NCBI GenBank assembly: GCA_017475935.1
Contig: JAFVEP010000013.1
Location: 1 to 40,140 of the forward strand
Reading direction: 5' to 3'
DNA length: 40,140 nt
From: Alphaproteobacteria bacterium
Lineage (GTDB): Bacteria; Pseudomonadota; Alphaproteobacteria; RF32; CAG-239
Under the pieces are notes generated by a model, which ran no database searches, was not told where the DNA came from, and worked only from the letters and a program-made list of their open reading frames with translations. A program made the position numbers and the translations under genes. Positions within the stretch are counted from its first letter, which is position 1, and each line of letters begins with the position of its first letter. Below are positions 1 through 40,140 of this stretch, piece by piece.

Positions 1-1429
1 ATGTCTTACCATCAGTATCCATCAACAAGCAGGAAGAAACGCCGATAACCAAATTATCTTGTTTATCATTCAACAAAGAATCAACTTTACTTGTTTTATA
101 TGCTGTTCCGGTATTTGTACCATCATTGAAGGCAATAGTATCTGCACCAGAAGCATCAATTGCCGCAGCGATTGCCGTACTAACTTTAGTATCAATCGTA
201 CCGCCATTTTTGGTAATATCCGTAAACTGATCTTGAATGTTTGAGGTAACACCATCAACATAATTCAATTCCGTCGTTGATGCTGTTAAGCCGTCAAGAA
301 CATTCAACTCATCGGTTGAAGCAGTCATGCCTTTTAACACATTTAATTCAGCAATTGACGCTGTCAAGCCGGTTAATTTGGTTGCTTCATCAGCCTTGTC
401 GGCATGTGTTGCGTTATCAACTTTAACAGCAGCAACGGCTTCATCCCAGTCAGATACTTTATTGTGTGTGATTGTACTGTCTGTTGTCAAAACATCTTTA
501 TTGTTAACTTTCAGTGACTTTGCATTAATATCTGTCGAAGCGTCTTGTAATTTAGCGGTTGTTGTATAATCAGCAAACTTCGCATCAACATTGTCAACTT
601 CCGTCTTTGTTGCATAAGTTGTTCCAAGACCATCAATTGCATTTTTATATGCATCTGTGAAGTCGTTCGTTGAAAGAACTTTACTACCGTCTTTTTGAAC
701 ATAGCCATTAAGATCAGTCGATTTAACATAGTTAGATTCAATAGCCGTAACTCTACCATCTAATGCCGTATCATCATAGTTATGTAATCCGGCCAGCTTT
801 GTCTTCTCTGCCGATGTGAAATTCTCATCAGACAACTGTTTACTACCATCCTTTTGAACATAGTTCGACAGTGTTGTGCTCAGACCATCTAACTGGTTTT
901 TGTAATCATTCGTAAAGTCGTTTGTTGACAACTGTTTAACGCCGTCTTTTACAACATAGTTCGACAATGTTGTGCTCATACCATCTAACTGGTTTTTGTA
1001 TGCATTTGTGAAGTCGTTTGTTGATAATTGTTTAACGCCGTCTTTTTCAACATAGTTCGACAGTGTTGTGCTCAGACCATCTAACTGGTTTTTGTAATCA
1101 TTTGTAAAGTCGTTTGTTGATAATTGTTTAACGCCGTCTTTTACAACATAGTTCGACAAAGCTGCTGAAATCTTGTTGTCAATCGTACCGCCATCTTTGG
1201 TAATATCCGTAACCGATCCCTTCGTCGCATAGTTTGCTCCAATGATACCCAAAGCCGTGGAAACATCCGTCTTTGTTGCAAATGTATTATCTGCACCACC
1301 TTTCGTATATACTTCTACTTCGTTACTGGAAGTATCCGTAACCGTAGCGGTATCTGCTGCATGCGCAGAAGTCGCCGAAACCATAGCGCTAAGCGCTGTT
1401 CCGGCGAGTAATAAATACTTTTTATTCAT
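1..1429 (-). CDS. Exported repeat protein with phage-tail-fibre-like modules (3' end outside window)
   Basis: A continuous open frame of 476 codons runs from ATG at 1429 off the left edge. An AAGGAGG ribosome site lies at 1434-1440. The N-terminus is a clear Sec signal peptide (MNKKYLLLAGTALSAMVSA, cleavage probably after AHA near residue 24). Residues of about 89-220 are tandem 32-residue units of the type NYVxKDGVKQLSTNDF...YKNQLDGL, and further copies are more diverged (KLAGLHNYDDTAL). Further on comes a run of T-A-S-x-x-E-L-N-x-L-x-G-x units ending DGVTSNIQDQF. Both patterns are common in phage tail fibres and similar shaft proteins. No other phage gene is nearby and the signal peptide argues for a cell-surface or secreted fibre of the host. 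The C-terminal anchor or passenger is not visible. The exact function is unknown. Confidence 0.85.
   Translation of the reverse strand, partial: MNKKYLLLAGTALSAMVSATSAHAADTATVTDTSSNEVEVYTKGGADNTFATKTDVSTALGIIGANYATKGSVTDITKDGGTIDNKISAALSNYVVKDGVKQLSTNDFTNDYKNQLDGLSTTLSNYVEKDGVKQLSTNDFTNAYKNQLDGMSTTLSNYVVKDGVKQLSTNDFTNDYKNQLDGLSTTLSNYVQKDGSKQLSDENFTSAEKTKLAGLHNYDDTALDGRVTAIESNYVKSTDLNGYVQKDGSKVLSTNDFTDAYKNAIDGLGTTYATKTEVDNVDAKFADYTTTAKLQDASTDINAKSLKVNNKDVLTTDSTITHNKVSDWDEAVAAVKVDNATHADKADEATKLTGLTASIAELNVLKGMTASTDELNVLDGLTASTTELNYVDGVTSNIQDQFTDITKNGGTIDTKVSTAIAAAIDASGADTIAFNDGTNTGTAYKTSKVDSLLNDKQDNLVIGVSSCLLMDTDGKT
848..1164 (-). repeat. Tandem 96-bp (32-codon) repeat inside the exported fibre gene
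   Basis: Near-identical blocks recur about every 96 bases, recognisable by the forward word acatagttcgaca at about 1146, 1050, 954 and 861. The three units nearest the start codon differ by only a few bases; the next is more diverged. The near identity suggests recent duplication or homogenisation, so copy number may vary between strains or be collapsed in short-read assembly. Confidence 0.85.
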
Positions 1430-1508
1430 TATTCCTCCTTGGAAATTGTTATTGATATAATATCTAAACAGATGTCCCCAAAACTTTTTTTGTGACACCA
1501 TGATGGCT

Positions 1509-1536
1509 ATTTTAAGGAAGAAAAAACAAAAGTCAA
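1509..1536 (-). promoter_or_regulatory. Sigma-70-like promoter of the exported fibre gene
   Basis: On the minus strand TTGACT (1531-1536) is followed after 16 bases by TAAAAT (1509-1514). This would give a leader of about 70 bases before the ATG at 1429. The -35 sits in ACTTGACTTTTG, a word shared with the pseudopilin promoter near 38626. Confidence 0.5.
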
Positions 1537-1659
1537 GTTGTTATTTTTGAATAATCCGCCTAAAACTTTCGCATGAAAAAATATTTTTTTGCAATACATA
1601 TTCAATAAAAACAACATTACCTATACATTCGCAGTTATTAACAGCTTATCCCCACCAAA

Positions 1660-1690
1660 AAAAACAGCCCCAAAGGAGCTGATTTTTTAA
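1660..1690 (-). terminator. Probable rho-independent terminator, bidirectional
   Basis: A hairpin CAGCCCC-AAA-GGAGCTG (1665-1681, one mismatch) is flanked by eight A on the left and ATTTTTTAATTT on the right. In the minus direction it ends the ankyrin gene with a U-run. Confidence 0.6.
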
Positions 1691-1701
1691 TTTGATTTTT
1701 T

Positions 1702-2454
1702 TTATCGAGCTGGGGATAAAATGTTTTTTATTCGATTATCCGCAGCATAGTCATAAGCCGTTTTTCCCTCATAATCACTGATTTCCGAATCAGCACCGGC
1801 ATTGATGAGCAGGCTGATCACATCCGGATCTTCGTTCAACGCCGCCGCATACATCAAAGCAGTACGACCGCCATGATCCTGCTCATTAAGATCGGCACCT
1901 TACTTAATAATCATTTTCAACACCTTGGCCGAAACATCCGTGCGGCACACGTTCATCAATAAAGTGCGCCCCTTGCTGTCACGCGCATTGATATCGTGCT
2001 GAACATTTTCATAACGTCCCGATGATTGCTGACCGGCGTTCACACCAAGCGTAGATGCCAACATTTGCGCCATTTGCACCAAATCCGCATTGTTTTCACC
2101 ACTGGCGCCGTTGGCCAGCATATCAGCCATAGTCGCTAACCCCGGAGACATTGTCGGCTTGTTTGTTTGAGAGGCGGACGCCGTGTTGCCCTGACCGCTT
2201 ACCGCATTAATCCCTTTGTTCACAACCGCTGTCATCAATGCCTTTTTCATATCATCAGACCCCGAACCGAGCAAATTAGCCAACCATGTCTTCGGCTCAT
2301 CATCCTGCGCCTCAGCCGCCCCGCCTGTGATACGCTCCATCGCATAACTCACCGCTTTTTCAGCCAATACCTGCCGATGTGAATATACATAATACGAACC
2401 GCCGGCCAAAAGCAAAATCAGCACGGCTAACGAAATCAAAAAATGCTTGAACAT
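1702..2454 (-). pseudogene. Ankyrin-repeat membrane-anchored protein, interrupted by an in-frame TAA
   Basis: From ATG at 2454 (purine-rich GAGGGGAG just upstream) the frame encodes an N-terminal membrane anchor or signal (about residues 5-24), an Ala/Asn/Gln-rich middle, then ankyrin repeats (DINARDSKGRTLLMNVC..., residues about 155-184). TAA at 1900-1902 stops it after KMIIK. The same frame then continues without a shift as GADLNEQDHGGRTALMYAAA through two more ankyrin units and ends at TAA 1702-1704. The total is 250 codons with the stop at codon 185. The reading frame on both sides makes one point mutation (for example GAA or AAA to TAA) the simplest cause. The short product of 184 residues could still be made. 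Ankyrin proteins usually mediate protein binding; the partner here is unknown. Confidence 0.75.
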
Positions 2455-2551
2455 GTTCTCCCCTCTGCTCTTTAGTAGGTTGAAATATCGCTCTTATTTT
2501 ACATAATGCAATTTTGTTTGCAAACAGTTCTCCCATTCTATACACAAAAAT

Positions 2552-2576
2552 AAGCCCGACTTTTACAGACGGGCTT
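2552..2576 (-). terminator. Rho-independent terminator after the RND fragment
   Basis: Seven-base stem AAGCCCG / CGGGCTT with an 11-base loop. On the minus strand it is followed by ATTTTTG. Confidence 0.7.
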
Positions 2577-2582
2577 TATCTC

Positions 2583-3171
2583 TCATGCCTTGCGGCGTTT
2601 TTTCTTGAGCAGCTTTTCGCTTAAGGTTTGAACCAATACATAAAACATCGGAATAACAAATAAACCGCCGATTGTGCCGATCAGCATTCCCCAAAATACC
2701 GGAACACCGATCGCTCGTCGGCTGGCCGCCGCCGCACCGCTAGCCACAACCATCGGCCAAACACCGAGTACAAACGCCGATGCCGTCATCAAAACCGCAC
2801 GGAACCTTTCTTTCAGTCCCCTCACCGCCGCATTGACAATGGTTGCACCTTTGGCGCGCTCATCACGGGCAAACTCGACAATCAAAATGGCGTTCTTGCT
2901 GGCCATACCGACTAAAAGAATAATGCCGAGCTGTGAATATATGCTGAGCGGCAAACCGCTGAAAAATAAGCCGAGCATAGCCCCGCTGACCGCCACGGTA
3001 AGCGATAGAATAACCGGAATCGGAATAACAAAACTTTCGTACTGCGCCACTAAAAATAAATAGGCAAACGTCAACGATAACAATAAAAGCCATCCGATCT
3101 GCCCGTGGGTATTTTTTTCCTGATAGCTCATGGTTGACCATTCGATATTAAAGCCCTTCGGCAGACAGTAG
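2583..3171 (-). pseudogene. C-terminal remnant of an RND efflux pump (AcrB/MexB family)
   Basis: The translated frame matches only the last fifth or so of an AcrB-type transporter: LPKGFNIEWSTMSYQE, then the transmembrane block with LVGMASKNAILIVEFARDE and the terminal segments (SAFVLGVWPMVVASGA, VFWGMLIGTIGGLFVIPMFYVLV). Full RND pumps are about 1,040 residues; here about 195 remain. The homologous frame goes upstream past the only nearby ATG (3131) and into the last codons of tcdA, so the 5' four fifths were deleted and the break lies at about 3150-3175. A product started at ATG 3131 would lack the porter domain and the TM4 proton-relay residues, so pump activity is not expected. No membrane-fusion partner gene is adjacent. 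Confidence 0.85.
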
Positions 3172-3864
3172 ATCTTTGACCACTTCCGCGGCGATGAACA
3201 ACCCCATCACCGAAGGAACAAAAGAAATGCTTCCAGGCGTTTGACGTTTTGTTGTCTTTTCCGAGCATGCCGCCGGATTTATTGCCGGCTCGGTTGAATA
3301 AACGACTTTAACATGATTAATACCGCGCTTGCGAAGTTCTTGACGCATCACCCTTGCTAAAGGGCATACGCTTGTTTTGCTGATATCGGCAATTTTCAGC
3401 GCCGTCGGATCCAACTTATTGCCGGCTCCCATTGCCGAAATTATCGGCCGATGAGCCGCCTGCGCCTGCTCAATGAGCGATATTTTTCCAGCAACCGTGT
3501 CGATGGCATCGACAATATAGTCATACTCATTAAAATCAAATTCTTCCCTATTTTCATCAAGATAAAAACATTTTTTAATGTTTAGCATTATGTTTGGGTT
3601 GATATCCTTAAAACGGACTGAAGCCGCCTCTACTTTCAATAGACCGACCGTCGAATGAAGGGCAATAATCTGTCGATTGATATTACTGATACTTACAACA
3701 TCATTATCAATTAAATCTAAGGCGCCGATACCGGCTCTTACCAAAGCCTCAGCTGCATATCCGCCAACACCGCCGATGCCGAAAACAGCTACCCGTGCAT
3801 GGCGCAATTTTTCCAATCCGGATTCCCCGATTAACATCTGCGTGCGTATCAATTCCTGTTCCAT
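3148..3864 (-). CDS. tcdA: tRNA threonylcarbamoyladenosine dehydratase (TcdA/CsdL, ThiF/E1-like)
   Basis: This 238-residue E1-like protein has the nucleotide-binding motif GIGGVGGYAAEALVRAG (about residues 30-46), the D-N-D and N-R-Q motifs (LDLIDNDVVSISNINRQ), and the TcdA-typical C-terminal part with STEPA and KRQTPGSISFVPSVMGL. The family uses ATP to cyclise t6A37 of ANN-decoding tRNAs to ct6A in the cytoplasm. The ATG at 3864 is preceded by AGGATGGA. The gene is slightly shorter than E. coli TcdA (268). Its last few codons overlap the truncated RND fragment in another frame, so the C-terminus may have been reshaped by the same deletion. The core motifs are intact. Confidence 0.9.
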   Translation of the reverse strand: MEQELIRTQMLIGESGLEKLRHARVAVFGIGGVGGYAAEALVRAGIGALDLIDNDVVSISNINRQIIALHSTVGLLKVEAASVRFKDINPNIMLNIKKCFYLDENREEFDFNEYDYIVDAIDTVAGKISLIEQAQAAHRPIISAMGAGNKLDPTALKIADISKTSVCPLARVMRQELRKRGINHVKVVYSTEPAINPAACSEKTTKRQTPGSISFVPSVMGLFIAAEVVKDLLSAEGL

Positions 3865-3952
3865 AATTCCATCCTAACTAAAGCAAATCTTGTCCATATT
3901 AAAAGGCCGCAAGAGTTCCTCATATTTTCACCTCTGATTGTGCAAATAAAGC

Positions 3953-5599
3953 CTATTCCGATTGCTCTCGGGCTTTGGCAATATACCGTGAAACTGTTTG
4001 AATTGGCTCTATTTCTATTTCATTCTCTTGATCCCTTTTAATTTTTATAAACTCATAATCTTCAAATAAATTATTTCCATGAACAAAAAATGTTTGATTA
4101 TCAAAATTAGGATTTTGAACCTCATATCCTAACAAATCGGCAATAATTTCCGCAATTTCATAATGTGACACAGTCGAATGCAAGGATATCGGATTATCCT
4201 TCTGCCCAATCCATATAAAAGGAACCGTATACACTTCTTTTTCTAAGCGATTGTGTCCATACTGTCCGTCAGGATATCCGAGCATTTCTCCATGATCCGC
4301 TGTGAATAAAAAATGCACTTTCAAGTTTTTATGCTTTTCAATATGCTTGATCATTTTACCCAAAATAGAATCAATATAGAGAACAGCATTGGCGTAAGCA
4401 GTATTTTCTTCTTCCATACGACTGTCGTCTTTAGCCTCAAATTTTTTAAATTCTTTATGATGTTCATAACACTTTTCATACGGCGAATGTGTGCTTCTGA
4501 AATTCAATACGACAAAACTTTTTTCTTGTAAGTTAATTTCTTTAAATAACTCCAATAAATAGTCCTCTTTTTCCATTTTAAAACGATGTCTGTTTTTTTC
4601 TATGGTTATAATATGGTCAATATAAGGAACACCGATCAAATTTGTCTGTTTCATATCATAAGCAGAGTAAAAATATGTATTATATCCATTTTCCTTTGCC
4701 ATTTTAAATAAATTTGTGGAATAGCTCGTCAATTGTCTTATGTTGCCGGGTTCTTTCATCATATTAAAGAAAATAGGTAAAGAAGCATGCGTCGAAACAC
4801 CTCCCGAAATAGCTTTTGCTTTGAAAAACAAAGGATTATTATCTGCTATTTTCTCTAACTGAGGTGTGTTTGGATATGTTGTTGAATTATATAAATGCAT
4901 TTTATCTGCCGAGGTGCTTTCTCCCATAACCAAGACAACCAAATCAGCTGACGAAGATTTTTTGTGAACACCGTATGGCTTATAAAAATCTTTCGGCACA
5001 ATATCAGAAATACTCTCTTTATCAAAACCGCGCACAAAATAAAAGGAAAATGAATTGATGGAATTATGAATTGAATATCTTGTTTCCGGAGGCAAAAAAT
5101 GATGTAATCCTCTGCGTGTCGCTCGTTCCGGTTTTACCCCCAGAAATATAATCACGGCAACAATGCCTAAAAAAGAAAAATAAAGTTTCTTCCGCCATTT
5201 AAATTCACAGAAGATCAGCAAAAGAAAAGGTATAATGGCTAACGTCGGAACAAACCAAAAATCATCCATATCCGTAACAGATGCAGAATAAATGTCATTA
5301 AATTCCGAAAAAACTTTGCCAATATCAAGCGGATTAATCGGACGGGCAAAGTATGCAATATGTCCGAGTTGAATAAGTTGCATAATCATAAATGCCGTAC
5401 AGCAGATGACATATACAAAAATGCCGGACATGGATAAAAAGAAACCGAAAACAGAAATCACGGCAATGAACAAAATATCTGTCACATAATGCACATTAGG
5501 AACTATCAGTTGAAAAATATAGTCGGGCAAAACAGCCAAAATGGCAAACAATCCGCCCATAATCAAATTATATTTAAATCGTCCCAAAAATCTTTTCAT
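3953..5599 (-). CDS. Phosphoethanolamine transferase, EptC/CptA-like (sulfatase fold)
   Basis: Starting at ATG 5599 (AAAGGA just upstream) gives 548 residues. The N-terminal part has about five transmembrane segments (near residues 12-30, 40-60, 62-80, 115-132, 140-155), followed by a periplasmic alkaline-phosphatase/sulfatase domain. GESTSADKMHLY (residues 226-237) carries the expected nucleophile Thr229, in the GEST form seen in EptC/CptA-type enzymes. TADHGEMLG supplies metal ligands. Such enzymes move phosphoethanolamine from phosphatidylethanolamine to lipid A, core sugar or other periplasmic targets; the acceptor cannot be read from sequence. An in-frame upstream start at 5695 would overlap endA and has no better ribosome site, so I reject it. 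The gene lies 10 bases after endA and is probably cotranscribed. Confidence 0.85.
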   Translation of the reverse strand: MKRFLGRFKYNLIMGGLFAILAVLPDYIFQLIVPNVHYVTDILFIAVISVFGFFLSMSGIFVYVICCTAFMIMQLIQLGHIAYFARPINPLDIGKVFSEFNDIYSASVTDMDDFWFVPTLAIIPFLLLIFCEFKWRKKLYFSFLGIVAVIIFLGVKPERATRRGLHHFLPPETRYSIHNSINSFSFYFVRGFDKESISDIVPKDFYKPYGVHKKSSSADLVVLVMGESTSADKMHLYNSTTYPNTPQLEKIADNNPLFFKAKAISGGVSTHASLPIFFNMMKEPGNIRQLTSYSTNLFKMAKENGYNTYFYSAYDMKQTNLIGVPYIDHIITIEKNRHRFKMEKEDYLLELFKEINLQEKSFVVLNFRSTHSPYEKCYEHHKEFKKFEAKDDSRMEEENTAYANAVLYIDSILGKMIKHIEKHKNLKVHFLFTADHGEMLGYPDGQYGHNRLEKEVYTVPFIWIGQKDNPISLHSTVSHYEIAEIIADLLGYEVQNPNFDNQTFFVHGNNLFEDYEFIKIKRDQENEIEIEPIQTVSRYIAKAREQSE

Positions 5600-5609
5600 A
5601 AATAGTCCT

Positions 5610-6449
5610 TTAATTATGACATAATCCTTCTTGCAAACAGAACGCTTTAACATAGTCGTTCGGATTGCCCTGTAAGTGCTCAATTCGATAAGCACGCGTG
5701 CATTCCCACGATGTCACCGGATATTTTTTGGCCCATGCTTTCATTAAGCCATACATCGGTTCGCCGATTTTGTAACGCGGATATGTTTGTTGCATATAGA
5801 GATATGTGCGGGCGATCAGTCCTTTGATTTCATCACGCGGTTCTGCTCTGTTTTTAGTTAGTTTAAAACGGCAAGTACCGAATGTATTCTCCGCATTCGG
5901 TGGCAGCTGAGCAAAATTAAAATTGGCGCGCAAATAATTGACCGCCCCGATTGATGGATAAAGATTATACATATCCGTGTACATATAGCGGAATTCTTCA
6001 CTTTCTTGCTCAGCACACTTGCGTCCTTTATATTTTTTTCCTTTTCCGGCGCGGCAATTAGGGTGTCCTTGAGACCATTCCGTAAACGTTTTACCGAAAT
6101 TTTGTGCCGGAACAATATGTTCCCATTCCATGCGTTCAGCTTTACGCTGCAATTCTTCCGATGAAATATCATAAACGTAAAAATCAACGTTTTTCAAGTC
6201 GGGTAACTTAAATCCCTTCGGTTTCACAATCTTCTTATGTGCGGTAAAATCCGCATAACAATATAATGTTTGCCGATGATCATAATAGATATGATCAAGC
6301 ATTTCTTTTTTAACCGCATAGAAAGATTGACTGTGCCGATTACCCCTTTCCTGTACCGCATCCGCAGAAAAGGGCCAGAACGCAAACGCATAACCATCTG
6401 CCAGCGCGAACCAGATTAAAATAAGCCAGAATATTTTTTTTATATGCAT
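5610..6449 (-). CDS. Endonuclease I family secreted nuclease (EndA/NucM-like)
   Basis: The 279-residue protein begins with a signal peptide (MHIKKIFWLILIWFALADGYAFA). It carries the endonuclease I signature MEWEHIVPAQNFG (about residues 108-120), whose His is the catalytic base in this beta-beta-alpha-metal family, and the downstream NLYPSIGAVNYLRANFNFA segment that supplies metal-binding Asn residues. Several cysteines (CRAGKGKKYKGRKC, GTCRF, WECTRAYR, CLQEGLC) fit periplasmic disulfides, as in E. coli EndA and Vibrio Vvn. The probable role is non-specific degradation of DNA outside the cytoplasm. It precedes the phosphoethanolamine transferase by 10 bases. Confidence 0.88.
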   Translation of the reverse strand: MHIKKIFWLILIWFALADGYAFAFWPFSADAVQERGNRHSQSFYAVKKEMLDHIYYDHRQTLYCYADFTAHKKIVKPKGFKLPDLKNVDFYVYDISSEELQRKAERMEWEHIVPAQNFGKTFTEWSQGHPNCRAGKGKKYKGRKCAEQESEEFRYMYTDMYNLYPSIGAVNYLRANFNFAQLPPNAENTFGTCRFKLTKNRAEPRDEIKGLIARTYLYMQQTYPRYKIGEPMYGLMKAWAKKYPVTSWECTRAYRIEHLQGNPNDYVKAFCLQEGLCHN

Positions 6450-6540
6450 CCCTATATCCTTCTATGTGCCCGTATGGTAAAACAAAAACAAAAAGAGTCA
6501 ACAATTAAAAGTAAAATCTACAAATAAGTTCTTACACACA

Positions 6541-6573
6541 AAATCCCTGCAACAAAATTGCAGGGATTTTTTT
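6541..6573 (-). terminator. gyrA: Rho-independent terminator downstream of gyrA
   Basis: Perfect 12-base stem AAATCCCTGCAA / TTGCAGGGATTT (6541-6552 and 6558-6569) with a 5-base loop. T-rich on both sides, so it can work in both directions. Confidence 0.85.
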
Positions 6574-6588
6574 ATCAGTCAATAATAC

Positions 6589-9399
6589 TTAGTCATCGGC
6601 TTCATCTGTTTCCGGTTCATTAACGGCTTCGGAGGCCATCTCTTCATTAACAGAAGACATATCAATCTCATTATCGTTATCCTCGTCAATTTCTTCATCA
6701 GATCCCTCATCGGCATCCAACTTGGTCACGGAGACAACATTTTCATTGTCTGCAGTTCTAAAGAGAATCACCCCTTGTGTTTTACGTCCGGCAATACGAA
6801 TATCATCAACCGGCATACGAATCAGTTTTCCGCCATCCGTCACCATCATGATTTCTTTATCATCTTCAATCGGGAATGAGCTGACAACCTCTTTGTTGCG
6901 CGGCGACATTTCCATATTGGCAATACCTTGTCCGCCGCGACCGGTTACTCTGTATTCATATGAAGATGAGCGTTTGCCATATCCGGTAACGGTAACTGTC
7001 AATAAAAATTCTTCCAATTCCTGCATTTGAGCAAACTTTTCCGCATCCAGAATATTCAGCAATCCGGTCTGATCCGCCGTAATGCAACTTGTTTCTCCTG
7101 TTTCAGCATCAATTCGTTTCATGGCATTGGAAACTTTCAAATATTCGTCACGTTCCTCGGATGTCGCAGAAATATGTTTCAAAATCGACATTGAAATAAC
7201 GGCATCGCCTTTCGCCAGTTTAATTCCTCTCACACCGGTTGAATTACGTCCGACAAACACGCGAACATCGGTAGTCGGGAAACGAATACATTTACCTTGT
7301 TTGGTAGCCAGCATGATATCATTACTGTCATCACACAAGGCAACATTAATGAGTTTATCTCCCTCATCTAGCTTCATAGCTATTTTGCCGTTGGATTGAA
7401 CATTAACAAAGTCCATCAAACTGTTACGGCGAATATTACCGCTGGCCGTGGCAAAAGCAATAGACATACCTTTGCACTCTTCTTCGGTTTCCGGTAATTT
7501 CATAATCGTTGTAATATTTTCTCCGTTTTCCAAAGGCAACAAATTAATAAACGGCTTACCTTTTGAAGTCGGCGATCCGAGCGGAAGTTTGTAAACCTTC
7601 ATTTTGTACACAATCCCCCTGCTGGAGAAGAACAGCACCGGCGTATGCGTGCTGGCAACAAACAGACGGGTGACAAAGTCTTCATCTTTGGTTGTCATGC
7701 CGGATTTGCCTTTTCCGCCGCGTTTTTGAGCTTTATAAGCATTCAACGGAACGCGTTTGATATAACCTTCCTCGGTGACCGTGACAACCATTTCTTCGCG
7801 CTGAATAAGTGATTCGATATCTTGATTGTACTCAATATCACTGATGACCGTCAAACGCGGCGTGGCATATTCATCTTTCACCGTAACCAATTCATCACGC
7901 ATAATGCCATACAATTTTTCACGGCTGGAGAGAATAGATAAAAATTCTTTAATATCAGCGCCCAAGCTGACTAATTCATCATGAATTTTATCGCGTTCCA
8001 AGCCGGTTAAACGTTGCAATTTCAAATCAAGAATAGCACGTGCCTGATCATCGGAAAGCTGATACATTCCATCCACAACCTTATGATCCGGTTCATCAAT
8101 CAAATCAACCCATGAGGTAATTGTACCGGCCGGCCACGGCTGTGCCGTTAATTTTTCGCGTGCATCCTGTGGAGTCGGCGCAGTTTTAATCAACTCAATT
8201 ACCGGATCCAGATTTTCCACGGCAATAGCCAAACCAACCAAAATGTGCGCCCGATCTCTTGCCTTATTCAAGCGAAAGATTGTCCGGCGACGGATGACTT
8301 CCTCGCGGAAATCAATAAAAGTAGAAATAATGTCTTTCAAATTCATCATCATCGGCCGGCCGCCGTTAATGGCCAACATATTCATACCGAAGCTCGTTTG
8401 TAACTCCGTATATTTATAAAGTTGATTTAAAACAACATCAGCCTGAAAATCGCGTTTGATTTCAATGACGATACGAACACCCTGTCGATCGGATTCATCT
8501 CTGATATCCGAAATACCTTCCACGCGTTTATCTTTAACCAACTCGGCAATATGCGCGACCAGATTAGCTTTATTAACCTGATACGGAACTTCGTGAACAA
8601 TAATGGCTTCTTTGTCTTTGCGAATTTCTTCTATCGAGCATTTGGCGCGCATCATCACAGATCCGCGACCGGTCAAATAGGCCTGTTTTGCACCGCCATA
8701 ACCCAAAATCAAACCGCCGGTCGGAAAATCAGGTCCCGGAACGATTTGGATCAGCTCTTCAATAGAAATTTCCGGATTATCAATGTAAGCACAGCAGGCA
8801 TCTATCACCTCACCCAAATTATGCGGCGGAATATTGGTGGCCATACCGACGGCAATACCGTTACCGCCATTGACCAACAGATTCGGAAAGCGTGCCGGCA
8901 GAACCGTCGGTTCTTGTAACGATTCATCGTAGTTCGGCATAAAGTCAACCGTATTTTCGTCTAAATTATCAGTCAAGCAAGAGGAAACTTTAGCTAAGCG
9001 TGCTTCCGTATAGCGCATGGCTGCCGCACCATCGCCATCCATCGAACCGAAGTTACCTTGTCCATCAACCAAAGTTAAGCGCATTGAAAACGGCTGAGCC
9101 ATACGCACCATCGCCTCATAAATAGAGCTGTCGCCGTGCGGGTGATATTTACCCATAACATCACCGACAATACGCGCCGATTTACGATAAGGTTTTGTAT
9201 TGTCGTAGCCGTTCTCGTACATACCATAAATGATACGGCGATGAACCGGTTTCATACCGTCACGAGCATCCGGTAAAGCACGGGAAACAATTACGCTCAT
9301 GGCATAATCAAGATATGAACGGCGCATTTCTTCCGAAATCATGGTCGGGGTAATATTATCTGCTTTAACAACTTCCGTTGATTGAATTTCTTCAGTCAC
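6589..9399 (-). CDS. gyrA: DNA gyrase subunit A
   Basis: This 936-residue full-length GyrA forms the A2B2 gyrase that introduces negative supercoils with ATP. The start is GTG at 9399 with AGAGG upstream. The breakage-reunion domain contains [10 protein letters not shown] with the catalytic Tyr130. The quinolone region reads [17 protein letters not shown], with Ser91 and Glu95 equivalent to E. coli Ser83 and Asp87; both occur in wild-type sensitive enzymes. The GyrA box QKRGGKGK and the six-bladed C-terminal beta-pinwheel are present, so this is gyrase rather than ParC. The tail of about 40 residues is strongly acidic ([19 protein letters not shown]), a feature that tunes wrapping in other gyrases. 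It is a single transcription unit closed by the hairpin at 6541. Confidence 0.97.
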
Positions 9400-9536
9400 T
9401 TTGATACCTCTTTCTATATTAAATCAAAAACTGACTAAATATAACAGCCATAAGCACTAATAAAAAGTTTTTTTTCATTTTTATCCACCTGTAAAAAGTT
9501 ATCCAAAATTTTTTATCAAGAATATAAACAAAACTC

Positions 9537-9564
9537 TTGACAAATTTTTTTATTATGCTAGAAT
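9537..9564 (+). promoter_or_regulatory. Sigma-70-like promoter
   Basis: TTGACA (9537-9542), 16-base spacer, TAGAAT (9559-9564). Transcription would start near 9571, giving a very short leader to the lipoprotein gene. Confidence 0.65.
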
Positions 9565-9610
9565 TCAAAATTGATAAATAAATTTTATGTCTCATTTCAA
9601 TTTTTTATTT

Positions 9611-10309
9611 ATGAAAAATCTATTATTTATTGGTGCGCTTTGCGTGCTTGTTCTCTCCTCTTGCGGAAAAAAGCAGACCAAACAACCTCTTTTTGATGGT
9701 TACTCTTTGGTCGGCGTAGAGATGAAGGATGGCATGAAATACGGCATCCAAAAAGACGGCAAAGGACTGATTATGACGATTTATGATACAATCGTCTATG
9801 ACGAGCCTCTCGGTCTCTTTCTTTGTACGAGTGCTGGATCGGTTGATCCTATCAACAAAGATGGGCAGACCATGATGTACGGATCATTCACCAAAATTTA
9901 TAAAGAAGGTGAATGGATGCGCCTTGACGCTGAAAATGGATTCTATTTGATGGATCTCAAAAACAGAAAACGCAGCGTCGGCAAAATATCCGATTATGGC
10001 GTGGACGGAGAGTTTGTCTTTACGTCCGCAGATAGTCTCTGGGGTGTGGTTCGCAAAGAAAGATTCTTACGCATCACTGACATTGAATACAGGAAAGTAT
10101 ATATTGTCAATCCCCATGAAATTCAAGATGGTTCGAAGATCAAACAAGATTTTTCCATCTTTGCCTTAAAGAAGAACGGCGAATGGAAAATGTTTGATTC
10201 TAATGAAGACCCCTTCAAAATATCATCGGCTGAAATACAGAAAATGGTCAAAAAGGCCAATCCAGACAAGCCCTATGGTGTCTTGAAGATTGACGGACTG
10301 AAATGGTGA
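9611..10309 (+). CDS. Putative lipoprotein with WG-repeat-like segments
   Basis: From ATG 9611 the product is 232 residues: a short lipoprotein signal MKNLLFIGALCVLVLSSC with lipobox LSSC (Cys18), then G-x-K-Y-G-x-x-K-D-G-K and YDTIVYDEPLGLFLCTS-type strands that resemble the WG-repeat (beta-propeller-like) fold. KKNGEWKMFD is a later unit. An in-frame ATG at 9587 would add eight residues before the signal; neither start has a Shine-Dalgarno sequence. Function unknown. The style (SCGKK lipobox, SD-less start) resembles Bacteroidota lipoproteins and hints at transfer, but the promoter is sigma-70-like. The gene stands alone between a promoter and a strong terminator. Confidence 0.75.
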   Translation: MKNLLFIGALCVLVLSSCGKKQTKQPLFDGYSLVGVEMKDGMKYGIQKDGKGLIMTIYDTIVYDEPLGLFLCTSAGSVDPINKDGQTMMYGSFTKIYKEGEWMRLDAENGFYLMDLKNRKRSVGKISDYGVDGEFVFTSADSLWGVVRKERFLRITDIEYRKVYIVNPHEIQDGSKIKQDFSIFALKKNGEWKMFDSNEDPFKISSAEIQKMVKKANPDKPYGVLKIDGLKW

Positions 10310-10310
10310 T

Positions 10311-10348
10311 AAAAAGAAAGGTGTTCTGCTTGAACACCTTTCTTTTTT
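10311..10348. terminator. Strong bidirectional terminator
   Basis: Long A/T-extended stem AAAGAAAGGTGTTC / GAACACCTTTCTTT with loop TGCTT, ending in TTTTTT. It separates the convergent lipoprotein gene (+) and the 81-residue protein gene (-). Confidence 0.9.
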
Positions 10349-10592
10349 ATTCATCGATAATCTGTTTAAATACGTCTTCTCCGTTATCAAGTGCCTGATC
10401 TACATTATTATCAAATTTCGCCATCGTGCTCTGGTATGTACTCTGCACCATTTTTTCGGTCATCTGCGTTAATTGATCAGACATACTTTTAATCTTATCC
10501 ATTGGCTGAATTTTTCCGGTATAAATACTATCTATAAACTGATAGATAGCCACAAATAGAACGAAATAAAAAACATATTTCAACAATTTCAT
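10347..10592 (-). CDS. Small membrane-anchored or exported protein, unknown function
   Basis: 81 residues from ATG 10592 with GAAGGAG upstream. One hydrophobic segment (residues about 4-21, YVFYFVLFVAIYQFI) is followed by a polar, helix-prone tail rich in Met, Gln and Asp (DQLTQMTEKMVQSTYQS...). It could be a single-pass inner-membrane protein with a periplasmic helical tail. No family recognised. The good ribosome site and the terminator overlapping its stop support a real gene. Confidence 0.65.
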   Translation of the reverse strand: MKLLKYVFYFVLFVAIYQFIDSIYTGKIQPMDKIKSMSDQLTQMTEKMVQSTYQSTMAKFDNNVDQALDNGEDVFKQIIDE

Positions 10593-10857
10593 CTTTTTCT
10601 CCTTCAGACGGGAAATAAGCCTTCAAAATTACTTTTTCAATCAAAACTTATGTCTAATTTTGCCACAGCCCCTAAAAATAATCGCGATAAAAAAAGAGAA
10701 TGTAATCACGCTACCGATCAAAAATCTATATCACTGATCGTTTCATCACCGATCAAATGCACAACAGCGTTGTTCTCAGCTTTGATGTTCAAGGCTGTGA
10801 CTATCTATCCTTTGTGATGTAAAATATGTCTTTTTAAGCCGAAAATTTAACTATTAG
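10593..10857. other. Intergenic stretch without a convincing gene
   Basis: This region separates the 81-residue protein gene from tRNA-Ala. It has a repeated word (acCGATCAaa / tGATCg / acCGATCAaa at about 10713-10755). A 28-codon minus-strand open stretch (10718-10801) reads LNIKAENNAVVHLIGDETIS without a start codon or ribosome site, and could be a gene scrap. Nothing else is supported. Confidence 0.5.
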
Positions 10858-10885
10858 AAAAAGCCTTGATTTCTCAAGGCTTTTT
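10858..10885 (-). terminator. Terminator of the tRNA-Ala gene
   Basis: Perfect stem AAAAAGCCTTGA / TCAAGGCTTTTT with loop TTTC, immediately after the tRNA 3' end on the minus strand. Confidence 0.9.
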
Positions 10886-10887
10886 AA

Positions 10888-10963
<76 letters not shown>

Positions 10964-10980
10964 GACGCATACTACCTCAC

Positions 10981-11009
10981 GTTCTAACAAACTTTTTTTT
11001 AAATGTAAA
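10981..11009 (-). promoter_or_regulatory. Promoter of tRNA-Ala
   Basis: On the minus strand TTTACA (11004-11009), 17-base spacer, TAGAAC (10981-10986). The start would fall about 10 bases before the tRNA. Confidence 0.6.
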
Positions 11010-11021
11010 GCATTTTTCTTC

Positions 11022-11366
11022 TTATTCCATTAAAAAAATGAAGGAGTGATAACGATGTGCATAAGCATCATAATATTGATCAACAACCTCTTTCATAATC
11101 GGTGTATCGTAGTGTTCAATCAGACCTTGATCCGGCGTAACGGATAATATTTCCTTCTCCGCGTCATAGTCTAAATTCAAGCCGATCAACGGCATCTTAA
11201 ACGCCGCATCTGTCATCGCCGTATAATGTTCATGAGATATATGAAACCGAGCGTTTTGATCATGACCTGCTGTTTTGAAAAAGTGCGCCATCGTCATAAT
11301 CCGCACATATTCCTGCAATAGAATTGATGAAAAAACTTTTAATTCACCTTCCGCCTTTTCCATCAT
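11022..11366 (-). CDS. Conserved-looking hypothetical protein, 114 aa
   Basis: Starts at the first of two ATGs (11366) behind AAAGGAG. No signal peptide or membrane segment, so probably cytoplasmic. It is rich in His and Tyr (HISHEHYTAMTDAAF, YYDAYAHRYHSF); the HxxxH spacings do not form a metal motif I recognise. Residues 75-100 (YDAEKEILSVTPDQGLIEHYD) look like two beta strands. It has its own promoter divergent from the SIMPL gene. Function unknown. Confidence 0.7.
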   Translation of the reverse strand: MMEKAEGELKVFSSILLQEYVRIMTMAHFFKTAGHDQNARFHISHEHYTAMTDAAFKMPLIGLNLDYDAEKEILSVTPDQGLIEHYDTPIMKEVVDQYYDAYAHRYHSFIFLME

Positions 11367-11396
11367 AAACTCCTTTACTTTTCATTTTGAGTGTAA

Positions 11397-11425
11397 TATA
11401 TACCAATTATATGAGTGATTGTCAA
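11397..11425 (-). promoter_or_regulatory. Promoter of the 114-aa protein gene
   Basis: On the minus strand TTGACA (11420-11425), 17-base spacer, TATATA (11397-11402). It lies in an 85-base divergent region shared with the SIMPL gene, whose own promoter must overlap it. Confidence 0.65.
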
Positions 11426-11451
11426 TCTGCATATTATTGAAAGGATTTACC

Positions 11452-12168
11452 ATGGAAAATCAACATAAAATTCTGGCATCGGTTATTTTGGCCTCGGGAT
11501 TGGCTTGTGCCGGCTTTTTTCCGGGATATTACTATTATAAAACACACTATAATTCACGCGTTGTCACAGTCAAAGGTCTGGCGGAACAAGATGTTACGGC
11601 GGATATGGGAATATGGAATATTCAATTTACGGTTAACGGCAACAATTTGTCGGAAGTGCAAAGACAAATTGAAGATCAGGCAGCAATGGTTACGCAATTT
11701 TTGGAAAACAGAAAATTTACAAAAGATGAAATTTCTGTGGACCGAATCGAAACAAATGATCTGATGGCCAACCCATATAGAGACACCAATTCTGCAGAGG
11801 CTTCACGCTTTATCCTGACGCAAAATATCACGGTTCGTTCGACTAAAGTATCGCAAATAGCCGAAGCAATGTCACAGACAAATGAGCTTATCGGTAAAGG
11901 GATTATTTTCAGTTCGCAAAACGCCTCGTACTTTTTCACCAAATTAAATGAGGTTAAACCGGCGCTGTTGAAAAAATCAACACAAAATGCCAATGCCGCG
12001 GCTATTGAGTTTGCCGAAAACAGTCACAGCAAGGTCGGCAAAATTTATACAGCCAATCAAGGTGTAATTTCCATACAACCGCGTGATGATCCAAACGCTT
12101 CCGAAACATCACAAATTAATAAAAAAATACGTGTCGTTTCAACCATAACCTATTTATTGGAAGATTAG
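11452..12168 (+). CDS. SIMPL-domain (DUF541, YggE-like) protein
   Basis: ATG 11452 follows GAAAGGATTTACC and gives 238 residues. An N-terminal hydrophobic signal or anchor (about residues 8-28) precedes a SIMPL/DUF541 domain: RVVTVKGLAEQDVTADMGIWNIQFTV at its start, the central QNITVRSTKVSQIAEAMSQTNELI, and the C-terminal KKIRVVSTITYLLED strand. Members of the family (E. coli YggE, BP26 of Brucella) are periplasmic or membrane-anchored oligomers linked to stress tolerance, with no agreed biochemical role. The anchor has a G-x-x-x-G-like pattern but no lipobox. Start upstream at 11419 is less likely because the ribosome site fits 11452. Confidence 0.85.
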   Translation: MENQHKILASVILASGLACAGFFPGYYYYKTHYNSRVVTVKGLAEQDVTADMGIWNIQFTVNGNNLSEVQRQIEDQAAMVTQFLENRKFTKDEISVDRIETNDLMANPYRDTNSAEASRFILTQNITVRSTKVSQIAEAMSQTNELIGKGIIFSSQNASYFFTKLNEVKPALLKKSTQNANAAAIEFAENSHSKVGKIYTANQGVISIQPRDDPNASETSQINKKIRVVSTITYLLED

Positions 12169-12188
12169 AATACAAACATAAACCAAAT

Positions 12189-12222
12189 AAAAAGGAATGT
12201 ATTTCACAATACATTCCTTTTT
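12189..12222. terminator. Bidirectional terminator between convergent genes
   Basis: Perfect 15-base stem AAAAAGGAATGTATT / AATACATTCCTTTTT with loop TCAC. It serves the SIMPL gene (+) and the lipoprotein gene (-). Confidence 0.92.
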
Positions 12223-12223
12223 A

Positions 12224-13894
12224 TTATCCTCTGGTTCTTCCCTTTGTCTGTTTTACCTTGCGATTTTTTTTGCTTGTCTTCGATTTTGACGATGATGCCG
12301 GAAGATGTTTTTTCACTCTTGCCTGTGCCTGTTGATATTCTATTTGTGCTTGCGTATCACAATTTTTTAAGACATCAGGTATTTCATTGAATTTTCTAAT
12401 AAGCTGTAATATTTGCGCATGTTGCTCCGGTGTAGATGAGGTTATAATTGGTTCATAAAAATTAGGGATGTCAATATATTGAATATCGGAAACACGCTCT
12501 GCATTTTGAACTGGCTGTGCTATCATAACAGCACCCACTTGAGTGGAATTTTGCTTTAATGAGGCCAATTGATCCATTGCCATATTAATCTCAACCGGTA
12601 ATAAAAACTGATTTGAATTAATCAACCATGCTTTTTCTGAAACATTTATTTTGGTTTGAACAGGCACAATTTCAGCCGAAAAATTTTCGATTAATGAACT
12701 CAAATCAACGCCATTATGGAGATACATTTGCTTAACGTTTTGCGCATAAACTCTGGCATTTTCTTTATCTGTTTTTCGCGCATTAACAGAAAATTCACCG
12801 CAATATCTGTGCACAAAATTTTGATATACACTATCTCTCTTCACATCTTGAAAAATTTTCTGATAGCAAGAAGAAACAATATTCGGATTATTTTTCAAAT
12901 CCGTCTCACTCACACCATGAAGCATTAACTTCAATTTTGAAGAAATCAACAAATTTTGCAAAGCATCTTTTTGATCATCAAAAGCCACACCGGATAAATA
13001 TTTATAATTAGCGTTAACCATATCCAACATAGCTTGTCCACTGTTTCTGAAAGTTTCTATTTTTCCGATTTCATTAAACAAAGCCAACTGTTGCGCTTTC
13101 GGATCAATATCGGTTGTGATATATTGTGTAAAATCAACGCCGCCAATTGTATACATTTTTCGACGTAGCATTACATAGTTGGAATTTTTAGATTTTGAAA
13201 ATCCCTGACGACCTATAAATCTGGATAGCTGTCTTTGCAAAGAAGCTGCATAAGCTGGATAATAGAGATCCATCCACATTTTTTGCACACCATTTCCTAA
13301 CAAACTCCACTCTTTCTTTCTTGCCTGATCTGAATTATCAAGCGGATTAACCTCTCCTCGATCTATTGCTCTGAAATAAAATCCCATATATGTATTTTTA
13401 TATTTATCAATCACACTCTGTTTGTTTTGTGCTTCAATATATTCATATCTTGCCGTTAATATTGCAGCCAAATTAGCCGTTATCTCATCATGGCAGCAAA
13501 GTTTATAATATTCGTCAGGTTTCAATTTGTATTTTATTCTGTACTTAAGTAAAGCATTGTGATGATGCCACCATTCATGCACAAAATAAGGAAGCTGCAT
13601 GCGGAATGAATTATTTTTTTCCACATAATATCGTTTTACTTCGCCGGATAGGTATAAGAGCAAGGTTGATCCTGCCGTTGAAAGTGTATCGGTTCGATAA
13701 GGCATAGCATATGTCGGCGAAGACACTGTATCCGCACTTTCTGTGTTTGTCGGTTTTTCAACAATTTTTGCCGCCGGAGGCGTTTTATTTTCCTGCGTTT
13801 CTTGCCCGGTCTGATCACAACTGCCTACCGACAGCGAAGAACCGCCGATAGCCAGAACCATAAGGTAATTTTTAACTTTATTCCAAATACCCAT
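12224..13894 (-). CDS. Large lipoprotein with an HEWWH zinc-metalloprotease-like motif
   Basis: 556 residues from ATG 13894 behind AAGGAGA. The N-terminus is a signal sequence ending in a lipobox-like V-G-S-C (Cys26), then a Pro/Thr/Ser-rich linker to about residue 65. VHEWWHHHN (residues 105-113) matches the HExxH zinc motif. Twenty-seven residues after the second zinc His is CCHDEITANLAA (133-144), whose Glu137 is well placed as the third ligand of a gluzincin-type site. Long helices follow (residues 150-470) with scattered Cys, and a Lys/Arg-rich tail (SSSKSKTSKKNRKVKQTKGR) closes the protein. I do not recognise the family outside the motif. A membrane-tethered periplasmic or surface peptidase is an inference. 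It is transcribed alone. Confidence 0.75.
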   Translation of the reverse strand: MGIWNKVKNYLMVLAIGGSSLSVGSCDQTGQETQENKTPPAAKIVEKPTNTESADTVSSPTYAMPYRTDTLSTAGSTLLLYLSGEVKRYYVEKNNSFRMQLPYFVHEWWHHHNALLKYRIKYKLKPDEYYKLCCHDEITANLAAILTARYEYIEAQNKQSVIDKYKNTYMGFYFRAIDRGEVNPLDNSDQARKKEWSLLGNGVQKMWMDLYYPAYAASLQRQLSRFIGRQGFSKSKNSNYVMLRRKMYTIGGVDFTQYITTDIDPKAQQLALFNEIGKIETFRNSGQAMLDMVNANYKYLSGVAFDDQKDALQNLLISSKLKLMLHGVSETDLKNNPNIVSSCYQKIFQDVKRDSVYQNFVHRYCGEFSVNARKTDKENARVYAQNVKQMYLHNGVDLSSLIENFSAEIVPVQTKINVSEKAWLINSNQFLLPVEINMAMDQLASLKQNSTQVGAVMIAQPVQNAERVSDIQYIDIPNFYEPIITSSTPEQHAQILQLIRKFNEIPDVLKNCDTQAQIEYQQAQARVKKHLPASSSKSKTSKKNRKVKQTKGRTRG

Positions 13895-13912
13895 ACATCT
13901 TCTCCTTGTCTA

Positions 13913-13940
13913 ACTATATCATATTTTTCGTTTTTGTCAA
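13913..13940 (-). promoter_or_regulatory. Promoter of the HEWWH lipoprotein gene
   Basis: On the minus strand TTGACA (13935-13940), 16-base spacer, TATAGT (13913-13918). The AAGGAG ribosome site follows within about 10 bases. Confidence 0.7.
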
Positions 13941-13961
13941 ACATGATTCAGCAAATATTTC

Positions 13962-13990
13962 TTGTATTTGAAACAAAAAAACATTATGAT
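13962..13990 (+). promoter_or_regulatory. Promoter of the ABC exporter operon
   Basis: TTGTAT (13962-13967), 17-base spacer, TATGAT (13985-13990), divergent from the lipoprotein promoter. The start would be near 13997, giving a leader of about 15 bases. Confidence 0.55.
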
Positions 13991-14012
13991 TTGATGGCAT
14001 ATGGAGGACAAG

Positions 14013-14828
14013 ATGAAAAAATTTATATTGATTCTCGCGGTTTTTATAGCCGGTTTAGCTTACTTTTACATTAATTTTCCATTCAAAAAATCCGATCAGC
14101 TCGTCCTTTACGGAAACGTCGATATCCGTCAAGTCAATACGGCTTTCCGTGTCAGCGGACGATTGTTGAAAATGAATTTTGAAGAGGGTGATCCGGTTCA
14201 TCAAGGCGACATTCTGGCGACACTGGATCCGCAACCGCTCATTAATGCTAAAAATCAGGCTCAGGCAAAGGTTCTGCAAGCTGCAGCCGCCGCTGATAAT
14301 GCTGCCAGAACAAACAAACGAAAACAAAGCCTGTGTCAAACAAAAAATGCTTCTCAGCAAGATTGTGATACGGCGCAAGCTAATGAAGACATCGCCAAAG
14401 CTGATCTGGCTTATGCCCATGCCAGTCTTGATGTAGCGCAGACAGCCCTTGATGATACAACGCTTCAATCGCCGGCTGAGGGGGTTGTTCTCATTCGTAT
14501 CGCCGAACCGGGAACACTTTTATCCGCCGGTGTTCCGGTTTATACAATTTCTTTGAATAAAAAAATGTGGGTGCGTGCATATATCCAAGAAACCGATTTA
14601 GGAAAAGTCAAAATAGGTTCAGAAGTCATCATCAGTACCGATTCCGATCGCAAACAATACCACGGCCATATCGGTTTTATATCGCCGACGGCTGAATTTA
14701 CGCCGAAAAGCATCGAGACAAGCTCTTTGCGCACCGATCTTGTCTATCGCCTGCGCATCATCATTGATGATGCCGATGATTATCTGAAACAAGGCATGCC
14801 TGTCACCATTCAAGTGATGACCAAATGA
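14013..14828 (+). CDS. HlyD/YbhG-type periplasmic adaptor (membrane fusion protein)
   Basis: ATG 14013 is chosen because GGAGGA lies at 14003-14008; an ATG at 14001 would sit inside that site. The product (271 residues) has an N-terminal anchor (KFILILAVFIAGLAYFYINF), a lipoyl/barrel half-motif (YGNVDIRQVNTAFRVSGRLLKMNFEEGDPVHQGDILATLD), an alpha-helical hairpin (about residues 70-145, Ala/Gln-rich), the second lipoyl half (DDTTLQSPAEGVVLIRIAEPGTLLSAG) and a C-terminal beta barrel. Such adaptors couple inner-membrane ABC exporters to an outer-membrane duct. The next gene begins inside its stop region (ATGAG overlap), so they are translationally coupled. Confidence 0.9.
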   Translation: MKKFILILAVFIAGLAYFYINFPFKKSDQLVLYGNVDIRQVNTAFRVSGRLLKMNFEEGDPVHQGDILATLDPQPLINAKNQAQAKVLQAAAAADNAARTNKRKQSLCQTKNASQQDCDTAQANEDIAKADLAYAHASLDVAQTALDDTTLQSPAEGVVLIRIAEPGTLLSAGVPVYTISLNKKMWVRAYIQETDLGKVKIGSEVIISTDSDRKQYHGHIGFISPTAEFTPKSIETSSLRTDLVYRLRIIIDDADDYLKQGMPVTIQVMTK

Positions 14829-16513
14829 GTAATGTGATTGAAATATCTCACCTGATCAAAAAATTTTCCCGTCCGGAAATTTTGGCGCTTGATGATATTT
14901 CGCTTTCTCTGGAAAAAGGACGCGTCATCGGATTAATCGGTCCAGACGGTTCGGGAAAAACAACCTTGATACGTATAATGATCGGTCTATTAAAGCCATC
15001 ATCAGGAAAGATTTCGGTTTTGCAACTTTCTCCGGAGAAGCAAACAAAACTTTTGCATCAAAAAATCGGATATATGCCGCAAAAATTCGGTTTATATGAA
15101 GATTTGACAGTTCTGGAAAACATGAATTTATACGCGGATTTGCAAGGACTTTCCGAAGAATGTAAAAAAACACAGTTTGAAAAAATGCTCAAATTCACCG
15201 GCTTGGCTCCTTACGTGCATCGTTTAGCCGGCCGCCTGTCCGGCGGTATGAAACAAAAGCTCGGATTGGGATGTGCCTTATTCGGATCGCCGCAAGTACT
15301 GTTCTTAGATGAACCGAGTGTCGGCGTTGATCCGATTTCGCGGCGTGAACTTATGAAAATGATATACGACCTGAAAGCTGACGGAATAACCGTTATTTGG
15401 TCAACCTCATATTTGGATGAAGCCGAAAATTTTGATGATGTTATTCTCCTTAATGAGGGCAAAGTCATATTTTACGGCCATCCGCAAAAACTAACTTCTA
15501 TCGTCAAAAATCGTGTCTTTTTGACCGGTGATGCATCTAAATCACCACGCGCCGTTTTGCGTGAATTAATCAAATCAAACGCCCCGCTTTCTGATGGTGT
15601 TATCTCCGGAAAAAACGTCAGATTGGTCTTAAGAAAAAACCAACAAATACATGAAGTTAAATTATCACCGGCAAATCCGCGTTTTGAAGATGCGGTTATT
15701 GACATTCTGGGCGGAATGAACATGCAAGTCTCCGCCATCGCCGATCAAATTCAAACTGATTATAGCGGCGAATCGGTTATTTGTGCCGACAACCTGACGA
15801 AAAAATACGGTGATTTTACTGCCGCAAACCACATATCATTTAACATTAAAAAAGGTGAAATTTTTGGTCTGCTCGGACCGAACGGTGCCTGAAAATCAAC
15901 CACTTTCAAAATGCTTTGCGGATTGATCAAACCAACATCGGGAAAAGGCTTTATTCTTGATGCCGATATGATAAAAGATCCGGAAAAAGCACGTGCACAT
16001 ATCGGTTACATGGCGCAAAAATTTTCGCTTTTTTCAACATTATCCGTCCGTCAAAATCTCAATTTTTTTGCCGGCGTCTACGGATTAAAAGGATCTTATA
16101 AACAACAACGTATAGACCAAATGATCGAAGTTTTCGAACTTGCCAAACATCTCAATCAAGCAGCGGGCGATCTTCCTTTAGGATTCAAACAACGATTGGC
16201 CCTTTCCTGCGCTATTATGCACAATCCGGCAATTTTATTTTTAGATGAACCCACCAGCGGAGTCGATCCGCTGACGCGCCGTGAATTTTGGAATCACATC
16301 AACTCTATGGTGGATACGGGCGTCACTGTCATGGTGACCACGCATTTTATGGATGAAGCCGAATATTGTGACCGAATCGCACTGATATATGAAGGAAATG
16401 CTATTAAAATCGGCGCACCGGACGAACTTAAAACAGCCAATGAAACAATGGAAGATGCTTTCATCCGATTGATTGAACATTATGCACAGGAAAAAGTTCA
16501 TGAGGATCATTAA
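14825..16513 (+). pseudogene. YbhF-type double ATP-binding protein, interrupted by TGA in the second Walker A
   Basis: The frame encodes two fused ABC ATPase domains, as in E. coli YbhF (578 residues; here 562 codons plus the final stop). Domain 1 is intact: Walker A GPDGSGKTT (39-47), signature LSGGMKQKL, Walker B VLFLDEPSVGVDP. Domain 2 reads GLLGPNGA, then TGA at 15890-15892 (codon 356), then KSTTFKMLCGLIKPTSGKG in the same frame, degenerate signature LPLGFKQRLAL, and ILFLDEPTSGVDP. The TGA stands exactly where the P-loop glycine (GPNGA-G-KST) should be; GGA to TGA is a single change. A restart at ATG 15911 would lack the P-loop. The product may be a one-domain ATPase, or the base may be an assembly error. 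Downstream permeases are intact. Confidence 0.85.
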
Positions 16514-17612
16514 AGCACTTATCAAAAAAGAATTTTGGCAAATCGTCCGTGATCCGAGCAGTATTATGATTGCCGTCATTCTGCCGTTCATCTTAATTTC
16601 CATTTTTGCAACAGCGATCAATCTGGATAACAACTCGATTAAAACAGGCTTGGTGATTGAAGGAAATCGTCAGCAAATTAATGATATTATCGCCTCGTTC
16701 GACGGTACAAAATATTTGGATATTATTCGTTATAACAGCCGCAAAGAAGCTCAGAGAGATTTAATTAACGGCCATATCCGTGCGATGGTTGTTATTCCGA
16801 ACAATTTTGCACAAAGTTTCATGGCCGGACAATCCTCTCCCATTCAAGTGATCACAGATGCTTCCGATCCGAATATTGCCCTGTTTGCTTCCGCGTATAT
16901 ACAAGGCATTGTTGCAACGGCTCAAAAAATTTTGCTGGAAATTTATGGTTACAACAAAAATACCGGCATATCCATTGAACAAATTTCATGGTATAATCCC
17001 GAACTGAAAAGCCGCTATTTTATATTACCCAATTCAATTGCCATCATTATGACACTCATCGGCATGTTGCTCACGGCATTGGTTATTGCCCGTGAATGGG
17101 AAAGAGGAACCATGGAAGCGCTTCTCACCACTAAAGCTTCTAAATTTCAGATTCTGATTGCCAAATACTTTTCATATTATGTGTTGGCAATGATTTCCGT
17201 CGCATTCTGCACTTTTTTGAGTGTAATTGTTTTTGCCGTGCCGTTCAACGGATCTTTGGCTGTTTATTTTGTATCTTCGAGCCTGTTTTTATTCGTATCC
17301 ATCGGCATCGGCTTAACCATTTCAACGCTGACACGCAATCAATTCTTGGCTGCCGTGACCGCTGCCATGTTTGGTTTTTTGCCGGCTGTTGTTCTGTCCG
17401 GCGGCTTGTTTGAAATATCTTCCATGCCGAAAATAATCCGCATCTTTACCAATGTTATTCCGGCCACTCACTTTGTACCGGTGATTAAAAACTTATTCAT
17501 TGCCGGCAATATTTGGCCGATTATTTTCAGTGAAAGCCTCTACCTGCTGATTTACGGACTATTGGTGTTTGCGCTTTTATATCACCTTACCGAAGAAAGG
17601 TTGGAACGATGA
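16500..17612 (+). CDS. ABC-2 type permease, YbhS/YbhR-like
   Basis: ATG 16500 overlaps the ATPase 3' end by 14 bases and has AGGA at about 16488; an alternative in-frame ATG lies at 16473. The 370-residue product has one N-terminal transmembrane helix (about residues 21-42), a periplasmic loop of about 150 residues (ending near NPELKSRYFILPNSIAI), then five C-terminal helices with EWERGTMEALLTTKASKFQILIAKY, the typical ABC-2 permease coupling segment. It should dimerise with the next permease. The substrate is unknown; related E. coli YbhFSR has been linked to export of drugs and cations. Confidence 0.9.
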   Translation: MRIIKALIKKEFWQIVRDPSSIMIAVILPFILISIFATAINLDNNSIKTGLVIEGNRQQINDIIASFDGTKYLDIIRYNSRKEAQRDLINGHIRAMVVIPNNFAQSFMAGQSSPIQVITDASDPNIALFASAYIQGIVATAQKILLEIYGYNKNTGISIEQISWYNPELKSRYFILPNSIAIIMTLIGMLLTALVIAREWERGTMEALLTTKASKFQILIAKYFSYYVLAMISVAFCTFLSVIVFAVPFNGSLAVYFVSSSLFLFVSIGIGLTISTLTRNQFLAAVTAAMFGFLPAVVLSGGLFEISSMPKIIRIFTNVIPATHFVPVIKNLFIAGNIWPIIFSESLYLLIYGLLVFALLYHLTEERLER

Positions 17613-18733
17613 AAAATTTTTGGTCAACATGTACGGCAATTATTGCTCTGATTATCAAAGAATTTCAAATTATTTGGGTTGATCCTAAAAATCGCTTTAT
17701 GATCGTATTTCCGCCGATCATGATGTTGGCCGTATTCGCTTTTGCTGCGACTTTTGAAGTCAACAGCATTTCCATGATCATCCATGATCAGTCCGACACG
17801 CCGATTTCCCGTCAGTTGGTTGATAAATTGGCGAACACGCCGAATATTGATCAAATATATATGGTCGATAATCCCCATGATCTGAGGTATATGATGGATA
17901 ATGAACATGCCGTCGTGGCTTTGACAATCCCGCAAAATTTTGCCGCAGAATTATATAAAGACAACAAAACCTCCATACAAATAATACTCGATGGTCGAAA
18001 GTCTAATACTGCACAGGTTGTCAGTGGATATCTGACACACATAATCGCCGCTTTCCAAAATGAAATAAATGCTGTTAATCCCCCTTTTATTCCGGTTACG
18101 CTGAGCACCAGACACTGGTTTAACCCCAATCTGAACTATCAATGGTACATCGTTATATCCTTTATGGGCGTTTTAATTACCGTCATGATGCTTGCGGTTA
18201 CAGCATTGTCCGTCGCACAAGAAAAAGAACTCGGAACATTTGAACAACTTTTGATCACGCCGCTGAAATCATACCAAATACTCATCGGTAAAACCATACC
18301 GGCCATGACCATTGCCTATCTGGATTTTACCATTATGATCTTAGGCAGTATCATCATTTTCAATATTCCGGCGGAAAGAGGGTATTTAATGATCTATGCC
18401 TGCATCTTTATGTTTTTACTTTCCATTGCCGGTATCGGATTATTTATTTCCACAATCTGTCAGACGCAACAACAAGCAATTTTCGGCGTATTTTTCTTTC
18501 TGGCTCCGACATTTTTGCTTTCCGGTTTTATTACACCGATTGAAAACATGCCGATATTTCTGCAAAAATTCAGTTATATCAATCCGTTAACCTATTTCTT
18601 TAAACTGATGCGCGGTTTATTTTTGAAAAACATAGATAATATGGAAATCTGGCAAAATATATGGCCTTTGCTGATTATCGCACTTTGCACGCTGACTTTC
18701 AGCTCTTGGTTCTTTAACAAAAAAATCAACTGA
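17609..18733 (+). CDS. ABC-2 type permease, YbhR-like partner
   Basis: The ATG overlaps the stop of the previous permease in ATGA, so the two are coupled. The 374 residues show the same layout: N-terminal helix (MIVFPPIMMLAVFAFAATFEV), large periplasmic domain, then helices with QEKELGTFEQLLITPLKSYQILIGK and a SGFITPIENMPIFLQ loop. Last gene of the adaptor-ATPase-permease-permease operon; no outer-membrane TolC gene is adjacent. No clear terminator follows. Confidence 0.9.
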   Translation: MKNFWSTCTAIIALIIKEFQIIWVDPKNRFMIVFPPIMMLAVFAFAATFEVNSISMIIHDQSDTPISRQLVDKLANTPNIDQIYMVDNPHDLRYMMDNEHAVVALTIPQNFAAELYKDNKTSIQIILDGRKSNTAQVVSGYLTHIIAAFQNEINAVNPPFIPVTLSTRHWFNPNLNYQWYIVISFMGVLITVMMLAVTALSVAQEKELGTFEQLLITPLKSYQILIGKTIPAMTIAYLDFTIMILGSIIIFNIPAERGYLMIYACIFMFLLSIAGIGLFISTICQTQQQAIFGVFFFLAPTFLLSGFITPIENMPIFLQKFSYINPLTYFFKLMRGLFLKNIDNMEIWQNIWPLLIIALCTLTFSSWFFNKKIN

Positions 18734-18817
18734 TTTGAATGACGTTTTTCACCATCAAAATACAAAAATATTGTAGTATATCTTGAAAATATTTATTTTA
18801 ATCTGAAAAATAGACGC

Positions 18818-18823
18818 TATAAT
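18818..18823 (+). promoter_or_regulatory. lptF: -10 element of lptF, probably giving a leaderless mRNA
   Basis: A perfect TATAAT ends only eight bases before the lptF ATG (18832), and no Shine-Dalgarno sequence exists between them. The start of transcription would fall at or within one or two bases of the AUG. The -35 is poor (ATTTTA-like). Confidence 0.5.
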
Positions 18824-18831
18824 TGCAACTT

Positions 18832-19962
18832 ATGAGAATATTTGAAAAATACATATCAAGGCAAATTCTGATCGGTTTTTTGCTCATTTCTTTTTCTTTG
18901 CTGTCCATGTTGTGGTTAACGCAATCACTGCGTTTTGTTGAGATGGTCACACGACAGGGATTGCCGATATATCTCTTTGCGGAAATGACTTCCCTTCTTA
19001 TGCCGAGGATTTTCAATGTCTTATCTCCGGTAGCTGTTTTTGTCGCCGTCCTCTTTGTATATAACCGTCTGATTGCCGACCGTGAGTTGGTTGCCATGCA
19101 ATCCGCCGGCATCAGCCCGCTGAAAAATGCCAAAGCGGCCATATATGTCGGCATTTTATTATCTCTTTTTAATGTCTATATCATGAATTTTGCGATACCG
19201 CAGTCGGAAAAATTATTTCGTGAGTTAGAGTGGCAAGTCAAAAATAATATGACGCAGATGATTTTTCGTGAAGGTGATTTTACTTCTTTAAAAAACGGCA
19301 TAACCGTTTTCATCGACAAACATGAAGATGACGGCTCGGTCAGCGGTATTTTTGTCAGTGATGAAAGCAAACCGAATATTAAAGTGACTTTAACGGCTGA
19401 AAAAGGTCGTTTAATCCACACCAAAAAAGGACCGCGTATTTTGTTTATTAACGGTGTTCGGCAAGAAATCAATAAAGAAACATTTAAGTTTAATTCCTTG
19501 GCCTTTTCACGCTATTCGGCAGAATTTAACAACGCCGGTAAACATCAAAAAAAAGATGAAACAGTGCGTGAAAAAAACATCTTTGAACTTCTAAGCTCCG
19601 CGCAAGACAAAACATTAACAAAAGCGCAAATGCGAAAAAATATTGTGGAAGGTCATCGGCGTATCATCACCCCTTTCTATAATCTCGTATTTGCTTTACT
19701 CGCTTGTGTCGGCTTGCTGGTTTGTTCATTCAACCGCCGCGGACAAACAAAAGTCGTTACGGCTGAAGTTTTAGCAATGATCGCTATCAGTGCCGGTGAT
19801 TTGGCTTTTACCAATTTAGCCGGACGTTCACTTTACATCGTTCCGCTGATGTATTTGAACTGCTTTATTCCGCTTCTGGTTTGCGTATATTTGTTGGCCT
19901 TTTATAATCCTTTATATATTCGCCGTCATCTTTTTAAAGGAGGTGTCAACTATGCGTCATAG
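18832..19962 (+). CDS. lptF: LPS export ABC permease LptF
   Basis: 376 residues starting MRIFEKYISRQILIGFLLISFSLLSML. Three N-terminal transmembrane helices (about residues 14-35, 55-75, 98-118) carry RELVAMQSAGISPL, a conserved YjgP/YjgQ coupling segment. A periplasmic beta-jellyroll domain (about residues 130-250) follows, then three C-terminal helices with RRIITPFYNLVFALLAC. With LptG and two LptB subunits, LptF extracts lipopolysaccharide from the inner membrane. LptF is preferred to LptG from its first position upstream of lptD, but the two are homologous. lptG is not next door; lptD follows with a short overlap. Confidence 0.88.
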   Translation: MRIFEKYISRQILIGFLLISFSLLSMLWLTQSLRFVEMVTRQGLPIYLFAEMTSLLMPRIFNVLSPVAVFVAVLFVYNRLIADRELVAMQSAGISPLKNAKAAIYVGILLSLFNVYIMNFAIPQSEKLFRELEWQVKNNMTQMIFREGDFTSLKNGITVFIDKHEDDGSVSGIFVSDESKPNIKVTLTAEKGRLIHTKKGPRILFINGVRQEINKETFKFNSLAFSRYSAEFNNAGKHQKKDETVREKNIFELLSSAQDKTLTKAQMRKNIVEGHRRIITPFYNLVFALLACVGLLVCSFNRRGQTKVVTAEVLAMIAISAGDLAFTNLAGRSLYIVPLMYLNCFIPLLVCVYLLAFYNPLYIRRHLFKGGVNYAS

Positions 19963-22234
19963 CCGCAATATTTTCCTCCTTATGATGGTCTGTGTATCTT
20001 TCGGGCTGTTTATGACAACTGCTCATGCGGTAACCGAAGCCGGTGAGCTGCAAAAAAAAGAAGAAAAACAACCGCACGCCACCATGTTTATCACCAATAA
20101 TATTGCAGATATTGCACCGAGTACAAAAATATCCGAAAATGATGACACGGATGACCCGATCAATTTCAGTGCCGAAGAAATGATTAATGATGACAATTTG
20201 AATACAATCACTGCTCTCGGTGACGTTGAAATAGAATATAACGGCATGTTTTTATATACGGATAAACTCGTATATGAACAAAATAAAGATACGATAACCG
20301 CCATCGGCAATGTACGCATGCATGCTTCCGACGGTTCTATCATATACGGAGACCGCGTTTCATTATCTGACAAAATGAGTGTCGGTGAAATGCATCACAT
20401 AAAAGTTCTGTTGAAAGATAAATCACAAGTGTGGGCCGAAACCTTCCGTAAAAAGAACAACCGCACAAAAAACCTGACATATGCAACCTATACGGCCTGT
20501 GATTTTTGTGAGGGACAACATCCGTTGTGGGATGTTAAAGCACGTAAAGTACAGCATCACGAGGATAGTCAAAATGTTTATTACAATGATGCACTGCTTC
20601 GTTTTAAAGGAATCCCTGTTTTTTATACACCATTCCTCACACACCCTGATCCGACCGTTAAACGCAGATCCGGCTTAATGCCTCCGTCAATGGGAAGCTC
20701 GAATTATCTGGGGGCTTTTTTCCAACCGCGCTATTTTTGGGCAGTTAATGACCAAACCAATGTGTTGTTCACCCCTATTTTTTCATCAGATAAAAATATC
20801 GTTTGGAACGGCACATACCAACAATACTTCTACCAAGCAGATACAAATATCACCGGATCTTATTTGAAAGATAACCAAAACTCTCCGCGGGACAGAGGAC
20901 ACCTTTTCGCTACGGGGCGTTATGATATCAACGATTATTGGCGGATGAAATATAATCTGAAATATGTATCTGACTACATCTATTTGAAAGAAATGAGTTT
21001 TCCTTATCAAGATGATGCATGGCTGACTTCTGACATTGCTTTTGAAAGATTTTCCGGACGCGATTATGCTTCCGTTGAGGCTTATTACTACAAAATCCTG
21101 AGTTATAACCTGCATAGCCGGAATACCTACCTGTTTAATGAGCTTGATCGCCGAAAGCCTATTGTTGCGCCGTTGATCAATATCGAAACATATTCCGATC
21201 CGAGCGCCATCGGTTCACATTTCAAAAATAACATCAATACAGCCTCGGTTTATCATCAAAACGGCGCCGAAACACAGCGTCTGACTTCCATCAATGCGTG
21301 GGAACTTCCGATGACCACAAAATTCGGAGAAAAATATCGTTTTGTCACCTCGTTAAAATCTGACGCCTATTATGTCAATAAATATAATTACTCGCAAAAA
21401 AATACATATACCGGTACAACCGCCAGATTTTTCCCGCAAGCCGGTGTTGAATGGAAGCTTCCATTCGTTAGAGCAACCAGCCATTCCCGTCAAATTATTG
21501 AGCCGGTCATTGTCGGTGTTGTTGCGCCGGACGGCGGCAATAAAATACACAAAATTCCGAATGAAGACAGTGAAGATGTCTATTTTGATGACACGAATGT
21601 GCTGGATTTAGATCGTTACGCCGGTTATGACCGCAACGACACCGGAAGCCGCGTCAGTTACGGTATGCGTTGGAATTCCTACGGCGATATCATGGGACGG
21701 ACATCGGCTTTTATTGCGCAATCATTGGAAAGAAATAAGGACTCCAGCTTTAATGAAAATTTGGACAGCCAAAATAAAAGCCATTTCAGTGATTTGGTCG
21801 GCCGTATTAATGCTCAACCCAATCAATACCTTGATCTGAATTACAGATTCCGCCTTAATCGTAAAAACCTTGACGCAAAATACAGTGAATTATCCGCCGG
21901 AGTCGGTCCGTCTTTCTTAAAGGCAAATTTGTCTTACATTTTTTTGCAGGGAAATACGCACTATAACAGCTTGTATTCCGAACGAAAAGAATTATATATG
22001 TCGTTAGAATCAGAGCTTTCCCAATATTGGAGCATCAGCATATATAATCTTGAAGATTTAACGGAAAAAAGCCGCGGTTCATTGGAGCACGGCGGACAAG
22101 TTATTTACGATGATGAATGTTTCCGCTGGGTTCTTGATGTCAAAAAATACAACAGCAGTAACCCAAACTTGGATAATGACTACGAATTCGGTATGACTTT
22201 TTATTTGAAAACTATCGGTAGCTTTGGTTCTTAA
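19952..22234 (+). CDS. lptD: LPS-assembly outer-membrane protein LptD
   Basis: ATG 19952 follows AAAGGAGG (19936-19943), inside the end of lptF. The product (760 residues) has a signal peptide (NIFLLMMVCVSFGLFMTTAHA), an N-terminal OstA/LptA-like jellyroll (INFSAEEM...ITALGDVEIEYNGMFLYTDKLVY...ITAIGNVRM), and a long C-terminal beta barrel starting with GIPVFYTPFLTHPDPTVKRRSGLMPP. Cysteines are few: TACDFC near residue 190 and DDECF near the end, so a disulfide between N- and C-terminal regions is possible, as in E. coli. It accepts LPS from LptA and inserts it into the outer leaflet with LptE, which is not encoded here. Confidence 0.95.
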   Translation: MRHSRNIFLLMMVCVSFGLFMTTAHAVTEAGELQKKEEKQPHATMFITNNIADIAPSTKISENDDTDDPINFSAEEMINDDNLNTITALGDVEIEYNGMFLYTDKLVYEQNKDTITAIGNVRMHASDGSIIYGDRVSLSDKMSVGEMHHIKVLLKDKSQVWAETFRKKNNRTKNLTYATYTACDFCEGQHPLWDVKARKVQHHEDSQNVYYNDALLRFKGIPVFYTPFLTHPDPTVKRRSGLMPPSMGSSNYLGAFFQPRYFWAVNDQTNVLFTPIFSSDKNIVWNGTYQQYFYQADTNITGSYLKDNQNSPRDRGHLFATGRYDINDYWRMKYNLKYVSDYIYLKEMSFPYQDDAWLTSDIAFERFSGRDYASVEAYYYKILSYNLHSRNTYLFNELDRRKPIVAPLINIETYSDPSAIGSHFKNNINTASVYHQNGAETQRLTSINAWELPMTTKFGEKYRFVTSLKSDAYYVNKYNYSQKNTYTGTTARFFPQAGVEWKLPFVRATSHSRQIIEPVIVGVVAPDGGNKIHKIPNEDSEDVYFDDTNVLDLDRYAGYDRNDTGSRVSYGMRWNSYGDIMGRTSAFIAQSLERNKDSSFNENLDSQNKSHFSDLVGRINAQPNQYLDLNYRFRLNRKNLDAKYSELSAGVGPSFLKANLSYIFLQGNTHYNSLYSERKELYMSLESELSQYWSISIYNLEDLTEKSRGSLEHGGQVIYDDECFRWVLDVKKYNSSNPNLDNDYEFGMTFYLKTIGSFGS

Positions 22235-22247
22235 TAAAGGAGAAAAT

Positions 22248-23447
22248 ATGAAAAAGTTTCTGTTCACTTTAGCTTTTTTACTTTGTTTATCACAAATCAC
22301 TTGCGCTGCAGACCTTGATCTTAAGGCTCTGGATGCCGCCTCAAGGTCAGCCAATCCGAATAACGGCTCGATCATGTTTCGGCAGAATGCAGCACAATAT
22401 GAACAACTTTCGGATGAACAAAAGGCTCAGTTGGATGAAGATCGTGAAGCAGCCAGAAAACAAGCGCAGGAATATCGCCGTCAGCAAGAGGCTTATGCGC
22501 GCCAAAGAGCACAGGCCATGGCGGAACAAAGAGCCCGTGAGGAAGCTGAAAGACAGCGCGCTGAAGCTCTTAAACCGATTACGCTGTATGAAAACAAGTT
22601 GAAAATTTATGCGTTGGTCAATGGTGAAGTGATTACCAGCTCCGAAATGCAAAGCCGTATTAACGCTTTTATTTTGACAACAGGTATTCCGTACAACAGC
22701 CAAACTAAAAATATGATTCAAACAAAAGTTTTACAGTCTGCAATCGATGAAAAACTTAAGATTCAAGCAGCTAAGAAAAACAATATCAAAGTTTCGGCAG
22801 CTGAAATCAATCGTTCCGTTCGTGAATTCGAAAAGGAAAACAACATGCCGGCCGGTCAGCTGAAAAAAATCCTCTCTCAAGCTAAAGTCAGCATGAATAC
22901 ATGGAACAAACAAGTTGAAGCAGATCTCGCATGGCAAAAATATGTTTCACAAAAAGGATACAGCCAAATACACATCGGTGAAAGCGCCATTAATCAGGCT
23001 ATTGAAGATATTAAAAAAGATATGAAAACCCAAAAATGGATGGTTTCTGAAATTGTCATCAGCAAGAAGGACGCTAAAGATATTCGCCAATTATCAGAAA
23101 CATTGCGTCATGATCCGCGTTTTGAACTTTATGCCATGCAATTTTCTCAGAGTCCGAGTTCGGCAAACGGCGGCAAACTCGGCTGGATTACCAAAGGAAA
23201 GCTTCCGCCTGTGTTGGAAAATGCCCTGTTAAAACTGCCGCAGGGAGGTGTGACGGATCCGATTGCTTACGGAAGTGATTATTATATTCTGAAAATGGAT
23301 CAAATTTTCAATCCTGAGCACGATTTAAATACCATACCGTCACGCGCCGAAATCAAACGATTTTTAGAAAATAAAAAGCTGGAAGAGCTGTCAACAAAAT
23401 ATATCAAAGATCTCCGTAATCGTGCGTTGATAGAAAAGAAAATCTGA
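22248..23447 (+). CDS. surA: SurA-like periplasmic chaperone / parvulin isomerase
   Basis: ATG 22248 follows AAAGGAG. The 399 residues start with a signal peptide (KKFLFTLAFLLCLSQITCAAD). An unusual charged Gln/Arg/Glu/Ala coiled-coil follows (about residues 55-112, EEAERQRAEAL), then the SurA N-terminal domain (IYALVNGEVITSSEMQSRI...), and one parvulin PPIase domain (about residues 260-350) with SPSSANGGKLGWITKGKLPPVLENAL. E. coli SurA has two parvulin domains; alphaproteobacterial ones often have one. It escorts outer-membrane proteins, including LptD, to the BAM complex, which fits its position just after lptD. Its TGA overlaps the ATG of rsmA by one base. Confidence 0.9.
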   Translation: MKKFLFTLAFLLCLSQITCAADLDLKALDAASRSANPNNGSIMFRQNAAQYEQLSDEQKAQLDEDREAARKQAQEYRRQQEAYARQRAQAMAEQRAREEAERQRAEALKPITLYENKLKIYALVNGEVITSSEMQSRINAFILTTGIPYNSQTKNMIQTKVLQSAIDEKLKIQAAKKNNIKVSAAEINRSVREFEKENNMPAGQLKKILSQAKVSMNTWNKQVEADLAWQKYVSQKGYSQIHIGESAINQAIEDIKKDMKTQKWMVSEIVISKKDAKDIRQLSETLRHDPRFELYAMQFSQSPSSANGGKLGWITKGKLPPVLENALLKLPQGGVTDPIAYGSDYYILKMDQIFNPEHDLNTIPSRAEIKRFLENKKLEELSTKYIKDLRNRALIEKKI

Positions 23448-24298
23448 TGACTGAGCTGCCGACTTTAAAGGAAACCGTTGATAAATACGGGCTGTTAGCC
23501 AAAAGATCGCTGGGACAAAATTTTCTCTTAGACCAGAATATTACCGGAAAGATTATTCGCACATCGTTGGAAACTCGGGGATTGACCGATTTTTCTCATG
23601 AAGATGTTTATGAAATCGGCCCCGGTCCCGGCGGATTAACGCGTGCTGTCTTGAATGCCTCGCCTCATCGGCTGACTGTTATCGAAATGGATAGCCGATG
23701 CATCGCTATTATGCAGGAATTACAAACATTTTTCCCTCAAGTTCTGCGCATTATTGAGGGAGATGCTTTGGCGTTTGACTATCATGAAGAGACATCTTAT
23801 CCGAAAAGCATTGTCAGTAATTTACCCTATAATATCTCTGTTCCGCTGTTGCTCGGTTGGATCAAAAGCATCACACACTTCAACAGTCTGACGTTGATGT
23901 TCCAAAAAGAAGTCGCTGAGAGAATTATGGCACCATGCCACAATAAATCTTACGGAAGACTTTCTGTCATCGCTCAACTAACCTGCCATATTAAATCGCT
24001 CATGACGCTCAATCCACAGTGTTTTGTGCCGGCGCCTAAAATTTGGTCAACCGTTTTGTTATTTACCCCAAAGGCCGATGCCCCCTCTCCTCAAGTTCTG
24101 CATCAAGTGGAATTGATTACAGAACTTGCCTTTTCGCAGCGGCGCAAGATGATCAGACAGAGCCTTAAAACGCTTGAAGGTTTAGAAAATGTATGCCAAA
24201 AAATAAACATTGATCTGACAGCACGAGCCGAAAACATCAGCTGTGAACAGTATCGACAGATGGCTGAATTAATGCTTGAGCAAAATCAAAACAAGTAA
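23447..24298 (+). CDS. rsmA: 16S rRNA (adenine1518-N6/adenine1519-N6)-dimethyltransferase
   Basis: 283 residues. SLGQNFLLDQN (21-31), the SAM-binding EIGPGPGGLTRAVL (56-69), the acidic VIEMD strand and the catalytic NLPYNIS motif identify RsmA/KsgA, which dimethylates two adjacent adenines in helix 45 of 16S rRNA. The C-terminal helical part with FSQRRKMIRQSLK is present, so it is full length. It is coupled to surA by a one-base TGATG overlap. Usual alphaproteobacterial neighbours are surA-pdxA-rsmA; pdxA is missing here. Its end overlaps the convergent DUF805 gene by 13 bases. Confidence 0.96.
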   Translation: MTELPTLKETVDKYGLLAKRSLGQNFLLDQNITGKIIRTSLETRGLTDFSHEDVYEIGPGPGGLTRAVLNASPHRLTVIEMDSRCIAIMQELQTFFPQVLRIIEGDALAFDYHEETSYPKSIVSNLPYNISVPLLLGWIKSITHFNSLTLMFQKEVAERIMAPCHNKSYGRLSVIAQLTCHIKSLMTLNPQCFVPAPKIWSTVLLFTPKADAPSPQVLHQVELITELAFSQRRKMIRQSLKTLEGLENVCQKINIDLTARAENISCEQYRQMAELMLEQNQNK

Positions 24299-24846
24299 AT
24301 GAAAAATACCAGCCACAAGGCACCCAAAAAGATCAATACAAAACTTTTGAAAATCAAACTATCGCTGTCGTAAAACGCTTGTTCTCTAATCGGCGAACCA
24401 TAGCGATTTTCATGGTCATCGCCGGATAAACCGAGCATCCACGACAAATATGAAACATAGCACAAGGTCAAAAATAAAAGAATACCCGTGTTTAAGAAAC
24501 CATACTCATAATCCAGCAACGATAGCAACAGTAAAATACCGGCGGGAACTGCCCACCAGCCGGAAAGATCAGCATCATGCAGTCTTTTAACCGACATAGC
24601 TAATGACGGCAGCAGAATATAGAGCATATATACTTCCAAAAAGATTTTATTCAAATCCAAAAGATAGACGCACAAAAACCACAAGCAAAAGATCAAAACA
24701 TTAATTGTCTGAAATGACCAATATTCATAGCGTGTGACACGGCCTTTGATATCAAAATAACGCCACAATGCGCCTGTCCAACAAGTAAAGATGCTTTTCA
24801 CTTGTTGTGTTTCTTTGCTCGTTTTGTTTTCAGAAATATTTTCCAT
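24286..24846 (-). CDS. DUF805 family membrane protein
   Basis: 186 residues. The DUF805 hallmarks are present: YFDIKGRVTRYEYWSF near the N-terminus, LAMSVKRLHDADLSGWWAV in the middle and ENRYGSP near the end. Four to five hydrophobic helices, plus an extra C-terminal helix (FVLIFLGALWLVFFIYLF) after the NRYGSP motif. E. coli YhaH/YhaI are relatives; the biochemical function of the family is not established. No clear ribosome site is seen close to the ATG. Confidence 0.85.
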   Translation of the reverse strand: MENISENKTSKETQQVKSIFTCWTGALWRYFDIKGRVTRYEYWSFQTINVLIFCLWFLCVYLLDLNKIFLEVYMLYILLPSLAMSVKRLHDADLSGWWAVPAGILLLLSLLDYEYGFLNTGILLFLTLCYVSYLSWMLGLSGDDHENRYGSPIREQAFYDSDSLIFKSFVLIFLGALWLVFFIYLF

Positions 24847-24862
24847 GATCTATCTCAAAAAT

Positions 24863-24894
24863 AAGGAGGTATTTGAGCAAACAAATACCTCCTT
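24863..24894. terminator. Terminator of the rpsB-tsf operon
   Basis: Perfect 13-base stem AAGGAGGTATTTG / CAAATACCTCCTT, loop AGCAAA. On the minus strand ATTTTTGAG follows, ending tsf transcription just before the DUF805 gene. Confidence 0.88.
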
Positions 24895-24905
24895 TACTGT
24901 TATTT

Positions 24906-25832
24906 TTAACGATTTAATTGAGCTGCCACTTCAGCACTGAAATCTTCTTCTTTTTTCTGAAGGCCATCACCGAGTTTAAAGAAGGCAAAATCAACTAATT
25001 TAACGTCTGCACCGGCATCTTTAGCCGCTTGAGCGACAACGTCTTTAACTTTTTTATCCGGATCCATAATGAAGGCTTGTTCTTCCAACACAACTTCTTC
25101 ATAGAATTTACGAACACGGCCTTCGACCATTTTTTCAATGATATTGGCCGGTTTTCCGGAAGCCGCCGCCTGTTCGGCAAAAATGCTTTTTTCATGTTCA
25201 ACGGCAGCCGGATCAACATGAGCCACATCCAAAGCGATCGGGGCACTAGCAGCGATATGCATGGCAATTTGCTTTCCGAGCGGAGCCAACTGAGCTTTAT
25301 CGGCAGTCGATTCCAAAGCCACCAAAACACCGATTTTTCCAAGTCCGTCACGTGCTGCATTATGGACATAGGAACAAACCAATCCATTATTGACCGCCAC
25401 AATTTTAGCACGGCGTAAGTTCATATTTTCGCCGATGCGGGCAATCATATCCGTCAAGCGTTCACCGAATGTTTTGTCACTTGCCGGATCTTTTGCATTT
25501 TTCATTGCTTCGACATCGCCGTTGCAAGACAAAGCCACTTGAGCAGCATCTTCAACATAAGCTTGAAAGATATCATTTTTCGCAACGAAATCTGTTTCCG
25601 AATTTACTTCAACAACAGCGCCTCTGTTACCGTCAACTTTAACGGCAACCAAACCTTCGGCAGCGATACGACTTGATTTTTTTGCTGCTGAAGCTAAACC
25701 TTTTTTGCGCAACCAATCAACGGCTTCTTCCATATTTCCGTTTGCTTCAACCAATGCTTTTTTACAATCAAGCATACCTGCACCGGTACTTTCTCTCAAT
25801 TCTTTCACCATAGCGGCTGTAATATCTGCCAT
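24906..25832 (-). CDS. tsf: Elongation factor Ts
   Basis: 308 residues, full length. The N-terminal UBA-like domain holds [20 protein letters not shown] and the EF-Tu contact region includes [11 protein letters not shown] (the TDF motif that displaces Mg from EF-Tu). Two core domains and the C-terminal [17 protein letters not shown] module follow. EF-Ts is the guanine-nucleotide exchange factor for EF-Tu. GAGGAT precedes the ATG at 25832. It is the second gene of the rpsB operon. Confidence 0.97.
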
Positions 25833-25873
25833 ATTTTTAATCCTCTATCAAATTCATACCATATTAAACAAAC

Positions 25874-25904
25874 GGGCGCGGCCAACTGAAAGCAAACCGC
25901 GCCC
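25874..25904 (-). promoter_or_regulatory. GC-rich intercistronic hairpin between rpsB and tsf
   Basis: Stem GGGCGCGG / CCGCGCCC with a 15-base loop. No strong U-run follows, so it is more likely a partial attenuator or RNA-stability element than a full terminator. Confidence 0.5.
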
Positions 25905-25924
25905 AAACGCGAAGCGCTCAGATA

Positions 25925-26743
25925 TTATTCCTTATCTTCGGTCTTTTCAGCTTTTGCTTTACGCGTCGCTCTTTTTTTCGGAGCCGGCGTTTCTGTTTCA
26001 GCTGTTTCAGCTACGGCTGCCGGTTCAGCAACTTCCAAGCCTTTTGCTGCAATTTCAGCCTGCATACCGTCCAAAATAGCGCCTGAAACCAATTCGCAAT
26101 AAAATTGAATAGCGCGAATAGCATCATCGTTACCCGGAACAGGGAAATCCACACCGTTCGGATCAGCATTGGTATCAACAATACCAATCACCGGAATATT
26201 CAGTTTTTTAGCTTCTTTAATAGCCAAAGCTTCTTTCGGTGTATCAATAACGAACAACATATCCGGCTGTCCGCCCATTTCCTTAATACCATCCAAAACA
26301 ACGGATAATTTTTCACGTTCTTTTTTCAGGTTCAAGATTTCCTTTTTTGTGTAACCGTCATAAGCATTATTAGCTTCCATTTCATTCAGTTTATTCAAAC
26401 GAGAAATTGATTTATAAACGGTTTTCCAGTTTGTCAACATACCACCGAGCCAGCGATAGTTAACATAATATTGTCCGCATCTTGTTGCATTTTCTTTAAC
26501 AATATCCTGAGCCTGTCTTTTTGTGGCAACAAAAAGGACTTTACCGCCGTTTGCGACAACTTCGCGCACAGCATTTAAAGCCGTATAAAGCATCGGATAA
26601 GTTTTTTGCAAATCAATAATGTGAACATTATCTTTTTTTCCGTAAATATACGGAGCCATTTGCGGGTTCCAACGACGAGCGTGGTGACCAAAGTGAACGC
26701 CAGCTTCAACCATCTGACGTAATGTAAATGTAGGAATTGTCAT
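25925..26743 (-). CDS. rpsB: 30S ribosomal protein S2
   Basis: 272 residues against about 241 in E. coli. The S2 signatures are present: VEAGVHFGHHARRWNPQMAPYIYG at the N-terminus, FVATKRQAQDIV, NYRWLGGMLTNWKTV and PVIGIVDTNADPNGVDFPVPGNDDA. The C-terminal 40 or so residues are an Ala/Glu/Lys extension (KKRATRKAKAEKTEDKE), common in Alphaproteobacteria. AAAGGA precedes the ATG. First gene of the rpsB-tsf operon, with a leader of about 140 bases. Confidence 0.97.
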   Translation of the reverse strand: MTIPTFTLRQMVEAGVHFGHHARRWNPQMAPYIYGKKDNVHIIDLQKTYPMLYTALNAVREVVANGGKVLFVATKRQAQDIVKENATRCGQYYVNYRWLGGMLTNWKTVYKSISRLNKLNEMEANNAYDGYTKKEILNLKKEREKLSVVLDGIKEMGGQPDMLFVIDTPKEALAIKEAKKLNIPVIGIVDTNADPNGVDFPVPGNDDAIRAIQFYCELVSGAILDGMQAEIAAKGLEVAEPAAVAETAETETPAPKKRATRKAKAEKTEDKE

Positions 26744-26884
26744 ATTTAATATCCTTTATTTTCCGGTTAAACCTCCGCAGACTCTGGCTTATTCAGCACC
26801 GGAGCGAAAGTTCGATAAATCAAAAATCATCGACATCCGCCTATCTGCGTGTGTGTTGTTATAAAGCCGCACCATTACGACTTC
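26744..26884 (-). promoter_or_regulatory. rpsB leader RNA, possible S2-responsive element
   Basis: About 140 untranslated bases between the promoter and rpsB. It can fold around CTCCG / CGGAG (26800-26804 with 26773-26777) just before the ribosome site. Autoregulation by S2 through its leader is known in Gammaproteobacteria; here it is an inference from length and structure. Confidence 0.4.
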
Positions 26885-26890
26885 GCGGTA

Positions 26891-26918
26891 TATTTAGCAT
26901 ATTTTATAAAAAATGCAA
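26891..26918 (-). promoter_or_regulatory. Promoter of rpsB-tsf
   Basis: On the minus strand TTGCAT (26913-26918), 16-base spacer, TAAATA (26891-26896), between the stop of the upstream gene and the rpsB leader. Confidence 0.55.
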
Positions 26919-26951
26919 GCTTTTTTTTCGTTTTACACCAATCCGATTGAT

Positions 26952-28457
26952 TTAAATCTCACCAAGCGCACTTACATCTGTCATGGCATTATTTTCTTGC
27001 ATCAGTTGTCTTATTTGTTCTTCTTGTTTTTGTTGCTTGGCAGCGTTTTCCTGCTGCATTTTTTGAAAGTTCAGCTCAATCGGTTCGCCCACTTTGCGGC
27101 CATCACGGAAAATCCCCTGTTCCGTCAGCTTAAAAATAACGGAAGAGCTGTCTTTGCTTAAGTCAACATATTCGCCGAGTCCGGCAAACAATGCACATTC
27201 AGGCGTTTGCTGTACCGTTTGACCGACAACGCAATGTTTTTGCTCCGGAAAAATGTTATATAGGTTATCAACCTTTACTTCAATGTCTCCTATTAAATAG
27301 TTATTTTTTCGTATAAAATTAGATTTAGCAGACATCTCGGCATTTGGATAAACCGCTTTAACGCTCATGTCAATTTTTGCTTTGTCAAACATATCATCTA
27401 AGAGTTTAGCCAATTCGCCATCATTTATATCCTGATTTGGATTTTTTTGCATCTCTTTTTGCAGCTCAATCAATTTAGCCGCACTTTGAATATTCACATC
27501 TCGAATATCATATTTCATACCGAAAGTATGTATGTTTTTGACAGCACCGATATCAACACCGCTGATCTTTAAATTTTGCGCGATAAATGTTCCTAAAAAA
27601 TCAAAGAGTCCGGCACCATTTTTCCGTACATCGCTTTTCGTATCAATGTCAAAGGTCGCATTAAAGCCCATCATATCAACACCGATTTTAATATTTTGAG
27701 CGACAGCACGGGATTTTGAGGCTGTTAAATAGGCAAAATTACGCCATATCTCAGCATAGTCAAAGGAATGCCCTTCCGGCACCGCATAACTCATATCCGC
27801 TGCCTGATGTTCAGACTGGATCTGCAACGAAAAGAACGGCATGGCAACATTCAACAACTCCATACGAGCATCGGTTTTATATGTTATGTCCTGCCCATTT
27901 TTGGCATAATCTTGGGTAAGGGTTAAATTTTTCAGATGTCCGATTTCACTTTTCAATCCCGTTGTTTGATCCGTAGAGGTATATGAGGCATCATCCGCCT
28001 GTATTTTGGATGAGCTGATCAAACCAAGTTCCGGAACAAAAGAAAACTCCTCTTGATAACTTTTAAGAGCGATATCTTTGAAAAAGGTCAGCGTCGTTAA
28101 GTTATAAAATTGCGCAATCGCCTTATTCGAAGAAGTATTGAATGCTTTATATTGCGCCATACCATGAAAATCATTTATTTTAGAGCATGTCAACACCGTT
28201 TCCGGAATCGTCGTTATACGTTGAACAGGTTGTGTCTGCTGTGCGGCGGAGGAATTTTGTGTCTGATCGACTTCTTCTACAATATCAGCCTTAGGAAAAA
28301 CAAGACGACATTTCTGTTCGTCAAGCTCAACAGTCACCGGCGCACCATATTGCATGGAAAGATTTTTTTCCAGTAATGCTGTATTATCCGCACACAAGGC
28401 CGATCCGCATGACATAAAAAAGCTCAAACTGAAAATCGCTAAACGCTCTTTTTGCAT
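26952..28457 (-). CDS. Exported protein of unknown function, 501 aa
   Basis: ATG 28457 lies behind GGAGG. A signal peptide (AIFSLSFFMSCGSALCAD) is followed by a mostly beta-strand-like soluble region with repeated amphipathic patterns (SKIQADDAS, LKNLTLTQDYAKNGQD, ADMSYAVPEG, LKISGVDIGAVKNI, YDIRDVNIQSAAKL). These recall large periplasmic lipid-binding or AsmA/DUF945-type proteins, but I see no diagnostic motif. Four cysteines (C50, C91, HC and EC near residue 425) could form disulfides. The C-terminus is a Gln/Glu-rich helix. It is likely periplasmic; role unknown. Confidence 0.75.
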   Translation of the reverse strand: MQKERLAIFSLSFFMSCGSALCADNTALLEKNLSMQYGAPVTVELDEQKCRLVFPKADIVEEVDQTQNSSAAQQTQPVQRITTIPETVLTCSKINDFHGMAQYKAFNTSSNKAIAQFYNLTTLTFFKDIALKSYQEEFSFVPELGLISSSKIQADDASYTSTDQTTGLKSEIGHLKNLTLTQDYAKNGQDITYKTDARMELLNVAMPFFSLQIQSEHQAADMSYAVPEGHSFDYAEIWRNFAYLTASKSRAVAQNIKIGVDMMGFNATFDIDTKSDVRKNGAGLFDFLGTFIAQNLKISGVDIGAVKNIHTFGMKYDIRDVNIQSAAKLIELQKEMQKNPNQDINDGELAKLLDDMFDKAKIDMSVKAVYPNAEMSAKSNFIRKNNYLIGDIEVKVDNLYNIFPEQKHCVVGQTVQQTPECALFAGLGEYVDLSKDSSSVIFKLTEQGIFRDGRKVGEPIELNFQKMQQENAAKQQKQEEQIRQLMQENNAMTDVSALGEI

Positions 28458-28489
28458 AATATTCCTCCATATAATAACTGATGTTCGTA

Positions 28490-28518
28490 AGTCTAGTATA
28501 ATTATTCATAACATGCAA
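28490..28518 (-). promoter_or_regulatory. Promoter of the 501-aa exported protein gene
   Basis: On the minus strand TTGCAT (28513-28518), 17-base spacer, TAGACT (28490-28495). It gives a leader of about 25 bases. The remaining bases up to 28670 show no gene. Confidence 0.6.
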
Positions 28519-28673
28519 TGAAAAATTTATAAAAAAGAAAGCCGCTCGATGACTCTTTATTCTCGAAAATTCTTATATATTAACCATTTTCCTCTTCTAT
28601 CGTCAACATTTCTCCCCATAGTGATATCCTCACCTTCAAATATTCGAACGATTAACCAACTTTAATTTCGTTT

Positions 28674-28711
28674 AAAAAAACGCGATGAGATAAAACTCTA
28701 TCGCGTTTTTT
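28674..28711 (-). terminator. Terminator of the 127-aa membrane protein gene
   Basis: AAAAAACGCGATgAGA / TCTaTCGCGTTTTTT stem with a short loop, ending just after the stop of the gene. Confidence 0.8.
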
Positions 28712-28719
28712 AATTACCT

Positions 28720-29103
28720 TCAGGAAGATTTTCCTCTGAAGACATAGCTCCAAATTCTTTCCAGAAGAATACATATAAAAGTGATGACTTTTGCAAAAAT
28801 CCACTGCCACATAACAGAGATAAGCAAATACAAAAGATACCACCGAACCGGTACCTCGTGCTCCGACATTCCATGAATATGAGCAAGGAGAAGAGCCGCG
28901 GCAAAACACATCACCCAACCCGCAATCCATGCACCGCGTACGACCATTTGTTTGTCCGCATCATCGTATGTCAGTTTAGCTTTAATAAGCCGACGCCCTT
29001 GGTCGACATAAAAGCTGCAAAGGCCGACAAAGATAAATGCCGTAAACGCACCGCTTTCCAACATCACGGCAAGTGCGTAGCCAGAATAAAGAGATTCTAC
29101 CAT
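28720..29103 (-). CDS. Small polytopic membrane protein, unknown function
   Basis: 127 residues with three hydrophobic helices (about 10-32 GYALAVMLESGAFTAFIFVG, 56-75 AWIAGWVMCFAAALLLAH, 88-112 YLLYLLISVMWQWIFAKVIT). A basic, polar loop (DQGRRLIKAKLTYDDADKQM) lies between the first two. No family recognised. The ATG at 29103 has no Shine-Dalgarno sequence, only an A-run, but a consensus promoter and a good terminator frame the gene. Confidence 0.65.
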   Translation of the reverse strand: MVESLYSGYALAVMLESGAFTAFIFVGLCSFYVDQGRRLIKAKLTYDDADKQMVVRGAWIAGWVMCFAAALLLAHIHGMSEHEVPVRWYLLYLLISVMWQWIFAKVITFICILLERIWSYVFRGKSS

Positions 29104-29148
29104 TTTTTTGATTGTTAATTATTTATAAAAAATTGACTACTGTACCCC

Positions 29149-29177
29149 ATACTAAACAAAAAAATGAAAATTGTCAA
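29149..29177 (-). promoter_or_regulatory. Near-consensus sigma-70 promoter of the 127-aa protein gene
   Basis: On the minus strand TTGACA (29172-29177), 17-base spacer, TAGTAT (29149-29154). It follows immediately after the terminator of the upstream gene. Confidence 0.75.
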
Positions 29178-29194
29178 GTTTTTTATGAAAAAAA

Positions 29195-29219
29195 AGTCTC
29201 TCTTATGCAAAGAGAGACT
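29195..29219 (-). terminator. Terminator overlapping the 3' end of the 91-aa protein gene
   Basis: Perfect 10-base stem AGTCTCTCTT / AAGAGAGACT with a short loop, then TTTTTTTT on the minus strand. The stop codon of the gene (29203-29205) lies inside the hairpin. Confidence 0.88.
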
Positions 29220-29478
29220 CCATTCGGTTATTATTTACTTTTTCTTTGCGCAAGCACCCCCACAAGCAGGGACAATTACACATCGGTTGTTCAAAAACGC
29301 CGTCTACCGAACGGGGTAATTGATCACCGACTTTTAACTGCAGCAAATCGTGATAGCACCTTTGATCAGGATTTGCGATGAGTTTTGTGAGCGTACTATT
29401 TTGATCGTCAAGATCTTTCAGCCACAGAATCAATGCGCCATTTGGTATCGCTTTGATTTTAACGACTTGTTTGTTCAT
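29203..29478 (-). CDS. Small Cys-containing protein, unknown function
   Basis: 91 residues without signal or membrane segment. The N-terminal half reads like small beta strands (VVKIKAIPNGALILWLKDLDD); the C-terminal half has PMCNCPCLWGC, four Cys within nine residues, a possible metal or cluster site, plus one more Cys upstream (QRCYHD). No Shine-Dalgarno sequence before the ATG at 29478. A promoter (TTGCAT, 16 bases, TATACT on the minus strand, about 29515-29540) and the terminator inside its 3' end support expression. Function unknown. Confidence 0.6.
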   Translation of the reverse strand: MNKQVVKIKAIPNGALILWLKDLDDQNSTLTKLIANPDQRCYHDLLQLKVGDQLPRSVDGVFEQPMCNCPCLWGCLRKEKVNNNRMESLFA

Positions 29479-29548
29479 ATATGATGATTTTTAAATAATT
29501 AATTGATGTCGCGAGTATACCTTATAATTTATCCTATGCAAACAAAAA

Positions 29549-29567
29549 AGGTGGTTATCAACCACCT
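29549..29567 (-). terminator. Terminator of the kdsD-lptCA-lptB-hpf-ptsN cluster
   Basis: Stem AGGTGGTT / AACCACCT with a 3-base loop, followed on the minus strand by TTTTTTG. Confidence 0.85.
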
Positions 29568-29579
29568 CTTTCTATTTTT

Positions 29580-30020
29580 TTACTGCAGTATTTCATAAAT
29601 TTCGTGTTTTGTCTTGGCCTGTCGCAATTTTGTACGCGTCTTATCATTTTTCAAAACTCGCGAAAATAAAGACAATGCTTTTAAGTGATCTTCTCCGCTG
29701 TTTTCCGGAGAAATCAAAAAAACCAACAAATCAACAGGTTGCGCATCTAAAGCATCAAAATCCAAAGGTTTATGCAAACGAACAAATGCCACAGCTATTT
29801 TTTTGAGCCCCTCAATTCTGGCATGCGGCAACGCAAAGCCGTTACCATAGCCGGTTGAACCGAGATTTTCCCTTTCCCACACAGATTCAAAAACCATATT
29901 AGGATCGAGTTTTTCCCTTTGAGCAACTATTGCTGAAACATGCTCTAAAAGTTCACGTTTTCCGGTTACTTCCAGATCCGTAAAAACCATCTTTTCAGAT
30001 AAAATATCTGTTATGTTCAT
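29580..30020 (-). CDS. ptsN: Nitrogen-regulatory PTS component EIIA-Ntr
   Basis: 146 residues. GNGFALPHARIEGL (60-73) holds the phosphorylated His66, and the rest matches the fructose-type EIIA fold (LDFDALDAQPVDLLVFLISPEN, DHLKALSLFSRVL). PtsN takes phosphate from EI-Ntr/NPr and regulates potassium and nitrogen-linked functions; partners are not in the window. AAAGG precedes the ATG; 26 bases separate it from hpf, so they are cotranscribed. In most relatives rpoN lies upstream of hpf; here it does not. Confidence 0.95.
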   Translation of the reverse strand: MNITDILSEKMVFTDLEVTGKRELLEHVSAIVAQREKLDPNMVFESVWERENLGSTGYGNGFALPHARIEGLKKIAVAFVRLHKPLDFDALDAQPVDLLVFLISPENSGEDHLKALSLFSRVLKNDKTRTKLRQAKTKHEIYEILQ

Positions 30021-30046
30021 ATTGAAAACCTTTTATGTTACACCAC

Positions 30047-30607
30047 TTATTCAGCCGGTTCCACCCAACCGATGTTACCATCCTTGCGGCGATAAACCAT
30101 ACTGATGCGGTTATTAGCACTGTTGCGGAACATTAATGCGCATTCATCAGCCAAATCCATGTACATCACTGCTTCACTTACCGTACAAACTTTAATATTT
30201 GCATCTGTTTCGGCAATTGTCAGCGGAGCGCTTTCATCAATGCTCATTTCCTCTTCCGTTTCAGTCAACGGGAAAACAGCCTCATGTGCCAACTCTACCA
30301 ATCCTGTTTTACCTTTATGATCGTTCAGCTTAGTCTTTTGACGGCGTAAACGTGTCGCAATATGGTTATTGGCATCATCAAAGGCCGAATAAGGATCTCC
30401 GGCGACACCGGTACCTTTCAGGACAATATTTTTAGCCGGATGAACGGTTACTTCAGCTTTAAAATCTTCTCCTTCTTTGGAAAAATAAACACTGCAACCG
30501 ATCGGGGCATTAAAGTACTTGTTCACAGAAGCTTCCATACCTTCTTCGACGCGTGCACGTAATCTGTCACTGATATCAACCTGTTGTCCTGATAATGTAA
30601 TTTTCAT
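30047..30607 (-). CDS. hpf: Ribosome hibernation promoting factor, long form
   Basis: 186 residues. The N-terminal S30AE/YfiA domain (MKITLSGQQVDISDRLRARVEEGM, residues 1-100) is joined by an acidic linker (ETEEEMSIDES) to the C-terminal dimerisation domain (KVCTVSEAVMYMDLADECALMFRNSANNRISMVYRRKDGNIGWVEP). The long form dimerises ribosomes into inactive 100S particles without RMF. GAGGTG precedes the ATG. Probably driven from the 98-base gap after lptB as well as by readthrough. Confidence 0.95.
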   Translation of the reverse strand: MKITLSGQQVDISDRLRARVEEGMEASVNKYFNAPIGCSVYFSKEGEDFKAEVTVHPAKNIVLKGTGVAGDPYSAFDDANNHIATRLRRQKTKLNDHKGKTGLVELAHEAVFPLTETEEEMSIDESAPLTIAETDANIKVCTVSEAVMYMDLADECALMFRNSANNRISMVYRRKDGNIGWVEPAE

Positions 30608-30705
30608 AATTCACCTCATTTAGTTATTGTTTTTTCGGCCCAATGCCGTTTGATTTAGATGTATAGTATAATATCTTTAATCAAAAGTAAATAAACATTA
30701 TTATT

Positions 30706-31446
30706 TTATAACGAGAAATTATCACCGAGATATACTTTTCTGACATCCTGATTGGCAACAATTTCTTCCGGAGTTCCTTCCATCAATACCGTCCCTGCAT
30801 GCAATATATATGCACGATCAATAATATCCAAGGTCTCCCTGACATTATGATCGGTTATCAAAACGCCCAAGCCGCGATTTTTCAGTTGCGATACCAGTGT
30901 CCTGATTTCACCGACGGCGATCGGATCAATACCGGCCAACGGTTCATCTAAAAGTATAAAACTCGGACGGCAGGCCAATGCCCGTGCAATTTCGAGTCGG
31001 CGTCGTTCGCCGCCGGAAAGCGACAAAGCCGGTGATTTACGCAAATGAGCGATCGAAAATTCATTAAGCAGCTCTTCAAGTGTGTTTTCCCGATAGCTTT
31101 CGTCATCGGATATCACTTCCAAGATGGCTTTTATATTATCTTCTACACTCAACGTTCTGAAAATGGAAGATTCTTGAGGCAAATAGCCTATCCCCATTTT
31201 CGCACGCTTATACATCGGCATATCGGTAATATCCTGACCGTTGATATAGACATCACCATAGTCCGGTGTAATCAATCCCGTTACACAATAAAAGCATGTC
31301 GTTTTTCCTGCGCCGTTCGGCCCAAGAAGCCCGACGGCTTCACCTTTTTTCACATGCAGCGAAACATTTTTCAAAACGGTGCGCTTTTTATATTTTTTAC
31401 CAATATTAAAAACTTCCAAAACTTCTGTATTTTTATTCTGTCGCAT
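30706..31446 (-). CDS. lptB: LPS export ATPase LptB
   Basis: ATG 31446 is chosen over an upstream in-frame start (31584) because only from MRQNKNTEVLEVFNIGKKYKKRT does the protein match LptB; the result is 246 residues. Walker A GPNGAGKTT (42-50), signature LSGGERRR, Walker B FILLDEPLAGIDP and switch His in LITDHNV are intact. LptB powers LPS extraction with LptF/LptG. It overlaps the 3' end of the LptC-LptA fusion gene by 14 bases, so the two are translationally coupled. Confidence 0.96.
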   Translation of the reverse strand: MRQNKNTEVLEVFNIGKKYKKRTVLKNVSLHVKKGEAVGLLGPNGAGKTTCFYCVTGLITPDYGDVYINGQDITDMPMYKRAKMGIGYLPQESSIFRTLSVEDNIKAILEVISDDESYRENTLEELLNEFSIAHLRKSPALSLSGGERRRLEIARALACRPSFILLDEPLAGIDPIAVGEIRTLVSQLKNRGLGVLITDHNVRETLDIIDRAYILHAGTVLMEGTPEEIVANQDVRKVYLGDNFSL

Positions 31447-32719
31447 TGCTGTTATTTGCCTTTCGTTTATTATAAAAAATGCCGCTGATGCGCTCACCTT
31501 TCTTGAGACCGGTAATTTTACTGATCGATGTCTGCAAATCAGTTTCCGCACGGCCACCGCGAATAAAATTACCATTTTGTTCAATCACTACATTGCCGAT
31601 CAGTTCAACAACATTTTCTTTCGGTCGGTAGTATCCCGTATCGCCCGTCGCGGTTCCTTTCGGAGTTACGACATGAACACCGCCGTAAGCTTCAACTCTA
31701 TCCAGCTGCTGTTTTTCACCTGCAACCAAATAAGCCACCATTCGCCGTGCCGTTAAAGTGTTTTGTTCCTGTTTCACCTCAACGGCAGAAACCGACGCAT
31801 ATTTTGGATTTTTACACACATTTTCAAGCACAATCCTATTTTGAGCCGCATCATAAACGCCGCATGCACCGCGCGCCGTTTGTTCAGGCGTTATGATATA
31901 AACGTTACCGTAAGCTTCGGCACGATCAATTTTATGATTATCTTTTTCATTCATATAAGCAATAATCTCATCTGCTTTCAAACGCGTATTATTTTGGGTT
32001 AAAACAACATTTCCATACGCTTTAATGATATGATTGTTTTGAAAAAACACTGATTTATCCTTAGCATACAAAGTCCCCTTTGAGGTGCTGACAAAAGAAT
32101 TTCCGATCAACGTCAAAATCGCCTCTTGTTGATCATACTCAAATGCATCGGCGGTTAAATTTCCCCATGAGCCCTGCGCCTCTATTTTTTCATCGCCATA
32201 GCCGATATTTTGCTTAAAGTCATAGCGCGCCGATTGAGTTTTAATCTGTGTATCTTGATTAACAAGCGCTTTAACGTTTTCATAAAGCTCTAAAATACTG
32301 CTTTCCTGACTAAAGAATCCGATTTCTGAGGTAATGTCAGCCTCCCCCTGATCCGTCGGAATTTTACCTTTCGGCTGTATGATTTTCATACGCTGAGATC
32401 CGGGCTCTGTTTCATCAATCATATCGGCAACCACATGACTGACACGATTTTTCTCATCAGTAAAATGAAAAACGGTTTGCTCCATATGCAGCTTTTCCAT
32501 CTCACTTTTCCGCGGAACTGTAATATTATCTTTTAAATCGACGCTTTTTTTTATGTTTGGCATAACAACCATAACACCGAGTAACAATGCCGCAAAACAC
32601 GGAAAACCGAGTTTAATAAAACGCAGCCAACGCGAAACAGGCGGTTTATCACTCTTTTCTTCACGCAGAAAAGACTTTTCATCATTAAAAAAGTCATCTA
32701 TTTTGCGAGAATCAAACAT
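31433..32719 (-). CDS. LptC-LptA fusion protein (LPS transport bridge)
   Basis: 428 residues in one uninterrupted frame. Residues about 30-53 are a single transmembrane anchor (WLRFIKLGFPCFAALLLGVMV), followed by an LptC-type jellyroll (about 55-205; FTDEKNRVSHVVADMIDETEPGSQRMKIIQPKG...GFFSQESSILELYENVKALV). From about 210 an OstA/LptA domain begins (IIKAYGNVVLTQNNTRLKADEIIAYM). It contains two similar units, DRAEAYGNVYIITPEQTARG and DRVEAYGGVHVVTPKGTATG, about 90 residues apart. LptA normally is a separate periplasmic protein with its own signal peptide; none remains here. The product would be a membrane-anchored bridge from LptBFG towards LptD. It starts 3 bases after kdsD and overlaps lptB. 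Confidence 0.88.
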   Translation of the reverse strand: MFDSRKIDDFFNDEKSFLREEKSDKPPVSRWLRFIKLGFPCFAALLLGVMVVMPNIKKSVDLKDNITVPRKSEMEKLHMEQTVFHFTDEKNRVSHVVADMIDETEPGSQRMKIIQPKGKIPTDQGEADITSEIGFFSQESSILELYENVKALVNQDTQIKTQSARYDFKQNIGYGDEKIEAQGSWGNLTADAFEYDQQEAILTLIGNSFVSTSKGTLYAKDKSVFFQNNHIIKAYGNVVLTQNNTRLKADEIIAYMNEKDNHKIDRAEAYGNVYIITPEQTARGACGVYDAAQNRIVLENVCKNPKYASVSAVEVKQEQNTLTARRMVAYLVAGEKQQLDRVEAYGGVHVVTPKGTATGDTGYYRPKENVVELIGNVVIEQNGNFIRGGRAETDLQTSISKITGLKKGERISGIFYNKRKANNSNATE

Positions 32720-32722
32720 TTA

Positions 32723-33688
32723 TCAGCTGACTCCGGCTTTCAAACAGTCATGAATATGAACAACGCCGACCGGTTTGCGATCGACAACCACAAAAATATT
32801 CGTAATGCCGCGACCGGTTGTATTCATAATATTGACGGCCTCGGCGATCAATATATCCGGCGAAATCGTCCGCGGATTTTTAGTCATCACCTTCGAAACT
32901 TTTTCTTCAATTAAATTCGGCGCCATCCAACGGCGCAAGTCGCCATCGGTAATCATTCCGATCAAGCAGCCCTGATCGTCTATGATGCCGACGCAGCCCA
33001 GCATCTTTTCAGACATCGTCAGCAGTGCATCTTGCATGATGGCATTTTGGTTAATCAAAGGCATTTCATCGCCGGTGTGCATAATATCCGAAACATGACG
33101 AAGAATGGAACCCAGCTTTCCGCCTGGGTGACGCAACTTAAAGTCTTCAGCCGTAAAACCTTTACGTACCATCAAATCCACTGATAAAATATCACCTAAC
33201 ACAAGCGTTGCAGTTGTAGATGAAGTCGGCGCCATTCCTAAAGGACAAGCTTCCCGATTATCCGGCAGTTTCAAAACCATATCACAATTTTTACCCAAAG
33301 AACTATCCGGATTTTTGGTAATAGCAATCGTCGGCACATTAAAACGGCGGCAGTAAACTAAAATATCGGATAACTCTTTCGACTCACCGCTGTTGGAAAT
33401 TGCCACAACCACATCTTCGGTTGTAATCATACCTAAATCACCATGACTGGCCTCGCTCGGATGCAAAAAGAACGAAGGTGTACCGGTCGAAGCCATGGTC
33501 GCAGAAATTTTGCGGCCGATATGCCCTGATTTACCCATTCCGGTGATAATCACTCGCCCTTTTGTGGACTGCAAAACATCAAGCGCCTTTGTTAAGTTTT
33601 CATCCAAACTGCTTTCAAGCGATTTCAGCGTGCTTATTTCCTGTTCGATTGTTTCTTTAGCCACACGAATATCCTGATGCTCACTCAT
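32723..33688 (-). CDS. kdsD: D-arabinose 5-phosphate isomerase
   Basis: 321 residues. The N-terminal SIS domain holds GRVIITGMGKSGHIGRKISATMASTGTPSFFLHPSEASHGDLGM (about 44-88). Two C-terminal CBS domains (about 205-321) end with GRGITNIFVVVDRKPVGVVHIHDCLKAGV. The enzyme converts ribulose 5-phosphate to arabinose 5-phosphate, first step to Kdo of LPS. AAAGGGGGG precedes the ATG. First gene of the Lpt cluster; kdsC, often next to it, is absent here. Confidence 0.96.
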   Translation of the reverse strand: MSEHQDIRVAKETIEQEISTLKSLESSLDENLTKALDVLQSTKGRVIITGMGKSGHIGRKISATMASTGTPSFFLHPSEASHGDLGMITTEDVVVAISNSGESKELSDILVYCRRFNVPTIAITKNPDSSLGKNCDMVLKLPDNREACPLGMAPTSSTTATLVLGDILSVDLMVRKGFTAEDFKLRHPGGKLGSILRHVSDIMHTGDEMPLINQNAIMQDALLTMSEKMLGCVGIIDDQGCLIGMITDGDLRRWMAPNLIEEKVSKVMTKNPRTISPDILIAEAVNIMNTTGRGITNIFVVVDRKPVGVVHIHDCLKAGVS

Positions 33689-33721
33689 AAATTCCCCCCT
33701 TTGATAGTCAAATATACAAAC

Positions 33722-33749
33722 ATCATATGATTTTTTTATGATTTCGCAA
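33722..33749 (-). promoter_or_regulatory. Promoter of the kdsD-lpt cluster
   Basis: On the minus strand TTGCGA (33744-33749), 16-base spacer, TATGAT (33722-33727), leader about 25-30 bases. Confidence 0.55.
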
Positions 33750-33777
33750 GATTTTTTTAAGTTTTATGCCCCTTTGT

Positions 33778-34233
33778 TTAAGCTTTTTGCTCCCACGATC
33801 CTCGCTCATTTTGTTGCCAATAATGCACTTCATAAGCGGCTGTTTTAGATTGTTGCCACAATTGCCGTGCTGCATCAAGATCTGCGGCGATATTGCCGTC
33901 AAAAATAACAAAAACACGCTCATACGAGGACATATATTCAACAGAAACACTGCCGACGTCGGATACAAACAAAAATTCGGCATGATTAACATTATCATCT
34001 TCCCATGTTAAAAAAACGGGCTGTTTATCGGCAAATCCGTCTTTTTTCGTACCGTGCGGCAAAAAGCTTTCATCTTGATATGTCCACAGCCATTCATTTA
34101 ATTTTTCCGTTTTTTCAGATGTACTCGAACGTACAAGAATCTTTTTCCCCGTCGCATAGGCTTTAGCCAGCAACTTCGGCAAAACTTCCTCACGAGACTG
34201 TTTTTGCAGATGATAAAAATCAATGCGCGGCAT
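33778..34233 (-). CDS. holC: DNA polymerase III chi subunit (HolC)
   Basis: From ATG 34233 (a second ATG lies one codon earlier) the product has 151 residues, like E. coli chi (147). MPRIDFYHLQKQSREEVLPKLLAKAYATGKKILVRSSTSEKTEKLNEWLWTY is the family's N-terminal pattern, and SYERVFVIFDGN its core strand. Chi links the clamp loader to SSB. It overlaps the 3' end of the Deg protease gene by 14 bases and so is the last gene of the hflK operon. A longer in-frame start at 34299 lies inside the Deg gene and is rejected. Confidence 0.88.
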   Translation of the reverse strand: MPRIDFYHLQKQSREEVLPKLLAKAYATGKKILVRSSTSEKTEKLNEWLWTYQDESFLPHGTKKDGFADKQPVFLTWEDDNVNHAEFLFVSDVGSVSVEYMSSYERVFVIFDGNIAADLDAARQLWQQSKTAAYEVHYWQQNERGSWEQKA

Positions 34234-35548
34234 CATCTGGCTCCAATTTAAGCACGACTGTATCCGGCTCACCGTTTTGCATGAACAAAAGTTGAACATT
34301 GCCTTTATGTTGAGCCTGTTTTATCTTCACTTGCAAGTCTTCAACGCCAAAAACCGGTTTATCGTTCACACGAACAAAACGATCACCTATTTTAATGCCT
34401 TTGGAAGCAATTTCTGATAATGGATCAATGGATATAATCACGAATTCACGGTTAACTTCGTCAAAATAGGCTTTCAGTCCCAACTTTTCAAAATAAACCG
34501 CATCACGTACCTTGTATTTATCTATTCCGAGAGAAGCAAAACTTTGTAATGCCGGAATTTTCTGCAAAGAATCCGTTTCACTTTTGCGTTCAGATTCTTG
34601 CGGCATCTTGGATATTGTGATTTCCAATTCGATTTCTTCTCCGTCACGATCAATTAACACAGGTATAACGCTATCCGGACTTTTTTGCGCAATTCCCAGT
34701 GAAAACATACGCGGATTTTTCAGCGATACATCCGCCGCTTTTTTGAAGATATCTCCGACTCTTACTCCTGCTTTTTCCGCCGGAGAACCCTCGATTAATG
34801 TTTCGACAATGAGTTGTTTTCCATCGGCACCATCAGCAGAATGTATTTCTTTCATGCCGATACCGAGCCAGCCGCGTTCAACCGTTTTATTTTTTTTGAG
34901 CTGACCAACCACCCAACGAACAATATTTGAAGGTGTAGCAAAGCCGACGCCGGAAAATTTGCCGTCAGTCGAAAAGATGGCTGTATTCATGCCGACAATT
35001 TCGCCATCCGTATTAAACAGCGGTCCGCCTGAATTTCCCTGACTGATTGCCGCATCCGTCTGCAAAAAATTATCATACGGTCCTTTTTCGATATCACGCT
35101 CTTTGGCAGAAATAATTCCGAGCGATACACTGTTTCCGAGACCGAAAGGATTGCCTACGGCAAAAACCCGATTTCCGACACGAACGCGATCGGAATCGGC
35201 AAATACAGCCGGTTCGAATCCGACCGGATGATCAGCCTTAAGCAAGGCAACATCCGTTTTTTTATCCCAACCGGTCAACTGAGCTGAAAAATGCTCTCCT
35301 TGACTTGTCACAATTAAAATTTTTTCAGCATCTTCCGTCACATGCGCATTGGTCACAACATACCCGTCGGCACCAACCACAAATCCTGCCCCCAAAGCCT
35401 GAGTACCTTCCTTGGTATCAACAACAATGCTCACCACCGAATCATAGACCGAATCAATCACATCTTCCAGCGGCAACGTTTCTGCTCGAGTTACGGTCGC
35501 ACCAAAAAATAGCATCACAGAAAAAACATAAGTCAGTTTTGTTAGCAT
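34220..35548 (-). CDS. Periplasmic Deg/HtrA serine protease
   Basis: 442 residues with a signal peptide (YVFSVMLFFGATVTRAE). The trypsin-like domain has the full triad: His69 (VTNAHV), Asp99 (KTDVALLK) and Ser173 (GNSGGPLF). Two PDZ domains follow (about 225-310 with GWLGIGMKEI, and 345-430 with GIKIGDRFVRVNDKPV). DegP-type proteases remove misfolded envelope proteins. The start codon overlaps the hflC stop by one base (TGATG). HflK-HflC-Deg is a common alphaproteobacterial arrangement. Confidence 0.95.
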   Translation of the reverse strand: MLTKLTYVFSVMLFFGATVTRAETLPLEDVIDSVYDSVVSIVVDTKEGTQALGAGFVVGADGYVVTNAHVTEDAEKILIVTSQGEHFSAQLTGWDKKTDVALLKADHPVGFEPAVFADSDRVRVGNRVFAVGNPFGLGNSVSLGIISAKERDIEKGPYDNFLQTDAAISQGNSGGPLFNTDGEIVGMNTAIFSTDGKFSGVGFATPSNIVRWVVGQLKKNKTVERGWLGIGMKEIHSADGADGKQLIVETLIEGSPAEKAGVRVGDIFKKAADVSLKNPRMFSLGIAQKSPDSVIPVLIDRDGEEIELEITISKMPQESERKSETDSLQKIPALQSFASLGIDKYKVRDAVYFEKLGLKAYFDEVNREFVIISIDPLSEIASKGIKIGDRFVRVNDKPVFGVEDLQVKIKQAQHKGNVQLLFMQNGEPDTVVLKLEPDDAAH

Positions 35549-36423
35549 CAGCGTTCTTTCAATGACTTGTTAAAATATTTGAAAAATTCCGAATCCGGTG
35601 TCAAGACCAAGGATGTTTCATCGGCAGCCAAAGATTTACGATATGCATCAAGCATACGATAAAATTCATAAAATTCTACATCCTGTCCGACAATTTCATT
35701 CCACAAACGGACCGCCTGTTTATCACCCTCACCGCGCGTAATCTGTGCATTTTTTTCAGCTTCGGCAACAATAATTGTTGCTTCTTTATCAGCAGTAGCA
35801 CGGATATTTTGTGCTTGTTGCTGACCCTTGGCACGAAATTCTTTTGCATCACGTTCACGCTCGGTTTTCATGCGGTCGTTAATGGCCTGCATGACTTCAA
35901 TCGGTAAATCTGCTCTGCGAATCCGCACATCGGCAACACTGACACCGATGGCCTCGGCATCTTTTTTCACGGTTGCGCTGATATCACGCATAATCTGTGT
36001 CCGTTGCTCTGACAGCAATTCAGTCAATGTTACTTTACCTAAGACCTTACGCAAAGACGAATTGACGATTTCCGCCAACTTGCTGCGTGCCTGTTCTTCT
36101 GTGCGTACAGTTTGATAAAACTTCAAAGGATCAATAATTTTATAGCGGGTAAAACTATCGACATCCAAACGTTTTTTATCATTCAAGACAACCTCTTGCG
36201 CCGGCGGATCTAAGTTCAGCAGGCGCGCATCATAAAACACAACATTTTGAACAAACGGCACTTTAAATTTCAGCCCCGGTTCGGTAACCAAACGCACCGG
36301 CTCACCGAATTGCAGAACAATCGCTTGTTCAGGCTGATAGACCACATAAACGGAACTGAACAGAACAATCGCAACAGCGCCCAAAACAACGACAATACCC
36401 TGTAAAAAACCAAACTTATTCAT
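35548..36423 (-). CDS. hflC: HflC, modulator of FtsH protease (SPFH/band 7)
   Basis: 291 residues with one N-terminal transmembrane helix (GIVVVLGAVAIVLFSSVYVVY) and the SPFH domain (QAIVLQFGEPVRLVTEPGLKFKVPFVQNVVFYDARLL), then a long Ala/Glu/Gln coiled coil. HflC forms a membrane cage with HflK around FtsH. The ATG is preceded by a run of G that reaches back into the hflK stop codon and must act as the ribosome site. Confidence 0.95.
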   Translation of the reverse strand: MNKFGFLQGIVVVLGAVAIVLFSSVYVVYQPEQAIVLQFGEPVRLVTEPGLKFKVPFVQNVVFYDARLLNLDPPAQEVVLNDKKRLDVDSFTRYKIIDPLKFYQTVRTEEQARSKLAEIVNSSLRKVLGKVTLTELLSEQRTQIMRDISATVKKDAEAIGVSVADVRIRRADLPIEVMQAINDRMKTERERDAKEFRAKGQQQAQNIRATADKEATIIVAEAEKNAQITRGEGDKQAVRLWNEIVGQDVEFYEFYRMLDAYRKSLAADETSLVLTPDSEFFKYFNKSLKER

Positions 36424-36427
36424 TGTT

Positions 36428-36436
36428 CCCCCCCCC
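36428..36436 (-). repeat. Nine-G tract at the hflK-hflC junction
   Basis: Nine consecutive G on the minus strand start with the G of the hflK TAG stop and end five bases before the hflC ATG. The tract serves as the Shine-Dalgarno region of hflC. Confidence 0.85.
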
Positions 36437-37479
36437 TATTTTTGCTGACTGTTCAAAGACAAAACCGGTAACAAGTTACCTTTTTGCGACGGATCAATAA
36501 TCACCTTATTGGCCTTCTGCAAAACATCTTCCATAGCATCCAAATACATTTTCTTTACCGTCACAGTTTTGCCGTCTTTATAGGCTTCATAAACCGAGGC
36601 AAATCTTTTGGCTTCACCTTCCGCTTTATTAATGGTCGCCGCCCGATAGGCCTCAGCATCTTGTGAAATTTGCGCTGCTTTACCGCGTGCCTTTGGCAAT
36701 ACTTCATTACGATAAGCTTCGGCTTCGTTTTTGAAACGTTCCATATCTGCTTTGGCACGCTGCACTTCATTAAAAGCGTCAACAACCACTCTCGGCGGAT
36801 CAGCTTTTTGCAACTTAACACGAACGATAACAATTCCTGCATTAAACTCGTCTAGAACTCTTTGCAGTTCTTCTTTTGTTTCATCTTCAACTTTTCCGCG
36901 GTCACCGGTAATAATCGGTTGCATTTCCGACTGTCCGACAATTTCTCTGAGTACGGACTGAGCTGCAACACTGACCGTATTATCCGGACTGCGCATGCTG
37001 AACAGATAATCTTTGGCATTTTTTATTTTCCACACCACTGTCAAATTGATATCGACAATGTTTTCATCGCCGGTCAGCATGTGGCTTTCCGTAAAAGCAT
37101 TATTACGATAGTCACGATTATCCGTCGATCCGAGATTAATGCTTCGTTCTTGCGTAACATTCACTTTCATGACTTCCTCAATCGGCATCGGTAAATGATA
37201 ATGCAAGCCGGCATCTGTTGTTTCAACATATTTTCCGAAGCGCAGAACAACCCCCTGCTCGCTTGGCTGAACCTGATAAAATCCTGATGCCAGCCATAAG
37301 GCAACAACCAACATCACACCATACTTAATATAACCGCCGAAATGATCTTGCGGAGAACGCATTTTCGCTATTTTAGCAAAATCAACAATCTTAGCTTTTT
37401 TGAGAATTTCACCGTCAGCAGTCCAAATTTCTTCGCTGCCGTCATTTTCATTATCCCACGGATTTTTATTCTTGACCAT
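36436..37479 (-). CDS. hflK: HflK, modulator of FtsH protease (SPFH/band 7)
   Basis: 347 residues. A short charged N-terminus (KNKNPWDNENDGSEE) precedes one transmembrane helix (about 52-70, YGVMLVVALWLASGFYQV) and the SPFH domain (QPSEQGVVLRFGKYVETTDAGLHYHLPMPIEEV). A coiled coil follows (PKARGKAAQISQDAEAYRAATI). It pairs with HflC. GAGGAAAAATC precedes the ATG. First gene of hflK-hflC-deg-holC. Confidence 0.95.
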   Translation of the reverse strand: MVKNKNPWDNENDGSEEIWTADGEILKKAKIVDFAKIAKMRSPQDHFGGYIKYGVMLVVALWLASGFYQVQPSEQGVVLRFGKYVETTDAGLHYHLPMPIEEVMKVNVTQERSINLGSTDNRDYRNNAFTESHMLTGDENIVDINLTVVWKIKNAKDYLFSMRSPDNTVSVAAQSVLREIVGQSEMQPIITGDRGKVEDETKEELQRVLDEFNAGIVIVRVKLQKADPPRVVVDAFNEVQRAKADMERFKNEAEAYRNEVLPKARGKAAQISQDAEAYRAATINKAEGEAKRFASVYEAYKDGKTVTVKKMYLDAMEDVLQKANKVIIDPSQKGNLLPVLSLNSQQK

Positions 37480-37515
37480 GATTTTTCCTCTTGTAAAAAA
37501 AATAATTCATGCCAT

Positions 37516-37544
37516 AAGATAATCTGAACGAAATATAAAAACAA
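37516..37544 (-). promoter_or_regulatory. Promoter of the hflK operon
   Basis: On the minus strand TTGTTT (37539-37544), 17-base spacer, TATCTT (37516-37521). Located in the 100-base divergent region shared with mrp. Confidence 0.45.
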
Positions 37545-37579
37545 TCAATACGCAAAAAATATCCACATTGGAGAAAAAA

Positions 37580-38581
37580 ATGGAAAGAGATGATCTTATC
37601 AATGTTATAAGCGAATATTTCCCGCGCGAGCATCTGGCAGAAGTCCGAACAGTCGGAAAACGCATCATTGCTGAATTTAAAAATACGGATGAAAATCAAA
37701 CACAAGCCGATTTGCTGAAAAAGAAGCTGGAAGAACTCTGTCCCGACTATAAGATCAACCTTCTTTTCACACACGAACAAGCCCGCAATATCGGCGTTCA
37801 AGCGATAGAAAAATGGAATATCGGCGGTGTTAAAAAAATCATCGGCATTGCCTCCGGCAAAGGCGGAGTCGGCAAATCAACCACAGCCGTTAATTTAGCA
37901 TTGGCGTTAGCGAATCAGAATCAAAAAGTGGCCTTGGTTGATGCTGATATCTATGGGCCATCCGTACCGACAATGCTCGGATACGAGGGACTTCCTCTCC
38001 TTAGTCCGGACGGAGAGCATTTTGCCCCGTTTTGCGAACATGGAATTAAATCTGTTTCCGTAGGATCGCTGATTGACCGCAACACCCCTTTAATATGGCG
38101 CGGAGCGAAAGCATGCGGCGCGATCGAACAGCTCATCACCGAAACGGCATGGGGTGATATTGATATCATGGTCATTGATATGCCTCCCGGAACCGGCGAC
38201 ATTTTAATTACACTGTCTCAACGCATTGATTTTTCCGGAATTGTCATTATTTCGACACCGCAGGATATTGCCTTAATTGATGCTATCAAAGGGGTCAACA
38301 TGTTCAAAAAAATGGGAACACCGATATTGGGCATTATTGAAAACATGAGTTATTTTGTCTGCCCGCACTGCGGAAAACAATCAGATATTTTCGGTTATCA
38401 CGGCGCTAAAGAGACGGCCTTGCAGATGGGCGAAAACTTTTTGGGCGAAATTCCTCTTCGTCTTGAAATTCGCCAAACTGCCGACAGCGGAACTCCTTTG
38501 GTTGTCGCCGAGCCGGATAGTCCGTATACGAAAGCCTATGAAGACATTGCCCGACAAATCGTCACCAAATTGGGCTTATAA
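37580..38581 (+). CDS. mrp: Mrp/ApbC-type P-loop iron-sulfur carrier
   Basis: ATG 37580 follows GGAG (37570-37573); 333 residues. An N-terminal MIP18-like segment (about 1-75) is followed by the deviant Walker A GKGGVGKST (93-101), VDADIYGPSVPTMLG, MVIDMPPGTGD and the cluster-binding CPHC (261-264), all typical of Mrp/NBP35 proteins. They bind and hand over 4Fe-4S clusters in the cytosol as homodimers. The gene stands alone, divergent from hflK. Confidence 0.95.
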   Translation: MERDDLINVISEYFPREHLAEVRTVGKRIIAEFKNTDENQTQADLLKKKLEELCPDYKINLLFTHEQARNIGVQAIEKWNIGGVKKIIGIASGKGGVGKSTTAVNLALALANQNQKVALVDADIYGPSVPTMLGYEGLPLLSPDGEHFAPFCEHGIKSVSVGSLIDRNTPLIWRGAKACGAIEQLITETAWGDIDIMVIDMPPGTGDILITLSQRIDFSGIVIISTPQDIALIDAIKGVNMFKKMGTPILGIIENMSYFVCPHCGKQSDIFGYHGAKETALQMGENFLGEIPLRLEIRQTADSGTPLVVAEPDSPYTKAYEDIARQIVTKLGL

Positions 38582-38626
38582 AATTTTATTACTCATTTTG
38601 CATTTTGTTCCTTTATAAAAAAAGAC

Positions 38627-38653
38627 TTGACTTTTGCTGCGGGGGGGTAATGT
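38627..38653 (+). promoter_or_regulatory. Pseudopilin promoter with a G-tract in the spacer
   Basis: TTGACT (38627-38632) and TAATGT (38648-38653) are separated by 15 bases, of which seven consecutive G (38641-38647) touch the -10. Lengthening the tract by one or two G would give the optimal 16-17-base spacer. Layout resembles known slip-strand phase-variable promoters. Confidence 0.45.
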
Positions 38654-38689
38654 GAAAAAAAATATTTTTAAATAGATGGATTCACCCCC

Positions 38690-38726
38690 TATTTTTCACT
38701 TGCAAAGCGAAAAATTCACGGGGCCT
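38690..38726 (+). promoter_or_regulatory. Imperfect palindrome in the pseudopilin leader
   Basis: ATTTTTC and GAAAAAT arms (about 38692-38717) around CTTGCAAAG-like centre, flanked by CCCC on the left and GGGG on the right. It can form a hairpin in the mRNA leader or be an operator; role unknown. Confidence 0.4.
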
Positions 38727-38756
38727 CCCAAATCTTAAAGCAAAAGAAGAAGTAAC

Positions 38757-39488
38757 ATGAGAACAAAAACAAACATTTTCCTAACAATCCTGCGGCAGGA
38801 GTGCGCCGGAAATGCGCCGCAAGTTTCGAACGACTTGTACAACCAAAGGTACACAAGTGAGAAACTTGCAAGCAGATACAAGCAGAGCGGAAGAAGTATG
38901 ATTGAGATGCTCGGCGTTCTCGCCATAATCGGTGTCCTGACCGTTGGTTCAATCACCGGCTATTCACATGCCATGCGCCGACACCTCCTCAACAAACAGC
39001 GCGAGCAGTATAGCTACATCTTAAGCGCCGTCGAAACAAATCACGATATGATCAATCTCAATACACCAAATCTGCCGGCTCATTTTACTTCTGTCTTAAA
39101 AACTTTTGGTTGGATTCCCGAAGAAATGATCAAAGATGATACTCGTTATATCTATGACGTTTTTAAAAATCGAATTTATTTCTATAAATGGGAGAACAAC
39201 TATATGGGACTGCTCTTGTATCTAGAAACCCCAAATGCTTATGAACAATGCACCAATTTATATCAAGTAATGAAACAGTATCACACATTTTTATTGAGTA
39301 CTGTCGTAGCCAAGGAAATCAATGGAAGTTTCAACTACCAGAACCATTATCATGGCGATCAATATCCCTCTTGTATCAACCGCCAAGAAGTGTGTATTCG
39401 CAACTTGACCTTATCGCAGATTTCTCAGCTTTGTCAAGTCTGTAACGATACAGAAGACTACTGCATTCTTTATATACTGTGGAAATAA
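38757..39488 (+). CDS. Type IV pilin/pseudopilin-like protein with long leader
   Basis: 243 residues. GRSMIEMLGVLAIIGVLTVGSITGYSHAM (about residues 45-73) is a class III-like N-terminus: a Gly before the cut, Glu at +5 and a long hydrophobic helix. The +1 residue would be Arg instead of the usual Phe/Met, and the leader before the cut is about 45 residues, far longer than the usual 6-25. The mature part is rich in Tyr, Asn and Cys (YEQC, YPSC, EVC, LCQVC, DYC), suggesting disulfides. No pilus assembly genes are nearby. AAGAAG precedes the ATG. It could be a minor pilin or a secreted pilin-like protein; the role is unknown. Confidence 0.75.
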   Translation: MRTKTNIFLTILRQECAGNAPQVSNDLYNQRYTSEKLASRYKQSGRSMIEMLGVLAIIGVLTVGSITGYSHAMRRHLLNKQREQYSYILSAVETNHDMINLNTPNLPAHFTSVLKTFGWIPEEMIKDDTRYIYDVFKNRIYFYKWENNYMGLLLYLETPNAYEQCTNLYQVMKQYHTFLLSTVVAKEINGSFNYQNHYHGDQYPSCINRQEVCIRNLTLSQISQLCQVCNDTEDYCILYILWK

Positions 39489-39681
39489 AATCTCCCTTTA
39501 TTATGGACGAACCGAAACCATAGTTATCCGCCGAATCATTACCCCAAAAGTCCGTGGCAAACTGCGGATAATTACCATTTATCCCCTGAGATTGATAATA
39601 ATCGAGAAGCTTTCCTTCGCACTTGTCCCGTGCAAACTGATACGCCAACTCATCCCGCGTTGAAAACCCGTTATGATCCAC
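39376..39681 (-). pseudogene. Antisense ORF, possible remnant of an unrelated gene
   Basis: A 101-codon minus-strand frame (GTG at 39681) reads NGFSTRDELAYQFARDKCEG and QFATDFWGNDSADNYG, which look protein-like. The homologous-looking part extends upstream (GDDGIDSYG) to a TAG just before 39710. The last 37 codons lie antisense to the pilin gene and are probably meaningless. There is no ribosome site. I read 39490-39710 as a broken scrap rather than a gene. Confidence 0.35.
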
Positions 39682-39875
39682 CCCGTAACTATCTATTCCG
39701 TCATCACCCTAAACTACAACGCACAAAGCATATAATATGTTATATGCTTTACATAAAAAAAGCTTCGTATAATTTACAAAATGTCGTAGGAATTATTTAA
39801 AAAACATTATTCAGTGTCTATCAAGCATAATCATCAAAACGTATCCATAAAACACGAAATAGAAACAGCAATAAA

Positions 39876-39903
39876 AAAGAGGAGCCTCAGCTCCTCCTTT
39901 TTA
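39876..39903 (-). terminator. Terminator of the right-edge gene
   Basis: Stem AGGAGC / GCTCCT with loop CTCA, flanked by an A-run and T-run, about 25 bases after the stop at 39928. Confidence 0.8.
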
Positions 39904-39927
39904 TTCAGAAAATTATACCTGTCTTTA

Positions 39928-40140
39928 TTAATATTGACGAACAACCGGTTGCTGAACAGGAACAACCTGCTGGCCCGGAAGGCAATGTCCATCGGTACAT
40001 ACTTCCGCACGATTGAACGGACGTGTTTCATACGAAGTCGATTCAAAAGTACGTGGTTCATACACTGTACGATATGTCGTATTTTTATAAACAACCTTTA
40101 CCGGTGTTCTAACCGTATATTCTCTTGCCGGACAACCGCC
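39928..40140 (-). CDS. C-terminal part of a Tyr/Val-rich protein, unknown function (5' end outside window)
   Basis: Seventy codons are visible before the TAA at 39928-39930. The frame reads CPAREYTVRTPVKVVYKNTT and continues RTVYEPRTFESTSYETRPF, then EVCTDGHCLPGQQVVPVQQPVV. Alternating Val/Tyr/Thr suggests beta structure; C-x4-H-C with an upstream Cys could be a disulfide pair, and the end is Pro/Gln/Val-rich. It resembles small exported proteins, but the signal region is not in the window. A terminator follows. Confidence 0.65.
   Translation of the reverse strand, partial: GGCPAREYTVRTPVKVVYKNTTYRTVYEPRTFESTSYETRPFNRAEVCTDGHCLPGQQVVPVQQPVVRQY

Follow-up and report, generated by a model that had tools for sequence, protein, structure and literature searches.

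An exported fibre gene with phage tail-fibre modules, probably the passenger of a trimeric autotransporter adhesin

The window, a stretch of 40,140 nucleotides (contig C42 of the genome G000), has its position 1 at a contig edge, and the gene cut by this edge raises the question of what kind of fibre it encodes. The gene comes from a gut-type bacterium and appears to specify an exported surface fibre made partly of phage tail-fibre repeats. An earlier note had suggested that it is a domesticated phage fibre serving as an adhesin. We conclude that it is probably the passenger of a trimeric autotransporter adhesin (TAA, type Vc) with modules of phage type in its stalk. The signal peptide, the modules and the company that the modules keep in two sister species were directly established.

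The genome is assembled into 80 contigs (1.37 Mb, 95.8% complete). Only the 5′ part of the gene, 476 codons on the minus strand, lies on the contig, and it is free of stop codons up to the edge at base 2 (Table 1). The start was placed at ATG 1429, which is preceded by a perfect AGGAGG; a second candidate start, the in-frame ATG at 1501, has no AGGAGG-like site. A promoter of its own had been claimed for the gene, and this is weakly supported by a sigma-70-like site with a 10/12 match in a region where about 1.8 such sites are expected by chance, while a terminator-like hairpin does split the gene from the ankyrin-repeat gene upstream. The claim that there are no phage neighbours was borne out for the readable side of the gene, where the genes are cellular (RND efflux, ThiF, sulfatase); the contig is cellular.

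The ankyrin-repeat gene (window about 1730–2454, minus strand) is itself shortened, with an in-frame TAA at about 1900 that leaves an ORF of 184 aa. In the genus, those of its orthologues whose frames are complete have about 208–268 aa and extend beyond the point of this TAA, and the shortened ORF is either a real truncation or an assembly error. Conserved synteny of the ankyrin gene was considered and rejected: in G015 an ankyrin gene adjoins a YadA-anchored gene in the other orientation, an arrangement that is repeated in no other genome.

Table 1. Features of the fibre gene and of its upstream region, in window coordinates
Feature	Position	Strand	Basis or remark
Exported fibre gene, 5′ part (476 codons), 3′ end cut	2–1429	−	Open frame to contig edge
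TASxxELN block, three copies, ending ELNYVDGVTSNIQDQF	224–375	−	Phage-record matches and phage-only HMM
DITKxGGxIDxKV element, second copy	192–225	−	97% identical DNA to 1179–1212
LSTNDF module 5, separate	617–712	−	Profile/HMM
LSTNDF module 4, diverged, LSDENFT	776–871	−	Profile/HMM
LSTNDF module 3, 96-bp unit	872–967	−	Repeat analysis and profile/HMM
LSTNDF module 2, 96-bp unit	968–1063	−	Repeat analysis and profile/HMM
LSTNDF module 1, 96-bp unit	1064–1159	−	Repeat analysis and profile/HMM
N-terminal region with FATK/YATK beta-layer-like motifs	1145–1357	−	YadA-anchored proteins as best non-self matches; none in phages
DITKxGGxIDxKV element, first copy	1179–1212	−	Sequence comparison
Sec signal peptide MNKKYLLLAGTALSAMVSATSAHA, 24 aa, AxA site, cleavage before AD	1358–1429	−	Sequence and hydropathy
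Ribosome-binding site AGGAGG	1434–1439	−	Sequence
Promoter-like site TTGACT-16-TAAAAT, weak	1509–1536	−	Sequence scan
Terminator-like hairpin with T run	1665–1681	−	Between fibre gene and upstream ankyrin gene

The encoded protein opens with a textbook Sec signal peptide, as judged by eye and by hydropathy, with SAHA immediately before the cleavage site; the earlier claim of Sec export thus agrees with both sequence and hydropathy. For the region that follows, the best matches lead to bacterial adhesins: a search of 152 family genomes returned two significant non-self matches, both of them YadA-anchored proteins (G107, E 7e-4; L105 of G007, E 1.2e-3), which as direct matches are weak. A side observation on signal peptides concerns the giant exported proteins of the genus (L111, L127 and others), with open frames of up to about 5,200 aa, which carry the extended signal peptide common to the type Va and type Vc autotransporters of the genus.

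Five LSTNDF modules of about 32 residues each were found in the gene, three of them as near-identical 96-bp tandem units. Repeat analysis of 831–1159 gave a period of 96 with 3.4 copies at 90% match (80–85% over longer units), in agreement with the near-identical 96-bp units described before. A 32-residue profile recovered the five modules with E values of 1e-17 to 1e-20, the window copies being included in the profile, and an independent HMM built from phage-type relatives only found the same five at 1e-9 to 1e-14. The TASxxELN block was found by an HMM built from phage fibre proteins only (E 1e-9). Among 50,697 phage records it has 126 matches, most of them to minor tail proteins of mycobacteriophages and to fibres of marine phages. 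Shuffled decoys served as the control, and with the phage-trained HMMs none reached the level of the window modules. The tail-fibre family PHROG 32680 also matched the window protein (5.6e-8). These phage-trained profiles confirm the assignment of both repeat types to phage fibres.

Relatives of the modules in bacterial and viral contigs resemble phage structural proteins. No TASxxELN module was found on plasmids and no LSTNDF module among solved structures, and searches of the window with Pfam, NCBIfam and PADLOC gave nothing above cut-off, including no match to Pfam YadA_stalk. The LSTNDF module was absent from all 384 other genomes sampled in the class and present in one of 397 other genomes sampled across the phylum; it therefore looks acquired here. 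Because the 96-bp units are near-identical, variation in stalk length is plausible, with one genome of the species at hand. A single-chain AlphaFold model of the protein had a pLDDT of 34.5 and was discarded as uninformative. The DITKxGGxIDxKV element, 34 nt long and placed near both ends of the readable gene, also occurs twice in the YadA-anchored L316 (G018) and nowhere else among the sequences compared; its sharing with L316 is a post hoc observation and amounts to no more than a hint.

The evidence that ties the gene to adhesins comes mainly from the genus, in which 15 of 26 genomes have YadA anchors. Two sister species, G004 (L046) and G005 (L110), have genes that combine a signal peptide with LSTNDF modules, both truncated by contig ends within the module region. 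The N-terminal domain of the G004 gene matches the complete, YadA-anchored protein L104 (54% identity over 123 aa, E 9e-31) and also L112, in which head and stalk domains of YadA are present (51% over 108 aa). That of the G005 gene matches two complete YadA-anchored proteins, L306 (54% over 124 aa) and L305 (76% over 55 aa and 59% over 91 aa). The matches to complete YadA-anchored proteins extend well past the signal peptide in both cases. An orphan fragment of a YadA anchor was seen in G005 as well, at a different contig edge. Homology to anchored TAAs is weak when sought directly from the window (direct BLAST gave E values of only 0.01–0.8) and strong only by way of the two sister genes.

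The stalks of anchored proteins were compared with the modules as well. L105, a complete YadA-anchored protein, has a stalk of repeated YATK/YAKS beta-layer motifs that matches phage protein families at 1e-11. No LSTNDF module scored above decoy level in the YadA-anchored proteins, and a TASxxELN-like stretch in the anchored L311 had a score that barely exceeds one decoy. Beta-layer motifs of the YxTK type, in an alpha/beta coiled-coil fold, are common to TAA stalks and phage fibres (PMC4786415).

The YadA-anchored genes of the genus have a regular companion. Every one of the 25 with enough readable downstream sequence to be checked (L104, L105, L117–L143) is followed on the same strand, within about 250 bp, by an OmpH/Skp-related ORF whose product has an N-terminal membrane segment. 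Plain phmmer from one seed matched 24 of these 25 ORFs (seed included; the others at E 1e-7 to 1e-55), and the remaining one was matched through an iterated profile. The product is a candidate dedicated TAA chaperone. It recalls SadB, a lipoprotein that assists SadA (PMC3953254), but is another kind of protein. Two OmpH-like genes are present in G000, neither of them next to a fibre gene.

We infer the architecture of the window gene, because its 3′ end lies off the contig and no YadA anchor (PF03895) was found in the G000 assembly (96% complete). In a survey of 1.5 kb at each of the other 159 contig ends of G000, the right end of the window included, no overlap and no shared 15-mers with the window edge were found. 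One open end was fibre-like: C50 carries a Gp53-like C-terminus next to the terminase gene and further genes of a prophage. This fragment was tried as the missing 3′ end and rejected: it aligns at 37.5% identity with the G008 prophage fibre, over the 3′ half of the latter, the 5′ half of the G000 prophage, with the portal and small fibre proteins, lies on C23 and continues past the start of that contig, and the fragment belongs with that prophage. That it is not the continuation of the window gene can be said with fair but not complete certainty; the exclusion is strong and falls short of absolute because a short unassembled gap separates C23 from C50. The resident prophage, split over these two contigs (L169, L304, L324), includes genes for a portal, a terminase and several small fibre proteins; in G001, G008 and G021, related prophages are found on the downstream side of priA. 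Phage morphogenesis genes beyond the left edge of the window were sought at the other contig ends, and nothing links the C23/C50 prophage to the fibre gene.

These results bear on whether the gene could be a tail-fibre gene that received a Sec signal peptide, its product being secreted without a barrel and acting as an adhesin that is free or tethered in some other way. Such an origin would suit the phage-fibre nature of both module types, the lack of a YadA anchor in the assembly and the Gp53-like fibre end at the edge of C50. However, the C50 fragment and the C23 half belong together as a prophage, as set out above, and the N-terminal part of the window protein has no phage relatives. We therefore consider this origin unlikely. 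In the earlier proposal, export, modules of phage-fibre type and a role as adhesin are supported, whereas domestication of a fibre is probably the wrong frame, because the sister genes with the same LSTNDF modules start with domains of YadA-anchored proteins. It is most improbable that the gene is simply a phage or prophage gene, with the window edge bordering a prophage and a fortuitous signal peptide. The module content and the presence of a prophage in G000 would fit, but the gene has a perfect ribosome-binding site and Sec signal and a cellular neighbourhood on its readable side, the phage relatives inspected never start with a signal peptide, and signal peptide and module are seen together independently in G004 and G005.

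The missing end might instead encode the PF03797 beta-domain of a classical type Va autotransporter. At least three autotransporters with PF03797 are encoded in G000, and type Va and type Vc proteins of the genus have an extended signal peptide in common. On the other hand, Vc stalks typically have trimer-forming elements such as phage-fibre modules and YATK beta-layer motifs (PMC4786415), none of the Va proteins examined in the genus has either of them, and the one incomplete PF03797 match close to a contig end (C3) is joined to no module, which leaves a Va protein distinctly improbable. The TAA reading has points against it as well: the anchor is unseen in G000, none of the contig ends surveyed continues the gene, its signal peptide is short whereas most autotransporters of the genus have an extended one, no OmpH/Skp-like gene of the TAA-linked kind was found next to a fibre gene in G000, and the anchored proteins of the genus have no LSTNDF module above decoy level.

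If the gene does encode a TAA passenger, Sec would export the chain and three chains would trimerise. A C-terminal YadA-type barrel, encoded past the contig end and inserted by BAM, would thread the stalk outwards onto the cell surface. This stalk, trimeric and of coiled-coil/beta-layer type, would be built in part from LSTNDF and TASxxELN modules and would keep a binding region at a distance from the cell. Anchor, trimerisation, surface display and origin are here inferred, as is adhesion, the default role of trimeric autotransporter adhesins. The modules were probably gained by recombination with phage fibre genes, and the 96-bp units could extend or shorten the stalk. More speculatively, the genus may splice phage fibre modules into exported fibres, in the strongest form as a barrel-less secreted fibre, with phage receptor-recognition parts placed in an adhesin and the 96-bp unit as a length ruler; we regard this as doubtful.

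A structural link between phage fibres and adhesins is already known, since earlier structural work described the coiled-coil fold common to trimeric autotransporter stalks and phage fibres. The present case adds sequence modules nearly confined to phages within an exported bacterial fibre, and with the two parallel cases in sister species the interest lies in module exchange: direct exchange between phages and adhesins becomes testable against a common physical constraint. Such genes are missed because all three copies are truncated by short-read contig ends within or just after the modules.

Among known systems, the window gene resembles the trimeric autotransporter adhesins of the YadA family (type Vc; PF03895) in its Sec signal, its repetitive, low-complexity putative stalk and its YATK/FATK beta-layer-like motifs, and the N-terminal domains of its sister genes match YadA-anchored proteins of the genus. 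It differs from them in that no anchor is seen, the 3′ end being off the contig, and in that its putative stalk has modules found in phages and matched by no Pfam family. With the alpha/beta coiled coils (PMC4786415) it has YxTK-type beta-layer-like motifs in common, as judged from its sequence. The same modules occur in phage tail fibres, including PHROG 32680, LSTNDF fibres of the Gram-positive type, Prochlorococcus phage P-RSP2 and Mycobacterium phage Che8, whose gp24 is 74% identical to the window protein over 35 aa. Phage fibre proteins, however, have no signal peptide and are encoded among morphogenesis genes, whereas the window gene has a signal peptide, cellular neighbours and an N-terminal region with no phage match at E ≤ 1.
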